Of a DNA stretch of 59,906 nucleotides, positions 1-59,906 are shown in pieces; the first letter of the stretch is position 1, and every line of letters starts with the position of its first letter. Where the stretch lies: assembly GCA_945900775.1 (NCBI GenBank), contig CAMDJP010000013.1, positions 1 through 59,906 of the forward strand, written 5' to 3'. Position numbers and translations under genes: made by a program. The notes under the pieces are model-generated. The model did not search any database, had not been told where the DNA came from, and was given only the letters and a program-made list of their open reading frames with translations. This DNA comes from Akkermansia muciniphila (GTDB lineage: Bacteria; Verrucomicrobiota; Verrucomicrobiia; Limisphaerales; SIAT01).

Positions 1-222
1 GTGAAGTAAGCCGCGCCGCGCGCTGGCGGGCTCAAGCCGCCCGCTTGACCTCTCTCTCTGGTACGCCAGCGAGCGCAAGAGCCGTTAGCGAGAACCGCGC
101 TGCTTCTGCGATTACTTCTCCGTGAAGTCGCGGAAGCGATTTTGGAATCAAGCCAAAGCTAGCCGACCCGGTGGGAACTAATTGGTTTGAACAAGGTGCT
201 GATCCGTAACGTAATACGTCCT
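1..222. other. Left-edge non-coding stretch
   Basis: No convincing gene is visible before the metallophosphoesterase. Codons upstream of the chosen ATG at 223 are open back to a TTG at 187, but those 12 residues precede a good signal peptide and are probably untranslated. A TAATAC hexamer lies 5 nt before the ATG, without a clear -35 partner. Confidence 0.5.
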
Positions 223-2064
223 ATGAAATCATTCAGTAAACTCGATGTCCCGCAGTCACAGTGGGCTCGCGGCAGACTTACCACCGTCGCCGCCTTGTTG
301 GCGTTGTGTCTGCCGGTTGCGGCCGCCGATGTCACCTGGTTCGCCTTTTCCGACTGCCACTATGGATCGGGTAAGCCGCCACGGACAACCCACCAGAAGG
401 TCGATTGGATCAACAACCTTCCGGGAACCCCCTTTCCGGATGGAATCACTGGCAAAGTTGAAAAACCGCGCGGGGTCATCATGTCCGGCGACCTCATCGA
501 TAATGGCTCGGATGCGAAAAAATATCCGGGTGAATGGGCAAACTATCTCGCGGAGTTTGGCGTCAACGGCGAGGGGAAGTGCAAGTTCCCGGTTTATGAA
601 GGCATGGGGAACCATGACTGGAACAAGAACCTGTTCATGTACAACAACATCAAGGAGCGTAACCTGAAGCGCAAAGAGCTCGGGTTTATCCAGACGATTT
701 CAGAAAACGGCTACCACTATTCCTGGGATTGGGATGAAATTCACTTCGTCAACCTGAACATCTTTCCAGGCAACATCTGGGCTGGGGAGGCCGACACGTA
801 TGGTGCGGGATCGCACGACCCGCTGATGTCCCGGGCATTCTTGGAGAAGGACTTGCGTGAGAAGGTCGGAAACTCCGGGCGCCCGGTGATCCTGATTCAC
901 CACTTCCGGCCGATCGATGAGAACTGGTGGACCTTCAGTGCCGCGGACAAGTATCACCGGATCATTCAGGACTATAATGTTATCGTCATCATGGTCGGCC
1001 ACCAGGGCGGCGGGGTCAGCAACACGTGGCGCGGGATCAACTGGGCCAGCAGCAATGGCGAGTTGGAGGTCTTCCGGGTCAAGCCGGACAACACGCTCGT
1101 GGCCGTCGGTCGGGGCAGCGAGACGAGTTGGAACAAGCCGTTGCAGAAGAAGATCTTTCTTTCCTATGCGACCTCCGGCTTGCCCGCGGTGGTCAACAAC
1201 GGCGAGTGGACCAGCAACGTCACTCAGGTCAGCGCAATGCTTTCAGGGAAAGTGCTCTATGAAGCCACGGCGGGATCCGAGGCGACCATTTACTGGGGCG
1301 CTAAGGACGGCGGCGATGATCCGAGCAAGTGGGAGAACACGGTGAAGGTCGGAGCCGTGAAAGTCGGTGAGGTCTTCAAAACAAACATCACCGGCCTGAA
1401 GCCGTGGACGGAGTATTTCTACCGCTGCAAGGTCACCAACAGCAAGGGTGAGGCATGGGCGGCAACCTCGATCCCCTTCTTCTCCCGGGGCAACTTGCCG
1501 CCAAACTGGGAAACCGCCTTTGTTGGCTATGAGCAGCGCCCGTGGGGCGGCGCCCATCTGGAGGACAAGGCCATCATCTTGCGCGGCAGCGGCCGGGACA
1601 TCGGTGAGTCGGGCCAAACGATCGACAATTTCCAATACGCCTACTCCGACCAGGCGGGCGATTTCCAACTCCAGGCGCAGCTGAAGGAATTTGGAGCGAA
1701 GACCCGGGGTCCGCTCACGGGGTTGATGATGCGTGCGTCAAAGGACGCAGGAGCGAAGAGCGTGTCGCTGATCTATTCCGACAAGGAGGGGATCCGGCTG
1801 TTCACCCGCAGCGGAACCGATCAAAAAACGACCATCAGCAAGCCGGTGAAAATGCTGGCTCCGGTCCGCCTGAAGTTGGTCCGCAGTGGCACCAGCTTCA
1901 CCGGCTACGCCTCGCCTGACGGCAAGGAGTGGACCCAGGTCGGCGAACCGGTTCCGGTTGTGATGGCCCCCGGCATCACCGCTGGCCTTGGCGTCTGCGC
2001 CGGAAACCGCGACTCATCCAAGAACGTCGTTGCCTTCTTCGACGAGGTCGAAGTGAAAAAGTAA
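223..2064 (+). CDS. Exported calcineurin-like metallophosphoesterase with C-terminal beta domains
   Basis: Predicted 613-residue secreted phosphoesterase. Residues 1-35 form a signal peptide ending in AAA. The metal-binding motifs of the calcineurin-like superfamily follow in order: SDCHYG (about 43), GDLID (about 89), GNHD (about 129), IHH (about 226) and GHQ (about 259). From about residue 330 there is a fibronectin-like segment (YWGAKDGG to SIPFFSRG) and then a laminin-G/DUF1349-like beta sandwich to the C-terminus. I chose the ATG at 223 because the signal peptide follows it directly; an in-frame TTG at 187 is the alternative. The substrate cannot be told from sequence; verrucomicrobial paralogues of this kind are often extracellular phosphodiesterases or phytase-like enzymes. 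It stands alone and is followed by a hairpin at 2094-2116. Confidence 0.85.
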
Positions 2065-2093
2065 CCCTCCGCCAACCCCCAGTGGAAGCAGTA

Positions 2094-2116
2094 AGGCGCG
2101 GCCCAAAGCCGCGCCT
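2094..2116. terminator. Perfect 9-bp hairpin, possible terminator
   Basis: AGGCGCGGC (2094-2102), a 5-nt loop, and GCCGCGCCT (2108-2116) form a perfect stem followed by GAATTGTTT. It sits 30 nt after the metallophosphoesterase stop and between two convergent genes, so it may serve both strands. The T-run is weak on the + side. Confidence 0.6.
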
Positions 2117-2154
2117 GAATTGTTTGGTACGGCGATGCGGCGGCGTTGAAGCAC

Positions 2155-2485
2155 CTTCTTCACAAACCAGGCTTTCAGCGCGATGGCGACGCCGTCCATT
2201 TTGCAGTCAATTTCGTGGTCTCCGTCGGCGAGGCGGATCGGCTTGGACTTCGTGCCGCTCTTGAGGACCTGCGAGGAGTTCTTCAGCTTGAGGTCCTTAA
2301 TCATCGCCACCAAGTCGCCGGCGGCGAGGATGTTGCCATAGACGTCCTTCACCACCCGCGCGAGTGGAAACCGCATCCGGGGCTTCCGCGATGCTCCACT
2401 CGTGGCCGCAGGTGACGCATTCGTAGTGTTTGAAGTGGATGAGGATCTTGCTCATCTCACACATCGGGCAACTCGGCTCACTCAT
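2155..2485 (-). pseudogene. yjdM: yjdM/phnA-type zinc-ribbon protein, frameshifted
   Basis: The N-terminus starts at an ATG (2485-2483) preceded by GAGGA and reads MSEPSCPMCE with a four-Cys zinc ribbon (CPMC, then CVTCGHEW). After the residues EAPDA the frame is lost near 2374-2358, and the rest of the family sequence ([41 protein letters not shown]) continues in the neighbouring frame. The second frame also has no stop at the normal end after FVKK and runs on through the hairpin at 2094-2116 into the facing gene. YjdM (old name PhnA) is a small conserved protein of uncertain role, about 110 residues; an alkylphosphonate role has been disputed. Either the gene has decayed through one or two indels, or the assembly has base errors. 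Confidence 0.75.
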
Positions 2486-2531
2486 GGTCCTCAAGTCTCC
2501 CCGCCCCGTCTTTGGAATCAAAGCGAAGGAA

Positions 2532-3047
2532 TTACTTCAGCGCGCCTTCGACCATCTTCTTGAACTCGGGCGCGCGGACGGTCACGAGGGCGGACGGGCC
2601 GGTCATACGGATGAAGATGTGGCCGCCCTCGGCCTCGACGATTGCGCCCAAAAGAATCCAGCCACGCATGGGGGTCTTGTCGCCCAAGGGCGGGCCCTTC
2701 ATGTAGGTGCCCTCGGCCTGCACATAGGTGAGCGCGGTCTTGCCGGCCCGAAGATTCTCGACGTTCTGCTTGAGGGCTTGGCCCTGTTCCTGGAAGAGAC
2801 CGAGCCAGCGCTTGATATTGGCTTCAGTACCGCCGCCGTTGGCGGGGCCGAAGTGGAAGAAGGCAACCTCAAGCTCCTCCTTGGTCTTGGCCTCCACGAG
2901 GCGGAGCTCGGCGGCGCGCATACCGCCGGCGGGGAGCGATTCCCATCCAGCCGGGCGCGTGAAGGTGACGGTGCTGACTTTGAACTTCTCCTGCGCTTGA
3001 GCGGAGGAGGCAATGCAGAGGAGTAACAGGATTAGATAGTGTTTCAT
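2532..3047 (-). CDS. Small exported protein of unknown function
   Basis: 171 residues. I chose the ATG at 3047 because a GGAAGAG ribosome-binding site precedes it and a clear signal peptide follows (MKHYLILLLLCIASSAQAQ). The mature part (STVTFTRPAGWE, then GPPLGDKTPMRGWILLGAIVE, then GHIFIRMTGP and a C-terminal FKKMVEGAL) has the look of a PsbP-like or DUF1795-like exported beta protein, in which a short domain ends in a helix carrying F-x-x-M-V/L. No catalytic motif can be recognised. It runs in the same direction as the broken yjdM, 46 nt upstream of it. Confidence 0.8.
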   Translation of the reverse strand: MKHYLILLLLCIASSAQAQEKFKVSTVTFTRPAGWESLPAGGMRAAELRLVEAKTKEELEVAFFHFGPANGGGTEANIKRWLGLFQEQGQALKQNVENLRAGKTALTYVQAEGTYMKGPPLGDKTPMRGWILLGAIVEAEGGHIFIRMTGPSALVTVRAPEFKKMVEGALK

Positions 3048-3180
3048 AGACCGCTCTTCCTTAAAGAAAGCGGGGACCGAAGTCAAATACGACGCGCGGT
3101 CTCGTTGGACGATGGCTCAGGCGGCAAGGTATGGGTCATAGCCGCCAACGGCCTGAGTTGTTCGTTATTTGAACTCGCGC

Positions 3181-3208
3181 TTGAAACTGCAGCGGCGATG
3201 CGTATGCT
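3181..3208 (+). promoter_or_regulatory. Candidate promoter with -10 adjacent to start codon
   Basis: TTGAAA (3181-3186), 16-nt spacer, TATGCT (3203-3208). The GTG start at 3215 lies 6 nt downstream, so transcription would begin at or beside the start codon. See the leaderless-promoter finding. Confidence 0.5.
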
Positions 3209-3214
3209 GTCGCC

Positions 3215-3400
3215 GTGACTTTTATCTACGCGATTCTGGTGACGGTAGGGATGGGTGTGGTGCTCGGGCTCGGCTGCGTCCTCGCCGGTAAGGGCAGCCC
3301 ATGGCTTCTCATCGTCAGCTCGCTCATCCTCGTGGTGGCCTTCGGGAAGATTGGTTGTCTGCCACCGGCTGGGCATCATCACGACGGCGATCACCACTAA
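3215..3400 (+). CDS. Small two-helix membrane protein
   Basis: 61 residues from a GTG start. Two hydrophobic helices (about residues 3-22 and 29-46) are joined by a short GKGSPW loop, and the tail is histidine-rich (PPAGHHHDGDHH), which could bind metal. No family recognised. A candidate promoter ends 6 nt before the start, which supports this being a real gene even though it is short. Confidence 0.6.
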   Translation: MTFIYAILVTVGMGVVLGLGCVLAGKGSPWLLIVSSLILVVAFGKIGCLPPAGHHHDGDHH

Positions 3401-3753
3401 GCCGCACAAAGCGCTTCAGTGAAGGACCCGCGCTGAATCTGGTCTCGTCGGCTTATTCCCCCTGCCCTGCCGCCCCGCGTTCACACATCAGCGTCTTCCC
3501 TCAGAAGCAGCCCGGCTGAACTAGGTCGGAGCGACACTGCCTATGGTCCATATTACGCGAAAGCAGATGCTCCGACTCAGCTGACCTTTCAGATAACTAA
3601 GTCTCGAGTGAGATTCACGTCACCATCTGGCAGAGCCTCATCATCCCGAATTTGCCGGACTCGATAATCGAGACGCTTAAGAAGGCGCTGGCGAAGATGG
3701 GCCTGACTGCGGGCTGACTGCAGGAAATATTTAGCAACGAGGGGTAATCCGTA
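3401..3753. other. Intergenic region holding a gene remnant
   Basis: 353 nt without an intact gene. Apart from the fragment at 3601-3717 I see only an imperfect long-range inverted repeat (GTCGGAGC near 3525 and GCTCCGAC near 3571) of doubtful meaning. Confidence 0.5.
3601..3717 (+). pseudogene. Fragment resembling ferredoxin-nitrite/sulfite reductase
   Basis: An open stretch of 38 codons after an in-frame TAA reads EIHVTIWQSLIIPNLPDS, then IIETLKKALAKMGLTAG, and ends at TGA. The pattern (I/L)R(L)TVWQN(L)IIPN(V)PD followed by an amphipathic helix ending in MG(L/F) is typical of the middle of NirA-type ferredoxin-nitrite reductases. There is no start codon and none of the [4Fe-4S]/siroheme cysteines that should follow. 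It looks like a leftover piece of a deleted or shuffled gene. The family assignment rests on memory of the motif, not on a search. Confidence 0.45.
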
Positions 3754-5166
3754 TCAGGCAGGCGGCGTGCCCTGCGCGTCGATCTTGGCGTAGTAGGCGT
3801 CCACCTTCGCAGAAACGTCGCGGTAGTCGATGTCCAGTTCGTAGATGTACTTGAACTGCTCGATGGCTTCTTCTTCCTTGCCCATCTTCTCCAACTCGCA
3901 GCCGAGGAAGTAGTGTAGTTCCTTTTTTCCCTCATCGAAGACGAGCTTTTCACGAAGGGCGTTACGGAAGGTGCGGATGGCGATGTCATGCATGTCGCGC
4001 CGCGCGAAACATTGACCAAGGAAATTCATCGCAGCCAGACGCGTGGCAGGATTCGTCTGCGCCCGCTGAAACTCATGTATCGCTTCGGCGATCTGGCCCG
4101 ATTTGAAATGAAGTTGGCCCAACTCAAAGCGGATGCCCATATCGGTCGGGTACTTCTCCACGCGGCGCTTGCAATCCTCCAGAATGAACGCGTCGCGTTC
4201 GGCTTTGATGCGCTCACTCCGTGCAGTATGGCTAGAATCAACGGGATCGAGCAGTGAGAGTGTGTGGTTAAACTTCGCAATCTGAGTGTCGTAGATGGCT
4301 CGGTCGATGTGCGCGTCAGCAATCCCCTTTTCCAGAGCGTAACGATAATACTCGAGGGCGCGGTCGAAGTCCTTCTTCTGCACGTTGAGTCGTGCAACTT
4401 CGATGGCGTGGGCGAGATTATCCGGCTCTTCCGCGAGTTTGGCTTCGCTCTTCTCAATCATCATGTCGAGCGTATCGGCACCCTTTTGATGAAGGTGCTC
4501 CTGCTCAAGCGCGACAGTCTCAGCCTCGTTTCGCAAGACGCTGCGATAGCCACCTTCCTCTTGAATCATCTCATTGTATCCGCCCTCCTCCATCGTCATG
4601 CGGGCGGAAACATTCCTCAACTCGTGGTGAAGATCCTGGTCGTTGGGATAGATGCGACAAAGCTGCTTGAGCAAGGACTCAGCCTGTTGTGCTTCTCCCA
4701 TCTTCTCCAGCATGCCGCTGAGCTGGAGGCAGATTTTCTTGTCGCTAGGATGGGCTTTGCGCATCGCTTCCAGCGCCGCAATGGCTGTGCGCGGCATGTC
4801 CAATGCGATTGCGGCATCTGCTAGAATACGTTGACCCATCTGACTTGAAGGATCGTGTCCCATTATCTCTTCAGCAAGATTCAGCGCCTCGACGGGATTA
4901 TTACGCAATGCCAGTTGACCTCGCGCAATCAACTGCGTGTTCCCTGCCACCCCGAGAGCTTTCTTGAAGAGGCCCGCGGACTCGGCTTTCTTGATTTGTG
5001 CCGCGCGCAGAGCCATCCGCGCGTCGAAGAACCCCGGTTCCAGACGCAGGAGTTCCTTCAAGATTTCGACAGCATAATCCCAGTTCGCCTTGGCAAGCGC
5101 GGCATTACACTTGCTGAACTGCTCACGCGCCATGGAGCTCACTTCAGCTATTAACTTCTCCGCCAT
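3754..5166 (-). CDS. TPR-repeat protein
   Basis: 470 residues, mostly helical, with degenerate tetratricopeptide repeats through the whole length (for example DYAVEILKELLRLEPGFFDA near residue 30, QAESLLKQLCRIYPNDQDL near 165, RALEYYRYALEKG near 270, EAIHEFQRAQTNP near 355 and EEAIEQFKYIYELDIDY near 440). There is no signal peptide or membrane span, so it is probably a cytoplasmic scaffold protein. The start could be the first ATG or the ATG 11 codons later (MAREQF). The gene is monocistronic, facing away from tRNA-Leu. No specific function can be inferred. Confidence 0.85.
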   Translation of the reverse strand: MAEKLIAEVSSMAREQFSKCNAALAKANWDYAVEILKELLRLEPGFFDARMALRAAQIKKAESAGLFKKALGVAGNTQLIARGQLALRNNPVEALNLAEEIMGHDPSSQMGQRILADAAIALDMPRTAIAALEAMRKAHPSDKKICLQLSGMLEKMGEAQQAESLLKQLCRIYPNDQDLHHELRNVSARMTMEEGGYNEMIQEEGGYRSVLRNEAETVALEQEHLHQKGADTLDMMIEKSEAKLAEEPDNLAHAIEVARLNVQKKDFDRALEYYRYALEKGIADAHIDRAIYDTQIAKFNHTLSLLDPVDSSHTARSERIKAERDAFILEDCKRRVEKYPTDMGIRFELGQLHFKSGQIAEAIHEFQRAQTNPATRLAAMNFLGQCFARRDMHDIAIRTFRNALREKLVFDEGKKELHYFLGCELEKMGKEEEAIEQFKYIYELDIDYRDVSAKVDAYYAKIDAQGTPPA

Positions 5167-5281
5167 ATCATGACCCTAGCCGAAGGCGGCGCAAAGTGCC
5201 ACTCGCAAAACAGAATGGATCCAGGGCGCGAAATTCGGCTTGCACAGGAAGGGTAAAGTAAGCGATTACTGTAAGTCTGCT

Positions 5282-5366
5282 GCGCACGTGGCGGAATTGG
5301 CAGACGCGCTACTTTGAGGTGGTAGTGAGGAAACTCGTGCAGGTTCAAGTCCTGCCGTGCGCACCA
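5282..5366 (+). tRNA. tRNA-Leu(GAG)
   Basis: The acceptor stem GCGCACG (5282-5288) pairs with CGTGCGC (5356-5362), followed by A and an encoded CCA. A leucine-type D-loop (GGAATTGGCAGAC), an anticodon arm CTACT-TTGAGGT-GGTAG giving GAG, a long variable arm and a T-arm GGTTCAAGTCC are all visible. It is closely similar to the E. coli tRNA-Leu(GAG) pattern. Confidence 0.97.
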
Positions 5367-5503
5367 AACCTTCCATGCCCGCCTCCCGCTGGAATATATT
5401 AACAGGCACTTTCGCTTTTCCTCCTGCCTGCATCAGATTCCATCCGGCAAGTCTGTCGGTGTTGGCTCTCGACCGACGCAGATGGGCAGATGACACTGGC
5501 GGC

Positions 5504-5524
5504 CGACCCGCGACCCGCGACCCG
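5504..5524 (+). repeat. Three exact 7-bp tandem repeats (CGACCCG)
   Basis: CGACCCG three times in a row, followed by a related CACCCAC, directly after the ribE stop codon. It belongs to the wider pattern of heptamer arrays in this window. Confidence 0.8.
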
Positions 5525-5533
5525 CACCCACGC

Positions 5534-6139
5534 TCAAGCTCGGGTGCCGGCGAAGCGCTCGACGTACTTTCCGAGAATGTCCGCCTCTAGGTTCACCGCA
5601 TCGCCCACCGCGCGCTCCCGCAGCGCCGTCGCCTCAAAGGTGTGCGGGATGATCCAGATGCGGAACCGGTCTGCCTTCACGGCAGCCACCGTCAAACTGA
5701 TGCCGTCCACCGCTACCGAACCCTTGAAAACGATGTAACGCATCACCTCTGCTGGCGCGGCAATCTCCAGCATGTGATCCTGCCTCTGCCGCTCCCAGCT
5801 CACGATTTTTCCTTGTCCGTCAATGTGACCGGTCACGAAGTGGCCGCCAAGCCGGCCGCCCACGGCCAACGAGCGTTCCAAGTTCACCAGTGATCCGGCC
5901 CTCACTGATTGCAAATTGGTCCGCTCCCACGTCTCCTTCAGCAGATCGAACTGCAGTAATTTCTCCCGCCCTTTCGGCGTGATCTTGACGACCGTCAGGC
6001 AACATCCATTGACCGCTAGACTGTCACCCACACGCAGCCCGCGCGCGCAGGCCTTGGCACGCAATGCCAGACGAGTCGCTCGCGACATCGGCCGCAAGGA
6101 CTCCACCACACCCGTTTCTTCAATGATTCCTGTGAACAT
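5534..6139 (-). CDS. ribE: Riboflavin synthase, alpha subunit
   Basis: 201 residues, the usual length. It converts two 6,7-dimethyl-8-ribityllumazines to riboflavin plus the pyrimidinedione. The diagnostic N-terminus MFTGIIEETG is present. The two homologous lumazine-binding barrels each carry an MFTGII/HFVTGHID-type core: GDSLAVNGCCLTV near residue 37 in barrel 1, and GHFVTGHIDG near 98 plus GSVAVDGISLTV near 140 in barrel 2. It is the last gene of the leftward operon, 9 nt after ribD. Lumazine synthase (ribH) and ribA/B are not in this window. Confidence 0.97.
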   Translation of the reverse strand: MFTGIIEETGVVESLRPMSRATRLALRAKACARGLRVGDSLAVNGCCLTVVKITPKGREKLLQFDLLKETWERTNLQSVRAGSLVNLERSLAVGGRLGGHFVTGHIDGQGKIVSWERQRQDHMLEIAAPAEVMRYIVFKGSVAVDGISLTVAAVKADRFRIWIIPHTFEATALRERAVGDAVNLEADILGKYVERFAGTRA

Positions 6140-6148
6140 CGCGCTCTA

Positions 6149-7267
6149 TCAAGCCGTGCCGACACGCGCCGTCAACAGCAAATCCTCACCGAGACGACGC
6201 CATTCCATCTCACGTAGTGAAATCACTCTCGCCAAACGGCGCGCACCGACGCCCGCCACCGCCCGTCGCGAATCGCCGTCACCGAGGATTTTCGGCGCAT
6301 AAAAAAAAGCTGCTCGTTGCGCGAGGCCTTCAAGCAAAAAGGCTGCATTCACCTCGCCGCCGCCCTCAACTAAAAGACTCGTCACCCCTTCGCCTCCCAA
6401 TCGGCGTAAGAGCCAGGCTAAATTCGGCCGTCCTTTGCACGACGGCGCCACCACGACCTTCACACGCTTCGCCAAGCTCGCGACTCGACGCTTCGGCGCG
6501 GCTTTCGTGACAACAATCGTCGTCAGCAGCGCGAACTCGTCGCTGACGATTTGCGAATCGAGGGTCGTCCGAGCCAGTGAATCGAGGATGATCCGCCGTT
6601 TCGCAGCCTTCGTCTTACCAATCCGCACCGTCAATGCAGGATCATCCAGCAGCACCGTGTTCACGCCCACGAGAACCGCATCCGCCGCCGCTCGAAACTT
6701 CATCGCGTGCGCAAGGCTTTGTGTGCCGGTGATCCATTTCGACTCGCCGGTCGCCGTGGCGATTTTTCCATCGAGCGTCATCGCCGCTTTCACCGTGACG
6801 AACGGCGTTCCCTGTAGAATCCAATGGTTGAAATTCTCATTCAGCCGCGTCGCCTCTTCAACTAGAACCCCCGAGCAGACCTCGATGCCGGCGCGCCGAA
6901 AAAGAGAATAGGCGCGGCCGGAGTGCTTTGGGTTCGGATCGGTCGCGGCAACAACGACACGCTGAATTCCAGCCGCGATGATCGCCTCAGAGCATGGTGG
7001 CGTTCGACCATGGGTGCAGCACGGCTCGAGCGTCACGTAGAGCGTTGAGCCATCGGAGTTGTTTCCACGACGTGCCGCATCGCGCAATGCTTCAACCTCC
7101 GCGTGCGGTCCACCCGCTTTTCGATGCCAACCCTCGCCGATGATTTCGCCGCGCTTTACGAGCAGAGCACCAACCATCGGGTTGGGCGAAGTGCACCCGC
7201 GACCACGCTGTGCCAGCCACAACGCCATTTCCATGAAACTGGCGTCCATGTCGGCGGTCTTTGGCAT
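6149..7267 (-). CDS. ribD: Bifunctional pyrimidine deaminase/reductase RibD
   Basis: 372 residues, catalysing the second and third steps of riboflavin synthesis. The N-terminal deaminase domain shows the zinc motifs GGPHAEVEAL (about 50) and EPCCTHGRTPPC (about 80). The C-terminal reductase has a DHFR-like core with VTVKAAMTLDGKIATATG near residue 160, the GVNTVLLDDPALTVR segment near 200 and LLVEGGGEVNAAFL near 300. The ATG at 7267 lies 6 nt after the ftsY stop; a second ATG six codons in (MDASFM) is possible. It is coupled with ribE downstream. Confidence 0.97.
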   Translation of the reverse strand: MPKTADMDASFMEMALWLAQRGRGCTSPNPMVGALLVKRGEIIGEGWHRKAGGPHAEVEALRDAARRGNNSDGSTLYVTLEPCCTHGRTPPCSEAIIAAGIQRVVVAATDPNPKHSGRAYSLFRRAGIEVCSGVLVEEATRLNENFNHWILQGTPFVTVKAAMTLDGKIATATGESKWITGTQSLAHAMKFRAAADAVLVGVNTVLLDDPALTVRIGKTKAAKRRIILDSLARTTLDSQIVSDEFALLTTIVVTKAAPKRRVASLAKRVKVVVAPSCKGRPNLAWLLRRLGGEGVTSLLVEGGGEVNAAFLLEGLAQRAAFFYAPKILGDGDSRRAVAGVGARRLARVISLREMEWRRLGEDLLLTARVGTA

Positions 7268-7273
7268 CGCGGC

Positions 7274-8185
7274 TTATTCCGAGAAAAGAGCTTCAGCAAA
7301 CTGTTTGGCGTCGAAAGGCTGGAGGTCGTCTGGCTTCTCGCCGAGGCCGATGAATTTCACCGGCAGCCCCAGTTCCTTTTGAATGGCAACCACCATTCCT
7401 CCTTTGCTGGTGCCGTCGAGCTTGGTGACGACGAGGCCTGTCAGTGGCACGGCTTTGTGAAATTCGCGGGCCTGCGTAAGCGCGTTCATTCCCGTAGTGG
7501 CGTCAAGCACGAGCAGCACCTCGTGCGGCGCACCGGCGAGCTGCTTGCCCATCACGCGATGCATCTTCTGCAGTTCCTGCATCAGGTTGTGTTTGGTGTG
7601 TAAACGACCCGCAGTGTCCACGAGGAGAAAATGAACATCGCGCGCGGCCGAGGCGGTGATGGCATCGTGCGCGACAGCGGCGGGATCGGCTCCGTGCGCA
7701 CCTGCGACAACGTGGACATTCAGGCGTCCACCCCAGACCTTGAGTTGTTCGACCGCGGCAGCGCGAAAGGTATCGCAAGCGGCGAGCAGTACAGTCTCAC
7801 CACGCGATTGGATGAGGTGCGCAAGCTTGGCGGAGGTCGTCGTCTTTCCAGTACCGTTGACTCCGACGACTGAAATGACAGTCAAGCCACTCCCAGCACG
7901 ACGAAGCGCGGTCTGGTTTGCACCGAGGCTCTTTTCAACTTCCGCGCGTGCGATAGAAAGGACGTCGAGACCCGCACCGCCCTGCGTCTCGTACGCTTTT
8001 CTTACCGCATTCACGATCTGGGTAGTCATCGCCATTCCGAGATCGGCGCTGATAAGCGCGTGCTCCAACTCTTCGAGCGTTGCGCCAGTAAGCTTGGGCG
8101 ACCTGCTGACAATCCGCGTAATCTCGTGAACGAGCCGGTCGTGGGTTTTGACGAGACCGTCTTTGAACTTTTGGAAGAGCCCCAT
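7274..8185 (-). CDS. ftsY: Signal recognition particle receptor FtsY
   Basis: 303 residues covering only the NG domain. The GTPase motifs are all present: [10 protein letters not shown] (P-loop), [19 protein letters not shown] and [10 protein letters not shown], with [13 protein letters not shown] at the C-terminus. FtsY receives ribosome-SRP complexes at the membrane for co-translational insertion. The start is set at the ATG (8185-8183), which lies one base after the TGA of the PHP gene (TGATATG), so the two are translationally coupled. The acidic A domain found in E. coli is absent, which is common outside the gammaproteobacteria. Confidence 0.96.
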
Positions 8186-8186
8186 A

Positions 8187-9014
8187 TCAGGCGGCTCGCC
8201 GCGCAGCGACACGGCTCTTGAGCTTCTCGACGAAGTGATACGGGAGCTTGGTCGAGCCAATCAGAGGTTGCCCCTTATTCATGCCGTGGCAATCAGAACC
8301 ACCGGTGATCAGCAACCGATGTTGATCAGCGATGAGCATATAGTGCTCCATAATCGGCGTGGAATGCCTGGTGTAGAAACACTCCAGTCCATCCATCCCC
8401 ACGGCGACGAGATCTGGGATGACATGGTCCGCGCGGTAAAGCCCGGGGTGAGCGAGCGACGCCAACCCGCCAGCCTGATGGACTAGATCAATCGCCTCAG
8501 CCGCAGTCATCCGATACTTCGCGACCCACGCAGGTTTGCCCTTCTTGAGAAAACGGGCGAACGCTTCGTCCAGCCCAGAACAGATGCCCATCTGGACCAG
8601 CGCGCGACCGATGTGTGGGCGACCGGGCGAACGGCAATTGGCGATGTCGAACACGAGTTGCGCGTCGAGCTTGACGCCCATCGCGTTGATGCGGGCAACC
8701 ATCTCGCGGATGCGGTTGACACGGACCTCCTGAAACTTCGCGAGCGCAGCGCATAGTTTTTCGTTCGTCGTATCGAGGAAGTAGCCGAGCATATGGAGCT
8801 CCTGCCCTTCGTGTTCACAAGTCAACTCGCTGCCGGGAACGAATTCGATTCCATGCGTCGCGCAGGCGGCAGCCATCCGGGGGCAACCCTCCATGGTGTC
8901 GTGGTCCGTCAATGCCACCGCCGCGAAACCGAGTCGGTGCGCGTGACCGGCTAACTCCTCCGGCGTATAGGTGCCGTCGGAGAAGTTCGTATGGAGATGG
9001 AGGTCGGCAAACAT
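8187..9014 (-). CDS. PHP-domain phosphoesterase (TrpH/RNase AM-like)
   Basis: 275 residues. The PHP metal site is complete: HLHTNFSDG at the N-terminus, LTDHDT near 37, GSELTCEH near 62, ASLAHPG near 195 and SDCHG near 250. This is the layout of the YciV/TrpH subfamily, which includes 3',5'-nucleotide bisphosphate phosphatases and 5'-3' RNA exonucleases (RNase AM). The insert between the histidine motifs (GKPAWVAKYRMTAAEAI) is also typical. It lies in the operon between nusB (one base gap) and ftsY. The exact substrate is not determined by sequence. Confidence 0.9.
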   Translation of the reverse strand: MFADLHLHTNFSDGTYTPEELAGHAHRLGFAAVALTDHDTMEGCPRMAAACATHGIEFVPGSELTCEHEGQELHMLGYFLDTTNEKLCAALAKFQEVRVNRIREMVARINAMGVKLDAQLVFDIANCRSPGRPHIGRALVQMGICSGLDEAFARFLKKGKPAWVAKYRMTAAEAIDLVHQAGGLASLAHPGLYRADHVIPDLVAVGMDGLECFYTRHSTPIMEHYMLIADQHRLLITGGSDCHGMNKGQPLIGSTKLPYHFVEKLKSRVAARRAA

Positions 9015-9015
9015 G

Positions 9016-9510
9016 TCAACCGCGCGCGGGGCGCTTCAATTCGTTTCGGACCTTGTCCAGAATGCCGTTGACGAAGCGGCCGCTATCGTCGGTGGAAAAC
9101 TTCTTCGCTATATCCACGGCCTCGTTGATGCTGACCACAGGCGGGATATCGTCGCGGTGCAGCATCTCGTACACCCCAAGGCGGAGAATATTTCGGTCTA
9201 CCACAGCCATCCGGTGCAGATCCCAGTTCTTGGCGTGGGCCATGATGACTTCGTCAATCTGATTTCGATTCGTGAGTGTGCCGTGAATGAGCGGGTCGGC
9301 GAAAAGCCGTGTGGCAGCCTCATCGGTGCTCATCGGCGGAAACTGTGGTTCCTGCCCCCACTTCGCATCGCCCTTCTCATCGGCGATGACGATGGCGCGC
9401 TGCGAGACCCAGAAATGATCGAGCGCCGCCGCGAGGTCCGCAGGCGGGTTCAGGTCGTGCTGGAACAGGAACTGAATGGCGCGTTCGCGCGCATCACGTC
9501 GCATACCCAT
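9016..9510 (-). CDS. nusB: Transcription antitermination factor NusB
   Basis: 164 residues. The all-helical NusB fold is recognisable from RRDARERAIQFLFQHDLN at the N-terminus, the arginine-rich boxA-binding region, DRNILRLGVYEML near 110 and PPVVSINEAVDIAKKFS followed by GRFVNGILDKV at the end. It binds boxA RNA with S10 (NusE) during rRNA transcription. There is a longer acidic insert (residues about 40-75) than in E. coli NusB (139 residues). The gene sits between the moeB-like gene and the PHP gene. nusB next to rib genes is a common arrangement in bacteria. Confidence 0.93.
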   Translation of the reverse strand: MGMRRDARERAIQFLFQHDLNPPADLAAALDHFWVSQRAIVIADEKGDAKWGQEPQFPPMSTDEAATRLFADPLIHGTLTNRNQIDEVIMAHAKNWDLHRMAVVDRNILRLGVYEMLHRDDIPPVVSINEAVDIAKKFSTDDSGRFVNGILDKVRNELKRPARG

Positions 9511-9524
9511 AGAAAGCCCGTGGT

Positions 9525-10673
9525 TTAATATTTCGGCACTCGGTGGTCGATTTCATCCGACCACGCGGCAATACCGCCCTTCACACTTTTCGCGTACTTG
9601 AAACCTTGCTCCTTGAGGAACTTCACCGCCTTGAGTGAGCGTATGCCGCTCTTGCAGTGAACGTAAATCTGCTGGTTCGGGTCCAGCTCGGTGAACCGCT
9701 GCGGGAGCGAGCCGAGCGGGATGAGAGGCACGCCGGCGATATGAGCGATTTCATATTCGTCCGGCTCGCGCACGTCGATTACCTTGATACCGAGCTTCAC
9801 GTCATCGGTCGCCTTCTTCATCTCCTGCACAGTCACCTCGTCCGGATTCTGCGTCGGCGTCGATGGCTCGGGCATGATGCCGCAGAACTGCTCGTAATCA
9901 ATCAGCTTGGTAATCGTCGGCTTATCTCCGCAAACTGGGCACTGCGGATCGCGGCGGAGCTTCAATTCGCGGAACTTCATGTCGAGCGCATTGAAGAGCA
10001 TCAAGCGGCCGACGAGTGAGGTACCCTTGCCGAGGGCGAGCTTCAGAATCTCGGTGGTCTGGATGCAGCCGATGATGCCCGGCAACACGCCCAGTACGCC
10101 ACCTTCGGCGCAGCTGGGCACCATGCCCGGCGGCGGGGGCTCCGGATAAAGGCAACGGTAGCACGGCCCACCGAGATGTGGGGCGAACACGCTGGCCTGG
10201 CCATCGAAGCGGAAAATCGATCCGTACACGTTCGGCTTCTTGAGCAGCACACAGGCGTCGTTGGTCAGATAGCGCGTGGGGAAATTATCGGTGCCATCCA
10301 CCACGATGTCGTACTTGCCAATGATTTCGAGAGCGTTTTCGCTCGAAAGGCGGGTGTTGTGAATCACCACATCCACGCCCGGATTGAGATTGGCGATTGT
10401 CTCCTTGGCCGACTCGGCCTTGAGACGCCCGACATCCGGCGTGCCATGCAAAAGCTGACGCTGCAGATTTGAGAAATCCACCGTGTCGAAGTCCACAATT
10501 CCAATGCGCCCGACGCCCGCCGCGGCGAGATACATCGCGATCGGCGACCCCAATCCGCCAGCACCAACGCAGAGCACACTGGCCGCTTTGATTCGCTTCT
10601 GGCCCGCCAAGCCGACCTCGGGCAGAATCAAGTGCCGCGAATAACGGCGGATTTCATCGTTGTTCAATTCCAT
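9525..10673 (-). CDS. moeB: MoeB/ThiF adenylyltransferase fused to rhodanese domain
   Basis: 382 residues from the ATG at 10673 (MELNNDEIRRYSRHL, the classic family start). The nucleotide-binding site is GAGGLGSP near 37, with DGTDNFPTR near 130. Two CxxC pairs (CYRC near 180 and CPVCG near 245) would hold zinc. The C-terminal rhodanese domain (about 285-382) carries the active-site loop CKSGIR. Such E1-like enzymes adenylate and thiolate the C-terminal GG of small sulfur carriers (MoaD, ThiS, CysO), with the rhodanese domain supplying sulfur. Which carrier it serves is not clear because none is nearby. It heads the leftward operon and faces the purine phosphorylase gene. Confidence 0.92.
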   Translation of the reverse strand: MELNNDEIRRYSRHLILPEVGLAGQKRIKAASVLCVGAGGLGSPIAMYLAAAGVGRIGIVDFDTVDFSNLQRQLLHGTPDVGRLKAESAKETIANLNPGVDVVIHNTRLSSENALEIIGKYDIVVDGTDNFPTRYLTNDACVLLKKPNVYGSIFRFDGQASVFAPHLGGPCYRCLYPEPPPPGMVPSCAEGGVLGVLPGIIGCIQTTEILKLALGKGTSLVGRLMLFNALDMKFRELKLRRDPQCPVCGDKPTITKLIDYEQFCGIMPEPSTPTQNPDEVTVQEMKKATDDVKLGIKVIDVREPDEYEIAHIAGVPLIPLGSLPQRFTELDPNQQIYVHCKSGIRSLKAVKFLKEQGFKYAKSVKGGIAAWSDEIDHRVPKY

Positions 10674-10712
10674 AATCCAAATAAAACTCTCCCCAGAGTA
10701 GTTCAGCCGTAA

Positions 10713-11567
10713 GTGCGAAAGCAAGCTGCGCCACCACACGTGAAGACATCAGCGAAAAAGGCGGCCCAAATCCTCCGCCGCGCCACCCCGCTCCGGCCAA
10801 CCCTCGCCATCGTGCTCGGCAGCGGGTTCGGCTCGGTGCTGGATCGTGTCGAAGTCGTCGCGCGTCTCGCCTATTCCAAGCTGCCCGGCTTTCCGCTCGC
10901 CAGCATTGCCGGTCACAGCGGTGAGGCGGTACTTGGAAAACTCGGTGGCGTGCCTGTGCTCATCCTGAGCGGCCGTGCTCATTACTACGAAGGGCACGAA
11001 CTCGCACGCGTCACCTTTCCTATCCGTGTCCTCGCGGAGTGCGGCATCAAATCGCTACTGCTCACCAACGCCGCCGGTGGAATCAATCGAACATTCCATC
11101 CCGGCGATTTCATGCGATTGACGGACCATATCAATTTCATCGGTACGAACCCATTGCGCGGGCCGGCGGCTGCAGACTGCGAACGCTTCATCGACCTCAC
11201 GCAAGTGTACGACCCCATCCTCGCCAAATTGCTGCATCGCGCAGCCAGACATGCTGGAGCTAAACTTCGCGCTGGCGTCTATCTCGCCGTCAGCGGACCG
11301 AGCTACGAAACGCCAGCAGAGATTCGTGCCTTTGCACGGCTGGGGGCGGATGCGGTTGGGATGAGTACCGTGCCTGAAGCCATCGTCGCGCGGCAATGCG
11401 GTCTGCGCGTGGTCGGCCTTTCGTGCATTACAAACGCCGCCGCCGGCAGATCCTCTCACCCCCTCTCTCACGTCGAGGTACTCGCCGCGGGCCAAGCTGC
11501 AGGGCAGCAGGCTTGGCAATTGCTGGAAAATTTCGCCACTCTTTATGCCAAAACCGAAACGGATTAA
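10713..11567 (+). CDS. punA: Purine nucleoside phosphorylase, trimeric type
   Basis: 284 residues from a GTG; a second in-frame GTG at 10740 would give a shorter start. Family motifs: VLGSGFG near 33, GHSGEAV near 68, SGRAHYYEGH near 87, LTNAAGGIN near 118, SGPSYETPAE near 195, GMSTVPEAIVAR near 215 and a conserved TNAAAG near 240. This fits the low-molecular-mass PNP class that cleaves (deoxy)guanosine and inosine with phosphate. It overlaps the cytidine deaminase gene by 23 nt, making a nucleoside-salvage pair. Confidence 0.95.
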   Translation: MRKQAAPPHVKTSAKKAAQILRRATPLRPTLAIVLGSGFGSVLDRVEVVARLAYSKLPGFPLASIAGHSGEAVLGKLGGVPVLILSGRAHYYEGHELARVTFPIRVLAECGIKSLLLTNAAGGINRTFHPGDFMRLTDHINFIGTNPLRGPAAADCERFIDLTQVYDPILAKLLHRAARHAGAKLRAGVYLAVSGPSYETPAEIRAFARLGADAVGMSTVPEAIVARQCGLRVVGLSCITNAAAGRSSHPLSHVEVLAAGQAAGQQAWQLLENFATLYAKTETD

Positions 11568-11961
11568 TTCGAAGGCGCTGGTGGCCGCAGCTCTCGAAGC
11601 CCAGCGTCGCGCCGTTGCTCCCTACTCGCGTTTCAAGGTCGGCGCGGCGCTGCTGACCGATTCGGGTGAAATCATCACCGGCGCGAATGTGGAAAGCGCG
11701 AGCTACGGTCTTTCCTGTTGCGCAGAGCGTGTTGCGATTTTCAAGGCGCTGACGGACGGCGTGACCGACTTTCGCGCGGCGGCAGTCGTCTCCCCCGGCG
11801 GCGTGACGCCCTGCGGTGCTTGCCGCCAACTTCTCATCGAATATGCGACGGACGCCGTTCTTTTCGTGGCTGACAGTCGGAAGCCGGACACAATCCGCCG
11901 CTTCCGCGTCCGCGACTTGTTACCAGCTGCCTTCACGAACATTCCTCCTGTTCTTCCATAA
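11545..11961 (+). CDS. cdd: Cytidine deaminase
   Basis: 138 residues, a typical length for the homotetrameric class. The zinc site is complete: CAERVAIF near 59 and PCGACRQ near 92, and the substrate-binding segment YSRFKVGAAL near 27 with GANVESASYGLS follows the family pattern. It deaminates cytidine and deoxycytidine to uridine and deoxyuridine. It overlaps the phosphorylase by 23 nt, so the two are most likely translated from one mRNA. Confidence 0.96.
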   Translation: MPKPKRINSKALVAAALEAQRRAVAPYSRFKVGAALLTDSGEIITGANVESASYGLSCCAERVAIFKALTDGVTDFRAAAVVSPGGVTPCGACRQLLIEYATDAVLFVADSRKPDTIRRFRVRDLLPAAFTNIPPVLP

Positions 11962-11978
11962 ATGGGAATAATAGTCGA

Positions 11979-12006
11979 TTGACTTAATAAGGACTCCTGA
12001 TTTAAT
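11979..12006 (+). promoter_or_regulatory. Candidate lysR promoter, leaderless layout
   Basis: TTGACT (11979-11984), 16-nt spacer, TTTAAT (12001-12006), then 7 nt to the ATG at 12014. The surrounding 50 nt are strikingly AT-rich for this genome. LysR proteins often autoregulate, so an operator may overlap here, but I see no clean T-N11-A palindrome. Confidence 0.6.
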
Positions 12007-12013
12007 TAGTGGA

Positions 12014-12892
12014 ATGCAAATCGAGAGTCTGAAAGTTTTCTGCGACCTGGCCGAGACCGAGAGTTTCACGAAGGCGGCCCAAATCAACGAAGTGACACAG
12101 TCGGCTGTGAGCCAGCAAATCAGCTCGCTAGAGAAACAGTTCAAAGCACTGCTCATTGAGCGGAGCAAGAAGAAGTTCCGCCTTACCCGCGAGGGGCAGG
12201 TCCTCTACGATTACAGCAAGCAGATCGTCCAGACCTACGATTCGCTCCAGCACAAGATCCAAGAGATTAAGGACATCGTCTCCGGCAGTATTCGCCTCAC
12301 CACCATCTACTCAATAGGCCTGCACGACCTGCCCCCCTACATTAAGAAGTTCCTGAAAGCCCATCCGACCGTGAACATCTCCGTCGAGTACCGGCGGGCC
12401 ACCCAAGTATACGAGGATGTGCTCGGGAATATCACCGACCTCGGACTCGTCGCCTATCCGACCAAAGACCCCCGACTCGAAGTGATGTCGCTCCGGAAGG
12501 ATCTCCTCGTGCTCATCTGCCATCCAAGCCATCCGCTTGCAAAGCATAAATCCCTGAAATTAGCCGATCTCCAGGACCAGAAATTTATCGGTTTCGAGCC
12601 GGACATTCCCACTCGCAAGGCCATCGACAAAATCCTCAAGGACCGAGATGTATCCGTGAACCACGTCATGGAATTCGATAACATCGAGACCGTGAAACGC
12701 GCCGTCGAAATTGATGCCGGCGTCTCCATGGTGCCACAAGCCACCGTTGCCCAAGAGGTCGCCAAACACACACTCTCCCAAATAGAAATCGACGATGCGG
12801 ACTTCTTTCGTCCCCTCGCCGCTATTTACAAGAAGAACAAGGTTCTCTCGCCGGCTATGAAGCAGTTTCTCGACCTGCTCAAGACCGAGTGA
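12014..12892 (+). CDS. LysR-family transcriptional regulator
   Basis: 292 residues. The N-terminal winged helix-turn-helix (about 1-60) is typical: MQIESLKVFCDLAETESFTKAA, then TQSAVSQQISSLEKQF. A linker helix and a periplasmic-binding-protein-like effector domain follow (LTTIYSIGLHDLPPYI from about 95, then VSMVPQATVAQEV near 240). This type resembles the CbbR/CysL branch. The effector and targets are unknown: it is not divergent to any metabolic gene here, and it faces the M29 peptidase convergently. The promoter lies at 11979-12006 with hardly any leader. Confidence 0.9.
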   Translation: MQIESLKVFCDLAETESFTKAAQINEVTQSAVSQQISSLEKQFKALLIERSKKKFRLTREGQVLYDYSKQIVQTYDSLQHKIQEIKDIVSGSIRLTTIYSIGLHDLPPYIKKFLKAHPTVNISVEYRRATQVYEDVLGNITDLGLVAYPTKDPRLEVMSLRKDLLVLICHPSHPLAKHKSLKLADLQDQKFIGFEPDIPTRKAIDKILKDRDVSVNHVMEFDNIETVKRAVEIDAGVSMVPQATVAQEVAKHTLSQIEIDDADFFRPLAAIYKKNKVLSPAMKQFLDLLKTE

Positions 12893-12907
12893 CGGCTCAA
12901 CCGGAAC

Positions 12908-14017
12908 TTACTTCAGGTTCTCGGGGTTGAGTGGTCGAAGGTCCTTCGGTAGGAAGAGGCCGTTCTTGCGGATCAACTCTCCATCGAACCACACTTCGCC
13001 CCCGCCCCATTCCTTTCGCTGGATGAGCACCATGTCCCAGTGGACCGCAGAGCGATTTCCATTGTCGGCGACTTCGTAAGCCTGTCCCGGCGTGAAGTGC
13101 AACGAACCGGCGATTTTCTCATCGAACAGGATATCGCACATCGGCGAAAGAATGTGAGGATTGAAACCTAGACTGAACTCACCGATGTAACGCGCCCCCG
13201 CGTCGGTCTCCAAAATCTCGTTCAGCTTCTTCGTGTTGTTCGCCGTGGCTTTGATGATCTTGCCGTTCTCAAATTCCAGCCGCACGTTCTCGAACTTCGT
13301 ACCCGCGTAGATTGTCGGCGTGTTAAACTGGATGTGTCCCTCCACTGAATCCTTGATTGGACATGAGAAGCACTCGCCATCGGGGATGTTCCGCAATCCT
13401 TCGCACGCAATGGCATTGATACCTTTCTTGCTGAACGTGAGATCCGTCCCCGGCCCTTTCAGGTGCACTTGACTCGCGCGTTTCATCCGACGTTGCAACG
13501 GCTGCATCGCGCGTTCCATGCGCCGATAGTCCATCGTGCAGACGTCGAAGTAGAAATTCTCGAATGCCTCCGTGCTCATGTTGGCCGACTGCGCCATGCT
13601 GGCCGTCGGCCAGCGCAGCACACACCAACGTGTTTTGTTAACGCGATAATTCTGCACCGGCCGCAGCGTCTTCGCGTAGAACTGCATTTTGTCCGCCGGC
13701 ACATCGGACATCTCACTGGTGTTCGCCGCACCACGGATGGCGATGTACGCCTGCACTTTTTTCATGCGGAACATCTCCACATCACGCATCAACGTGGCGT
13801 GGCTGGCATCAGTCCCCTTTTGCGCCTCACGCAAGACGCGTGTGTGGCGGGTCTCAACAATCGGAGTGGCTCCGACCTTGCGCGCCGCGCGCATGAGCTC
13901 CACGGTGAATTCATCCGGCACATCAATCATGTCCAGCAGCACAGCCTCTCCGCGCTTGAGCTTGGCGGAATATTCGATGAGCAGCTTGGCGAGTTTAGGA
14001 TAACGCGGATCAGTCAT
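12908..14017 (-). CDS. M29-family aminopeptidase (AmpS/aminopeptidase T-like)
   Basis: 369 residues from the ATG at 14017 (MTDPRYPKLAKLLIEYS). The C-terminal metal-binding half fits family M29: IGEFSLGFNP near 290, DEKIAGSLHFTPGQAY near 313 and SAVHWDMVLI near 340, which contain the expected Glu, Glu/His and HxD ligands. These metallo-aminopeptidases remove N-terminal residues from peptides in the cytosol. A candidate promoter lies at 14027-14055. It is convergent with lysR, with 15 nt between them. Confidence 0.85.
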   Translation of the reverse strand: MTDPRYPKLAKLLIEYSAKLKRGEAVLLDMIDVPDEFTVELMRAARKVGATPIVETRHTRVLREAQKGTDASHATLMRDVEMFRMKKVQAYIAIRGAANTSEMSDVPADKMQFYAKTLRPVQNYRVNKTRWCVLRWPTASMAQSANMSTEAFENFYFDVCTMDYRRMERAMQPLQRRMKRASQVHLKGPGTDLTFSKKGINAIACEGLRNIPDGECFSCPIKDSVEGHIQFNTPTIYAGTKFENVRLEFENGKIIKATANNTKKLNEILETDAGARYIGEFSLGFNPHILSPMCDILFDEKIAGSLHFTPGQAYEVADNGNRSAVHWDMVLIQRKEWGGGEVWFDGELIRKNGLFLPKDLRPLNPENLK

Positions 14018-14026
14018 AGCTTTGGA

Positions 14027-14055
14027 AGTATAGGAATGACGGGGCAGAGTGCGAA
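14027..14055 (-). promoter_or_regulatory. Candidate promoter of the M29 peptidase gene
   Basis: On the minus strand: TTCGCA (14055-14050), 17-nt spacer, TATACT (14032-14027), then 9 nt to the ATG at 14017. The -10 matches the sigma-70 consensus at five of six bases. Confidence 0.5.
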
Positions 14056-14061
14056 GCAAAT

Positions 14062-16692
14062 TTAACGCCGCGCCGGTTCGAATTGAACGGGCTGCGACCA
14101 GTGACTCCAGCGTCCGGTATCGTCCTTGAAGCGGGCTCGCGCACGATAGATTTGTCCGGCAGTAAACGTATCCGGTGGCAAACGAATCCCCACCGGGGCG
14201 CCGGTTATTTCTTCACTTGTCCAGTGTGGCTCAATCTCGTACCGGCGGGGTTGACCGACCTCATACCCGGGCAATCCCGGCGCGGTTATCTTTCCCACTC
14301 GCCACTGGACGGCCGCATATTTTCCACCATTGAGAGCAGAGGTGAATTTAGAAATATCAAATGACAGTTCCCGCACTGGAAACCCAAGCGGTCCCGTATA
14401 ACGGATGGTCGGCGGCGGGGGAATCGCGTCATCTTTTGACTCCCACCAAAGATGACCGAAGCCATATCCCCGGGGATCGCCGTCATTTGGTTTGTAGTTC
14501 CGCTGCAGCCGCGTGTCCGCGCAAAAGTCCGTAATGAATTTGCAGAACCCATCGAAATCAGGCGTAGCGAGCCGACGTTCGAATGAGCCGCCACCCATTC
14601 CTTGTTGCGCGGGGTTTCGATAGAAAGCTCCTTTATCACTCGTGCGCGGATGAAAATTCCACATCGCCATATCGAGCTCGGCCCAGTTACGGGCGTGCCC
14701 ATGAGGCTTGAGTGTCACCGACAGCTCATCGACAAGTTGGCCGATCTGCCCGCCATTGGGGGCAGTATCGCTACAAAACAAATCAAGGATTTCACGCGCG
14801 CGATTTTGATATTCACGCCGCAACAGAGGCGCATCGAGACTGCGCGCCTGATCGATAATGCCGGGCCAATGCGTTTTCGGAATGAACATCATGTCCAAAT
14901 CCCAGGGCACAGGCGACCAGCGACCATCGCGCGGATGGTAGAGAAAATGGTTTGCGCCGTGACGCAGATCCACGTTCGACACGACACGATTCATCGCGTG
15001 AAAACTGTAGTAGGCAGAGAGGTCGAGATTGTCGCGCCACCACTTTTCCAAGTTGGTCGAGCGCGATCCATTCATGAAATCGTTGAAATCGGAATTGTTC
15101 GTCGGCATTCCAGCAGCCAGATGTTTCCTACCCGTCTCAGGGCTGTAAGTGTTTCCCGCCGGCAATCCTCGATCCTTGATCCAACCACTATCCAAATCCT
15201 GCACCGCGAGATACAGGCCCCACAAATCGCCTTCAAACTGGCTTTTGGCCGACGATTCTTCCACGCGACTCAAAACTCTGAAGTGAAACCAATGCGTATT
15301 GGGGCTGGGCACGCCGGCCAACTGATACGCGCGAAATGAAACCGCTTCGTCCATCCCCGCCATACCACGGTTGATCTGCACCCACGGGCTCGCACAGCCG
15401 CTTAAATTCAAATTGTTCCAAGGTTGCGCATACGCCCGACCCCGATGGTCGTGCGCATGAAATTCATGGGTGCGATTGAAATGGATACCCCACTTGTTTT
15501 TGCCCGAGACATATGTGCTGGCCTGACCGCGATTCTGAAATTGAATGTGGTCATACACGCGCCCATCGTAAACGACCGTGCCGAAGAGTCGTCGCTTGTT
15601 GTAGCCCCCATCCCATTGGCTTCTTTCCACATCATCTTGTCGGGCGATGAGATGATACACCGGTAATGTGGTGAGGAATTTAGGCGAGAACTCCAATGGT
15701 GGTGTTTTGCCGGGTTGACCACTACCGACCCACGCGGGAACGCCATCGTAACAAAACCATGCGAAGTTGGCAGAGTCATCATCCGCGTATGGAACGCGCA
15801 CATTTGTGCCAACCATGTTTGTCGCTGCGATGCGATAACGAACGAGGCGTCGATGCGTCTGTATTTCGGAGGGAACAATCGCGGTGAACAATCCGTCGCC
15901 TGCGAGCGCGTCGCCTTCCGTGCCGTCGTCGCGCATCCGAAAATCCTGCCAGCGCTTCTCGTAATCGGCGTCAGACTTGCGCAGATACGCACCGGCATCC
16001 ACCAACTGCACCTGCAACGTAACCGCGCGAACTCCGGTCGAATCCTTCACCCCTGCCGTCACAATAACCCGCTCGCCCGATTTCGGTTGTGCTGGGGAAT
16101 GCGCCACCGCATTCACTGTCGGCGGCGCGTTCGTTGACCAGACGGAATTTTGTTTGCCTGGAGTAGGTCTCTTGTCACCCAACCTTCCATCGGGAACAAA
16201 ACCCGAACTGCGCCACGAACCGGGTCGTTGTCCATCGAGCATTGGATGGATTCGTTCCATTGAAGAACCGCCGCCCGCGGCCGCTATCGGCCATGGAAAA
16301 CCAACGCCATAATGAACTTCATCAACCACTATTTTGCGTTCATCGCGCAGCGCGATTCGCTCTCCTTCATTCTTCAACTTTCCAGGAAATGGCCCCAGCG
16401 GTTTGAATCCGAAAGTCTTCCCAAATAACTCTGGGTCTTTGGCCACGACCAGAAAGCCCCCCGGCGCGATGGATGTATCGGCGGGAAAAGCGAATCGATC
16501 CAAGTACCAACCCGCTAGACTCACCGCATTCGTGCCGGAGTTGCAGATTTCGATGAATTCAGTGGATTTCTTATCCGGTGTATCGAAATGGATTTCATTG
16601 ATGACGACCTTCGCGGAGATCCGCGGAACGGATGTTGTCACGGCAACGACAATCAGAACAAAGATCCATCGCGCGAACCTTGATTTCATCAT
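14062..16692 (-). CDS. Secreted lamin-tail/CotH-kinase protein
   Basis: 876 residues. A signal peptide (about 1-27) is followed by a lamin-tail domain (VVINEIHFDTPDKKSTEFIEI to about 135, ending near VDEVHYGVGFPWP). An Ig-like segment follows (about 190-300), then a CotH-type kinase-like domain (about 340-650) with YDGRVYDHIQFQNRGQAS, the core PWNNLNLSG and the catalytic-type segment PVPWDLDMMF. A C-terminal fibronectin-like region ends the protein. CotH proteins phosphorylate spore-coat proteins in Bacillus; in verrucomicrobia and planctomycetes, large secreted CotH/LTD proteins are common with unknown targets. It overlaps mazG by 4 nt. Confidence 0.88.
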   Translation of the reverse strand: MMKSRFARWIFVLIVVAVTTSVPRISAKVVINEIHFDTPDKKSTEFIEICNSGTNAVSLAGWYLDRFAFPADTSIAPGGFLVVAKDPELFGKTFGFKPLGPFPGKLKNEGERIALRDERKIVVDEVHYGVGFPWPIAAAGGGSSMERIHPMLDGQRPGSWRSSGFVPDGRLGDKRPTPGKQNSVWSTNAPPTVNAVAHSPAQPKSGERVIVTAGVKDSTGVRAVTLQVQLVDAGAYLRKSDADYEKRWQDFRMRDDGTEGDALAGDGLFTAIVPSEIQTHRRLVRYRIAATNMVGTNVRVPYADDDSANFAWFCYDGVPAWVGSGQPGKTPPLEFSPKFLTTLPVYHLIARQDDVERSQWDGGYNKRRLFGTVVYDGRVYDHIQFQNRGQASTYVSGKNKWGIHFNRTHEFHAHDHRGRAYAQPWNNLNLSGCASPWVQINRGMAGMDEAVSFRAYQLAGVPSPNTHWFHFRVLSRVEESSAKSQFEGDLWGLYLAVQDLDSGWIKDRGLPAGNTYSPETGRKHLAAGMPTNNSDFNDFMNGSRSTNLEKWWRDNLDLSAYYSFHAMNRVVSNVDLRHGANHFLYHPRDGRWSPVPWDLDMMFIPKTHWPGIIDQARSLDAPLLRREYQNRAREILDLFCSDTAPNGGQIGQLVDELSVTLKPHGHARNWAELDMAMWNFHPRTSDKGAFYRNPAQQGMGGGSFERRLATPDFDGFCKFITDFCADTRLQRNYKPNDGDPRGYGFGHLWWESKDDAIPPPPTIRYTGPLGFPVRELSFDISKFTSALNGGKYAAVQWRVGKITAPGLPGYEVGQPRRYEIEPHWTSEEITGAPVGIRLPPDTFTAGQIYRARARFKDDTGRWSHWSQPVQFEPARR

Positions 16693-17351
16693 GCGCGCTT
16701 GAACTCCTCTCGACGCAAAGCGCGTTCACGCCGTTTCGTTTCCGCACGCAGCTCAACCTCCGCAGACCAACCACCCGCCTGCGCTTCTGCGCAGAGTGCA
16801 AACAATTCCTTTACGATTGCGGCTTTCGATCGTCGCACGGGGGCATCTGCATCTGAAACCAAACCCGCCTTACGCGCTTTCTTCACCAACTTCTCAGCCC
16901 GCAGCAATGCGGGAAGATGTCGCGGGATGCCGTCCAGCGCACTCGGCCGCGCATGCTTTGTCCCCTGCTTCTCAGCTTTTTTGATTTTCTCCCAGTTCAC
17001 CCAAACCTCATCCACATCCTTCACCTTCACTTTGCCAAAGACATGCGGATGGCGGCGGATGAGTTTATCGACAATGTGGCGAGCGACTTTTTCAAAATCA
17101 AATACCCCACGCTCGCGCCCAAGCTGGCAGTGAAAAACCACCTGCAAAAGAAGGTCGCCCAGTTCCTCGGTCATCTCGTGGTCGTCTCCCGCTTCGATGG
17201 CGTCCATTAACTCGTACACTTCTTCGACGGCGTGAAAACGCAGTGAGCGATGCGTCTGCTCGCGGTCCCACGGGCAGCCGTCCGGCGCACGGAGCTGTAC
17301 CATGACAGCTAGGAGTTCCTCAATCGCCGGTTTACGCTTGGCGCGTTTCAC
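16689..17351 (-). CDS. mazG: Nucleoside triphosphate pyrophosphohydrolase MazG
   Basis: 220 residues. The MazG fold is visible at the N-terminus: CPWDREQTHRSLR near 27, EEVYELMDAIE near 43 and EELGDLLLQVVFH near 60, which supply the acidic Mg-binding residues. The RRHPHVFG segment near 98 and VWVNWEKIKKAEK near 115 mark the second half. It hydrolyses NTPs and dNTPs to the monophosphate, cleansing the pool. The basic C-terminal tail is short. It is coupled by ATGA-type 4-nt overlaps to proB upstream and to the CotH gene downstream. Confidence 0.95.
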   Translation of the reverse strand: MKRAKRKPAIEELLAVMVQLRAPDGCPWDREQTHRSLRFHAVEEVYELMDAIEAGDDHEMTEELGDLLLQVVFHCQLGRERGVFDFEKVARHIVDKLIRRHPHVFGKVKVKDVDEVWVNWEKIKKAEKQGTKHARPSALDGIPRHLPALLRAEKLVKKARKAGLVSDADAPVRRSKAAIVKELFALCAEAQAGGWSAEVELRAETKRRERALRREEFKRA

Positions 17352-18424
17352 AGGATAACCAAATTGTCACGATGGACGACCTCGACCCGCTTGAGTTGAC
17401 CAGCCTTGATGGCGACTGAATCAAAATCACACAAACCGCGAGCGAACTCCGTGCCGTCGGCGTCACAGAGACGCACCACATCACCCGTAACGAAGTCCCC
17501 TTCGCATCGCGCAATGCCGGGCGGTAACAGGCTTGTGCCTTTCTCGCGCAGCGCACGTTTGGCTCCCTCGTCGACAATCAGCGTGCCCTTTGGGTGATGG
17601 AAGAACGCAATCCAGCGCTTACGTCCCTTGAGCTTGGTCGGCTTCGGCACGAATAGTGTCCCCTCTTCTTTGCCTGCAAGCACATCGGCCAGCACCGCCT
17701 TTTTGCGCCCTGACGCAATGACAAGCGGAATGCCTGAGCGGACGGCTATCTTGGCCGCGTGGATTTTCGAGGTCATCCCACCCACAGCTGTGACGCTCGT
17801 GGTGCCACCGGCCATCTTTTCAATCCGGTCATCAATCGTCTCGATGAGCGATAGCGTGCGCGCGGTCGGCTTGCCGAAGTTCTCAACCACGCCGTCCACG
17901 GTGGTAAGAATGACGAGCAAATCAGCTGGCAGCAGAGAGGCGACGAGCGCGGAGAGTTTGTCGTTGTCGCCGAACTTCAGCTCGGTGAAAGAGACCGCAT
18001 CGTTCTCATTGATGATCGGCACCACGCCGCGTTCGAGCAAAGCGATGAGGGTGTTTCGGGCGTTGAGATGGCGTTCCTTGTGCTCGAGGTCGTCGTGCGT
18101 GAGCAACACCTGCGCGACAGTGATGCGATGCCGTGCGAAAAGTTTCTCGTAGGTGGCCATCAACCGTGATTGCCCGACCGCGGCACACGCCTGAAGCTCC
18201 GCCAAATCCGTCGGGCGCTTGTTGAAACCGAGCGCACCCATTCCCGCGCCGACCGCACCGGATGTGACGAGCACCACCTCGCGCCCCGACGCACGCAGCG
18301 CGGCGACCTGCGCGGCGAGTTGCTTGAGTTGGGCTGAATCAAGCTGCTTGCGAGCATCGGTGAGAACACCCGTGCCGAGTTTCACCACCACACGACTGAT
18401 ATCTTTGAGAACGTCGGAACGCAC
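17348..18424 (-). CDS. proB: Glutamate 5-kinase
   Basis: 358 residues from a GTG start. The amino-acid-kinase domain has VVKLGTGVLTD near 13, TSGAVGAGMGAL near 53, NENDAVSFTELKFGDND near 138, a TTVDGV loop near 168 and GGMTSKIHAAKIA near 213. A C-terminal PUA domain follows (about 275-350). It phosphorylates glutamate as the first step of proline synthesis. The partner proA is 11 kb away at 29641 and transcribed in the other direction. mazG overlaps its end by 4 nt. A candidate promoter ends 7 nt before the GTG. Confidence 0.96.
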   Translation of the reverse strand: MRSDVLKDISRVVVKLGTGVLTDARKQLDSAQLKQLAAQVAALRASGREVVLVTSGAVGAGMGALGFNKRPTDLAELQACAAVGQSRLMATYEKLFARHRITVAQVLLTHDDLEHKERHLNARNTLIALLERGVVPIINENDAVSFTELKFGDNDKLSALVASLLPADLLVILTTVDGVVENFGKPTARTLSLIETIDDRIEKMAGGTTSVTAVGGMTSKIHAAKIAVRSGIPLVIASGRKKAVLADVLAGKEEGTLFVPKPTKLKGRKRWIAFFHHPKGTLIVDEGAKRALREKGTSLLPPGIARCEGDFVTGDVVRLCDADGTEFARGLCDFDSVAIKAGQLKRVEVVHRDNLVIL

Positions 18425-18431
18425 GCGTTGC

Positions 18432-18460
18432 TTGGTAACAAACGGCGGGAAGCGTGTCGA
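18432..18460 (-). promoter_or_regulatory. Candidate proB promoter, leaderless layout
   Basis: On the minus strand: TCGACA (18460-18455), 17-nt spacer, TACCAA (18437-18432), then 7 nt to the GTG at 18424. The -35 is close to consensus; the -10 is weak. Confidence 0.4.
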
Positions 18461-18532
18461 GCCACGAGGTGGAAATGGCGGAAACCAGACGCGGGTAATA
18501 AAAGCGGCTGCAACGGGAGGAGAATAGACTTA

Positions 18533-19285
18533 TCAATACGCCGCGTGGCCGTTCAGATTCACGACCGCCTGCGGGTTTTGCACTGCCTCCACGTGACCAT
18601 CGAAGAAGAGGCGATTGCGAACCTTGCCGCCGTGGGAGGGAACCTTGGGCAAGTTTGAATACCACCCCCAGTTTGGGCATTGAAGCAACTCTTGATCCAC
18701 ATCCGTAATCGACCAAATGGCCACGGGATTCGGGATGTCATCCATGTTGTAAGGCTGGCGCGTCGGGAACCCTCCTTGGCCACCGTAGCCGAAAGGCTTC
18801 TGCGGCAGGATCGCATCGGCTGTCAATCCCACGCCCCAATTGACGGAGTAGGTGGAGTAATCCGAAGCCGGCCCCGAAAAGTTGCTGGAGCGATAAAACC
18901 CCACACACGTCGCGGCTCTGATGTCCAAACTCACCCCAGCCGCCAACGTGGAAGGCTGCTGATAGCCCATATACGGAGCGATGTAATACCCCAAATCCGA
19001 AGTGCTGGTGGAACCAACTAGCGCTTTGACCCCGATGATCAGCGGCCCCGGGAGCCTGCCTTGGTTGTCGTCGTTCGAAGATTGGATGGCGAGGGTGATT
19101 TGTTTGAGACTGCTGGCGCAGTGCGCCTGATACCCTTTTCACTTTGCCTTGCCCAGCGCCGGCAGCACCATGCTTGCCAGAATGCCGATGATGGCAATGA
19201 CCACTAACAGCTCAATGAGCGTGAACGCTGCAACGGCCGAGTGGAAACGAATCTTTCGATGGAGGCAGTTCGCTGTCAGTCGCAT
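18533..19285 (-). pseudogene. Type II secretion/pilin-like prepilin with in-frame TGA
   Basis: Reading from the ATG at 19285, codons 1-48 give a short basic leader, VAAFTLIELLVVIAIIGIL (the class III signal, with the predicted cleavage before FTLIE) and LASMVLPALGKAK, then TGA at 19141-19139. The same frame continues without another stop: KGYQAHCASSLKQITLAIQ, the body, and a C-terminus with SHGGKVRNRLFFDGHVEAV, similar to the His-x9-Asp-Gly motif of verrucomicrobial and planctomycetal pilin-like proteins. The full product would be 250 residues. The downstream part keeps family character, so the break looks recent or is a base-call error. It is a single gene with no secretion genes nearby. Confidence 0.85.
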
Positions 19286-19538
19286 ATTGTTTAACGACGA
19301 TCGGACAACCATCATTAAGCTAAAAACGTGCCATAATGGTAATTCTTAAAAACCGCCGTAAAAATTATCATCCTGTATCTCAACCCCATGGCATCACACA
19401 AAAAAGCGCGTTAATGACGCCTTCGTGCGCCAAAATCACGCACCTGTACAAGCGATGCGAGGCCGTGACTTCGCTGCAACCCGCGCGCAACTTCTTTTCA
19501 GCGTGGACGCGCACCGTACCTTTGCCTAGGCTCCCGCC
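19286..19538. other. AT-rich intergenic region between prepilin and M42 genes
   Basis: 253 nt between two divergent genes. The part 19290-19375 is AT-rich and probably holds the prepilin promoter, though no convincing pair of hexamers can be chosen. The right end contains the M42 promoter candidate. Confidence 0.5.
19504..19532 (+). promoter_or_regulatory. Candidate M42 peptidase promoter, leaderless layout
   Basis: TGGACG (19504-19509), 17-nt spacer, TAGGCT (19527-19532), then 6 nt to the ATG at 19539. Confidence 0.45.
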
Positions 19539-20609
19539 ATGCGCGATGAATCACTTCATTTCCTTCAGACTCTCGTCAACACCCCCAGTCCCGTCGGCCA
19601 CGAGGCCCGTGGCCAGCGCGTCTGGCTCGATTACGCCAAACAGTTCGCCGACGAGACCTACTCCGACACCTACGGCAATTGCGTCGCTGTACTGAACAAG
19701 GGGGGCGGACCGCGGATCATGCTCGCCGGCCATGCCGACGAAATTGCGATGGCGGTGAACTACATCGATGACCACGGGTTCCTTTACGTGCGCCGGATTG
19801 GCGGCGTGGATCCGGCCATCACCAAAGCCCAGCGCGTGGTCATCCACACTCGTAACGGCCCGGTGAAAGGCGTCGTCGGTAACGTCGCGCCGCATCTAAC
19901 GAAACTCGAAAAAGAACGTAAAGTTCCGGAGATCCACGATCTCTTCATCGACATCGGCGTGAACAGCAAAAAAGAGGCGCTTCAACTTCTTCAAATCGGC
20001 GATCCGATTACCTTGGCCGATGGATTCGAGTTGTTGCGTGGCGACCTTGCGGTGGCGCGAGCCTTCGATAACCGCATCGGCACCTTCGCCGTGATTGAAG
20101 CATTGCGTTTGCTCACCGAGCAAAAGGGAAAACTACAGGCCGAAGTCTGCGCTGTCTCGAACACACAGGAGGAAGTTGGCCTCTTTGGTGCGCGGCAGAT
20201 CGCCTACTCGCTCAAACCTGACCTCGCGCTCGTCGTGGATGTCACGCACGCAACCGACTATCCCACCGTGAACAAGGCGATGCACGGCGACATCCGAATC
20301 GGCGAAGGCCCCGCCATCACTCACGGCGGTTGTAACCACCCCGAAGTTGTCGCTCGAATCGAGCAGGTCGCGAAGAAACTGAAGATCCCGCTCCAGCACG
20401 AGGCGATGAGCGCCACGAGCGGCACCGACACCGACGCCATTTTCTGGACTCGTGGCGGGATCGCCAGCGCCCTTATCAGCCTGCCGAACCGCTATATGCA
20501 CTCCCCAGTGGAACTGGTAAGCTTGAAGGATCTCGAACAGATTCCGAAGCTGCTCGCCGGTTTCGCTCTCTCGCTCAAGAAAGGCGAGGAGTTTAAGGTG
20601 AAGATTTGA
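19539..20609 (+). CDS. M42-family metallo-aminopeptidase
   Basis: 356 residues. The dinuclear zinc site of clan MH is complete: AGHADEIAM near 66, ARAFDNRIG near 175, TQEEVGLFG near 208, VVDVTHATDY near 230 and RYMHSPVELVS near 318. M42 enzymes (tetrahedral aminopeptidases, glutamyl aminopeptidase, FrvX/PepA-like) trim peptides in the cytosol. The ATSGTDTDAIFWTRGGI segment near 288 is also typical. It is a single gene, convergent with the AsmA-like gene 6 nt away. Confidence 0.94.
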   Translation: MRDESLHFLQTLVNTPSPVGHEARGQRVWLDYAKQFADETYSDTYGNCVAVLNKGGGPRIMLAGHADEIAMAVNYIDDHGFLYVRRIGGVDPAITKAQRVVIHTRNGPVKGVVGNVAPHLTKLEKERKVPEIHDLFIDIGVNSKKEALQLLQIGDPITLADGFELLRGDLAVARAFDNRIGTFAVIEALRLLTEQKGKLQAEVCAVSNTQEEVGLFGARQIAYSLKPDLALVVDVTHATDYPTVNKAMHGDIRIGEGPAITHGGCNHPEVVARIEQVAKKLKIPLQHEAMSATSGTDTDAIFWTRGGIASALISLPNRYMHSPVELVSLKDLEQIPKLLAGFALSLKKGEEFKVKI

Positions 20610-20615
20610 GCTGGG

Positions 20616-21317
20616 CTACTTCTTCGGCGGCTCCGTCGAGGAGGAATCCGGCTTCCCCTGCATCAAAAAATCAAACGCGACTGGAGCGAGCGCCGGCAGC
20701 GTCTTGAGAACGATGGGCAGCATCTTGTTCCGCAAATCTTCTTCGTTTTTGATGTCAGTGATAATCTCGTTCTGCGTGCCGAACGACGTCTCCTGTACCT
20801 TGTTCGGCTCTTTCATATCAACGTAGCGCAACTTGCCGAGCGAAAGATTGAGGACGTCGATACCGGCGAATTCGTGCTTCTTGCCCCCCACGTCCACCTC
20901 GGTCTTCTTTGGTTTTCCTTCCGGATCGGTCTTCGCTTTTATAATCCCGTCGATGTTGAACTTCCCGTCCAATCCCTTAACGATGCATACCTCTTTCAAG
21001 TGAAGTCGAATCATCTTAAAATGCAGCTTCTGTTCCTTGAGCGCCTCCAAATCGTACTCCACGTGTAACTCGGCCAGGTCGAGCATTGGCGAGCCACCAA
21101 ACTTGGCGGAGTTGTAAATCTTGAAGTTCTCAATCGTAAGCTTCGGGCTGAAGATCCCGATCTCGAGGTTGCCAATCTTCGCATCCAAGCCGATCTGCTG
21201 CGCGATTCCCGCTTCGGCCGCCTTTTTCGCGACCGGGTCCAGTGCCAGCAGGCCGCCAATCGCCAGCAGCAGCAGAACAACAACAATTCCAACGAACCAC
21301 TTTAAGATCGTCTTCAT
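20616..21317 (-). CDS. AsmA-like membrane-anchored protein
   Basis: 233 residues from the ATG at 21317, which follows a GAGGGGA ribosome-binding site. One N-terminal membrane helix (about 3-25) is followed by a basic KKAAEAGIAQQIG segment and a beta-rich region, IGNLEIGIFSPKLTIENFKIYN, then a DLAELHVEYDLEAL segment. This is the beginning of an AsmA/DUF748-type repeat. The family bridges the periplasm in larger members; this one is short and likely a periplasmic anchor protein. The C-terminus is lysine- and proline-rich. The hypothetical gene 52 nt upstream runs the same way. Confidence 0.8.
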   Translation of the reverse strand: MKTILKWFVGIVVVLLLLAIGGLLALDPVAKKAAEAGIAQQIGLDAKIGNLEIGIFSPKLTIENFKIYNSAKFGGSPMLDLAELHVEYDLEALKEQKLHFKMIRLHLKEVCIVKGLDGKFNIDGIIKAKTDPEGKPKKTEVDVGGKKHEFAGIDVLNLSLGKLRYVDMKEPNKVQETSFGTQNEIITDIKNEEDLRNKMLPIVLKTLPALAPVAFDFLMQGKPDSSSTEPPKK

Positions 21318-21369
21318 AAGTAAATTCCCCTCTCGATTCGCTCCATCCAACACCAAACTCAAATTCGGC

Positions 21370-21975
21370 TCAACACGGAATGTCCTCGGCCCGCACGTCT
21401 AGGCATTCATCCTGATCCTCCCACACCAGCGCCGGCCACGTGGCGAGCAGGCGCGGCATCAATTCGGAGCCGAGCTGGGCCAGCAGTTGTTCCGCCGCTA
21501 CCGCGGCTTCGTCGAGCGCGCGGTCGTAGTTCGGCGCACGCTTGCGCTGGCGATCATCCCAATGTGCCACTGCATGCAACGGCGCGTAGGCGTCGGCCCA
21601 TTTCTTTAACTCTTCTGCAAGCTCGCCAATCTCGTCGAGCGAAACCGCCGTGCCATTGCAGTGCAGGCACACCAAGCCCGACTCAAGCAGATCGCGGGAG
21701 AGTAGGGGCAAGAGCGGCGCACGACAACACGGCGCCACGCTGTAGGCCGATGGCGGGGAGGCCAGCCGCTTGAGCCAGATCTGGCGCTCATGCGCCACCT
21801 GCGCGGCGAGGCGATAGGCGCCCACCAGCGGGTGTGAAAACCTCCAGACGCGCCCCTCCAACTGCCCAAGCGTCTGCGCCATCCAGCGGGCCAGCGTCAG
21901 GTCATCAAATTCCTTGAACACCCCGCTGTAACCCCGCCATAGGCGGTCGATTGGGGCCTCTTGCTCGTCAGCCAT
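21370..21975 (-). CDS. Hypothetical Cys-containing protein
   Basis: 201 residues from the ATG at 21975 (MADEQEAPIDRLWRGYSG). No signal peptide. The middle has APCCRAPLLPLLSRDLLESG followed by LVCLHCNGTAV, giving two Cys pairs about 25 residues apart that could hold a zinc ion. The rest is helical with many tryptophans and a YDRALDEAAVAAEQLLAQLG helix. I do not recognise a family. An upstream in-frame start at 22032 would add 19 residues encoded partly by a heptamer repeat, and is less likely. Confidence 0.75.
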   Translation of the reverse strand: MADEQEAPIDRLWRGYSGVFKEFDDLTLARWMAQTLGQLEGRVWRFSHPLVGAYRLAAQVAHERQIWLKRLASPPSAYSVAPCCRAPLLPLLSRDLLESGLVCLHCNGTAVSLDEIGELAEELKKWADAYAPLHAVAHWDDRQRKRAPNYDRALDEAAVAAEQLLAQLGSELMPRLLATWPALVWEDQDECLDVRAEDIPC

Positions 21976-22003
21976 GCGAATAAGATGGATGCCGCCACGC
22001 GAA

Positions 22004-22024
22004 GTGCAAAGTTCAAAGTGTGAT
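22004..22024 (+). repeat. Degenerate heptamer array (GTGCAAA GTTCAAA)
   Basis: GTGCAAA, GTTCAAA and a degraded GTGTGAT in phase, immediately upstream of the hypothetical gene start. The same GTTCAAA unit occurs five times in a coding region at 31539-31573. Confidence 0.55.
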
Positions 22025-22068
22025 GATTGCACGCACTAATTATTCCCGGTGCCATTTATCGGCACTGC

Positions 22069-22096
22069 TTTTGCCTTTTTACTTTCGCCATTTGCT
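22069..22096 (+). repeat. Degenerate heptamer array upstream of recG
   Basis: TTTTGCC, TTTTTAC, TTTCGCC and ATTTGCT in phase, ending 14 nt before the recG start. CGGCAC stands a few bases before the array, as it does before the array upstream of proA (29600-29627). Confidence 0.65.
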
Positions 22097-22110
22097 TCTA
22101 AGAACTCATC

Positions 22111-24111
22111 GTGCCGACTGCGCCAGTACCAGCTAATCCCCTCGCTCTACCGATAGCGCAACTGCGCGGCGTCGGCGCAGAGCGCGCGGCTCAACTCAAT
22201 CGCCTCGACCTGCACACCGTCGGCGACTTACTGCTGCACCGGCCGCGGCGTTACGAGGACCGACGCCAATTTCGCCCCATCGTCCAGTTACAGGAAGGCG
22301 AACCGGCACTCACGCGCGGTCACATCGTGGCACAAGGCGTGAAACGATTCGCGCGCGGCCGCAAGTCAGTCTTTGAACTCATCCTCGACGACGGCTCGGC
22401 GCGCTTGCATTGCCGCTGGTGGAACCTCCCGTTCATGGAACGCTACTTCGCCATAGGCGACGATGTACTCGTCTTTGGCAAGCCGCTCTCGCTACGCCCC
22501 TGTACGATGGACCATCCCGAGACCGAGGTGGTCGTGAACGATGCCGAAAGCCAATTACACCTCAACCGCATCGTTCCCGTCCATTCACTCACCGAAGGCC
22601 TCCCCCAGCGGTGGCTGCGCGGTCTACTCTGGCGAGCGGTAAGAGATTTTGCACCACACGTGGCGGAACCGCAGCCAGCGCACGTCGGCCAACCATCCCG
22701 CGCCGAAGCGATTCGCATGCTTCACTTTCCAGAGCGTTTGGATGACGTCGAAATCGCTCGCAAGCGAATGGCATTGGACGAGTTCGTCGCATTACAGCTC
22801 GCGATGCAAAAACGTCGGCGAGCCTGGGAATCGCGGGCAGCCGCTCTGCCCTGCGCTGGCACGAATCAATTGATTCGCCCTTTTCTTGACCGCCTCGGTT
22901 TCCAACTCACCGTCGCTCAAACCACCGTGCTCCGCGAGATTCGCGCCGATCTTGGCGGTCGGCATCCAATGCGCCGACTCCTCCAAGGCGATGTGGGTGC
23001 GGGTAAAACGGTCGTCGCCGCCTGCGCCGCGCTCATGGCGCTCGAGAGCGGACGCAGTGTTGCGCTGATGGATCCGACAGAGATTCTGGCCGAACAGCAC
23101 TTCAACACCTTCCGCGGCTGGCTGGAACCACTCGGCATCGAGGTCCATCTGCTCACCGGCAGCCGCAAAACCAACGCTAGCCAAAAGTCAAAAAGGCGAA
23201 CGCTACAGACTCGAGCCCTTTTCATTGGCACACACGCGCTCTTGGAGGGAGATTTCACCCCCGAAAACCTTGGTCTCATCATCATCGACGAGCAGCACAA
23301 GTTCGGTGTGGCGCAGCGCGAACGACTATTACGCAAAGGTCACTATCCGCACCTGCTCGTGATGACCGCCACGCCCATTCCGCGCACGCTCGGCTTGACG
23401 CTCTACGGCGACCTCGACGTGTCGGTGATTGATCAGCTTCCCGCCGGGCGCGGCCGCCTCCGTACCCACGTGCGCACGAGCGAGACCTTGCCAAAAGTGA
23501 TTGAGTTCATCCGCGAGCAACTCGCACAAGGCCGGCAGGCCTATGTGGTTTACTCCCGCGTGGACGAGGAAAGCTTGGCCGCAGGGGTGAAAGCGGTGAG
23601 AGCTGAGTCGGAAAAGCTCGGCGTTGCACTCGCGCCGTTCCGCGTCGCCGCCCTGCACGGGCGGTTGAAGTCAGCGGAGAAGGAATCTGTGATGGCCGCA
23701 TTCCGCGCGAACGAACTTCAAGTCCTCGTCGCCACCACCGTCATCGAGGTCGGCGTGGATGTGCCGAACGCGACGGTGATGCTCATCGAAAACGCCGAGC
23801 AGTTCGGATTGGCGCAGCTCCACCAATTGCGAGGGCGCATCGGTCGCGGCGCACACGACTCGCACTGCATCCTGTTTTCTAACGCCGATACGCCCGAAGT
23901 GCGCAAGCGGTTGGAGGTGCTGGCCGAGACGAACGATGGCTTCAAGGTGGCGGAGGCGGACCTGTTACTGCGCGGGCCGGGGGACCTGCTCGGACGCGAT
24001 CAGAGCGGCTTGCCAAATTTGCGCTTCGGCGACCTCGCACGCGATCTGCCCCTTCTGGAACAGGCCCGGGAGCTGGCGGCAAAATCGCTCCGCGCATCGC
24101 CGTCAAGCTGA
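22111..24111 (+). CDS. recG: ATP-dependent DNA helicase RecG
   Basis: 666 residues from a GTG start. A wedge/OB domain (about 1-230; LRGVGAERAAQLNRL, then the OB-fold around GHIVAQGVKRF) precedes the two helicase lobes. Motifs: QGDVGAGKTVVA (Walker A, near 290), DEQHKFGVAQRERL (near 395), VMTATPIPRTL (motif III, near 420), VATTVIEVGVDVPNAT (near 545) and QLRGRIGRG (motif VI, near 573). It regresses stalled forks and processes Holliday junctions. A heptamer-repeat-like stretch (23180-23200) lies in the coding sequence after HLLTGSRK. TAAGAA, a weak -10, ends 6 nt before the GTG. Confidence 0.97.
   Translation: MPTAPVPANPLALPIAQLRGVGAERAAQLNRLDLHTVGDLLLHRPRRYEDRRQFRPIVQLQEGEPALTRGHIVAQGVKRFARGRKSVFELILDDGSARLHCRWWNLPFMERYFAIGDDVLVFGKPLSLRPCTMDHPETEVVVNDAESQLHLNRIVPVHSLTEGLPQRWLRGLLWRAVRDFAPHVAEPQPAHVGQPSRAEAIRMLHFPERLDDVEIARKRMALDEFVALQLAMQKRRRAWESRAAALPCAGTNQLIRPFLDRLGFQLTVAQTTVLREIRADLGGRHPMRRLLQGDVGAGKTVVAACAALMALESGRSVALMDPTEILAEQHFNTFRGWLEPLGIEVHLLTGSRKTNASQKSKRRTLQTRALFIGTHALLEGDFTPENLGLIIIDEQHKFGVAQRERLLRKGHYPHLLVMTATPIPRTLGLTLYGDLDVSVIDQLPAGRGRLRTHVRTSETLPKVIEFIREQLAQGRQAYVVYSRVDEESLAAGVKAVRAESEKLGVALAPFRVAALHGRLKSAEKESVMAAFRANELQVLVATTVIEVGVDVPNATVMLIENAEQFGLAQLHQLRGRIGRGAHDSHCILFSNADTPEVRKRLEVLAETNDGFKVAEADLLLRGPGDLLGRDQSGLPNLRFGDLARDLPLLEQARELAAKSLRASPSS
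23180..23200 (+). repeat. Heptamer-like units inside recG
   Basis: GCCAAAA, GTCAAAA and AGGCGAA in phase, encoding the lysine- and serine-rich stretch SQKSKRR. On the other strand they read TTTTGAC/TTTTGGC, close to the units upstream of recG itself. Confidence 0.5.
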
Positions 24112-24361
24112 CCAGACCATTTTTCATTTTGCGCCGCGCACCTGTCGCTACCTTACGAGATGAGCGCTGCAACCATTCCGGCCCCACTCGACCTCACTCT
24201 TCTGCGAGACTAGAATCGCGTCACGGCGATTCACGTTCCTTCTGGCAGACTCCGTGATTGAACATGAACCCCACTTTGCCGTGTCAAATCGTTCGCCCAG
24301 CGAGCCACTACGCACCCGTTTGCCAGTTGCAGTTTACCCCTCTCTCGGCTAGGTAAAGGCT
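24112..24361. other. Intergenic region between recG and pta
   Basis: 250 nt. It holds the pta promoter candidate at its right end and an 17-codon reading frame at 24160-24213 (starting MSAATIPAPL) that is too short to support as a gene. No terminator hairpin with a T-run is seen. Confidence 0.5.
24327..24355 (+). promoter_or_regulatory. Candidate pta promoter, leaderless layout
   Basis: TTGCAG (24327-24332), 17-nt spacer, TAGGTA (24350-24355), then 6 nt to the ATG at 24362. Confidence 0.45.
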
Positions 24362-25420
24362 ATGCGGTTCATCAGCGGCATCATCGAGAAGCTCAAACGC
24401 CATCCCAAGCGCGTCGTATTCCCTGAGGGCACGGAGCCACGTGTGCTGCAGGCCGCGCGTCAGTTCTACTCGCTCAACCTCGGCGCGCCTATCCTGCTCG
24501 GTGACCGCACCAAAGTGAAGGAGGCCGCCGAACTTCTGAACGTCTCACTCGGCGGCGTCCGCATCATCAACCCCGTCGAGAGCGAGGAGTTGCCCAGCTT
24601 CGTCGAACGCTACAAATTCCTCCGTCGACTCAAAGGTGTTACCGACGAGGATGCTCACGAGATCATGACGCGCCCGAACTATTTCGCCGCCATGATGGTC
24701 GCAATGCATCAGGCTGACGGCGTCATCTCCGGCACCAACGAAGCCGCCGGTAGCGTGCTGCGGCCGTTCTTCCAGATTATCAAGGTTGCTCCGCACGCCA
24801 CCACCGCTTCGAGTTGCATGATTATGGAGGTGGAGGACACACGCTTCGGGCACACTGGCGCGCTCTTTCTCGCCGACTGCGGCGTCATTCCCGACCCGAC
24901 AGCCGAGCAACTCGCCGACATCGCCGTCGGCACCGCGCAACTCGCGCGCCAGCTCCTCGGCATCCCACCGCGCGTGGCGTTGCTTTCCTTCTCCACGAAA
25001 GGAAGTGCCTCTCATCCCTCGATTGGCAAAGTGCAGGCCGCCACCGCCCTCGCCCAGCAGAAGGCCGCCGCGCAACGCATCGAAGCCGACTTCGACGGCG
25101 AACTGCAGCTCGACGCCGCTCTGATTCCCGAGATTGCCAAACGCAAAGTCGCGCAAAGCGCCGTGGCCGGACGCGCCAACGTGCTAGTCTTCCCTGACCT
25201 CAACGCCGGCAACATCGGTAGCAAACTCGTGCAGCACCTCGCACGCGCCAACGCCTACGGCCAGATCCTCCTCGGCCTCGACCGACCTGCCGCCGATGTC
25301 TCGCGAGGTTCCACTGCTCACGACATCCTTGGCGTCGCCGCCATCGTTGGCCTGCAGTCCATTGAGTACAATCTGCTTTACCCCGAGTCCGAGATAAAAC
25401 TGCCCGGCGAGTCACGATGA
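24362..25420 (+). CDS. pta: Phosphate acetyltransferase, catalytic domain
   Basis: 352 residues, the length of the stand-alone PTA/PTB domain. Family segments are present: VVFPEGTEPRVLQAA near 18, GTNEAAGSVLRPFFQII near 125, ADCGVIPDPTAEQLADIA near 178, VALLSFSTKGSA near 215, GELQLDAALIPEIA near 240 and NVLVFPDLNAGNI near 278. It interconverts acetyl-CoA and acetyl-phosphate. The next gene (overlap 4 nt) carries the regulatory BioD/DRTGG part that long Pta enzymes have at their N-terminus, so this looks like a split Pta. No acetate kinase gene is in the window. Confidence 0.93.
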   Translation: MRFISGIIEKLKRHPKRVVFPEGTEPRVLQAARQFYSLNLGAPILLGDRTKVKEAAELLNVSLGGVRIINPVESEELPSFVERYKFLRRLKGVTDEDAHEIMTRPNYFAAMMVAMHQADGVISGTNEAAGSVLRPFFQIIKVAPHATTASSCMIMEVEDTRFGHTGALFLADCGVIPDPTAEQLADIAVGTAQLARQLLGIPPRVALLSFSTKGSASHPSIGKVQAATALAQQKAAAQRIEADFDGELQLDAALIPEIAKRKVAQSAVAGRANVLVFPDLNAGNIGSKLVQHLARANAYGQILLGLDRPAADVSRGSTAHDILGVAAIVGLQSIEYNLLYPESEIKLPGESR

Positions 25421-26517
25421 ACACGAGTACGCCCCGCGTCTTCATCGCGGCCACGCGGCAGAACGACGGCAAGACTACCACATCCCTCGGCCTGCTCGCA
25501 GCGCTGCAGAAAATCCACGCGCGAATCGGCTACATCAAGCCGGTCGGCCAGCGCTACGTCGAAATCGCCAAGCATAAGATTGACGAAGACACCGTCTTGA
25601 TGGACCGCGTATACGGCCTCAACTGCCCGCTCGACGCGATGAGCCCTCTGGCCATCTCGCCCGAATTCACCCGCCGCTACATCGAATCCGCCAACAGTGC
25701 CCCGCTGGTCGCCCAGCTTCAGAAGGCCTTCGACCGCGTCGCGTGGGAGAAGGACTTCGTCCTGTGCGAAGGTTCCGGCCACGCCGGCGTCGGTTCGGTG
25801 TTCGACATGTCCAACGCTCGCGTGGCGAAGGTGCTCGGCGCCAAGGCCGTCATTGTCACACAAGGCGGCATCGGCCGACCGATCGATGAGGTCGCTATTA
25901 ACCACGCCCTCTTCGAAAAGGAGGGCGTTGAGGTCATTGGCGTCATTCTCAACAAGGTCTTGCCCGAGAAGCTCGACCACATCGCCGACTTTGCCCGACG
26001 CGGCCTAAAGCGCAAGGGGCTGGAGCTTCTCGGCGTACTGCCCCACCAAGCACTGCTCACTTATCCCACAGTCGCCTCGATTCAGGAGGAACTATCCGCC
26101 GAGGAACTGAATCGAACGCAACATCTGAGTAACCTCGTCCGCGAGGTCGTCATCGGCGCAATGAGTGTCGAAAACGCCCGCCGATACTTCAAACCCGGCG
26201 TTCTCCTCATCACCCCTGGAGACCGCGAGGATATCATCCTCTCCGCCAGCACCGTGATGCTCGATGACGAGAACACCCTTGCTGGCATCGTCCTCACTGG
26301 CGGTCTTCGCCCCGGCACCAACGTGCTCAAGATTCTCCGCGACGTCCCCTACCCCGTTCTACTCGCCCAGGAAGACAGCTACCAAATCGCCTCCAAGGTA
26401 CACGACCTGACCGTCAAGACCCGCCCCGGCGATACCGAAAAGATTTCCGTCATCCGCGAACTCGTGGCCAAGCATGTTGACCTAAAAAAACTTCTCGCCG
26501 CGCTCGTCACTCGCTGA
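25417..26517 (+). CDS. BioD-like/DRTGG-domain protein (Pta N-terminal-like)
   Basis: 366 residues. The N-terminal P-loop domain has AATRQNDGKTTTSLGLLA (residues about 10-27), then the BioD-type segment IGYIKPVGQRY and CEGSGHAGVG near 127. The C-terminal half is a DRTGG domain (about 215-330; ENARRYFKPGVLLITPGDRED), which in long phosphotransacetylases and in CBS-PPase is a regulatory module. The ATGA overlap with pta and the matching domain content suggest it acts with the phosphotransacetylase, perhaps as an ATP- or NADH-sensing regulatory subunit; this role is inference. BioD itself (dethiobiotin synthase) is unlikely because DRTGG is absent from BioD. Confidence 0.85.
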   Translation: MNTSTPRVFIAATRQNDGKTTTSLGLLAALQKIHARIGYIKPVGQRYVEIAKHKIDEDTVLMDRVYGLNCPLDAMSPLAISPEFTRRYIESANSAPLVAQLQKAFDRVAWEKDFVLCEGSGHAGVGSVFDMSNARVAKVLGAKAVIVTQGGIGRPIDEVAINHALFEKEGVEVIGVILNKVLPEKLDHIADFARRGLKRKGLELLGVLPHQALLTYPTVASIQEELSAEELNRTQHLSNLVREVVIGAMSVENARRYFKPGVLLITPGDREDIILSASTVMLDDENTLAGIVLTGGLRPGTNVLKILRDVPYPVLLAQEDSYQIASKVHDLTVKTRPGDTEKISVIRELVAKHVDLKKLLAALVTR

Positions 26518-26543
26518 CGGCGATCCATCGCTCATTGAACCCG

Positions 26544-27638
26544 ATGAAACTCCCGCTCAATCCCGCACTCGCAAATCTCGCCGTCTACCTGCCTGGACGG
26601 CCCATCGCCGAGGTCGCCCGCGAACTGAACCTCGACCCCGCCAGCATCATCAAACTCGCCTCGAATGAGAACCCGCTCGGCCCTTCTCCTAAAGCGCTCG
26701 AAGCGATGCGCCACGCGATCTCATCCACGCATCTTTACCCCGACGGAAGCGCATTTTATCTCAAGCAGAAGCTCGCCGATAAACTCGGCGTCGCCCCCGC
26801 GAATCTCGTTCTCGGCAATGGTTCCAACGAGATCATCGAATTCGTCGGTCGCGCCCTCCTCGCCTCCGGCGACAACATCGTCGTCTCGCAGTACTGTTTC
26901 GCTATCTACCCCATCATCGCGCGGATGATGGGCGCCGATGTCATCACCGTCCCTGCCCGTGATTACGGCCATGACCTGCGAGTGATGACTCGCGCCATTA
27001 CGCCGCGTACGAAAATCATTTTCGTCGCCAACCCGAATAACCCCACCGGCACGCGCGCGCCCGAGGCCGACGTGGTCGAACTAATCAACAACGTCCCGCC
27101 CCATGTCCTGCTCGTCATGGACGAGGCGTACATCGAGTTCCTTGAACATCCGGTGGACCTACTCCCACTCGTGCGCCGAGGTGATTTTCCGAACCTCATC
27201 CTGATGCGCACCTTTTCGAAAATCTTCGGACTCGCCGGTCTACGACTCGGTTACGGCATCGGCCATCCCGACCTCGTTCTCGCGCTAGAGAAGATCCGTC
27301 AGCCATTCAACGCCAACTCTCTCGCTCAGGCCGCCGCCCTCGCCGCGCTGGGCGATGGCGAGCACATCGCCCGCACCCGCCACATCAACACACAGGGCCT
27401 CGAGTTCTACACGCTCGCCTTCCGCCAGATGGGTCTCGAGTTCGTCCCCTCGCACGCCAACTTCATCCTCGTGCGGGTCGGCGACGGCCAGCGCGTCTTC
27501 AACGAACTTCAGAAACTTGGCGTCATCACCCGCTCGATGGCCAGCTATCAACTCCCTGAATGGGTGCGGATCTCCGTGGGTACCGCTGCCGAGAATACCC
27601 GTTGCCTCACCGCACTGCGCACAGTGTTGGGTAAATGA
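26544..27638 (+). CDS. hisC: Histidinol-phosphate aminotransferase
   Basis: 364 residues; an upstream TTG at 26535 is the alternative start. A fold-type I PLP enzyme: LASNENPLGPSPKA near 35, a GNGSNEIIEFV segment near 90, FVANPNNPTGT near 160, VMDEAYIEF near 190 and the Schiff-base lysine in RTFSKIFGLAGLRLGYG near 220. It transaminates imidazole acetol-phosphate with glutamate in histidine synthesis; some members also act on aromatic amino acids. It lies in a rightward series pta-BioD-like-hisC-argA, but no other his gene is present. Confidence 0.94.
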   Translation: MKLPLNPALANLAVYLPGRPIAEVARELNLDPASIIKLASNENPLGPSPKALEAMRHAISSTHLYPDGSAFYLKQKLADKLGVAPANLVLGNGSNEIIEFVGRALLASGDNIVVSQYCFAIYPIIARMMGADVITVPARDYGHDLRVMTRAITPRTKIIFVANPNNPTGTRAPEADVVELINNVPPHVLLVMDEAYIEFLEHPVDLLPLVRRGDFPNLILMRTFSKIFGLAGLRLGYGIGHPDLVLALEKIRQPFNANSLAQAAALAALGDGEHIARTRHINTQGLEFYTLAFRQMGLEFVPSHANFILVRVGDGQRVFNELQKLGVITRSMASYQLPEWVRISVGTAAENTRCLTALRTVLGK

Positions 27639-27728
27639 GGTGAAGAGTTTTCAGTTGAATCGCCGGCGAACCTCTCCTTATCTTGTAGCCGGTGCTGGAG
27701 GTTCCGGCCCTGAACTGGACACGACAAA

Positions 27729-29018
27729 GTGAAACCGACTGATCTGCGGGGCATCCTGCAATACATCCCGCGCTTCCGCGAGAAGACCTTCGTCATCAGT
27801 GTCGACGGCGGGGTCGTCACGAACGAGAACTTCGCCAACATCCTCTTGGACGTGGCAGTGCTCCGTTCGCTAAACATCCGTGTCGTGCTCGTCCACGGCG
27901 CCGCCGCGCAGATCGCCTCGCTCGCTAAGGAGAAGAAAATCGCCGCCTCGGACATCGAAGGCACCGGCGTGACCGACGACGCCACTCTCAAACTCGCCCT
28001 CACCGCGGCCAATCGGCTGACGCACGAGATCCTCGAAGGTCTCTCCGCGAACGATCTCCGCGCCGCCTGCACGAACGGCATCATCGCTCACCCCATGGGT
28101 ATTCTCGGCGGTGTCGATCACCTCTTCACCGGCAAGGTCGAGCGCGTGGACATCGAGTTGCTGCAGACTCTCCTCTCGCAAGCCATCGTCCCCGTTGTGC
28201 CGCCACTCGGCTTCGATGGCGACGGCAAGACCTACCGCGTCAACTCCGACGGCGTCGCCACTGCACTCGCCGATGCCTTGAAGGCCGTGAAGCTCATCTT
28301 CATCACCACGCACGACGGACTTGTCGCGCAGGGCCAGCTTATCCGGCAGATGCTCGTCGCCGATCTGGAAAAGAAACTCGCCGAGAACAAAGGTCTCTTC
28401 GCGAACGGCATGCTCTCCAAAGCCCAGCACGCCATCGCCGCTTGCAAAGCCGGCGTCCAGCGCGTTCACATCATCAATGGCTGCGAGGATGAAGGGCTGC
28501 TCGCCGAGGTTTTCTCCAATGAAGGCATCGGCACACTCATCTACGCCAATGAATACCAAGCCGTCCGGCGCGCGCTGAAGAAGGACGTTCGCCACATTCT
28601 CCAGCTCATCAAAGGCTCCGTCGAGAGCGAGGAACTGGTCAAACGTACCCACGCCAGTGTCGAGAAGCAGCTCGGCGACTATTACATCTTCGAAATCGAC
28701 AAGAATCCCGTCGCCTGCATCGCCCTGCACCTCTATCCCGAAGCGAAAAAAGGCGAGCTCGCGTGCCTTTACGTCAAAGCTTCCCACGAGAATCAGGGTA
28801 TCGGCCGCAAGCTGATCCAGTTCGTTGAGAACAAGGCCCGCGAGCTAAACCTCGCCGAACTCCTCACCCTCTCCACGCAGGCGTTCACTTATTTCCAATC
28901 CAAAGGCGGCTTCATCGAAGGCACCTCCGACGACCTCCCACCTGCCCGGCGCGAGAAATACGACGCCAGCGGTCGCCACTCCAAGGTCCTCGTCAAGAAA
29001 CTCGCCAAGCCCGTCTGA
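27729..29018 (+). CDS. argA: Amino-acid N-acetyltransferase (acetylglutamate synthase)
   Basis: 429 residues from a GTG start, close to E. coli ArgA (443). The N-terminal amino-acid-kinase-like domain includes VISVDGGVVTNENFAN near 20, VLVHGAAAQI near 54 and VNSDGVATALADAL near 170. The C-terminal GNAT domain (about 290-429) has LACLYVKASHENQGIGRKLI, where the acetyl-CoA pyrophosphate loop QGIGRK is intact. It makes N-acetylglutamate, the first step of arginine synthesis. It starts 90 nt after hisC and is followed 4 nt later by the L,D-transpeptidase gene. Confidence 0.95.
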   Translation: MKPTDLRGILQYIPRFREKTFVISVDGGVVTNENFANILLDVAVLRSLNIRVVLVHGAAAQIASLAKEKKIAASDIEGTGVTDDATLKLALTAANRLTHEILEGLSANDLRAACTNGIIAHPMGILGGVDHLFTGKVERVDIELLQTLLSQAIVPVVPPLGFDGDGKTYRVNSDGVATALADALKAVKLIFITTHDGLVAQGQLIRQMLVADLEKKLAENKGLFANGMLSKAQHAIAACKAGVQRVHIINGCEDEGLLAEVFSNEGIGTLIYANEYQAVRRALKKDVRHILQLIKGSVESEELVKRTHASVEKQLGDYYIFEIDKNPVACIALHLYPEAKKGELACLYVKASHENQGIGRKLIQFVENKARELNLAELLTLSTQAFTYFQSKGGFIEGTSDDLPPARREKYDASGRHSKVLVKKLAKPV

Positions 29019-29022
29019 CCAA

Positions 29023-29574
29023 GTGCCGCCGCTGGCCTCAGCCACGCTCCCCGCCGAACTGAGCGCCGCCGTTGCGCGGCTCGCCGTGCCGCTCACGCCG
29101 CATGTCGTCGTCGTGCACGTAGCCGCCCAGACGGCCGAGTTATTCAGCTGTTCTCCGACCGGCGACACTCTTCTCCGCGCGATGCGCTGCTCCACCTCGC
29201 GCGTCGGCACTGGGCAGGCGAAGGATTCCAACCGTACGCCGCTCGGGCTGCATCGCGTGGCCGAGAAGATCGGCAAAGGCGAGCCGGTCGGCATGGTCTT
29301 CAAAGCGCGCCAACCGGTCGGGATGGAAATCACCGGCAACCCAGCCACGGCCATCACCACGCGAATTCTCTGGCTCGACGGGCTTGAGCCAGGGTTCAAC
29401 CGCGACGGCGACGTGGACACGCACGCGCGTTACATCTACATCCACGGCACGGGCGATGAGGAGACAATCGGCCAGCCGGTCTCCGCGGGCTGCATCCATC
29501 TCGCCGCGGCCGATCTCGTGCCGCTCTTCGACACGGTCGCCAGCGGCACGCTGGTCTGGATTGAAGAACGCTGA
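29023..29574 (+). CDS. L,D-transpeptidase (YkuD domain)
   Basis: 183 residues from a GTG. The YkuD catalytic motif is intact: YIYIHGTGDEETIG then SAGCIHLAAADLV, that is HG...SxGC(I)H with the nucleophilic Cys. These enzymes form meso-DAP-DAP cross-links or attach lipoproteins to peptidoglycan in the periplasm. No N-terminal signal peptide or membrane helix is visible before the domain (starting near residue 25), so either export is by an unusual route, the true start is upstream, or the product acts inside. It is 4 nt from argA. Confidence 0.85.
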   Translation: MPPLASATLPAELSAAVARLAVPLTPHVVVVHVAAQTAELFSCSPTGDTLLRAMRCSTSRVGTGQAKDSNRTPLGLHRVAEKIGKGEPVGMVFKARQPVGMEITGNPATAITTRILWLDGLEPGFNRDGDVDTHARYIYIHGTGDEETIGQPVSAGCIHLAAADLVPLFDTVASGTLVWIEER

Positions 29575-29599
29575 AGGGGAGGCGGTTTGCGCCCGGCAC

Positions 29600-29627
29600 T
29601 TTTGCCTTTTGCCTTTCGCGGTTTGGC
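29600..29627 (+). repeat. Heptamer array upstream of proA
   Basis: TTTTGCC, TTTTGCC, TTTCGCG, GTTTGGC in phase, 14 nt before the proA start, preceded by CGGCAC as at the recG array. Confidence 0.7.
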
Positions 29628-29640
29628 TTAACGTCTCCAC

Positions 29641-30927
29641 ATGACTCTGAACGAGCAGATGACGGGACTGGCGCGGGACGCCAAGTCCGCCTCGCGTGCG
29701 CTGGCGCAGCTCACTACCGCCGAGAAGAACACCTGCCTGCTCGCCATGGCGGACGCTATCGCGAGGAACACCGCCGCCATTCAGGCCGCCAATGGGCTCG
29801 ATATGGAGGCAAGCTGTGCAACGGGAATTTCCAGTGCCATGCTCGACCGCCTCAAGCTCGACGACAAACGCCTCGCCGCCATGGCTGGCGGTCTGCGGGA
29901 GGTTGCCGCGTTGCCCGACCCCGTCGGCCGCACCCTCGACGACCGCACACGCCCAAATGGCTTGCGTCTCCAGAAAATCGCCACCCCCATTGGTGTCGTC
30001 GTGATCATCTACGAGTCGCGCCCGAACGTGACCGCTGATGCCGCGAGCCTGTGCTTCAAGACCGGCAACGCCACGATCCTGCGCGGCGGCAAGGAAGCCT
30101 TGCACTCGAACACCGTCATCGCCGAAACAATGGTCGCCGCCGGTCGGGCTGCACTGGGGGAGCGTTTCCCCGCGCACGCAATTCAAGTCGTGCCCACCAC
30201 CGACCGCGAGGCCATCCCCGCCCTGCTCTCGCTCACGCAATACGTGGACCTCTGCATGCCCCGCGGCGGCGAGGGCCTCATCCGCGCCGTAGCCGAGTGC
30301 AGCAAGGTGCCCGTCATCAAGCATTACAAGGGCGTCTGCCACGTCTTCGTCCACGCCGCCGCCGACCTCGCGATGGCCCACTCAATCGTGATGAACGCAA
30401 AGGTCCAGCGCCCCGCCGTCTGCAACGCAGCAGAGACACTGCTCGTCGACAAAGCTGTGGCGGAGAAATTCCTGCCCGCAATCGCTGGGAAACTATCCGA
30501 GAAAAACGTTGAGCTGCGCGCCAGCCCAGATGCGCTCGCGGTCCTTGCCCCGCTGAAAACTGGAAACTGGAAACTGAGCGCTGCGACGGAGCAGGACTGG
30601 TTCACCGAATACAACGACTACATCCTCAACGTCCGCGTCGTGGACGGCGTGCAGGGAGCGATTGACCACATCAACCACTACGGCTCCGCGCACAGCGACA
30701 GCATCGTGACGACGGACGAGACGGCGGCGCGGCAATTCCTCGCCGAGGTGGACAGCGCGGCGGTCTATTGGAACGCGAGCACGCGCTTCACCGATGGCGG
30801 GGAGTTCGGCATGGGCGCGGAAATCGGCATCAGCACCGACAAAATTGGCGCGCGCGGCCCGATGGGCCTGGATGAGTTGTGCACCTACAAATGGCTCGGG
30901 TTTGGCTCGGGCCAAGTGCGCGGCTGA
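29641..30927 (+). CDS. proA: Gamma-glutamyl phosphate reductase
   Basis: 428 residues (E. coli 417). The aldehyde-dehydrogenase fold shows TPIGVVVIIYESRPNVT near 118, a KTGNATILRGGKEA segment near 140, VPVIKHYKGVCHVFV near 222 and the catalytic Cys in VQRPAVCNAAETLL near 258. The C-terminal half has FTEYNDYILNVRVVDG near 322 and NASTRFTDGGEFGMGAEIG near 380. It reduces glutamyl-phosphate to the semialdehyde after ProB. Residues about 306-312 (KTGNWKL) are encoded by three tandem heptamers and appear as an insert relative to the family. TAACGT ends 6 nt before the ATG. Confidence 0.96.
   Translation: MTLNEQMTGLARDAKSASRALAQLTTAEKNTCLLAMADAIARNTAAIQAANGLDMEASCATGISSAMLDRLKLDDKRLAAMAGGLREVAALPDPVGRTLDDRTRPNGLRLQKIATPIGVVVIIYESRPNVTADAASLCFKTGNATILRGGKEALHSNTVIAETMVAAGRAALGERFPAHAIQVVPTTDREAIPALLSLTQYVDLCMPRGGEGLIRAVAECSKVPVIKHYKGVCHVFVHAAADLAMAHSIVMNAKVQRPAVCNAAETLLVDKAVAEKFLPAIAGKLSEKNVELRASPDALAVLAPLKTGNWKLSAATEQDWFTEYNDYILNVRVVDGVQGAIDHINHYGSAHSDSIVTTDETAARQFLAEVDSAAVYWNASTRFTDGGEFGMGAEIGISTDKIGARGPMGLDELCTYKWLGFGSGQVRG
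30557..30577 (+). repeat. Three AAACTGG heptamers inside proA
   Basis: AAACTGG, AAACTGG, AAACTGA in phase: 21 nt, a multiple of both 7 and 3, so the reading frame is kept. Confidence 0.85.
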
Positions 30928-30940
30928 GGACGAGCCCAGC

Positions 30941-32290
30941 ATGGGCATCAACAACGTGAACGCCGCCAGCCACAACACACCAGCCAACGCGGCGGACCGC
31001 GCACGATTCATCCGCGAGTCACTGCCCCTGGGCGGACTCTTCGCCGGACATGAATGGCATTTGGCAATGGATTCCTTCCCGCTCGGCCCCCAACTCGCGC
31101 GCGAACTGGAATCGCTCGGTCGCGTGCTGCTGCAGTTCTACCGCGCGGCGAATCTACTTCACCGACGCAGCGCCGAAGGCAAGCAGCCGGAGTGGGTCGC
31201 GCACCTCCTCGATCAAGGCAAGCCCGCCGCGCTCCTCGAACTGCAGCGCGATTCCGCGTTCAAGAACGACATTCCGCGCATCATTCGGCCCGACATTTTA
31301 CTCACCGAGGAAGGCTTCAGCATCACGGAACTGGACAGCGTCCCCGGTGGCATCGGCCTCACGGCGTGGTTGAACGAGACCTACTCGCGCGCTGGGACCA
31401 CGGTGACTGGTGGCGCCACGGGGATGCTCGATGGCTTCGCTGGCATATTCGGCGACGCCTCGCGCGTCCACCTCGTCGTCTCTGAAGAGTCAGCCACGTA
31501 CCGACCGGAAATGGAGTGGCTGGCCGGGCGGCTGGACAGTTCAAAGTTCATGGTTCAAGACTCAAAGTTCGAAGGCTTCGCCGACGACGACGCTGTTTAC
31601 CGCTTCTTCGAGCTGTTCGACCTCGCGAACGTGCCGACCTCGCGGGCCATCTTCGAACGCGCACGGGAGAAGCGGCTTCAGCTGACGCCGCCGGCCAAGC
31701 CGCTCTTCGAAGAGAAACTCCTCTTCGCCCTGCTCTGGAACCGCAACCTGCGGCCATTTTGGCGAGAGCATCTTGGTGAGTCGTTCCTCGAGCGCCTCCT
31801 ACGACATTTCCCGTACACGTGGGTGCTGGACCCTGCCCCGCTGCCGCCGCACGCGGGCATCCCGGAGCTGAACCTAACCGATTGGCAGCAGCTCAAGACT
31901 CTTTCGCAGCGCGAGCGGGAGCTGATTCTGAAAGTATCCGGGTTCTCTGAAAAGGCCTGGGGCGCGCGCGGCGTACATCTCGGAAGCGACCTCTCTCACG
32001 CGGATTGGAGCACGGCTGTGGACGAGGCTCTCGCCAGCTTTCCTCACTCGCCCCATGTCCTGCAGCGCTTCCACAAGCCGCGCCTCGTCCGGCACGAGTG
32101 GTTTGATTTTTCGGAAGATCGCGTGAAGACTCTAGAAGGGCGCGTGCGCCTCTGCCCGTACTATTTTGTCCATGGCGATGGCGATGCCGCGCGGACGGTG
32201 CTGGGCGGGGTGCTGGCAACGATTTGTCCGGCCGATAAGAAGATCATCCACGGGATGCGCGACGCGATTCTCACACCATGCAAAACATGA
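30941..32290 (+). CDS. Conserved hypothetical, possibly ATP-grasp-like
   Basis: 449 residues from the ATG at 30941, 13 nt after proA. The stretch GFSITELDSVPGGIGLTAWL (near 127) resembles the ITELDSRPGG segment of glutathionylspermidine-synthase-type ATP-grasp enzymes, and the tail CPYYFVHGDGDAARTVLGGV with CPADKKIIHGM could supply the end of such a fold. A tetra-helical middle (EEKLLFALLWNRNLRPFW near 265) and a LKVSGFSEKAWGARGVHLGS loop near 340 are also visible. No definite catalytic residues can be assigned. Residues about 200-211 (SSKFMVQDSKFE) are encoded by a heptamer array. It overlaps marC by 13 nt. Confidence 0.8.
   Translation: MGINNVNAASHNTPANAADRARFIRESLPLGGLFAGHEWHLAMDSFPLGPQLARELESLGRVLLQFYRAANLLHRRSAEGKQPEWVAHLLDQGKPAALLELQRDSAFKNDIPRIIRPDILLTEEGFSITELDSVPGGIGLTAWLNETYSRAGTTVTGGATGMLDGFAGIFGDASRVHLVVSEESATYRPEMEWLAGRLDSSKFMVQDSKFEGFADDDAVYRFFELFDLANVPTSRAIFERAREKRLQLTPPAKPLFEEKLLFALLWNRNLRPFWREHLGESFLERLLRHFPYTWVLDPAPLPPHAGIPELNLTDWQQLKTLSQRERELILKVSGFSEKAWGARGVHLGSDLSHADWSTAVDEALASFPHSPHVLQRFHKPRLVRHEWFDFSEDRVKTLEGRVRLCPYYFVHGDGDAARTVLGGVLATICPADKKIIHGMRDAILTPCKT
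31539..31573 (+). repeat. Five degenerate heptamers in the ATP-grasp-like gene
   Basis: GTTCAAA, GTTCATG, GTTCAAG, ACTCAAA, GTTCGAA in phase, 35 nt in all, read as SKFMVQDSKFE. Unlike the 21-nt arrays, 35 nt is not a multiple of three, so an insertion would need a compensating change. Confidence 0.8.
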
Positions 32291-32919
32291 ACGAGCTCTG
32301 GCAATACACGCTGCTGGCGCTCAGTTCGCTGTTTGTCATCATCGATCCCTTCGCCTCGATTCCGGCATTCGTGGCGATGACGCCCCAGGATACGCCAAAA
32401 GAACGCGCTCGGATGGCGCGACTCGCCTGCCTCGTGGCGGCGGGCGTCCTGCTCGGCTTCGCGTTCCTCGGCGAATATGTTTTCCGCTTTCTCGGCATCA
32501 CCATTCCAGCATTCAAGATGGCCGGTAGCATCGTGCTGCTCCTGGTGGCTTTAGATATGTTGCGCGCGAAACGCTCGGCGCTGGTGGAAACGAGCGAGGA
32601 GACCGAGGCCGGTGCGGAGAAGGATGACATCGCCATCACGCCGCTGGCTGTGCCGATGCTCGCCGGACCCGGGGCGATTACCACGGCTATTCTGCTACAG
32701 AATGAGGCGAAGTCCTTCGACCAAAAGATCGCGCTGGCACTGAGCATCGTCGCGGTGCTCGCGCTGAGCTACTTGGTATTGCGGCTCTCGGCGAAGGGCG
32801 CGGGGTGGCTCAGTCCAATCGCCCTGAAAATCACGACTCGCATCATGGGTCTGATGCTGGCGGCATTGGCGTGCCAGTTCATGTTCGACGCGTTGAAGGA
32901 ATTCAAAGCCAAGCTCTGA
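32278..32919 (+). CDS. MarC-family integral membrane protein
   Basis: 213 residues with six membrane helices: about 8-30, 42-62, 70-90, 120-140, 148-168 and 185-205. The MarC/UPF0056 signature is clear: LFVIIDPFASIPAFVAMTP near 20, MAGSIVLLLVALDML near 80 and PLAVPMLAGPGAITTAI near 122. The family was once linked to antibiotic resistance, a link now considered unsupported; the transported substrate is unknown. Start could be at 32278 or the ATG 9 nt later (MNELWQY). It overlaps the preceding gene by 13 nt. Confidence 0.93.
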   Translation: MQNMNELWQYTLLALSSLFVIIDPFASIPAFVAMTPQDTPKERARMARLACLVAAGVLLGFAFLGEYVFRFLGITIPAFKMAGSIVLLLVALDMLRAKRSALVETSEETEAGAEKDDIAITPLAVPMLAGPGAITTAILLQNEAKSFDQKIALALSIVAVLALSYLVLRLSAKGAGWLSPIALKITTRIMGLMLAALACQFMFDALKEFKAKL

Positions 32920-32943
32920 ACCGGAGCCGCGCCCGCGGGGTGC

Positions 32944-33825
32944 TTACTTGGTCTCCGGCAGAAGATCGGTGGGAGGAACGCTCGAGATCTGACCGCGCGG
33001 AGTCTCGCGTAGAGTGCCGATTCCTCGCGCATCAATCGCAGTCGTCTGCACGGCTAAATCAAAACGCAGCGGCTCGCGCGTGATGACACCAGTTTGCGGC
33101 ACAGAGGGACTCTGCCGTGTAGGAATGGAGCGAAGCGGAGTACCGGGTTGTTCTGGAGAACCACGCTCACGTTCCCTATCCCCATCGCGACCAGTCTTTG
33201 AGGAGCGGCTGAATGGATTAAAAAGACTGCCGCTGGAAGAGCGAGAGGATCCGGAAGAGCGGGAGGATGCGGGAGAGCTGGCGGTGGGCGATTCCGACGG
33301 GAAGAACAGCTTCTGGGTTTCGCCCGCGTTCTTCACGAGCACGGTGCCCTCGTTCTCGTCAATCTTCACAATCTCGAGAACGCCCTGCTGTTCGCCTTCG
33401 GCGAGAATGAAACTATCGGCTCGGGTGGTGCCGGGGACAGTCATCACGATGAGGGCTTTCTTGACGTTGGAGAACCCGGTAATGCCGGTGAGTCGGAGGT
33501 TCAGCGAAACGCGATCGACGACGGCGTTGGTCCTCGGAGCGAGGGGTAGGCGGAGGCGGAACGGGTTCTTTTCCGTGACAGTGACAATTGGACCTGCAGG
33601 CTTTTCGGGTTTCGCGGGCTCTTCCGGTTCGTTAAGTTCGGGTTTGGGCTCGGGCTTGATTTCGCCTTTCACTTCCAGCTTGGTGTCGGAAGTGGCGGGC
33701 TTGGCTTCAGGTTTAACATCGGGTTTCTCCTCCGGCTTAACTTCCGGCTTAACTTCCGGCGTATCCTGCGCAGCAAAAACGGCAACAGCCAACAGCCAGC
33801 CAAACACTATTACTAACGGTTTCAT
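32944..33825 (-). CDS. Secreted proline/charge-repeat protein
   Basis: 293 residues from the ATG at 33825, chosen because a signal peptide follows (MKPLVIVFGWLLAVAVFAAQ). Next comes a low-complexity PEVKPEVKPEEKPDVKPEAK region (about 22-75), encoded by repeated GCTTAACTTCCGG-type units. A short beta domain follows (about 85-180; KNPFRLRLPLAP, then VSLNLRLTGITGF, then VMTVPGTTRADSFILAEGEQ), with a Ser/Arg-rich linker after it. The beta domain with N-PF-x-L-R and LTGI resembles the HR domain of GspC/PilP-type periplasmic proteins, so a role at a secretion or pilus base is possible but unproved. It follows ilvC and the terminator at 33889-33920. Confidence 0.75.
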   Translation of the reverse strand: MKPLVIVFGWLLAVAVFAAQDTPEVKPEVKPEEKPDVKPEAKPATSDTKLEVKGEIKPEPKPELNEPEEPAKPEKPAGPIVTVTEKNPFRLRLPLAPRTNAVVDRVSLNLRLTGITGFSNVKKALIVMTVPGTTRADSFILAEGEQQGVLEIVKIDENEGTVLVKNAGETQKLFFPSESPTASSPASSRSSGSSRSSSGSLFNPFSRSSKTGRDGDRERERGSPEQPGTPLRSIPTRQSPSVPQTGVITREPLRFDLAVQTTAIDARGIGTLRETPRGQISSVPPTDLLPETK

Positions 33826-33888
33826 CCTGCCAGTCATACAATAGAACGTATCCATGAAGGTGGACGCGCGCCAGTCTTTTTTGTTACA

Positions 33889-33920
33889 CAAAAAAAAGGC
33901 GCTCCCAGAGGAGCGCCTTT
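33889..33920 (-). terminator. Rho-independent terminator of ilvC
   Basis: On the minus strand an 11-bp perfect stem (AAAGGCGCTCC, loop of 4, GGAGCGCCTTT) is followed by eight T residues. It begins 16 nt after the ilvC stop. The + side also has an A-run before the stem. Confidence 0.93.
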
Positions 33921-33935
33921 GTGAAATTAGAATGC

Positions 33936-34961
33936 TTAGTAGGATGCCTGCACACCGGTGATCGCGCGCTTCTTCATCCATGGCATCAGGCTGCGAAGGC
34001 GAGCCCCGGTCTTCTCGATTGGGTGCTGCTCGCCCTTCTTGAGGAGGGCGTTGTACCTCTTGTAGCCGCCCTTGTACTCGGCCACCCATTCGCGGGCGAA
34101 CTTGCCAGTCTGAATGTTCTTGAGCGCGAGTTTCATGCGCTTCTTAACCGAGGCATCAATAATCTTCGGACCGACGCTCACGTCGCCCCACTTGGCCGTC
34201 TCGGAAATCGAGAAGCGCATACCGGCGATGCCGGACTCGTTCATCAAATCCACGATAAGCTTTAGCTCGTGTAGGCACTCGAAGTAGGCCATCTCGGGGG
34301 AGTAACCCGCCTCGGTAAGCACCTCAAAACCGACCTGCACTAGGGCACTGGCACCGCCGCAAAGGACCGTCTGCTCGCCGAAAAGATCGGTCTCGGTCTC
34401 TTCCTTGAAAGTGGTCTCGATTACGCCTGCGCGTGTGCCGCCGATGCCCTTGGCCCAAGCGAGCGCGACCTTCTTAGCCTGCTTGCTCGCATTCTGATAG
34501 ATGGCGATGAGGCTCGGCACGCCTTTGCCTTCGGTGTATTGGCGACGAACGATGTGGCCGGGACCCTTCGGCGCGACGAGAATTACGTCCACGTTTTTCG
34601 GTGGGACAACGGTCTTGAAATGAATCGCGAAGCCGTGGCTGAAGAGGAGCGTCTTGTTCTTAGCAAGGTTAGGCTCGATATCCTTTGTGTAAGCGGCAGC
34701 TTGTTTTGTGTCCGGAAGCGCGACGAAAATGACGTCCGCTCGGCGCACCGCTTCGGCCGTTGGCACGACCTCGAAGCCCTTCTCACGGGCCACGGCGATT
34801 GACTTGCTGCCTTCGTAGAGGCCAATAATCACCTTGCAACCGCTCTCCTTCAGGTTCAGCGCATGGGCATGCCCCTGCGAGCCGAAGCCGAGCACGGCGA
34901 GAGTTTTGTTCTTGAAGACCTTCAGGTCGGCGTCTTTGTCCGTATAAACTTTGGCGGGCAT
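33936..34961 (-). CDS. ilvC: Ketol-acid reductoisomerase
   Basis: 341 residues, class I. The NADPH-binding loop [17 protein letters not shown] lies near 26, with [14 protein letters not shown] near 125 and the Mg-binding [12 protein letters not shown] (near 190) and [20 protein letters not shown] (near 213). It converts acetolactate or acetohydroxybutyrate to the dihydroxy acid in valine, leucine and isoleucine synthesis. The ilvH gene lies 66 nt upstream on the same strand. It ends at a strong terminator. Confidence 0.97.
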
Positions 34962-35027
34962 TGTGTGTTGTTGGTTTAGGTTACGAGAGAATGATGGACA
35001 ATTACAAATTCAGGGCTCGGACTGAGA

Positions 35028-35501
35028 TTATTTGCGGGGCAGGGCGACCTTACCGCTGCGGGTCAAATCGAGGATGCCGAAGTTCTGCATCAGATTGAGA
35101 AACTTCTCCACCTTGCTCTCGCTGCCGGTGATTTCGATGGTCAGGCTTTTCGGTTGGACATCCACAATCTTGGCTCGGAAGATATCGGCGATTTGCATCA
35201 CCTCGGCGCGGCTCTTGCCGTCCACACCCACTTTCAGGAGCAGCAATTCACGGTCAACGTACTCGCCGTCCTGAAAGTCCAGCACCTCGATTGTGTCCAC
35301 CAGCTTGTTGAGCTGCTTGACAATCTGCTGCACCGTGGCGTCGTCACCGCGAGTGACAATCGTCATACGCGAGGTCTTCGAATCGTGAGTGGGCGCCACA
35401 TTTAGCGAATCGATGTTATAGCCGCGGCCGCTGAAAAGGCCGGCCACGCGCGTGAGCACGCCGAACTTGTTCTCGACCAAGACTGAAATAGTATGTCGCA
35501 T
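35028..35501 (-). CDS. ilvH: Acetolactate synthase small subunit
   Basis: 157 residues. The N-terminal ACT domain begins HTISVLVENKFGVLTRVAGLF with the valine-binding GRGYNIDSLNVAPT, followed by MTIVTRGDDATVQQIVKQL. The C-terminal domain (about 75-157) has ELLLLKVGVD and ENF/EVTG-type elements (SLTIEITGSESKVEKFLNLM). It activates the catalytic subunit and gives valine feedback. The catalytic subunit ilvB, usually adjacent, is not in the window. Confidence 0.95.
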   Translation of the reverse strand: MRHTISVLVENKFGVLTRVAGLFSGRGYNIDSLNVAPTHDSKTSRMTIVTRGDDATVQQIVKQLNKLVDTIEVLDFQDGEYVDRELLLLKVGVDGKSRAEVMQIADIFRAKIVDVQPKSLTIEITGSESKVEKFLNLMQNFGILDLTRSGKVALPRK

Positions 35502-35534
35502 CTGGTTGGCTCGCGCCGGGCGCGAAGGGTGCGC

Positions 35535-35563
35535 AATTTATCAACCGCGTTTCCGAGGGTCAA
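35535..35563 (-). promoter_or_regulatory. Candidate ilvH-ilvC promoter
   Basis: On the minus strand: TTGACC (35563-35558), 17-nt spacer, TAAATT (35540-35535), then 33 nt to the ilvH ATG. This is a good sigma-70-type pair and, unlike several others here, it leaves a leader. Confidence 0.6.
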
Positions 35564-35610
35564 CCCGTTTTTCATCGTGGCAACTTGGCTGCGATGCCAA
35601 GCGTCACCCT

Positions 35611-36435
35611 TCAATAGGCGAAGAACGGGTTGTGTTCGCGCTCCTGCTTCACCGTCGTAATCGGCCCGTGCCCCGTGCAGAGGAGCGTATCCGGCGGCAG
35701 CGTGAGGATCTGTTCTCGAATGTGTCGCTTCGCCTCTTCCGACGTGTGGAAATCCTTGCCCATCGATCCGGCGAAGATCGCATCGCCAACGAAAGCCACA
35801 TGAAACGCGTCCTCCGGCCAGTTCCCTACGACGTAGGTTACCCCATCCTCGGCGTGGCCCGGAGTGGGGCGATTGGTGATACGTAAACTGCCGAGATGAA
35901 TGAAATCGTTCGCCCGATTACGCTGATCTACCGGCGCGTTCTTCGAACCGGAATGCAGCCGCACCTTCGGAAACCGCTCGCGCACCGTGGCCAGGCAGGC
36001 CATATGGTCGCCGTGGCTGTGTGTGATGAAGATGTGCTTCAGATCGAGTTGATTCTCGTCAATATGCTTGAAAATCGGCGCGGCGTCCCAGCCGGTGTCG
36101 AACAGCGCTGCTTCACGCGTCACCTCGTCCCAGACGAGGTAGCAGTTTACACTGAAGTTGCTCGTGGTGGTAATCATCCGTAACTCCCGCCAACACTCGG
36201 TGAACAAGGGCTCTGGCTCCCAGCCTTTGGCAATCGCTTCCAACCTTCCCCCGGAAACGCCCACCAACGCCGCCGCCGCGAAAAGATCGGTTCGCTTCAC
36301 AATCCGACCGCTTTCCTCGAGCGCCGAATAATCGTCCTCGCTCAACCCCGCTGCAGCCGACGCCTCTGCCATCGAGATTTTCGACTGCATCCGCGCCTTG
36401 CGCAGGATATCCCCAACATGATCCTCCAAACTCAT
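35611..36435 (-). CDS. HTH-domain plus metallo-beta-lactamase-fold hydrolase
   Basis: 274 residues from the ATG at 36435 (MSLEDHVGD). Residues about 1-65 form an XRE-like helix-turn-helix (LRKARMQSKISMAEASAAAG, then DYSALEESGR). The rest is a metallo-beta-lactamase fold with FITHSHGDHMA (HxHxDH, near 143), a PTPGHAEDGV histidine near 205, FVGDAIF and CTGHGPITTV at the end, close to glyoxalase II-like and persulfide-dioxygenase-like enzymes. The substrate is not known. The fusion of a DNA-binding-type domain to this fold is unusual. It is divergent from the TPR gene at 36529. Confidence 0.85.
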   Translation of the reverse strand: MSLEDHVGDILRKARMQSKISMAEASAAAGLSEDDYSALEESGRIVKRTDLFAAAALVGVSGGRLEAIAKGWEPEPLFTECWRELRMITTTSNFSVNCYLVWDEVTREAALFDTGWDAAPIFKHIDENQLDLKHIFITHSHGDHMACLATVRERFPKVRLHSGSKNAPVDQRNRANDFIHLGSLRITNRPTPGHAEDGVTYVVGNWPEDAFHVAFVGDAIFAGSMGKDFHTSEEAKRHIREQILTLPPDTLLCTGHGPITTVKQEREHNPFFAY

Positions 36436-36494
36436 AGGTGCGCAGCGTAATCGCGGGTCCTGAAAAGTCCAGTCGCCAACATGCGAGTCCGTCA

Positions 36495-36522
36495 TTGCGC
36501 CCCTGACGTCGCTTGGTAAACT
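36495..36522 (+). promoter_or_regulatory. Candidate promoter of TPR gene, leaderless layout
   Basis: TTGCGC (36495-36500), 16-nt spacer, TAAACT (36517-36522), then 6 nt to the GTG at 36529. Confidence 0.55.
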
Positions 36523-36528
36523 GGACGT

Positions 36529-37884
36529 GTGTTCAAAATTTTCGCCATCTTCCTTGGGCTCCTCGCGTTGATTCCCCTCCCCCAGATCCTTGCGCAAAGC
36601 CCAGCTGATGCCCCCGTTGAACGCGAATTCAAGGCTCTTCTAGCCAAAGATAACGCGGCGATGATCGAGGTGCATCAATGGTTCTACGACAACCTCGCCA
36701 GCCTCAAAAAATCTCCCGAAAAGCGAACCGTGCTCGACCAACTCATCGAGCAACGACTCATACCCGTGCGCGCGGCCTACGAGGATTTTCTCGCGAAGAA
36801 TCCCAGCCACACTCCCGCCCGAAATGCCTACGCCAGCTTTCTCGGTCATACCCGCAACCAACAAGGCGCTATCAGCCAGTGGGAAATTGCCCTCGAACTA
36901 GATCCAAAAAGTGCCGTCGCATGGAACAATCTCGGCGTTCATTTCGGCAATCTCGCGATTCAACTCAAGCAAGCCGAACCGGCGCAGCGGGCGATCGCCA
37001 GCTACGCGAAAGCCGTCGAGGTCGCGCCGCGTGAACCCCTCTATCTTCACAATTTCGCCACGGCCATCGCACTCTTCCGAGATGCTGCTGCCGCGCATTT
37101 CAAAATAGACTACCCCCAAGTGCTCGAACGCTCGCTTGAGTTTTATCGCAAGGCACTCGCGCTCGACCCAAAGCGATTCCAACTCGCCTCCGAGTTAGCC
37201 GAGACCTACCACGATATACACCCGATCCGACTCGAGGAAGCCCGATACGCGTGGGCGCGAGCCTTGGAAATAGCCCGCGACGATTCCGACCGTGAATGGG
37301 TAATCTTCCAACTTGCGTTGCTCGAGGCCAACGCCGGCGACCTTGTCACTGCTCGGCAGCAATTCGCCAAAGCGAGCGGAAAACACTACGCCGAGCTGCA
37401 TCGGCGGCTCGCGAAGGCCTTGGGCATCGCCGTCGCTAATACACCGGCGACAAATGCAGCACCCTGCGAATTGAAAATCGAGCTGCGCCGCACGGATGAC
37501 AAAGCTGAAATCGTCACCACAACCAATCGGCTTGTGCTGGATATCGCCGTCCGCAGTGGCATAGGCGCGGCGACCGTAAAGAAAATTTCCGGCGCCTGGC
37601 CCGCAACTGTTCTTCTGAGAATCAATCGTCCTGTGCTCGAATCCTTCGGCGTTAGTACTGGCCCCATCTCCATCAGCGGCGCGGCTTATGCAGAACAGCA
37701 AGCAGGACGCTGGCATCTCGCCAAGGGAAATAAGGAAGAAGGTGAATTACTCCCAACTGAAAACCCACTCCACTTGCGCGTCCGCAAACACGGCAAGGAC
37801 GGAATAGAGATCGAACTGCCGAAGGCCCTCTTCACCGACAAGACCGACGCGCTCACCCTGAAGTGGATTGACCGCTACCGCTGA
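36529..37884 (+). CDS. Exported TPR-repeat protein
   Basis: 451 residues from a GTG. A signal peptide (MFKIFAIFLGLLALIPLPQILAQ; about 1-22) is followed by TPR repeats (about 60-300; RNQQGAISQWEIALELDPKSAVAW near 115, RAIASYAKAVEVAPREPLYL near 155, RSLEFYRKALALDPKRF near 200). A C-terminal beta-rich region follows (about 310-450) containing AGVSISGAA- and KTDALTLKWIDRY-like segments. Periplasmic scaffold or binding protein is the likely role. The candidate promoter ends 6 nt before the start. Confidence 0.85.
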   Translation: MFKIFAIFLGLLALIPLPQILAQSPADAPVEREFKALLAKDNAAMIEVHQWFYDNLASLKKSPEKRTVLDQLIEQRLIPVRAAYEDFLAKNPSHTPARNAYASFLGHTRNQQGAISQWEIALELDPKSAVAWNNLGVHFGNLAIQLKQAEPAQRAIASYAKAVEVAPREPLYLHNFATAIALFRDAAAAHFKIDYPQVLERSLEFYRKALALDPKRFQLASELAETYHDIHPIRLEEARYAWARALEIARDDSDREWVIFQLALLEANAGDLVTARQQFAKASGKHYAELHRRLAKALGIAVANTPATNAAPCELKIELRRTDDKAEIVTTTNRLVLDIAVRSGIGAATVKKISGAWPATVLLRINRPVLESFGVSTGPISISGAAYAEQQAGRWHLAKGNKEEGELLPTENPLHLRVRKHGKDGIEIELPKALFTDKTDALTLKWIDRYR

Positions 37885-37910
37885 ACGGGCGCTGACCCGT
37901 GCCTTCAACG

Positions 37911-39293
37911 TCACCCTTTCAGCAGCTTGTCGTGAATACCGCCAAAGCCACCATTGCTGAAGACGCAGACCACATCCCCCGCGCGGCGCTCCCGGGCCAC
38001 GTGCGACACGATGGACTCCACGTCTGATAAATAGGCAGCGGGTTTGCCTGTCGCCTGTAAATCGCGCATTAACTGCTCGGGGTTCAAACGCTCTTCGGCT
38101 TTGATTTGATCAAGTCGCGCCACGGCGGCCACCACGATGCAGTCGGCCATCGAGAGAGCGTTCACCAGTTCGTGTTGAAAAACATTACGGCGCGTCGTGT
38201 TCGAGCGCGGCTCGAAGACGGCCCAGAGCCGGCGTCCAGGAAACTTCACACGCAACGCTTTCACGGTCTCGGCAATGGCGGTCGGGTGGTGACCAAAATC
38301 ATCCACGACTGTCACGCCCCCTATCTCGCCACGCACTTCCATTCGTCGCTTAATGCCACGGAAAGTGTCGAAGGCGGACTGGATTTGCGCGTCGGTCAAT
38401 CCGCAATGCCGCGCACATGCCGCGACGGCCAGCGCATTGCGAACGTTCAATTCACCAACGAGCGGGATGTTGAATGTGAAATTGCCGACGCTGAACCGCG
38501 AACCGTCGCCGGAGAGCTCGAGCCCCTGCGCGCGCACGTCGCTCCCCTCGGCGAAGCCGAAGCGCTGCACAGGGCAATGCTTCACATCCAGCAAGCCGTG
38601 CAGGTTCGACTCGTCGCCATTGGCCAGCAGCAGCCCGTTGCGTGGAATGAGGCGGATGAATTGGGTGAACGATTTCTGGATTGCCGCGAGGTTCTCGAAG
38701 ATGTCCGCGTGGTCGAACTCGAGGTTGTTGATGATGGCGACCTCGGGAAGGTAGTGGAGAAACTTGCTCCGTTTGTCGAAAAAGGCCGTGTCATACTCGT
38801 CGCCCTCGATGATGAACCACTCGCTGTCGGTCAGACGCGCGCCTTGGCTGAGGTTGGCCGGGATGCCGCCGATGAGAAAGCTCGGGTTCAGGCCGCTGTG
38901 CTCAAAGACCCACGCGAGCAGGCTCGCCGTCGTCGTCTTCCCATGCGTACCGGTGACGATGAGTGAGCGTTTGCCGCGGATGAAGAATTCCTTGAGCAAC
39001 TCCGGCAGCGAGCAATAGCGTAGCTTGCGTTCCAACACCGCCTCGCACTCGGGGTTGCCGCGGCTGATAGCGTTGCCGATTACGACGAGGTCCGGCTTGT
39101 GCGCGAGGTTCGATTCTGCGAAGGGGGCCATCAACTCAATCTGCCGCTCGGCGAGGAACGTAGACATCGGCGGGTAGACGTTCTGGTCGGAACCAGTCAC
39201 ACGAATGCCACGCTCCTGCAGCGCCGCCGCCGCACTGGCCATCGCCGTGCCGCAGATGCCGATGAAATGAACCGAACGAACCCCCTCAATCAT
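37911..39293 (-). CDS. mpl: UDP-N-acetylmuramate:tripeptide ligase Mpl
   Basis: 460 residues. Mur-ligase family with SVHFIGICGTAMASAA at the N-terminus, the ATP loop VTGTHGKTTTASLLAW near 112, an IEGDEYDTAFFDKRSKF segment near 172 (diagnostic for Mpl rather than MurC), NNLEFDHADIF near 200, VVDDFGHHPTAIAETV near 330 and EPRSNTTRRNVF near 360. It attaches recycled L-Ala-D-Glu-mDAP to UDP-MurNAc. The Gfo/Idh gene diverges from it, with 122 nt between. Confidence 0.96.
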   Translation of the reverse strand: MIEGVRSVHFIGICGTAMASAAAALQERGIRVTGSDQNVYPPMSTFLAERQIELMAPFAESNLAHKPDLVVIGNAISRGNPECEAVLERKLRYCSLPELLKEFFIRGKRSLIVTGTHGKTTTASLLAWVFEHSGLNPSFLIGGIPANLSQGARLTDSEWFIIEGDEYDTAFFDKRSKFLHYLPEVAIINNLEFDHADIFENLAAIQKSFTQFIRLIPRNGLLLANGDESNLHGLLDVKHCPVQRFGFAEGSDVRAQGLELSGDGSRFSVGNFTFNIPLVGELNVRNALAVAACARHCGLTDAQIQSAFDTFRGIKRRMEVRGEIGGVTVVDDFGHHPTAIAETVKALRVKFPGRRLWAVFEPRSNTTRRNVFQHELVNALSMADCIVVAAVARLDQIKAEERLNPEQLMRDLQATGKPAAYLSDVESIVSHVARERRAGDVVCVFSNGGFGGIHDKLLKG

Positions 39294-39415
39294 GGTGTCA
39301 TTGTGACGGAAAATTTCCGCAGGCCCAACACTTTTTGCCGCGCGCGTGTTTGGTCTTCCTCATAACTTTGTCGGTTGACTCCGTCTGGTGATTTGCAGAA
39401 TCATCTAAAATTACT

Positions 39416-40828
39416 ATGAGCAACATCATCCAGCCCACCACCCGCCGTCAATTTCTCCAAGACTCCACCAAGATTGTCGGAGCGTCCGCGCTCGCGGGCA
39501 TCGCCCTGCCGCACGTGTTTGCGGCGGGCAGCGACCAACTCCAGGTGGCGCTCGTCGGCTGTGGCGGTCGCGGCGGCGGAGCGGCTGCCAACGCCCTGAG
39601 CCAGAGCGGCCCGCCGAAGCTGGTGGCGATGGCCGACGTGTTTCAGTACCGATTGGACGGCGCCTACAATGGGCTCGAGAAAAAGTTTAAGGACCAGGTG
39701 GATGTGCCCGCTAGCCGCAAGTTCATCGGTTTCGATGCCTACAAGGGCGCGATTGACGCGTTGAAAAAGGGCGACGTGGCTATCTTCACCACGCCGCTGG
39801 CCTTCCGCTGGGTGCACTTCAAGTACGCTATCGAGAAGGGCATCAACGTCTTCATGGAAAAGCCGATCACGGCCGACGGCCCTACCTCGCGCCGAATGCT
39901 CGAACTCAACAAATTAGCCAAGGCGAAAAACCTCAAGGTCGGCGTGGGCCTCATGTCGCGCCACAAGAAGTCCCTGCAGGAACTGCACCAGCGGATCCAT
40001 CAGGACAACCAGATCGGAGATGTCACGCTGCTGCGCGGTTACCGCATGCAGGGCTTGCTCGGCTCGGCCTTCTCTGGAAAATACCCCGGCTCCGGCCCCG
40101 GAAAACCGAGCGAGTTGCTCTGGCAGGTTTCGCGATTCCACAGCTTCCTCTGGGCGAGCGGCGGCGGTTACAGTGATTTCAACATCCACCACATCGACCA
40201 TCTCTGCTGGATGAAGAGCAAGCCCGGTCAGGATGTTTGGCCGGTGAAGGCCCACGGCGTCGGCGGCCGGCATTACAAAAACGATCCGGACGGCAAGCCT
40301 TACGTGGACCAGAACTTCGACTCCTACTCCGTGGAATACACCTTCGAGGACGGCGCGAAACTCTACATGGACGGCCGCACGATGGTCGGAGCCGTGCCGA
40401 TGTATCACAGCTTCGTCCACGGAACCAAGGGCATGGCGATTGCAGCCAAAGCGGGCGATTGCAACGGCCCCTCCAGCACCTTCAAGGGCCACGTGGCCTC
40501 ACGCGTCGCTCAGCTATGGACCTCCGATGCCAAGATAGCGGACGATCCGTATTTCACCGAATGGCAGGTGCTCACCGACGCCATTCGAAACGATAAGCCT
40601 CACAACGAGGTTGACCGCGGCGTCATGGCCAGCTTGGTTACCTCGCTCGGTCGCTACGCGGCCCACACCGGGCAGGAAGTCACGCTCGACGAGATGCTCA
40701 ACCACGAGCACGAGTTCGCGCCCGACGCAGACAAGCTCACGATGGACTCCCCTGCACCGGTGCAACCGGACAAAAACGGCCTCTACCCCGTTCCCGAGCC
40801 GGGCATCAAGAAGAAGCGCGAGTACTAA
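39416..40828 (+). CDS. Tat-exported Gfo/Idh/MocA oxidoreductase
   Basis: 470 residues. The twin-arginine signal TTRRQFLQDSTKIVGASALA is followed by cleavage after HVFAA. The Rossmann fold starts with QVALVGCGGRGGGAA (near 42), the family EKP motif is at NVFMEKPITADG (near 145), and a GFO/IDH C-terminal domain follows with GGGYSDFNIHHIDHLCW near 245. Such Tat-exported members are abundant in planctomycetes and verrucomicrobia and act on sugars or their derivatives with NAD(P), probably in the periplasm. The specific substrate is unknown. A terminator follows at 40851-40887. Confidence 0.93.
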   Translation: MSNIIQPTTRRQFLQDSTKIVGASALAGIALPHVFAAGSDQLQVALVGCGGRGGGAAANALSQSGPPKLVAMADVFQYRLDGAYNGLEKKFKDQVDVPASRKFIGFDAYKGAIDALKKGDVAIFTTPLAFRWVHFKYAIEKGINVFMEKPITADGPTSRRMLELNKLAKAKNLKVGVGLMSRHKKSLQELHQRIHQDNQIGDVTLLRGYRMQGLLGSAFSGKYPGSGPGKPSELLWQVSRFHSFLWASGGGYSDFNIHHIDHLCWMKSKPGQDVWPVKAHGVGGRHYKNDPDGKPYVDQNFDSYSVEYTFEDGAKLYMDGRTMVGAVPMYHSFVHGTKGMAIAAKAGDCNGPSSTFKGHVASRVAQLWTSDAKIADDPYFTEWQVLTDAIRNDKPHNEVDRGVMASLVTSLGRYAAHTGQEVTLDEMLNHEHEFAPDADKLTMDSPAPVQPDKNGLYPVPEPGIKKKREY

Positions 40829-40850
40829 GCCGCAAACCAATTCAAACGCG

Positions 40851-40887
40851 ACGAGGCGTGACCCAAGTCACGTCTCGTTCTGTTTTT
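40851..40887 (+). terminator. Rho-independent terminator after Gfo/Idh gene
   Basis: ACGAGGCGTGAC (40851-40862), loop CCAA, GTCACGTCTCGT (40867-40878): a 12-bp stem with one G-T pair, followed by TCTGTTTTT. It also faces the end of gatB from the other side. Confidence 0.9.
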
Positions 40888-40940
40888 GGAGTAAAGAATC
40901 TGTCACGCCCGCCTGAAGCAGGGGAGCATCCCTGGGCGGG

Positions 40941-42365
40941 TCAGGCCTTGATCTTCCGCTCGAGAATCTCGCCGACGAGCGCCGGGTTCGCCTTGCCCTT
41001 GCTGGCCTTCATCACCTGCCCTTTAAGGAAGTTCAGCGCATTCGCGTTGCCAGCCTTGAAGTCCGCCGCGCTCTTCGGGTTCGCGGCGATAGCCTCGTCG
41101 CAAAACTTCTCGATAGCGCCGGTGTCGCTCACCTGCGCGAGACCCTTCTTCTCGACGATGGCCGCGGGCGCATCGCCGCTGGCGAACATCTCCGTGAAGA
41201 CCTCCTGCGCGATCTTGCTCGAAATCTTGCCTGAGTCCACGAGTCCCACGAGCTCGTTGAGCGCTTCCGGCTTGAACTTGAGATCCGCGAGCGTGGTCTG
41301 CGTCTCGGTGAGCTTGGCGCGAAGATTGTTGATGACCCAGTTGGCCGCGCCTTTGGGATTCTTCGCCCCCTTGACGACGGTCTCGAAGTAGCCGCCCAGC
41401 GGCACGTCCCAGACAAACGTCTGGGCGTCCGGCGCGGGCAACTGGTAATCGCGCATGAAGCGCTGCTTGCGCGCCAGCGGCAGTTCGACCACGCACTTCT
41501 GCACCGCAGCAATCCACGCATCGTCCGGCGTGAACGGCATCAGGTCCGGCTCGGGGAAGTAGCGATAGTCGTGCGCCTGTTCCTTCGTGCGCATCACCTC
41601 GGTGATGCCCGCCGCGTCGTCCCAGCGGCGCGTCTCCTGCCGCAGCTTCTCACCCTTCTTCACCGCTTCAATCTGCCGCGGGATCTCGTACTCCAACGCG
41701 CGGCGCGCACCGGAGAAGCTGTTCATGTTCTTGATCTCGATTTTTGCGCCCATCTCCTTCGCGCCCTTCGGCCGCACGCTCACGTTCACGTCGCAGCGCA
41801 CCATTCCCTTCTCCATGTCGCAGTCGGAGATGCCGCCGTACACAAGGATATCCTTGAGCGCATTGAGATACTCATAGGCCATGTCCGGACTGGTGATGTC
41901 CGGCTCGGAGACAATCTCGAGCAACGGCACGCCGGCGCGGTTGAAGTCCACACCCGACTGGCGGTCGAAGTGGATGTTCTTCCCCACGTCCTCCTCCAGA
42001 TGCGCGCGGGTAATGCACACGCGCGCCATTCCACCTTGAAACTCGAAGTCCACAAAGCCGCGCTGCGTGGAGGGTTTGTCGAACTGGGTAATCTGGTAAT
42101 TCTTCGGCGCGTCCGGGTAGAAGTAATTCTTCCGGTCGAACTTCGCGTAGCGCGAGACCTCGCAGTTGAGCAGCAACCCCGCCAACGCCGTCTGACGTAG
42201 ACCTGCCTCGTTGGCCACCGGCAGGACGCCCGGCAGGCCGAGGCAGACGGGGCAGACGTTCGAGTTTGGCGCCGCGCCAAACTCATTGGCGCAACCGCAC
42301 CACATCTTCGATTTGGTCTTCAGCTGGACGTGCGTCTCCAGACCGATGACAGCTTCGTATTCCAT
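40941..42365 (-). CDS. gatB: Aspartyl/glutamyl-tRNA amidotransferase subunit B
   Basis: 474 residues from the ATG at 42365 (MEYEAVIGLETHVQL, the family start). Zinc ligands CGCANEFGAAPNSNVCPVC near 28, GGMARVCITRAHLEED near 117, GVPLLEIVSEPDI near 142 and the DYRYFPEPDL motif near 270 are intact. A C-terminal YqeY-like helical domain (about 320-474) ends with MKASKGKANPALVGEILE. With GatA and GatC it converts mischarged Glu-tRNA-Gln and Asp-tRNA-Asn. gatA and gatC are not in the window. Confidence 0.97.
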   Translation of the reverse strand: MEYEAVIGLETHVQLKTKSKMWCGCANEFGAAPNSNVCPVCLGLPGVLPVANEAGLRQTALAGLLLNCEVSRYAKFDRKNYFYPDAPKNYQITQFDKPSTQRGFVDFEFQGGMARVCITRAHLEEDVGKNIHFDRQSGVDFNRAGVPLLEIVSEPDITSPDMAYEYLNALKDILVYGGISDCDMEKGMVRCDVNVSVRPKGAKEMGAKIEIKNMNSFSGARRALEYEIPRQIEAVKKGEKLRQETRRWDDAAGITEVMRTKEQAHDYRYFPEPDLMPFTPDDAWIAAVQKCVVELPLARKQRFMRDYQLPAPDAQTFVWDVPLGGYFETVVKGAKNPKGAANWVINNLRAKLTETQTTLADLKFKPEALNELVGLVDSGKISSKIAQEVFTEMFASGDAPAAIVEKKGLAQVSDTGAIEKFCDEAIAANPKSAADFKAGNANALNFLKGQVMKASKGKANPALVGEILERKIKA

Positions 42366-42489
42366 AAGACGCGGCAAGTTAAACCATAGACAGGCTCGGT
42401 TGCACACGGATTTTTCCGATAGAACCTCCTGCTCCGTTCCAATTGAACCGAGAGGCCGAGGCCTCCCCCGCTCTATTCGAGAGACGGGA

Positions 42490-45400
42490 TTAGCGTCCGC
42501 AGCACTGCTTGTACTTCTTACCGCTCCCGCAGGGGCACGGGTCGTTGCGACCGACCTTGGGGCCGGTGCGGACGGGCTTGTTCTTACTGAGAGCTTCGGT
42601 GGCCTCGCTCACGACGTCGCTGGGCGCGGCGGTGGCGTCGGGGTTGCCGAAGCCACCGGAGGATTCGTGAGTGAGAGTCTGCGGCAGGTTGCGCAGGAAG
42701 TTCTCGAAGGCCATCAGGCTCGAAGCGCTGCGGAAGATGTTGTGGCAAATCTCGGTCCTGATGCTGACCATGAGCTCTTCGAAGAGACCGAAGGCTTCGG
42801 CCTTGTACTCGAGCAGTGGATCGCGCTGTCCGTAGGCGCGCAGTCCGATGGAGTTGCGGAGGCCGTCCATCGTGTAAAGGTGCTCCTGCCAAAGTTTGTC
42901 GATGGCGGTGAGCATGGTAAAGCGCTCGACCGATTTCAAAGCCTCGGCATCCTCGTGGCTCACCTTTAACTCGTAGGCCTGGCGGATGCGGCCGATGAGG
43001 AACTGGCAGAGGCCGAACTGGGCGGGGTTGAGGCCGTCAAAGACCGAGTCCTTTAGCGGCGCCTCATGGGAGGACTCGGTCACCTTCACAATCTCGGCTT
43101 CAGGGATGCCGAGGGGGAAGTTCAGGTTCACCCAGTCGGACAGGGGGCGGAACTGCCAAGTAATCATCTCGGTGTCGGCGCTGGTGAGCTGGGAGACCTT
43201 CTGGATAACGACCTCTTCCATGATGTCCATCAGCCGGTCGCGCACGTCGTCGCCGCGGATGACGTCGTTGCGGAAGCCGTAGAGCAGCTCGCGCTGCTTG
43301 TTCATCACGTCGTCGTACTCGAGGGTGCGTTTGCGGGCCTCGTAGTGGTGGTTCTCGACACGGGTCTGGGCCTGACCGATGGAGCGGTTGAGGAGCGGGT
43401 GCTCGAGCGGTTCGCCCTCGGGAAGGGTCATGCCGAAGCGTCTGGCCATGTTACTGTCGAGCATCTTCAACATCTTCTCGCCACCGTAGAGGCGCATGAG
43501 GTCGTCCTCGAGTGAAAGGAAGAAGTGCGAGCTGCCGGGATCGCCCTGGCGTGCGCAACGGCCGCGAAGCTGCCGGTCAATCCGCCGTGCCTCGTGGCGC
43601 TCGGTGCTAAGGACGTGCAAGCCGCCCGCATCGGCGATGCCGGCGCCGAGTTTAATGTCGGTACCGCGGCCGGCCATATTCGTGGCGATGGTCACAGCAC
43701 CGCGCTGGCCGGCGCGGACGATGATCTCGGCCTCCTGCTGGTGAAACTTGGCGTTGAGGACGGAGTGGACGATGCCCTCCTTCTTCAGGAGGCGCGCGAG
43801 GAACTCGCTCGTCTCGACCGAGATGGTGCCGACGAGGATGGGGCGGCCCTTGGCGTGGATTTCCTTAATCTCCTTGACGACGGCGGCGAACTTCTCGCGC
43901 TTGGTCTTGAAGACGGTGTCGTCCGCATCGGCACGCAGGCAGACGCGGTTGGTCGGGATGACGAGCACGCCTAGCTTGTACACGCCGAGGAATTCTGAGG
44001 CGGAGGTCTCGGCCGTGCCGGTCATGCCGGCGAGCTTCGTGTAGAGCCGGAAATAGTTCTGGATCGTGATGGTGGCGTAAGTCTGCGTCTCGCGCTCGAT
44101 TTCGACGCCTTCCTTGGCCTCGACGGCTTGATGCAGGCCATCGCTCCATCGGCGGCCGCTCATTAGACGGCCGGTGTGCTCGTCGACGATGATGACCTTG
44201 TTCTCCTGCACGACGTACTGGACGTCTTTCTCGTAGAGGCAATAGGCCTTGAGGAGTTGGGCGATGATATGGATACGCTCGGCCTTGCGCTCGAAATCGG
44301 CCTGGACCTGTGCCTTGGCCTGCGCGCGTTTGTGAACGTCTTGCTCGGGCCCGCCGTCGATATCGACGTAACACGCGGCGAGGTCGGGCAGCATGAACGC
44401 CTCGGAATCCCTCGGGCTAAGATGGGCGCGCCCCTTCTCGGTGAGGTCAGCTTCGTGGCTCTTCTCCTCGATGGCGAAGAATAGTTCTTCTTTCTGCGCG
44501 TAGAGCTCTTTCTTCGTTTGATCAGAAAACAGCTGTAGCTCGGCAGCATTCAGACGGCGCAGGTTGTCGGCATTCTCGAGGAGGCTCATCAGGCTCAGCG
44601 ACTTCGGCTGACCGAGCTTTGCACGGTAAAGCAGGAGCCCGACTTCGGCTTCGGTCGCTGCACGATCGATGACCTTCTCCGCTGAGTCTGGCGCGAGCTT
44701 CTTGATGAGCGCCTCGGCCTCGGTGAGGTAGCGTTCGCAGAGCTTGGTCTGCGCGCGGACGATAGATTCGATGGAAGGCTTGAGTTGCTCGTACAGCTTG
44801 TTCTCTTCTCGGACAACGGCGGGGCCGCTGATGATGAGCGGGGTGCGAGCCTCGTCGATGAGGATTGAGTCCACCTCGTCCACGATGGCGAAGTAATGCC
44901 CGCGCTGCACCTGCTCCTCGGCGTTGCTGGCCATGCCGTTGTCGCGGAGATAATCGAAACCGAACTCGGAATTGGTGCCGTAGGTGATGTCGCAGTTGTA
45001 CTGCTCGCGGCGCTCGGCGGGTGACTGATCGTGCACAATGCAGCCGACAGTCAGCCCGAGCGACTTGTACACCGCGCCCATCCACTCACTATCACGCGCG
45101 GCGAGATAATCATTCACCGTCACCACATGCACGCCGCGTCCGGTGAGGGCATTGAGATAGACCGGCAACGTGGCGACAAGCGTCTTACCTTCGCCAGTCG
45201 CCATTTCCGCGATGCGCCCGGTGTGCAGGCCGTAACCGCCGATGAGCTGCACGTCGAAAGGCACCATCTCCCAAGGCAGGGCGTGACCGCGCACCGATAC
45301 GTCCGTGCCGCAGAGCCGGCGACAGGCGTTCTTCACCACCGCGAATGCCTCGGGAAGGACCTCCTCGAGCCGCTTGGTGAGTTCGCCATTGTCCTTAATC

Positions 45401-45573
45401 TGGGAGAGCTCGGCCTTCCACGCCGCGGTTTTCTGGCGGAGCGCATCGGGCGATTGCTTTTGCAGTTCCTCTTCGAACTGATTGATGCGCGGAACGATAC
45501 GTTCACGCAGACGACGCACCTCACGCTCGTTCTGCATGCCGAAGCCGAAGATTTTCTTGAGAAAGCCTAGCAT
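42490..45573 (-). CDS. secA: Preprotein translocase ATPase SecA
   Basis: 1027 residues from the ATG at 45573, which is preceded by AGGAAAC. DEAD motor motifs: EMATGEGKTLVATLPVYLN near 117, VHVVTVNDYLA near 138, DEVDSILIDEARTPLIISG near 215, AGMTGTA near 515 and AGRGTDIKLG near 650. A two-helix finger/scaffold and a SEC-C zinc tail, DPCPCGSGKKYKQCC, end the protein. It is longer than E. coli SecA (901), with inserts in the region 240-430. It drives post-translational export through SecYEG. The candidate promoter is at 45597-45625. Confidence 0.97.
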   Translation of the reverse strand: MLGFLKKIFGFGMQNEREVRRLRERIVPRINQFEEELQKQSPDALRQKTAAWKAELSQIKDNGELTKRLEEVLPEAFAVVKNACRRLCGTDVSVRGHALPWEMVPFDVQLIGGYGLHTGRIAEMATGEGKTLVATLPVYLNALTGRGVHVVTVNDYLAARDSEWMGAVYKSLGLTVGCIVHDQSPAERREQYNCDITYGTNSEFGFDYLRDNGMASNAEEQVQRGHYFAIVDEVDSILIDEARTPLIISGPAVVREENKLYEQLKPSIESIVRAQTKLCERYLTEAEALIKKLAPDSAEKVIDRAATEAEVGLLLYRAKLGQPKSLSLMSLLENADNLRRLNAAELQLFSDQTKKELYAQKEELFFAIEEKSHEADLTEKGRAHLSPRDSEAFMLPDLAACYVDIDGGPEQDVHKRAQAKAQVQADFERKAERIHIIAQLLKAYCLYEKDVQYVVQENKVIIVDEHTGRLMSGRRWSDGLHQAVEAKEGVEIERETQTYATITIQNYFRLYTKLAGMTGTAETSASEFLGVYKLGVLVIPTNRVCLRADADDTVFKTKREKFAAVVKEIKEIHAKGRPILVGTISVETSEFLARLLKKEGIVHSVLNAKFHQQEAEIIVRAGQRGAVTIATNMAGRGTDIKLGAGIADAGGLHVLSTERHEARRIDRQLRGRCARQGDPGSSHFFLSLEDDLMRLYGGEKMLKMLDSNMARRFGMTLPEGEPLEHPLLNRSIGQAQTRVENHHYEARKRTLEYDDVMNKQRELLYGFRNDVIRGDDVRDRLMDIMEEVVIQKVSQLTSADTEMITWQFRPLSDWVNLNFPLGIPEAEIVKVTESSHEAPLKDSVFDGLNPAQFGLCQFLIGRIRQAYELKVSHEDAEALKSVERFTMLTAIDKLWQEHLYTMDGLRNSIGLRAYGQRDPLLEYKAEAFGLFEELMVSIRTEICHNIFRSASSLMAFENFLRNLPQTLTHESSGGFGNPDATAAPSDVVSEATEALSKNKPVRTGPKVGRNDPCPCGSGKKYKQCCGR

Positions 45574-45596
45574 TTGTTTCCTAAAAAGGTTCGGCG

Positions 45597-45625
45597 AAAC
45601 TACGGAAATGCGACGCAAGCGTCAA
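45597..45625 (-). promoter_or_regulatory. Candidate secA promoter
   Basis: On the minus strand: TTGACG (45625-45620), 17-nt spacer, TAGTTT (45602-45597), followed by about 23 nt including an AGGAAAC ribosome-binding site before the ATG at 45573. Confidence 0.6.
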
Positions 45626-45659
45626 AGCATTAAACGTCCAGCCGTTTGGCAGTCCCGCA

Positions 45660-46493
45660 TCAGGTCTTGATGAACTTAGCCGCCTGCGCAGGTGTAATGC
45701 CGTCGTGCACCACCGCCATCAAGGCACGGGTCATCCCCGCTGGGTCTCTATGCTGAATGATGTTACGACCGTAGACGATGCCCGCCGCGCCTTGGCCGAT
45801 GAGGCGATGCGTGCGCTCGAGAATCTCGGCATCCGACACTTTACCGCCGCCCCGCACCAGCACTGGAATGCGCCCGGCCATCTCGATCACCTTGTGATAC
45901 ACCGCGACGTCATCCGTCGGATCAGCCTTGATGATGTCCGCGCCCAGTTCGACGGCTTGACGCACGAGCGGAAGGATTTTCTCCAGGTCACCATCCACCA
46001 TGTAGCCGCCCGCCTTTTGATTCGATTGGAAAACCAGCGGCTCAATCATCAACGGCATTCCGTAGCGGTCACACTCCGGTTTGATGCGAAGTATGTTCTG
46101 GATGCACTGGTCGGTCACCTCCGGCTCGTTCGGGATGCGGAAGAGATTCACCACCACGCAACTGGCGTCCAACCGCAGCGCCTGCTCGATCGGTTGCTCG
46201 ATCATCCGGCTGAACAGCGCGCGCGGGAGTTGCGTGCCGTACACGTTCGCCACGTCGGTGCGCAGGACGAGCGCGGGCTTTTCCTTGCCAGCGATGGACT
46301 GCAGCAGCGGCGCTTGGCCGATGGTGAGCTGAATGGCGTCCGGCGCCGCGGCTACCAGCGTCTGCACGCACTTCTCGAGATTCTCGATGCCGCCAAGAAA
46401 GCTGCGTTCGTTGAAGAAGCCGTGGTCCACCGCCACGTCGAAACAGCGGCGGCTCTTGGCATTGAACAGGCGGTTAAGACGGTAGGTTTTCAT
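45660..46493 (-). CDS. DhnA/LsrF-type class I aldolase
   Basis: 277 residues from the ATG at 46493 (MKTYRLNRLFNAKSRR). TIM-barrel aldolase of the FbaB/DhnA/LsrF group: CFDVAVDHGFF near 17, PLMIEPLVF near 138, a GADIIKADPTDDVAVY segment with the Schiff-base lysine near 182 and VLVRGGGKVSDAEILER near 205, ending with GAAGIVYGRNIIQHRDP. It could be fructose-bisphosphate aldolase class I or an LsrF-like thiolase; the neighbours do not decide. It lies between tRNA-His and secA. Confidence 0.88.
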   Translation of the reverse strand: MKTYRLNRLFNAKSRRCFDVAVDHGFFNERSFLGGIENLEKCVQTLVAAAPDAIQLTIGQAPLLQSIAGKEKPALVLRTDVANVYGTQLPRALFSRMIEQPIEQALRLDASCVVVNLFRIPNEPEVTDQCIQNILRIKPECDRYGMPLMIEPLVFQSNQKAGGYMVDGDLEKILPLVRQAVELGADIIKADPTDDVAVYHKVIEMAGRIPVLVRGGGKVSDAEILERTHRLIGQGAAGIVYGRNIIQHRDPAGMTRALMAVVHDGITPAQAAKFIKT

Positions 46494-46562
46494 AAAATCA
46501 GCACCCGTTGTAACTGTTCGAGCGTTGGCAGGAAAGCTCGGCGAACCGGAAACGGAAAGAAG

Positions 46563-46638
46563 TGGGGTGGCCGACGGGACTCGAACCCGCAACAACCAGA
46601 ATCACAATCTGGGGATCTACCATTGATCTACGACCACC
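46563..46638 (-). tRNA. tRNA-His(GTG)
   Basis: On the minus strand the 7-bp acceptor stem GTGGTCG/CGGCCAC is preceded by the extra G-1 and followed by C73 and an encoded CCA, the identity features of tRNA-His. The anticodon arm CCAGA-TTGTGAT-TCTGG gives GTG, and the T-arm is GCGGGTTCGAGTCCCGT. Confidence 0.97.
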
Positions 46639-46717
46639 ACTCAGAGTGCTGAACCTAGTAATCTTTGCCGAAAGCGTCAAGCCTTCGTCGCCCGCTCCGC
46701 TTCTCGTGGAGAAAGTC

Positions 46718-46746
46718 TTGGACTTCCGCCAGCGGCTCGCAAGAAT
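46718..46746 (+). promoter_or_regulatory. Candidate mutL promoter
   Basis: TTGGAC (46718-46723), 17-nt spacer, AAGAAT (46741-46746), then 9 nt to the ATG at 46756. Confidence 0.35.
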
Positions 46747-46755
46747 GCCGCGCTG

Positions 46756-48693
46756 ATGAACCGTATTCGTCTCCTGCCTGAACAGGTCGCCAACCAGATC
46801 GCCGCCGGCGAGGTGGTGGAACGGCCCGCCAGCGTGGTGAAGGAGCTCGTCGAGAACGCACTCGATGCCGGTGCCACGCGAATCATCGTGGAGGTGCAAG
46901 CGGGCGGGCGTAGCCTCGTTCGCGTCACCGACGATGGCGCCGGCATGAGCCGCGACGACGCGTTGCTCTGCCTCGAGCGCCACGCGACCAGCAAGATTCA
47001 GCGTGCCGAAGACCTCTCCTCCATCACCACGATGGGCTTCCGCGGTGAGGCACTGCCGAGCATCGCCAGCGTCAGCCGTTTCGCAATCACGACCCGCGAA
47101 CGCGAGAGCGACCTGCCCGAAGGAACGCAGGTCGTTGTCAACGGCGGCAAGATTCTTGAGGTAAAGGCCGCTGGCTGCGCGACGGGCACGAGTGTGGAAG
47201 TTCGCCAAATCTTTTTTAACCTACCCGCACGCCGGAAATTCCTACGTAGTGAAGAAACCGAGCGGGCGCACATCCAGCACTGGCTCACGCTGGCCGCACT
47301 GGCGCATCCGGAGATTGCCTTCACGCTCATCCACGACGGCCGGACGCTCTGGCAACTGCCACCGGTGAAGAAAATCGAGCAGGGTGATTCGGGCATTGCT
47401 GCGTTGCAGGAACGCTGGCGCGCGCTCGGCGGCGGCGAGAGGCAGTTGCTCTCGGTAGATTTCCGCAGCGAGTATCGAGCCTTTCTCCCAGACGACTCGG
47501 CCATTGAACCTCAGCAGCAATCCATCGGCGTCCGCATCTGGGGCCTCATTGGCGCGCCGGGCACGAGTCGATCCACGCGCGAGGACCAGCATCTCTTCGT
47601 AAACGGCCGCCCCATCGAGAACCGCGGCCTCAACGCCGCACTCATCGAGGGCTATCACAATACGCTGATGAAGGGCCGCTATCCAGTCTGCTGCCTTTTC
47701 CTCGAACTCGACCCAGCTGAGGTGGACGTGAACATCCATCCTGCTAAGCGCGAGGTGAAGTTCCACAGAGAACGCGATGTACGACGGGTCACGGCACAGG
47801 CCGTGCGTGAGACGCTGCTGCGGTTTCACACAGGAACGGTAGCGGCAACCGCCAAGACGCCAAATGTGCCAAGGGCGGAATCGCTTGTCGCAGCGCCTTT
47901 CTCGGATGCGAAAGCGTCTGTGCTCCAAGCCTCACCCGCAACACCACTGCCGGAGCTTGGTAGCTTTTTTCCCGGTGCCACACCAAACGCACCGACCGGC
48001 CCTGCACAGACGCAGCCCACATTGGCGATGGGTTTCGCTCCACGCCCATCTGCGCTTTCAGCCGCAATTTCCGCCGTTCCATTCTCCTCTGCGCCCACGC
48101 CGTTGCTCAGCCTGCCGCTGCGGCTCGTCGGCGTCATCAGCCGTCTCTATGTGGTTTTGGAATCGGACCGTGGAATGGTCTTGATGGACCAGCACGCGGC
48201 GCACGAGCGAATCCTCTTCGAGCAGATGCTTGAACGGCTTGAGAAGCAGGGCGACTGCCCGAGTCAGCGGCTACTTCTACCAGAGACAATCGAACTCCCC
48301 GCGCGCGATGCGCAGTTCGTGCGCCAGAACCTCGCCACACTCGCGCGGCTCGGCGTGGGCCTTTCGGATTTCGGCGAGCGCACCTTCCTGCTCGACGGCC
48401 TGCCGCCCTTCGCGAAAGCACGCGACGCGCGGCGGTTCGTTCTGGAACTTGTAGACGAGTTGAAAGCCGCCGGTGAATCGGTGAACACCTTGCGCCTGGG
48501 CGAACAAGTCGTGGTCAAGACCGTCTGCCGCCACGCGGTGAAGGCCAACGACCCGCTGGCCGGTCCCGAGCTGGAGAAGCTGGTCGAGGATCTGCGCCGC
48601 TGCGCGATGCCGTACACCTGTCCGCACGGTCGACCGACGCTCATCGAGTTCAGCCTGCGCGAGCTGGAGAAGCGTTTCGGCCGCACCCAGTAG
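46756..48693 (+). CDS. mutL: DNA mismatch repair protein MutL
   Basis: 645 residues. The N-terminal GHKL ATPase shows QIAAGEVVERPASVVKEL near 16, DDGAGM near 62 and GFRGEALPSIASVS near 95. The C-terminal domain has the latent endonuclease motif DQHAAHERILFE (DQHA-x2-E-x4-E) near 477 and CPHGRP near 625, so this MutL should nick DNA, as expected in organisms lacking MutH. The linker (about 350-440) is Pro/Ala-rich. It couples MutS recognition to excision. mutS is not in the window. Confidence 0.97.
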   Translation: MNRIRLLPEQVANQIAAGEVVERPASVVKELVENALDAGATRIIVEVQAGGRSLVRVTDDGAGMSRDDALLCLERHATSKIQRAEDLSSITTMGFRGEALPSIASVSRFAITTRERESDLPEGTQVVVNGGKILEVKAAGCATGTSVEVRQIFFNLPARRKFLRSEETERAHIQHWLTLAALAHPEIAFTLIHDGRTLWQLPPVKKIEQGDSGIAALQERWRALGGGERQLLSVDFRSEYRAFLPDDSAIEPQQQSIGVRIWGLIGAPGTSRSTREDQHLFVNGRPIENRGLNAALIEGYHNTLMKGRYPVCCLFLELDPAEVDVNIHPAKREVKFHRERDVRRVTAQAVRETLLRFHTGTVAATAKTPNVPRAESLVAAPFSDAKASVLQASPATPLPELGSFFPGATPNAPTGPAQTQPTLAMGFAPRPSALSAAISAVPFSSAPTPLLSLPLRLVGVISRLYVVLESDRGMVLMDQHAAHERILFEQMLERLEKQGDCPSQRLLLPETIELPARDAQFVRQNLATLARLGVGLSDFGERTFLLDGLPPFAKARDARRFVLELVDELKAAGESVNTLRLGEQVVVKTVCRHAVKANDPLAGPELEKLVEDLRRCAMPYTCPHGRPTLIEFSLRELEKRFGRTQ

Positions 48694-48720
48694 GTCAGTA
48701 GGCGGGCGCAGAGAAACCGC

Positions 48721-48748
48721 TTGCAACGAATTCCGAAGCACGTATGCT
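48721..48748 (+). promoter_or_regulatory. Candidate rpsA promoter
   Basis: TTGCAA (48721-48726), 16-nt spacer, TATGCT (48743-48748). The -10 is the same hexamer as at 3203-3208. A long leader follows, which fits a regulated ribosomal-protein gene. Confidence 0.5.
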
Positions 48749-48805
48749 CTCGATTTGCCTGAACCCGCGTTGGCGGAGTTCGATTGAGGCTGAGAAACAA
48801 CAGTT

Positions 48806-48831
48806 AACCTAGAACCTAACCTCTAACCTCC
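48806..48831 (+). repeat. AACCT-type short repeats in rpsA leader
   Basis: AACCT occurs at 48806, 48813, 48818 and 48825, that is at spacings 7, 5 and 7. It looks like a degraded heptamer array (AACCTAG, AACCTCT, AACCTCC). Confidence 0.5.
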
Positions 48832-48914
48832 GTTGCCCCGCAACGTCGGTCGTTAGGCAATGGAGTCTTCGCGGCGCACTTGCGCCCAAGTCTCCCCCCG
48901 TCAGGAATCCAGTT

Positions 48915-50582
48915 ATGCTTACAATGGAAGAAGCCATGAAGCAAAGCGCGACGCGCTTTGTGGCCGGCGAAATCGTCAAAGGCACCATCATCGAAATTCA
49001 CTCCAAGGACGTCCTAGTCGACATCGGCTATAAGTCCGAGGGCGTCATCTCCACCAACGAGTTCGTGGATTCGGAGTCGCTCAAGGTCGGCCAGCAAGTG
49101 GATGTCCTCATCGAGCGCCTCGAGAACCGCGAGGGCGTGGTCGTCCTTTCGCACGAGAAGGCCGAGTTCAAAAAGAACTGGGACCGCATCCTTTCCATCT
49201 GCAATGAAGGCGGCATCATCAACGGCAAAGTCACGGCCATCGTCAAAGGTGGCCTCATCGTGAACATCGGCGTCGAGGCGTTCCTGCCCTCCTCGCAGGT
49301 GGACGTCGTGCCGCCGCGCAACCTGCCTGACTTCGTCGGCAAGAACTTTGATTTCAAGGTCGTCAAGATTAACGCTGAACGCCAGAACATCGTCCTCTCG
49401 CGCCGCGAGCTCATCGAACAGGAACGGTTCGAGAAGCGCTCGCAGCTGCTCGGCTCCCTCACTCCGGGCGACATCATCAAGGGCACCGTGAAGAACCTCA
49501 CCGACTTCGGCGCCTTCATCGACCTCAACGGCCTCGACGGCCTCCTCCATATCACCGACATGAGCTGGGCCCGACTCGGCCACCCGTCGGAGTTGGTCAA
49601 GGTCGGTCAGGACATCGAGGTTGTCGTCCTCGACATCAATCGCGAGAAGGAGCGTGTCTCCCTCGGCCTCAAGCAGAAGACCGCCAACCCGTGGGACAGC
49701 ATCGCCGAGAAGTTCCCCATCGGTACCAAGATCAAGGGCAAGGTCGTCAATCTCGTCGCCTACGGCGCCTTCGTCGAGCTCGCCCCCGGCATCGAGGGTC
49801 TCATTCACGTCACCGAACTTTCGTGGACCAAGCGCATCGCTAAGCCCGCGGACGTCCTCAAGCAGGGTCAGGAAATCGAGGCCGTCGTCCTCGGTATCAA
49901 CCGTGACGAGCAGAAGATCTCGCTCGGTGTGCGCCAACTCGAGGCCAACCCTTGGGACAGCGCCGCGGCCAAGTACCCCGCCGGCACCAAAATCAAGGGC
50001 AAGGTCCGCAACCTCACCAGCTACGGCGCTTTCATCGAGCTGGAAGAAGGCCTGGACGGCATGATTCACGTCTCCGACATCTCGTGGACGCGCAAGATCA
50101 ATCACCCCTCCGAAATCCTGCAGAAGGGCGACGAGGTCGAGGCTGTCATTCTCGAGGTGGACAAGGCCAACCAGCGCATCTCCGTCGGCATCAAGCAACT
50201 CTCCGAGGACATCTGGACGAACATCGACAACTACTACAAGGTCGGCGACCTCGTGAAGGGCAAAGTCACCAAGCTCGCCAGCTTCGGTGCCTTCATCGGG
50301 CTCGATCACGAGTTGGACGGTCTTGTGCACATCTCGCAGATTAGCGAAGACCACATCGAGAAGATCAAGGGCGTGCTGGCGATTGACCAAGAGGTCACTG
50401 CCCGCGTCATCAAGATCGACCGAAACGAGCGTCGCATCGGCCTCTCCATCAAGGCCGCCAACTATTCCCCCGAGCAGATCAAGGCCGAACAGGTCGCCCT
50501 CGATTCGCTTAAGCCGGGTGAAGACCTCGTCGCGCTCGAGCACGCCTTCGACGCCGCCGACGACTCGAAGAAGAAGGAGTAA
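48915..50582 (+). CDS. rpsA: 30S ribosomal protein S1
   Basis: 555 residues. Six S1/OB repeats are visible, starting near residues 15 (KGTIIEIHSKDVLVDIGYKS), 100 (GKVTAIVKGGLIVNIG), 185 (GTVKNLTDFGAFIDLNGLDG), 272 (GKVVNLVAYGAFVELAPGIEG), 358 (GKVRNLTSYGAFIELEEGLDG) and 448 (GKVTKLASFGAFIGLDHELDG). S1 binds mRNA upstream of the start codon and melts structure. The ATG at 48915 or the one at 48924 (MEEAM) could be used. A terminator follows at 50605. A 160-nt leader may carry S1 autoregulation, as known in E. coli. Confidence 0.97.
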   Translation: MLTMEEAMKQSATRFVAGEIVKGTIIEIHSKDVLVDIGYKSEGVISTNEFVDSESLKVGQQVDVLIERLENREGVVVLSHEKAEFKKNWDRILSICNEGGIINGKVTAIVKGGLIVNIGVEAFLPSSQVDVVPPRNLPDFVGKNFDFKVVKINAERQNIVLSRRELIEQERFEKRSQLLGSLTPGDIIKGTVKNLTDFGAFIDLNGLDGLLHITDMSWARLGHPSELVKVGQDIEVVVLDINREKERVSLGLKQKTANPWDSIAEKFPIGTKIKGKVVNLVAYGAFVELAPGIEGLIHVTELSWTKRIAKPADVLKQGQEIEAVVLGINRDEQKISLGVRQLEANPWDSAAAKYPAGTKIKGKVRNLTSYGAFIELEEGLDGMIHVSDISWTRKINHPSEILQKGDEVEAVILEVDKANQRISVGIKQLSEDIWTNIDNYYKVGDLVKGKVTKLASFGAFIGLDHELDGLVHISQISEDHIEKIKGVLAIDQEVTARVIKIDRNERRIGLSIKAANYSPEQIKAEQVALDSLKPGEDLVALEHAFDAADDSKKKE

Positions 50583-50604
50583 CCCTCCCTCAAACCACTT
50601 CACA

Positions 50605-50632
50605 GGCGGGCCGCAAGGCCCGCCTTTTTCTT
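50605..50632 (+). terminator. Rho-independent terminator of rpsA
   Basis: AGGCGGGCC, GCAA loop, GGCCCGCCT, then TTTTCTTT: a perfect 9-bp stem, 22 nt after the rpsA stop. Confidence 0.92.
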
Positions 50633-50663
50633 TCCCCCACCTCCGTCCCCGCTCAAAATCCAC

Positions 50664-50692
50664 TTGTTCCCCCGCCCTGCTGCCGCGATAAC
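50664..50692 (+). promoter_or_regulatory. Candidate tyrS promoter
   Basis: TTGTTC (50664-50669), 17-nt spacer, GATAAC (50687-50692), then 10 nt to the ATG at 50703. The leader would be only a few bases long. Confidence 0.4.
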
Positions 50693-50702
50693 TCTGCGTG
50701 CG

Positions 50703-51986
50703 ATGAACATTCTCGATGAACTGAGCTGGCGCGGGTTGATCGCCGACTGTACCGACACCGCCGAACTCACCAAGCGTCTCCACTCCAGCCCCATCACGCT
50801 CTACTGCGGATTTGATCCTACGGCCGATTCGCTTCACGTCGGCAACCTCGTTCCGCTTCTTGCCCTGCGCCGCTTCCAGATCCTCGGTCATCATCCCATC
50901 GCGGTCGCGGGCGGCGCCACCGGCTCCATCGGCGATCCCAGTGGCAAATCGCAAGAACGCCAACTCCTCACCAAGGAAATTCTCGCCAGCAACATCACCT
51001 CCGTAAAAAGCCAACTCGCCCGCCTTCTCGATTTCGATACGAAGACAAATCCCGCGCGACTCGTAGACAACGCAACGTGGACCGCGCCCATCAGCTTTCT
51101 CGATTTCCTGCGCGACATCGGAAAGCATTTCTCGGTGAACATGATGGTCTCCAAGGAGAGCGTTCGCGCACGCATGGAAGACCGCGATGTCGGCATTAGC
51201 TACACCGAGTTCAGCTACATGCTCTTGCAGGCTTTTGACTTTTATCACCTTCGCAATGAACTGAACTGCGAACTGCAAATTGGCGGCTCCGATCAATGGG
51301 GCAACATCACCGCCGGCGGGGATCTTATCCGCAAAAAGCTCCCCGGTGCCACCGCGTGGGGACTCACCCTCCCGCTCATCACCAACGCCGACGGCTCCAA
51401 GTTCGGCAAAACCGTCGTCGGCGCCATTTGGCTCGATCAGAAGCGAACGAGCCCCTATCGCTTCTACCAATTCTGGATCCGTGTGGATGACCGCGATGTC
51501 GTCCGCTACCTCAAATACTTCACCTTCCTAGCGCAGGACGAGATTGCGGTATTGGAGAAACAACACACCGAGAACCCTGGCGCCCGCGCCGCGCACAAAG
51601 CGCTGGCGAAAGCTGTCACCGATCTCATCCACGGCGAAACCGCCACCACGGAAGCGATGCGCGCGAGCGAAATACTTTTTGGCGGCGACCTCGCCGGTAT
51701 CACCGAAACCACCTTCAACGACATCGTCGGCGAAGTTCCTACAAAAGAGATTGAGAAAGCGAAGTTCGACGGACCCGGTCTGCTACTCGCCGAACTACTA
51801 CTCCACGCTGGCCTATGCATCTCGAAGGGGCAAGCGCGCAAAGACATCGAAGGCGGCGGCATTTACATGAACAACATCCGCGAAGGTGATTTCCAACGCA
51901 CTGTCACCACCGGAAATCTGCTTTTCGGAAAGCATCTGCTCCTGCGCAAAGGCAAACGCACTTACACAGTCGTAACGGCAAAATAA
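50703..51986 (+). CDS. tyrS: Tyrosyl-tRNA synthetase
   Basis: 427 residues from the ATG at 50703 (MNILDELSWRGLI). Class Ic features: CGFDPTADSLHVGNLVPL with the HIGH-equivalent HVGN near 40, GGSDQWGNITAGGDLIRK near 195, DGSKFGKTVVGAIWLD (KMSKS-equivalent KFGKT) near 230, and a C-terminal S4 RNA-binding domain (about 360-427; LLAELLLHAGLCISKGQARK). It charges tRNA-Tyr. Confidence 0.97.
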   Translation: MNILDELSWRGLIADCTDTAELTKRLHSSPITLYCGFDPTADSLHVGNLVPLLALRRFQILGHHPIAVAGGATGSIGDPSGKSQERQLLTKEILASNITSVKSQLARLLDFDTKTNPARLVDNATWTAPISFLDFLRDIGKHFSVNMMVSKESVRARMEDRDVGISYTEFSYMLLQAFDFYHLRNELNCELQIGGSDQWGNITAGGDLIRKKLPGATAWGLTLPLITNADGSKFGKTVVGAIWLDQKRTSPYRFYQFWIRVDDRDVVRYLKYFTFLAQDEIAVLEKQHTENPGARAAHKALAKAVTDLIHGETATTEAMRASEILFGGDLAGITETTFNDIVGEVPTKEIEKAKFDGPGLLLAELLLHAGLCISKGQARKDIEGGGIYMNNIREGDFQRTVTTGNLLFGKHLLLRKGKRTYTVVTAK

Positions 51987-52346
51987 TTCGCCGCGAGTTT
52001 TTGCCCTGATAAGATGGCGTATGGGGGAGAACAGAAACGCACCGACGCTCACCGCTCAGGAGTGCTTCCATGCCGCCCACGAAATCATCACGCCCGAAGC
52101 TCTGATTTAATTGAAACCAATCCTAGCGGAACTGAAACGCCTTCTCTTCTCCCCGGACCTCTCCTCCATGAACGGAGAAGATGAAATAATGTCCCCACGT
52201 TCGCGTCCTTTGTTTCTTGTCGCTCTTCTCGCGCATCGTGGTGAGAGGCTTGGGTGGAGAGGTGCGGTTATCTTCGAGGCAAGATTTCTGGCGTCCCATT
52301 CAATTCCCGGTTGGCGCGGCGGCTGGCGGTCGTTAGGATGGCACCA
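51987..52346. other. Intergenic region with no clear gene
   Basis: 360 nt. A 29-codon frame (52021-52110, starting MGENRNAPTL) is open but has no supporting signal. The stretch 52138-52185 has a degenerate inverted repeat (CTTCTCC near 52146, GGAGAAG near 52177) with CTCTCC/GGAGAG-type elements like the short intergenic repeats common in such genomes. The right end contains the promoter candidate for the next gene. Confidence 0.45.
52311..52339 (+). promoter_or_regulatory. Candidate promoter, leaderless layout
   Basis: TTGGCG (52311-52316), 17-nt spacer, TAGGAT (52334-52339), then 7 nt to the ATG at 52347. Confidence 0.5.
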
Positions 52347-52964
52347 ATGACGACCAAGGCTTGGTTCCCGACCTTCATCCACCACGCTCCGCTGATGAGC
52401 AAGGGGTTGGTGCGGTTCAATGCCGAGTTGTTCAAGGAATGTCATCAAATCCGAGAGTTCGATGTCGCGGGCTGGAAGTGGTCGGCCAAGAACTATCCCG
52501 GCGCCTACACCAGCTACGGCTCGATGGACAAGCTACACCAGTTCTCCTCCACCTTCATCAAGCTGGAGAAATTGTTGAGCCGCCACGCGCGCGCCTTCGC
52601 CAAGAAACTCGAGATGGATCTCGGCCGAGGCCGGCTGGCGATGAGCGATTGCTGGGTGAATATCATGAAGCGCCAGACGGCCCACGGCCTGCACCTGCAT
52701 CCGAACTCGGTGCTGAGCGGTACTTACTACGTGCACACGCCCCGCGGTTGTGCCGGTCTGAAGTTCGAGGATCCGCGCCTGAGCCGGATGATGGCTGCGC
52801 CGCCGAAACAGGCCGTTTGCCGGGCGGAAAATCAAAGGCACATCACCTACCCTGCCGAAGCGGGCACGGTGATTCTCTTCGAGAGCTGGCTGCGGCACGA
52901 GGTCGTCGCCAACCAGACAGACGCTGAGCGGGTCAGCATCAGCTTCAACTACGCGTGGCTCTGA
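52347..52964 (+). CDS. TIGR02466-type 2-oxoglutarate/Fe(II)-oxygenase
   Basis: 205 residues from the ATG at 52347 (MTTKAWFPTFI); an ATG three codons upstream is possible. The family segments are MSDCWVNIMKRQTAHGLHLH (near 100), which holds a candidate metal histidine, SVLSGTYYVHTPRGCAGLKF (near 128), and the C-terminal LFESWLRHEVVANQ and RVSISFNYAWL, carrying the second histidine and the arginine for 2-oxoglutarate. The substrate is unknown. It overlaps fdhD by 10 nt and a promoter lies at 52311-52339. Confidence 0.8.
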   Translation: MTTKAWFPTFIHHAPLMSKGLVRFNAELFKECHQIREFDVAGWKWSAKNYPGAYTSYGSMDKLHQFSSTFIKLEKLLSRHARAFAKKLEMDLGRGRLAMSDCWVNIMKRQTAHGLHLHPNSVLSGTYYVHTPRGCAGLKFEDPRLSRMMAAPPKQAVCRAENQRHITYPAEAGTVILFESWLRHEVVANQTDAERVSISFNYAWL

Positions 52965-53917
52965 AACGCAAACCAGCCGCGCCATCGCCCGCCATCGCCA
53001 CTGCGGAGATCATCTCCCTGCGCGCCAATGGCAAGCCGTGCCGGCGCACGGACTACCTCGCGCGCGAGGAGCCGTTGGAGATCCGGGTGCGGGGGAAGAG
53101 TGTTGCGATCACCATGCGCACGCCAGGATACGATGCGGAGTTAGCGGCGGGGTTCCTAGTGAGCGAAGGGCTCATCCGCAAACGGGCGGAGATCGTCGAG
53201 ATTGCCCACTGCCAACAGGGCGAAGCGGCGTTGCACGGGAACGTGCTGAACGTCTTCATGGCGCCGTCGGTGTCGATTGATTTCGAGCGGCTCACGCGAC
53301 ACGTCTTTGCTTCGTCGAGCTGCGGCCTGTGCGGCAAGGCGAGCATCGAGGCCGTGCAACAACACTTTCCGCCTGTGACCTCAAAAGTGCGGATTAGCAC
53401 GAAGACGTTGACCTCGCTACCAGGTAAGCTGCGCGCCGAGCAGGAGGCTTTCGATCAGACGGGCGGGTTGCATGCGGCCGCGCTGTTCGATGCGAAGGGA
53501 AAGATGCTCGTGCTACGCGAGGACGTCGGTCGCCACAACGCGGTGGACAAGGTAATCGGCCACGCCTTCATGCGCGGATTACTGCCGCTGGAAAAACAGG
53601 TGCTGCTGGTGAGCGGTCGGGCGTCGTTCGAAATCCTTCAGAAGGCACTGGCAGCCCGAATTCCAATCATCGCCGCCGTCTCCGCTCCGTCGAGCCTCGC
53701 GGTCGAGTTCGCCCAAGAGAATGGGCAGACGCTGGTCGGCTTCCTGCGCGGGAATGCGATGAACGTGTACGCGCACCCGGAACGTATCCACGCACGAGCT
53801 GCTGCGATGCCGAATATTTCTCAACCACAAACAATGCAAGCGGTTTCCGATTCTCGTTTGAATGGCACTGAGCCCAATGAGCCCAAACGCAATAAAAAGG
53901 GAAACCTCTGCAATTGA
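52955..53917 (+). CDS. fdhD: Formate dehydrogenase accessory sulfurtransferase FdhD
   Basis: 320 residues from a GTG start, overlapping the oxygenase by 10 nt. The CxxC loop SSSCGLCGKAS near 123 and the REDVGRHNAVDKVIG motif near 188 are diagnostic, and VLLVSGRASFEILQKA near 210 completes the core. FdhD transfers sulfur from IscS to the molybdenum cofactor before it is inserted into formate dehydrogenase. No formate dehydrogenase or mob/moa gene is in the window. The last 40 residues are low-complexity and probably disordered. Confidence 0.95.
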   Translation: MALKRKPAAPSPAIATAEIISLRANGKPCRRTDYLAREEPLEIRVRGKSVAITMRTPGYDAELAAGFLVSEGLIRKRAEIVEIAHCQQGEAALHGNVLNVFMAPSVSIDFERLTRHVFASSSCGLCGKASIEAVQQHFPPVTSKVRISTKTLTSLPGKLRAEQEAFDQTGGLHAAALFDAKGKMLVLREDVGRHNAVDKVIGHAFMRGLLPLEKQVLLVSGRASFEILQKALAARIPIIAAVSAPSSLAVEFAQENGQTLVGFLRGNAMNVYAHPERIHARAAAMPNISQPQTMQAVSDSRLNGTEPNEPKRNKKGNLCN

Positions 53918-54109
53918 CCCGCAGAATTTCAGGAGTCAGAACCTGGGCGGTGTGCCGGTCTAACCCGTGGCAGCAATCGTGCGCAAAAGATGCCTTTGAA
54001 AGGCGAGTCCGCCGCGCTGCGGGCTTCTACATCCTGCAGTCCGCGCATCGTCCACCCGATTCCTCGCACAACTAGCTGCTCTGCACGCAGCTGCTCCCCA
54101 CCTTCTCAA
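53918..54109. other. Intergenic region after fdhD
   Basis: 192 nt without a gene. TCTGC and GCAGA flank the fdhD stop region as a weak 5-bp stem; no T-run follows, so it is not called a terminator. Confidence 0.4.
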
Positions 54110-55150
54110 TCAAACAGCCCCAACTAGCGAGGCTGGCTTCGGCACCGGCGGCGCCAAGACCGCAGGCGTGGGACGCAGGAGGTGGTTGATCCGCGTGAAA
54201 GTCTCCTCGGTGAAGCCCATCGCGCGCTTGAGCTGGTACTCGCGCTCGATCACGTTTGGCTCGCGCTGGCATCGTCGGTAATCCTGCCAGCTCACCTGCC
54301 CCTGCAGCCACGGGAAGAAGCCGAAGACAGGCACGGGAAAATCACTGCCATGAACAATGCGTTCGGCTACCGGCGAGCGCAGGCATTGGGGCGTGACGCG
54401 ACCTCGAAAGTTGGCATTGAACGCGCTGTTGTCGGCGTAGAGGTTCGGATAGCGCTCCATCAGCGCGACAAGCTTCGGGAAATAATTCGGATCGACGAGC
54501 CCGCTCTTGTTCGCCGCATGCGCGGCAATGACCGTCACGCCGCACTGCAGCGGCCGTTCGAGATAGGTCGGGTCGGCGAATTCCGCGCGCACAACCTGCA
54601 GCGTGTGTTCGCCACCCGTGTGCGCGAGCAGCGGTAGCTTCGCCTCGGCCATCCGCTCCCAGAACTTTGTGAACCGCGGGTCGCTGCAATCGATGTTCTG
54701 GCAGTTCGGCAGGCATTTCATCATCACCGCACCCGCACCGAGGCAGCGCTCTAGTTCCTCCAGCGCGTCAAGACGTGCAGGATGAATCGAAACGGCCGGC
54801 AAGAACTCGGGATTCTCTCGCGCCAGGCGAAGCACATAATCGTTCGGCACATACGCAGTGCCGTAGTCTTCCATCAATCGGCCATGCGAATCATAGACCT
54901 GCTCTTGGGCGAGAATGACCGCGGCATCGAGCGAGGAGGTCTGCACGAAACGGAGCAGTTGCGCGACGAATATCTGATCGAGGTCTCCGTCCAGCGCGCT
55001 GATCGGTAGGCCGATGTGCCGGAGCATAATCGCCTGTAACGGCCATCGCAGTAGCGAAGGACGCAACCAGCAGCCATTGCCGCCGCGGGCATTACCGACG
55101 ATGTGAACGTGGGCATCAATGCGTTTAGGGCGCTGCGCTTCGGTCGTCAT
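54110..55150 (-). CDS. Amidohydrolase-family protein
   Basis: 346 residues. A metal-dependent TIM-barrel hydrolase of the amidohydrolase-2 type: KRIDAHVHIVG at the N-terminus, AVSIHPARLDALEELERCL near 150, LLAHTGGEHTLQV near 187, VIAAHAANKSG near 218, YADNSAFN near 248 and the catalytic Asp in IVHGSDFPVPVF near 275. It likely hydrolyses or decarboxylates a small organic molecule in the cytoplasm. It is a single gene, next to tRNA-Ser. Confidence 0.85.
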   Translation of the reverse strand: MTTEAQRPKRIDAHVHIVGNARGGNGCWLRPSLLRWPLQAIMLRHIGLPISALDGDLDQIFVAQLLRFVQTSSLDAAVILAQEQVYDSHGRLMEDYGTAYVPNDYVLRLARENPEFLPAVSIHPARLDALEELERCLGAGAVMMKCLPNCQNIDCSDPRFTKFWERMAEAKLPLLAHTGGEHTLQVVRAEFADPTYLERPLQCGVTVIAAHAANKSGLVDPNYFPKLVALMERYPNLYADNSAFNANFRGRVTPQCLRSPVAERIVHGSDFPVPVFGFFPWLQGQVSWQDYRRCQREPNVIEREYQLKRAMGFTEETFTRINHLLRPTPAVLAPPVPKPASLVGAV

Positions 55151-55161
55151 AAAATAGAACG

Positions 55162-55251
55162 TGGCGGAAGGGGAGGGATTTGAACCCCCGGTTGGGTTAC
55201 CCCAACGCCTGATTTCGAGTCAGGTGCCTTCAGCCACTCAGCCACCCTTCC
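55162..55251 (-). tRNA. tRNA-Ser(CGA)
   Basis: On the minus strand the acceptor stem GGAAGGG pairs with CCCTTCC, followed by G73 and an encoded CCA. The anticodon arm CCTGA-CTCGAAA-TCAGG gives CGA, and a long variable arm with stem TTGGG-GTAA-CCCAA marks the serine type. It reads UCG. The accessory region begins just to its right. Confidence 0.97.
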
Positions 55252-55381
55252 AGCCTTATTATAAAGCACTTGCGAAGTAAGTTTTGCAGTTTTCAAATTT
55301 TCTATATTGGTTTTCTGCACTGTCTCCGTGCAAAAGAGACAAAAAGAGCAAACCAAGTGACAGAAAAATCAACACGCCAAC

Positions 55382-55729
55382 GTGCTTCGCAACGCTCAGT
55401 GCTGTGCATACTACCTTCGGTCAAAAATCGCTGGCAAGCTCATTTGGAGGTCCCTCCAAACAAAAGTTGAGAGTGCAGTCGCCTTGCGGCTGGCTTATCA
55501 TCTCAGAGAATTGCGAGAGACTGCCGACCTAAAGAACCAAGCGACAGACGGCAAGATGACCTCCGTCGTCGCCAAGGCGGGTGACCTGAGTTTTAAATAC
55601 ATGAGGGAAGGCAAAGGCGCGACAGTGACCGTCCACTTCGGCAAGGACGGCATCACTATCTGCGACCCGAATCGCGGAAGCGAAGACCTGGACAAGGTGT
55701 TTCAGCGGATTTACGAGAGGGCGATCTGA
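55382..55729 (+). CDS. Small orphan ORF of unknown function
   Basis: 115 codons from a GTG, or 57 from an ATG at 55556 (MTSVVAKAGDLSFKYMREG). The C-terminal part, VHFGKDGITICDPNRGSEDL then DKVFQRIYERAI, is the best protein-like segment. No family recognised, no clear ribosome-binding site, and its base composition is less GC-rich than the neighbours. The position next to tRNA-Ser and a dead transposase suggests acquired or remnant DNA. Confidence 0.4.
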   Translation: MLRNAQCCAYYLRSKIAGKLIWRSLQTKVESAVALRLAYHLRELRETADLKNQATDGKMTSVVAKAGDLSFKYMREGKGATVTVHFGKDGITICDPNRGSEDLDKVFQRIYERAI

Positions 55730-55875
55730 CGCGATTTCGGTCAAACGCTCATCGTTACCAACTTTCTGCCCCAGCCGCCATCTATGACGGCCGCAAAAAC
55801 CATGGCGTAGTCCCCAGCAATGCTCGTCGTTGTGTCCCTTGCGGGGAGGGGCTTCCAAGATTCTACCTGTGGGCC

Positions 55876-56529
55876 ATGCACCTCTACCGCGCCCGCAATC
55901 CTCGCCGCTCGCCCCTCTGGCAGTGCGCCCACCGGCACTTCGCCGAGTTCGTCGAAACCTACCCGCACGACTATCAACCCCGCCTCGGTCCCTTGCGCCC
56001 CGTCATCCCGCAAGTCGTCCACAAATTCCTCGACTGCCGCAACCTCGACCGCGGCTTCGCCCGCGTCCGCTGAGACCACTGCCGTCACGAATACTTGCTG
56101 CCCTTCTCCTGCAAAAGCCGCTGCTTGTGTCCCACCTGCCACCAGAAAAACGTCCAGACCATCGCCGCCTTCCTCACCGTCCGCGTCCAAGTGTTCCTCT
56201 CCTGGAAACACTCTGGCTTCAACCTCCACTCCGGCGAACCGGTACCGCCGGAAAACAAGGCTCAACTCGAAAAACTCGCCCAATACATCCTCCGCAACCC
56301 CTTTTCGGTTCAGAAAATGACCATGGAATCTCCCACCGACACCATCATCTGCCGCTCCAGGCTCAATCCCAAAATCAACCGCAACTTCGAAGCCTTCACC
56401 CCCTCCACCGATTTCCTCGCCGTCGTCACTCACTCGCCCCATGGTCGCAACGTAGCCGGGGGCATCCGCCTTATTACCAAGCCGTCTGCGCGATCGAGAC
56501 GGTACGAGGAAACGACCCTTGCGTTCTGA
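55876..56529 (+). pseudogene. IS91-family transposase remnant
   Basis: One frame reads YRARNPRRSPLWQCAHRHF, then PVIPQVVHKFLDCRNLDRGFARVR, then TGA at 56071-56073 where the family has the first zinc Cys. It continues without break as HEYLLPFSCKSRCLCPTCHQK, typical of the IS91/IS801 N-terminal zinc domain. The frame then jumps straight to FLSWKHSGFNLHSGEPVPP, ENKAQLEKLAQYILRNPFS and NPKINRNFEAF, which belong near the C-terminus, so the catalytic HUH/tyrosine core is deleted. After TDFLAVVTH the sequence diverges from the family. The element is inactive. I see no clear ends (CTAG/GTTC-type). Confidence 0.85.
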
Positions 56530-56619
56530 GGCAATGTGGTAGAGCCGGCTTTATCCGGGCTATCTTCTGGAGATGATAGTAGTTTGGATCGTGTTGGTAA
56601 GCAAAAAGAACATCGCACA

Positions 56620-59433
56620 ATGAATGATGCACCACTTTTCCGCCGGATTGCCGCGCTCGTACTCGGATGCTTCGTGCTCCTGCCAGGCGTGAGTTCCGCC
56701 GGCAGTTTTATACGATTTCGCGTGGACCAGTTGCCCGCCGGCCAGGCGGAGCTGAATATCACCGCCATAATGAAGATCCATTCTTCGCCATGGACCCTGT
56801 CCGGCCTCAGGCTGACGCCGGTGCCGGCGAAAGGAACCGGATGGACGCCGTGGGTTAATCTTCAGAAGTTGCCGGGTGGAGCCAACGGGTCGCTTATCAT
56901 GACAATTCCTGCCGGCGCGAAGGGGATGACTCGCTTCAGCACGGCGGAGGACGACGCGGCCGTGGTCCGAGACGTCAAGTGGGATGAGCCGGACGGTAAC
57001 AAGGTCATCGTCAGTCCCGATTTTTCGGATGTGCGGACGTTTCGCGAGCAGGAACGCCGCTACTACCACCGGACATTGATGCAGACCGACGGCAGGCTTT
57101 ATCCGTTGAGCAGGCCGCCCCTGTTATTCGGCAACGCCTGGGGTTATACGACAGGCGGCGCCGCGGAATACATGGTTAAGAGTTTCCGGCTTATGGGGCT
57201 CAACAGTGTCGTGACCAGCGAGGATGCTGCAAAATACGAGACCCTATACGGCTGGCACAGCCAGGGCGGGCAATACGGACCTCCGGGATTCATGCCTTAC
57301 GATGAGAAGGCGGCACGCGCTAATTTCAACGACTTCTACAAGAACTTTTTCACGACCGGGAAGGGCAAAGGTTCCGCGCCCAGCATGCGGATCTTCCAGC
57401 TTGCCGACGAGCCGGGTGAGGCGAATCCAAAGCCCGCCGAGGCGACACCGGCATTTCGCGTCTGGCTTTCAGAAAAAGGTATCAAGCCCGCATTGTTCGG
57501 GAAGAAATCCTGGGATGAAGTCACGCTGGACCTTGTAAATCGCGCCACTCCCGAGGAAAGGCGCCTTTTCTACTGGAGCCAGAAGTACAAGGACTACCTG
57601 ACCCCGAAATGGCTTTCAGTCGCCGCCGATGCGGTGCGCGACAACGGGCCTAACCGCGAGGTGCAATCCTATGTTGCCCTCAGCGGACACCAACTTTACA
57701 TGCCCAGCAGGCCACCCGTGGACATGTTCCAACTTGCCCAATACACGAATCTGATGCCCGGTATCAGCGACTGGATGACCAGCGGAAGCTGGAACTGGGA
57801 CAGCCACCAGGCCGTTGCATTCTCTGTGGCGTTCTTCAACGCCGGCGCGCGCCGGTACGGCGCCGACTTCGGCAAGCCGCCGTTGTCGCGTTCGATGATG
57901 CACTGCGTCAGTCCCAGCCTGTTCCGCGGTTACACCCAGCTTGCCAACCAGTGCAAGTTCATCAGCTACTACAACTACGGGCCGGACTACGAGGTGACCG
58001 AGGGTTACTGGTCGCATTCATGGAGCGGATTTTCCGTCCAGCGCATTAACAATCAGGCGGCGCAGATGGACGACATCCTCGGGCCGGGCGTAATGCGGCC
58101 GAGCCGTGTGGCTATGCTCTACTCCACATCACAGGATGTCTGGTGGCCGGAATGGATGTTCGCCGATAAACGCGCCATGTTCCTTGGACTGTCGCACGAA
58201 TACTTTCAGCCGGACATGGTCACCGAGGAACAGGTCGCGGCCGGCGCGCTTGCCAACTACGACGCGGTGTACGTCATCGACCAGGTCGTTCCCAGAGCCA
58301 CGCAGAAGGCCATCGAGAGCTTTGTCAAAGGCGGCGGCCTGATGTGGGCCTGCGACGACGCCGCGCACATGGACGAATACACGGACGGATACGACCTTTT
58401 GGAAAGGCTGGCGGGCCTGAAACGCGATTTTAACGCGAACCCTGGCGCCGCTGTGACGGTCGCTCCGGTCGCCGGCGAGAAAACGTTTGAAGCGCATGAG
58501 GTGCCTTTGCGCGGTAGGAAAAAGGAGACCATTCGCCGCTGCCTGTTCAAGTGGGACGGCGCGAAAGTCCGGGCCGAGTACAGCGACAAGGCGCCGGCAT
58601 GGGCCGAGAAACAGGTCGGCAAAGGCAAGGTTGTCTATATCGGGCACCGGTGCGGACTTGCATATTCGGCGCGGGCCGGTGCGCGCGGCGAACACAAGTG
58701 GTGGCTGCCGGTCTACCGGCCGCTCATGGCCCTGCCTTTGCTTGAGGCCAAGGTCGAGCGCGACTTGATCGTGTCGGAACCGCTGGTCATGACCACGCCG
58801 ATTTCAACCGACGCCGGGACCGCGATCATTATGTTCAACATGTTCTTTCAGAATCAGACAAACCTGACAGTCACCCTGAAGGAACCCGCCAAGCCGTTCA
58901 GCGTGGAATGGTGCGGCAACAATCAACAGCTCGCTCCGCTGTCGTACGAGTATGTCAACGGCCGCGTGGTGATCTCACACCTCAATCTGCCGCCGCAGGG
59001 CACCATGATCCTCGTCCGGCGCCAACCGGCCCCGGCGGACGACCGCCTCGCGGTCATGAGAGCTGCGGCCGAGAAAAGCATCGCCTCGACGGACTGGCAG
59101 GCGGCCAGTGCGGGCGCATGGTTTGCCGGCTTCTTCCCGGCCTGGAATCTTGCTCCAAAGATCATTCCCCTGCTCTCGCACCAGCATTGGGCCGTCCGCC
59201 GGAGCGCCGCAGAGGCGCTGGGGCGTCTTGGCCACAAGCCCGCGGCGGATGCGCTCAGCGCCGCGATAGCAGGCGAAACCGACACGCACGCACTGGCTGA
59301 TGAACTCTATGCGCTCGCACAGGTCAATCCAGCAGCAGCGCAGAAGTTCTGCCAGCAGCACGGCAAGCATCCTGACATTTTCGTCCGCAAGGAAGTTGAG
59401 CGAGCCGCGGCCCTGTTGCCGCAGAAGAAATAG
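56620..59433 (+). CDS. Secreted GH42/beta-galactosidase-like protein with HEAT repeats
   Basis: 937 residues from the ATG at 56620. A signal peptide (about 1-30, ending SSAGS) is followed by a beta domain, then a large alpha/beta region. FQLADEPGEANPKPAE near 263 has the DEP motif seen in GH42-type enzymes and a candidate acid/base Glu. Residues about 490-640 (GPGVMRPSRVAMLYSTSQD, then YDAVYVIDQVVP, then GGGLMWACDDAA) look like the flavodoxin-like glutamine-amidotransferase/beta-gal trimerisation domain. The last 130 residues are HEAT-type repeats (HWAVRRSAAEALGRLG near 860). A secreted glycosidase or carbohydrate-binding protein is the best guess. Its GC pattern is similar to the host. Confidence 0.75.
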   Translation: MNDAPLFRRIAALVLGCFVLLPGVSSAGSFIRFRVDQLPAGQAELNITAIMKIHSSPWTLSGLRLTPVPAKGTGWTPWVNLQKLPGGANGSLIMTIPAGAKGMTRFSTAEDDAAVVRDVKWDEPDGNKVIVSPDFSDVRTFREQERRYYHRTLMQTDGRLYPLSRPPLLFGNAWGYTTGGAAEYMVKSFRLMGLNSVVTSEDAAKYETLYGWHSQGGQYGPPGFMPYDEKAARANFNDFYKNFFTTGKGKGSAPSMRIFQLADEPGEANPKPAEATPAFRVWLSEKGIKPALFGKKSWDEVTLDLVNRATPEERRLFYWSQKYKDYLTPKWLSVAADAVRDNGPNREVQSYVALSGHQLYMPSRPPVDMFQLAQYTNLMPGISDWMTSGSWNWDSHQAVAFSVAFFNAGARRYGADFGKPPLSRSMMHCVSPSLFRGYTQLANQCKFISYYNYGPDYEVTEGYWSHSWSGFSVQRINNQAAQMDDILGPGVMRPSRVAMLYSTSQDVWWPEWMFADKRAMFLGLSHEYFQPDMVTEEQVAAGALANYDAVYVIDQVVPRATQKAIESFVKGGGLMWACDDAAHMDEYTDGYDLLERLAGLKRDFNANPGAAVTVAPVAGEKTFEAHEVPLRGRKKETIRRCLFKWDGAKVRAEYSDKAPAWAEKQVGKGKVVYIGHRCGLAYSARAGARGEHKWWLPVYRPLMALPLLEAKVERDLIVSEPLVMTTPISTDAGTAIIMFNMFFQNQTNLTVTLKEPAKPFSVEWCGNNQQLAPLSYEYVNGRVVISHLNLPPQGTMILVRRQPAPADDRLAVMRAAAEKSIASTDWQAASAGAWFAGFFPAWNLAPKIIPLLSHQHWAVRRSAAEALGRLGHKPAADALSAAIAGETDTHALADELYALAQVNPAAAQKFCQQHGKHPDIFVRKEVERAAALLPQKK

Positions 59434-59662
59434 GAGAAGTGTGAATGACAAAATTGTCACTCGCTGCCGTGGAGTCCTGACGACCAAACCCTTGCGATCG
59501 CCGGAATCAACGGTGCCCTAGCCATGCTACGAGTCCCGCGAGAGTGACTAAACCACGGAACGTCCCGAAAGCCATTTCCTATCAGTAAAGGTAGTGGCGT
59601 GAGATTGGCGCAGCGCTCAGAGCCTTTTCACGCGACGCTGCATTGCGAAAAACTGCGCGCCA
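59434..59662. other. Intergenic region near the right edge
   Basis: 229 nt between convergent genes. I see no terminator with a T-run and no recombination site that I can support. Confidence 0.4.
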
Positions 59663-59906
59663 CTATTTCTGCGCGCCCTGGTCGATCCAGCGCTTGATGA
59701 GATCCGCGACCGGTTTGGAAAGGCGATCACCTTTGGGCGGCATCCGTTCGTCGTTGCCGTCGGGCAGCCAGACCCGCCCCTGTCCGCACGCCGCATCCGC
59801 CTGATGCCCCTGCTGGCGCCGCACCAGATGCGCCCGCAACAACTCCACCAGGGACTCCGGCACCATCGTCACCCGATCCTTGTCCCCCTTGCCGCTCCGC
59901 ACGGCA
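59663..59906 (-). pseudogene. Chimeric ORF: integron-integrase fragment joined to cytochrome C-terminus
   Basis: The frame is open to the right edge of the window. The upstream part (59906-59762) reads VRSGKGDKDRVTMVPESL, then HQADAACGQGRVWLP, which matches the IntI-type tyrosine recombinase segment between the GKGxKDR box and the usual GRVYLPHALARK. At 59761 the sequence switches to DGNDERMPPKGDRLSKPVAD, then LIKRWIDQGAQK and TAG, the C-terminal pattern of PSCyt1-type c-type cytochrome domains of planctomycetes and verrucomicrobia. The two parts are in one frame, and neither half is complete. Catalytic IntI residues HxxR and Y should lie after the breakpoint and are missing here. Confidence 0.7.

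Follow-up and report, generated by a model that had tools for sequence, protein, structure and literature searches.

In the 59,906-base stretch of DNA that was analysed (the window, one contig of an assembly, G000, with 2,565,645 bases in 74 contigs), recG and proA are each preceded by an array of TTTTGCC-like heptamers. Each array most probably forms the upstream part of a promoter of the sigma-A (sigma-70) type lying directly against the coding sequence, and the sequence predicts that both genes are transcribed as leaderless mRNAs. The computed support consists of the positions of the elements, a -10 hexamer conserved before proA across the order and before part of the recG orthologues, a peak of the same hexamer at -12 among operon heads, the absence of any Shine-Dalgarno peak before these heads, and a T-tract present in both G000 and its congener G002. 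The transcription start site, leaderless translation and a contact of RNA polymerase alpha with the tract at about -42 are what we infer.

The recG array is made up of the units TTTTGCC (22069-22075), TTTTTAC (22076-22082), TTTCGCC (22083-22089) and ATTTGCT (22090-22096), and the proA array of TTTTGCC (29600-29606), TTTTGCC (29607-29613), TTTCGCG (29614-29620) and GTTTGGC (29621-29627). Both cover about -42 to -14, that is, the -35 position and the spacer. A preliminary description of this DNA had reported the two arrays, and its coordinates were confirmed in the sequence, as was its TANNNN hexamer ending 6 nt before each start (TAAGAA and TAACGT). It had both arrays ending 14 nt before the start codon, which is correct for recG, whereas the distance at proA is 13 nt. 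Its CGGCAC lead-in adjoins the array at proA (29594-29599) but is set off from it by TGC at recG (22060-22065). We rejected CGGCAC as a conserved lead-in: it occurs often in the window (78 times versus 57.2 in shuffles, sd 7.7) and, by alignment, is not kept at recG in G002. As a separate observation, the recG copy forms part of an imperfect hairpin (22047-22067) that the same alignment does not find kept in G002. In both hexamers the TAA, 12 nt from the start codon, stops the reading frame, and this excludes an earlier start codon in either gene; the open frames have 669 (recG) and 431 (proA) codons and the proteins 666 and 428 amino acids. The Shine-Dalgarno 4-mers GGAG, GAGG and AGGA do not occur in the last 25 nt before either start.

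Table 1. Promoter-like elements and genes at the recG and proA loci (window coordinates; numbers in brackets are relative to the start codon).
Feature	Position	Strand	Evidence
Divergent promoter-like region of gene 21370-21975	21982..22018	-	CTTT at -43 and -36, CATCTT at -12..-7; partly kept in G002
recG upstream T-tract	22069..22072 (-42 to -39 from GTG)	+	Sequence; kept in G002; TTT enriched at -43..-41 in G000 heads without the window
recG candidate -35 element TTTTTA, second heptad	22076..22081 (-35 to -30)	+	17-nt spacer to -10
recG spacer, heptad-like units three and four	22083..22096	+	Sequence; G002 keeps part only
recG candidate -10 element TAAGAA	22099..22104 (-12 to -7)	+	Sequence; G002 has TATGAA; TAA also in-frame stop
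recG, start GTG	22111..24111	+	Pfam RecG_wedge, DEAD, Helicase_C, RecG_dom3_C; start as in G002
proA upstream T-tract	29600..29603 (-41 to -38)	+	Sequence; T 0.47-0.57 at -43..-41 in 53 proA loci
proA candidate -35 element TTTTGC	29607..29612	+	16-nt spacer to -10; T 0.57-0.70 at -35..-33 in 53 loci
proA spacer, heptad-like units three and four	29614..29627	+	Sequence; heptads not kept in G001, G002
proA candidate -10 element TAACGT, fits TANNNT	29629..29634 (-12 to -7)	+	TANNNT at this place in 39/53 loci
proA (gamma-glutamyl phosphate reductase), start ATG	29641..30927	+	Pfam Aldedh alone; name proA from the preliminary description

Read outward from the start codon, such a promoter would consist of a -10 hexamer at -12 to -7, a spacer of 16-17 nt, a -35 element rich in T and finally the T-tract around -42. 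With sigma-A reading the -35 and -10 elements, the polymerase would open the DNA at the -10 hexamer and begin RNA at or within a few nucleotides of the ATG or GTG. Six nucleotides separate the -10 hexamer from the start codon, a distance at which standard geometry would place the first nucleotide of the RNA at the start codon itself. The resulting mRNA would have neither a leader nor a Shine-Dalgarno site, and ribosomes would bind directly to the start codon at its 5' end. The heptad appearance would arise because promoters of the genus often have a run of T some 7 bp beyond the -35 element, and at recG and proA T-rich heptads occupy the spacer as well. The tract at -42 may be touched by the C-terminal domain of the alpha subunit of RNA polymerase, in the manner of a proximal UP subsite. 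The candidate -35 hexamers lie at the right place and are poor matches to TTGACA; a simple sigma-70 scan found neither the recG nor the proA promoter. The earlier proposal that the arrays replace a -35 element came close: they cover the -35 position as well as the spacer, and the TANNNN hexamer stands where a -10 element would set the transcript start at the start codon. The leaderless conclusion had not been drawn there.

The -10 hexamer before proA is conserved across the order. From the 58 proA loci we used 54 (L227, L232, L233 and L300 were left out, mostly because the N-terminus was missing or the locus was a second piece), and 53, from 53 genomes, could be aligned at the N-terminus. TANNNT begins at -14 to -11, and so ends 5-8 nt before the start, in 39 of these 53, compared with 0-8 in 12 other four-position windows. 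A start further downstream may exist, but most orthologues begin at the same residue. The heptads themselves are not the conserved part: they are absent before proA in the congeners G001 and G002, where CTTAACA and CTTAGCT are kept at the same distance. Nor did T show a 7-nt periodicity across the proA promoters above that of run-preserving shuffles (z = 0.3 at lag 7; the largest value, z = 1.9, was at lag 14), and general 7-nt phasing of T in proA promoters was rejected on that comparison. The gene at 29641 encodes an aldehyde-dehydrogenase-family protein, consistent with proA. A YkuD gene lies 66 nt upstream, and read-through from it into proA is possible. A megablast of a piece of proA against E. 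coli genomes gave no match, which is uninformative.

At recG the signal is found in a minority of loci. The gene heads a divergent pair whose members are 135 nt apart, and a promoter is therefore expected between them. In G002, 20 nt spanning the first heptads (GCTTTTGCCTTTTTACTTTC) are identical, the upstream region ends in TATGAA, 6 nt and GTG, and, against a possible start further downstream, RecG aligns from residue 1. In both genomes the hexamer ends in A and lacks the final T of TANNNT. We took 67 recG loci (53 from this assembly, its congeners and other genomes of the order, and 14 named Verrucomicrobial loci), of which 64 were usable; L044 and L197 are identical upstream of the gene, and one genome or more was therefore probably counted twice. 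TANNNT stands 5-8 nt before an in-frame start in 19 of the 64, versus 2-9 at 12 other offsets, and is absent there in the other 45. Locus L177 has TTTCCCGTTGAAC, 17 nt, TATCGT, 8 nt and ATG. By its RecG relatives the assembly belongs to the Verrucomicrobiota, close to MAGs of Limisphaerales and Pedosphaera. The 14 closest named recG relatives found are all MAGs (Limisphaerales, Pedosphaera and other Verrucomicrobia), and a megablast of recG against plasmids gave no match (likewise uninformative).

The same placement was found among operon heads, defined as genes whose upstream DNA is free for 40 nt or more, with starts set by a simple home-made gene caller. This gave 377 heads for G000, from 859,906 bases (the window and 40 further stretches), and 197 for G002, from 374,000 bases. 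In G000 the first T of TANNNT lay at -12 in 16 of the 377 heads, proA among them, against 2.72 expected per position (P = 3e-8), and in G002 in 10 of 197 (1.20 expected, P = 6e-7). With the same pipeline, E. coli had 0 of 125 (2.46 expected). Three more genomes of the order, pooled, had 8 of 156 (1.60, P = 3e-4); G012, one of the three, lacked the peak when taken alone (0 of 39 heads), and G077, from another order, had 4 of 62 (0.78, P = 8e-3). The exact -12 signal marks a few percent of heads only.

The hexamers at recG and proA both contain a stop codon, and a peak made merely of in-frame TAA and TAG was ruled out by a stop-codon control. Among 730 heads pooled from five genomes, the stop-free hexamers TA[CT]NNT still stood at -12 in 16 (2.16 expected, P = 1e-9), and the controls TGANNT and TA[CT]NN[not T] stood there in 2 (2.90 expected) and 5 (7.02 expected); stop-bearing TA[AG]NN[not T] gave 14 versus 7.62 (P = 0.02). 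In-frame stops add a little to the sharpness of the peak without explaining it. When only heads with no in-frame stop within 24 nt were counted, G000 had 8 hexamers at -13 and 5 at -12 (2.06 expected), G002 4 and 3 (0.96), and the other genomes of the order 0 and 5 (1.10). Expectation maximisation seeded with TTGACA and TANNNT under a uniform position prior returned, for G000, a TTGCCA-like element, a spacer of mostly 17 nt and a TANNNT-like element, with a position peak at -12 (18.1 versus about 4); for G002 the motif was vaguer and the peak weaker (6.4 at -12 and 5.7 at -11, about 2 elsewhere).

Shine-Dalgarno 4-mers at -13 to -8 showed no peak before heads in G000 (22 versus 22.7 expected) or G002 (11 versus 13.2), and a strong one in E. 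coli (65 versus 6.1). Before operon-internal genes they numbered 27 versus 18.1 in G000 (P = 0.03) and 17 versus 5.2 in G002 (P = 3e-5). These counts fit a picture in which heads would often be leaderless and operon-internal genes would depend more on Shine-Dalgarno sites. For a check of the anti-Shine-Dalgarno sequence, no 16S rRNA match was present in the assembly.

The T-tract upstream of the -35 position was first noticed in the same data (TTTNNC at -42 in 10 heads versus 3.22 expected) and then rechecked with the window removed and genome by genome; because it was found and checked in overlapping data, its P values err a little on the generous side. Outside the window, TTT at -43 to -41 occurred in G000 61 times versus 24.7 expected (342 heads, P = 5e-10), in G002 30 versus 13.9 (P = 1e-4) and in G012 7 versus 1.8. 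It was not enriched in G023 (2 versus 5.8), G051 (4 versus 5.6) or G077 of the other order (5 versus 7.0). Among 695 pooled heads, window and G077 excluded, the distance from TTT to the next TT peaked at 7 (32 versus 8.0), with 6 (29 versus 7.8), 8 (21 versus 8.4) and 3 (21 versus 8.9) also raised, so that the 7-bp spacing is a preference and no rule. Heads with TTTNNNNTT at -44 to -40 had TANNNT at -15 to -11 in 10 of 27 cases, versus 58 of the remaining 668 (odds ratio 6.2, P = 9e-5). We would suggest that the first two heptads lie seven apart because one is the -42 tract and the next the -35 element.

Four other explanations were weighed against the leaderless promoter. The first, which is unlikely as a full account and is compatible with the promoter if the repeats grew on it, is that the arrays are small heptanucleotide minisatellites, grown by slippage and with no function of their own. 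The 14-mer TTTTGCCTTTTGCC occurs in 15 of the 58 searched genomes of the order, own genome included. Eleven of the 15 have one match, or two in G000 and G010, and G046 has 5; the 18 matches in G004 and 35 in G008 are minisatellites in long arrays, many of which overlap long open frames. Listed alongside, three exact TTTTGCC units were found in none of 144 genomes drawn from across the phylum, of which 143 belong to other orders and one is the assembly itself. Against slippage alone, the only two arrays in G000 sit over promoter positions, and that at recG is shared with a congener.

The second, which takes up a regulator binding suggested in the preliminary description that we found no support for, and which is in our estimate quite improbable, is that the arrays are direct-repeat binding sites of a transcription regulator common to recG and proA. 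Two near-identical arrays do stand 7.5 kb apart at about the same offset. Three TTTTGCC heptads with up to three mismatches match the whole assembly twice, at recG and proA (reversed control 0). TTTTGCCTTTTGCC likewise has two exact matches (control 0), and its 23 matches at up to two mismatches are close to the 17 of the reversed control; the arrays do not belong to a family spread over the genome. The conserved run at recG in G002 would also suit a regulator, as would the finding that all heads with CTTT pairs 7 nt apart, 3 of 377, lie in the window (recG, proA and the gene divergent from recG, at -43 or -42). However, other spacings yield nearly as many pairs (2 at 4 nt, 2 at 6 and 2 at 13), the heptads are lost before proA in both congeners, and the pieces of the array coincide with promoter elements common in the genus, the first two units matching the common spacing of -42 tract and -35 element. 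Enrichment of arrays near start codons across the genome, which had been proposed as a check, is weak, consisting of just these two sites. TTTTGCC as a genome-wide regulator motif was rejected on the same count, and a many-copy intergenic heptamer family of the TAACTGA kind was not found in the 2.57 Mb.

Very improbable is the third, that transcription begins further upstream and the arrays, as part of the mRNA leader, act as a pyrimidine-rich site for the ribosome (bS1) or an RNA-binding protein. They are pyrimidine-rich, close to the start codon and accompanied by no Shine-Dalgarno 4-mer, and such a role has been proposed for heptamers just upstream of starts (MacGregor 2015, PMC4679880). 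Yet the array is separated from the start by a -10 element at the distance expected of a leaderless gene, and at proA this element is conserved across the order. Chance T-rich sequence is least probable of all. A lone TTTTGCC is no commoner in the window than expected (10 versus 10.5). TTTTGCCTTTTGCC with up to three mismatches is somewhat enriched there (12 versus 5.84, reached by 2 of 100 shuffles). The paired position of both triple-heptad sites before two start codons, the empty control and the run shared with G002 make chance an unlikely origin.

Leaderless promoters are a known bacterial arrangement, seen here, as the sequence suggests, in a little-studied lineage and with a genus-specific T-tract. 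TANNNT about 12 bp before the start has been described as a mark of leaderless genes (Zheng et al. 2011, PMC3160421), and in Deinococcus-Thermus the -10 element is reported next to the ORF (PMC12340547). The leaderless TA-led promoters of Actinobacteria and Deinococcus-Thermus, of other phyla, share the -10 placement of recG and proA, and the comparison covers this element; the genus studied here adds the tract at about -42. In E. coli rrnB P1, the adenines at -41 to -43, within its proximal UP subsite, are reported to matter (PMC4390567). An A/T tract lies just above the -35 element in both, with A on the top strand there and T here, and the likeness is one of position. The TAACTGA elements of Beggiatoaceae are 7-nt direct repeats just upstream of starts, with 169 sets reported in one genome (PMC4679880); in contrast to the two arrays described here they use a different word, and the arrays are fitted by promoter elements. 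Within the phylum, leaderless transcripts have been reported in Akkermansia muciniphila, and Akkermansia is listed as Shine-Dalgarno-scarce (PMC10783764); Cappable-seq in that species placed about 10 % of transcription start sites at gene starts (PMC4782308). They were measured there and are predicted here, where the relatives are MAGs of Limisphaerales, Pedosphaera and other Verrucomicrobia. Our literature search, which took in few subscription journals, found nothing on leaderless transcripts in Limisphaerales, and only the Akkermansia start-site study within the phylum bears directly on the question.

Leaderless initiation, measured in Akkermansia, is thus suggested for another order of Verrucomicrobiota. 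For genes that lack a Shine-Dalgarno site, the -10 signal could serve to check start-codon calls in this order, and the -42 T-tract is a promoter feature open to test. We tentatively speculate that the housekeeping promoter of the genus may be a unit of three parts abutting the start codon, in which a top-strand T-tract at about -42, seven bp above the -35 element, would strengthen leaderless promoters and be recognised by the alpha subunit of RNA polymerase or by a dedicated partner; recG and proA, in which T recurs every 7 bp from -42 through the spacer, would be its extreme cases.

Shine-Dalgarno-like 4-mers were enriched upstream of operon-internal genes and not upstream of operon heads (genes with at least 40 nt of free upstream DNA), both in the contig's own genome (G000) and in its congener G002. 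This difference between internal genes and heads suggests that operon position splits two initiation modes in the two genomes. A search for 16S rRNA, as the source for the anti-Shine-Dalgarno tail, gave no match anywhere in the G000 assembly.

recG and proA lie on the same strand, separated by approximately 8 kb, in both the window (22111-30927) and G002. The gene divergent from recG has its own upstream heptamers and hexamer, listed in the table with other repeats; the corresponding place in G002 reads CAAAGTGCAAAGTGC on the plus strand.

Upstream elements, gene positions and short repeats (negative positions count nt upstream from the start codon)
Feature	Location	Strand	Genome or basis
CTTTGAA CTTTGCA pair, -43/-36 of gene 21370-21975	21982-22018	minus	window; sequence
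CATCTT, -12 of gene 21370-21975	within 21982-22018	minus	window; sequence
recG and proA	C22: 3651 and 11962	same strand	G002
7-nt phased T-run array, word other than TTTTGCC, TTTTCAATTTCAAATTTCGAATTTCGCC	L033 ~1660-1700	minus	G000
7-nt phased T-run array, word other than TTTTGCC, CTTTTACCTTTGGCCTTTGGACTTTGAACC	L041 503-535	plus	G000
Period-7 repeat CTGGAAA x3.4	30553-30576		window
Period-7 repeat AGTTCAA x5.3	31538-31574		window
12-bp repeat GCCCTCACCTTT, several copies	L031 8900-8970		G000

Two other genomes of the same order, G004 and G008, contain minisatellites built from TTTTGCC (loci L154-L170); the longest has 13 units, of which one is imperfect. A 7-nt unit is not divisible into whole codons, so the minisatellites encode an identical peptide cycle, FCLLPFA, whichever frame is read. 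On inspection by eye, the array in 3 of the 17 loci (L155, L158 and L164) makes up the hydrophobic core of a putative signal peptide, and in L158 it precedes a sulfatase-like start.
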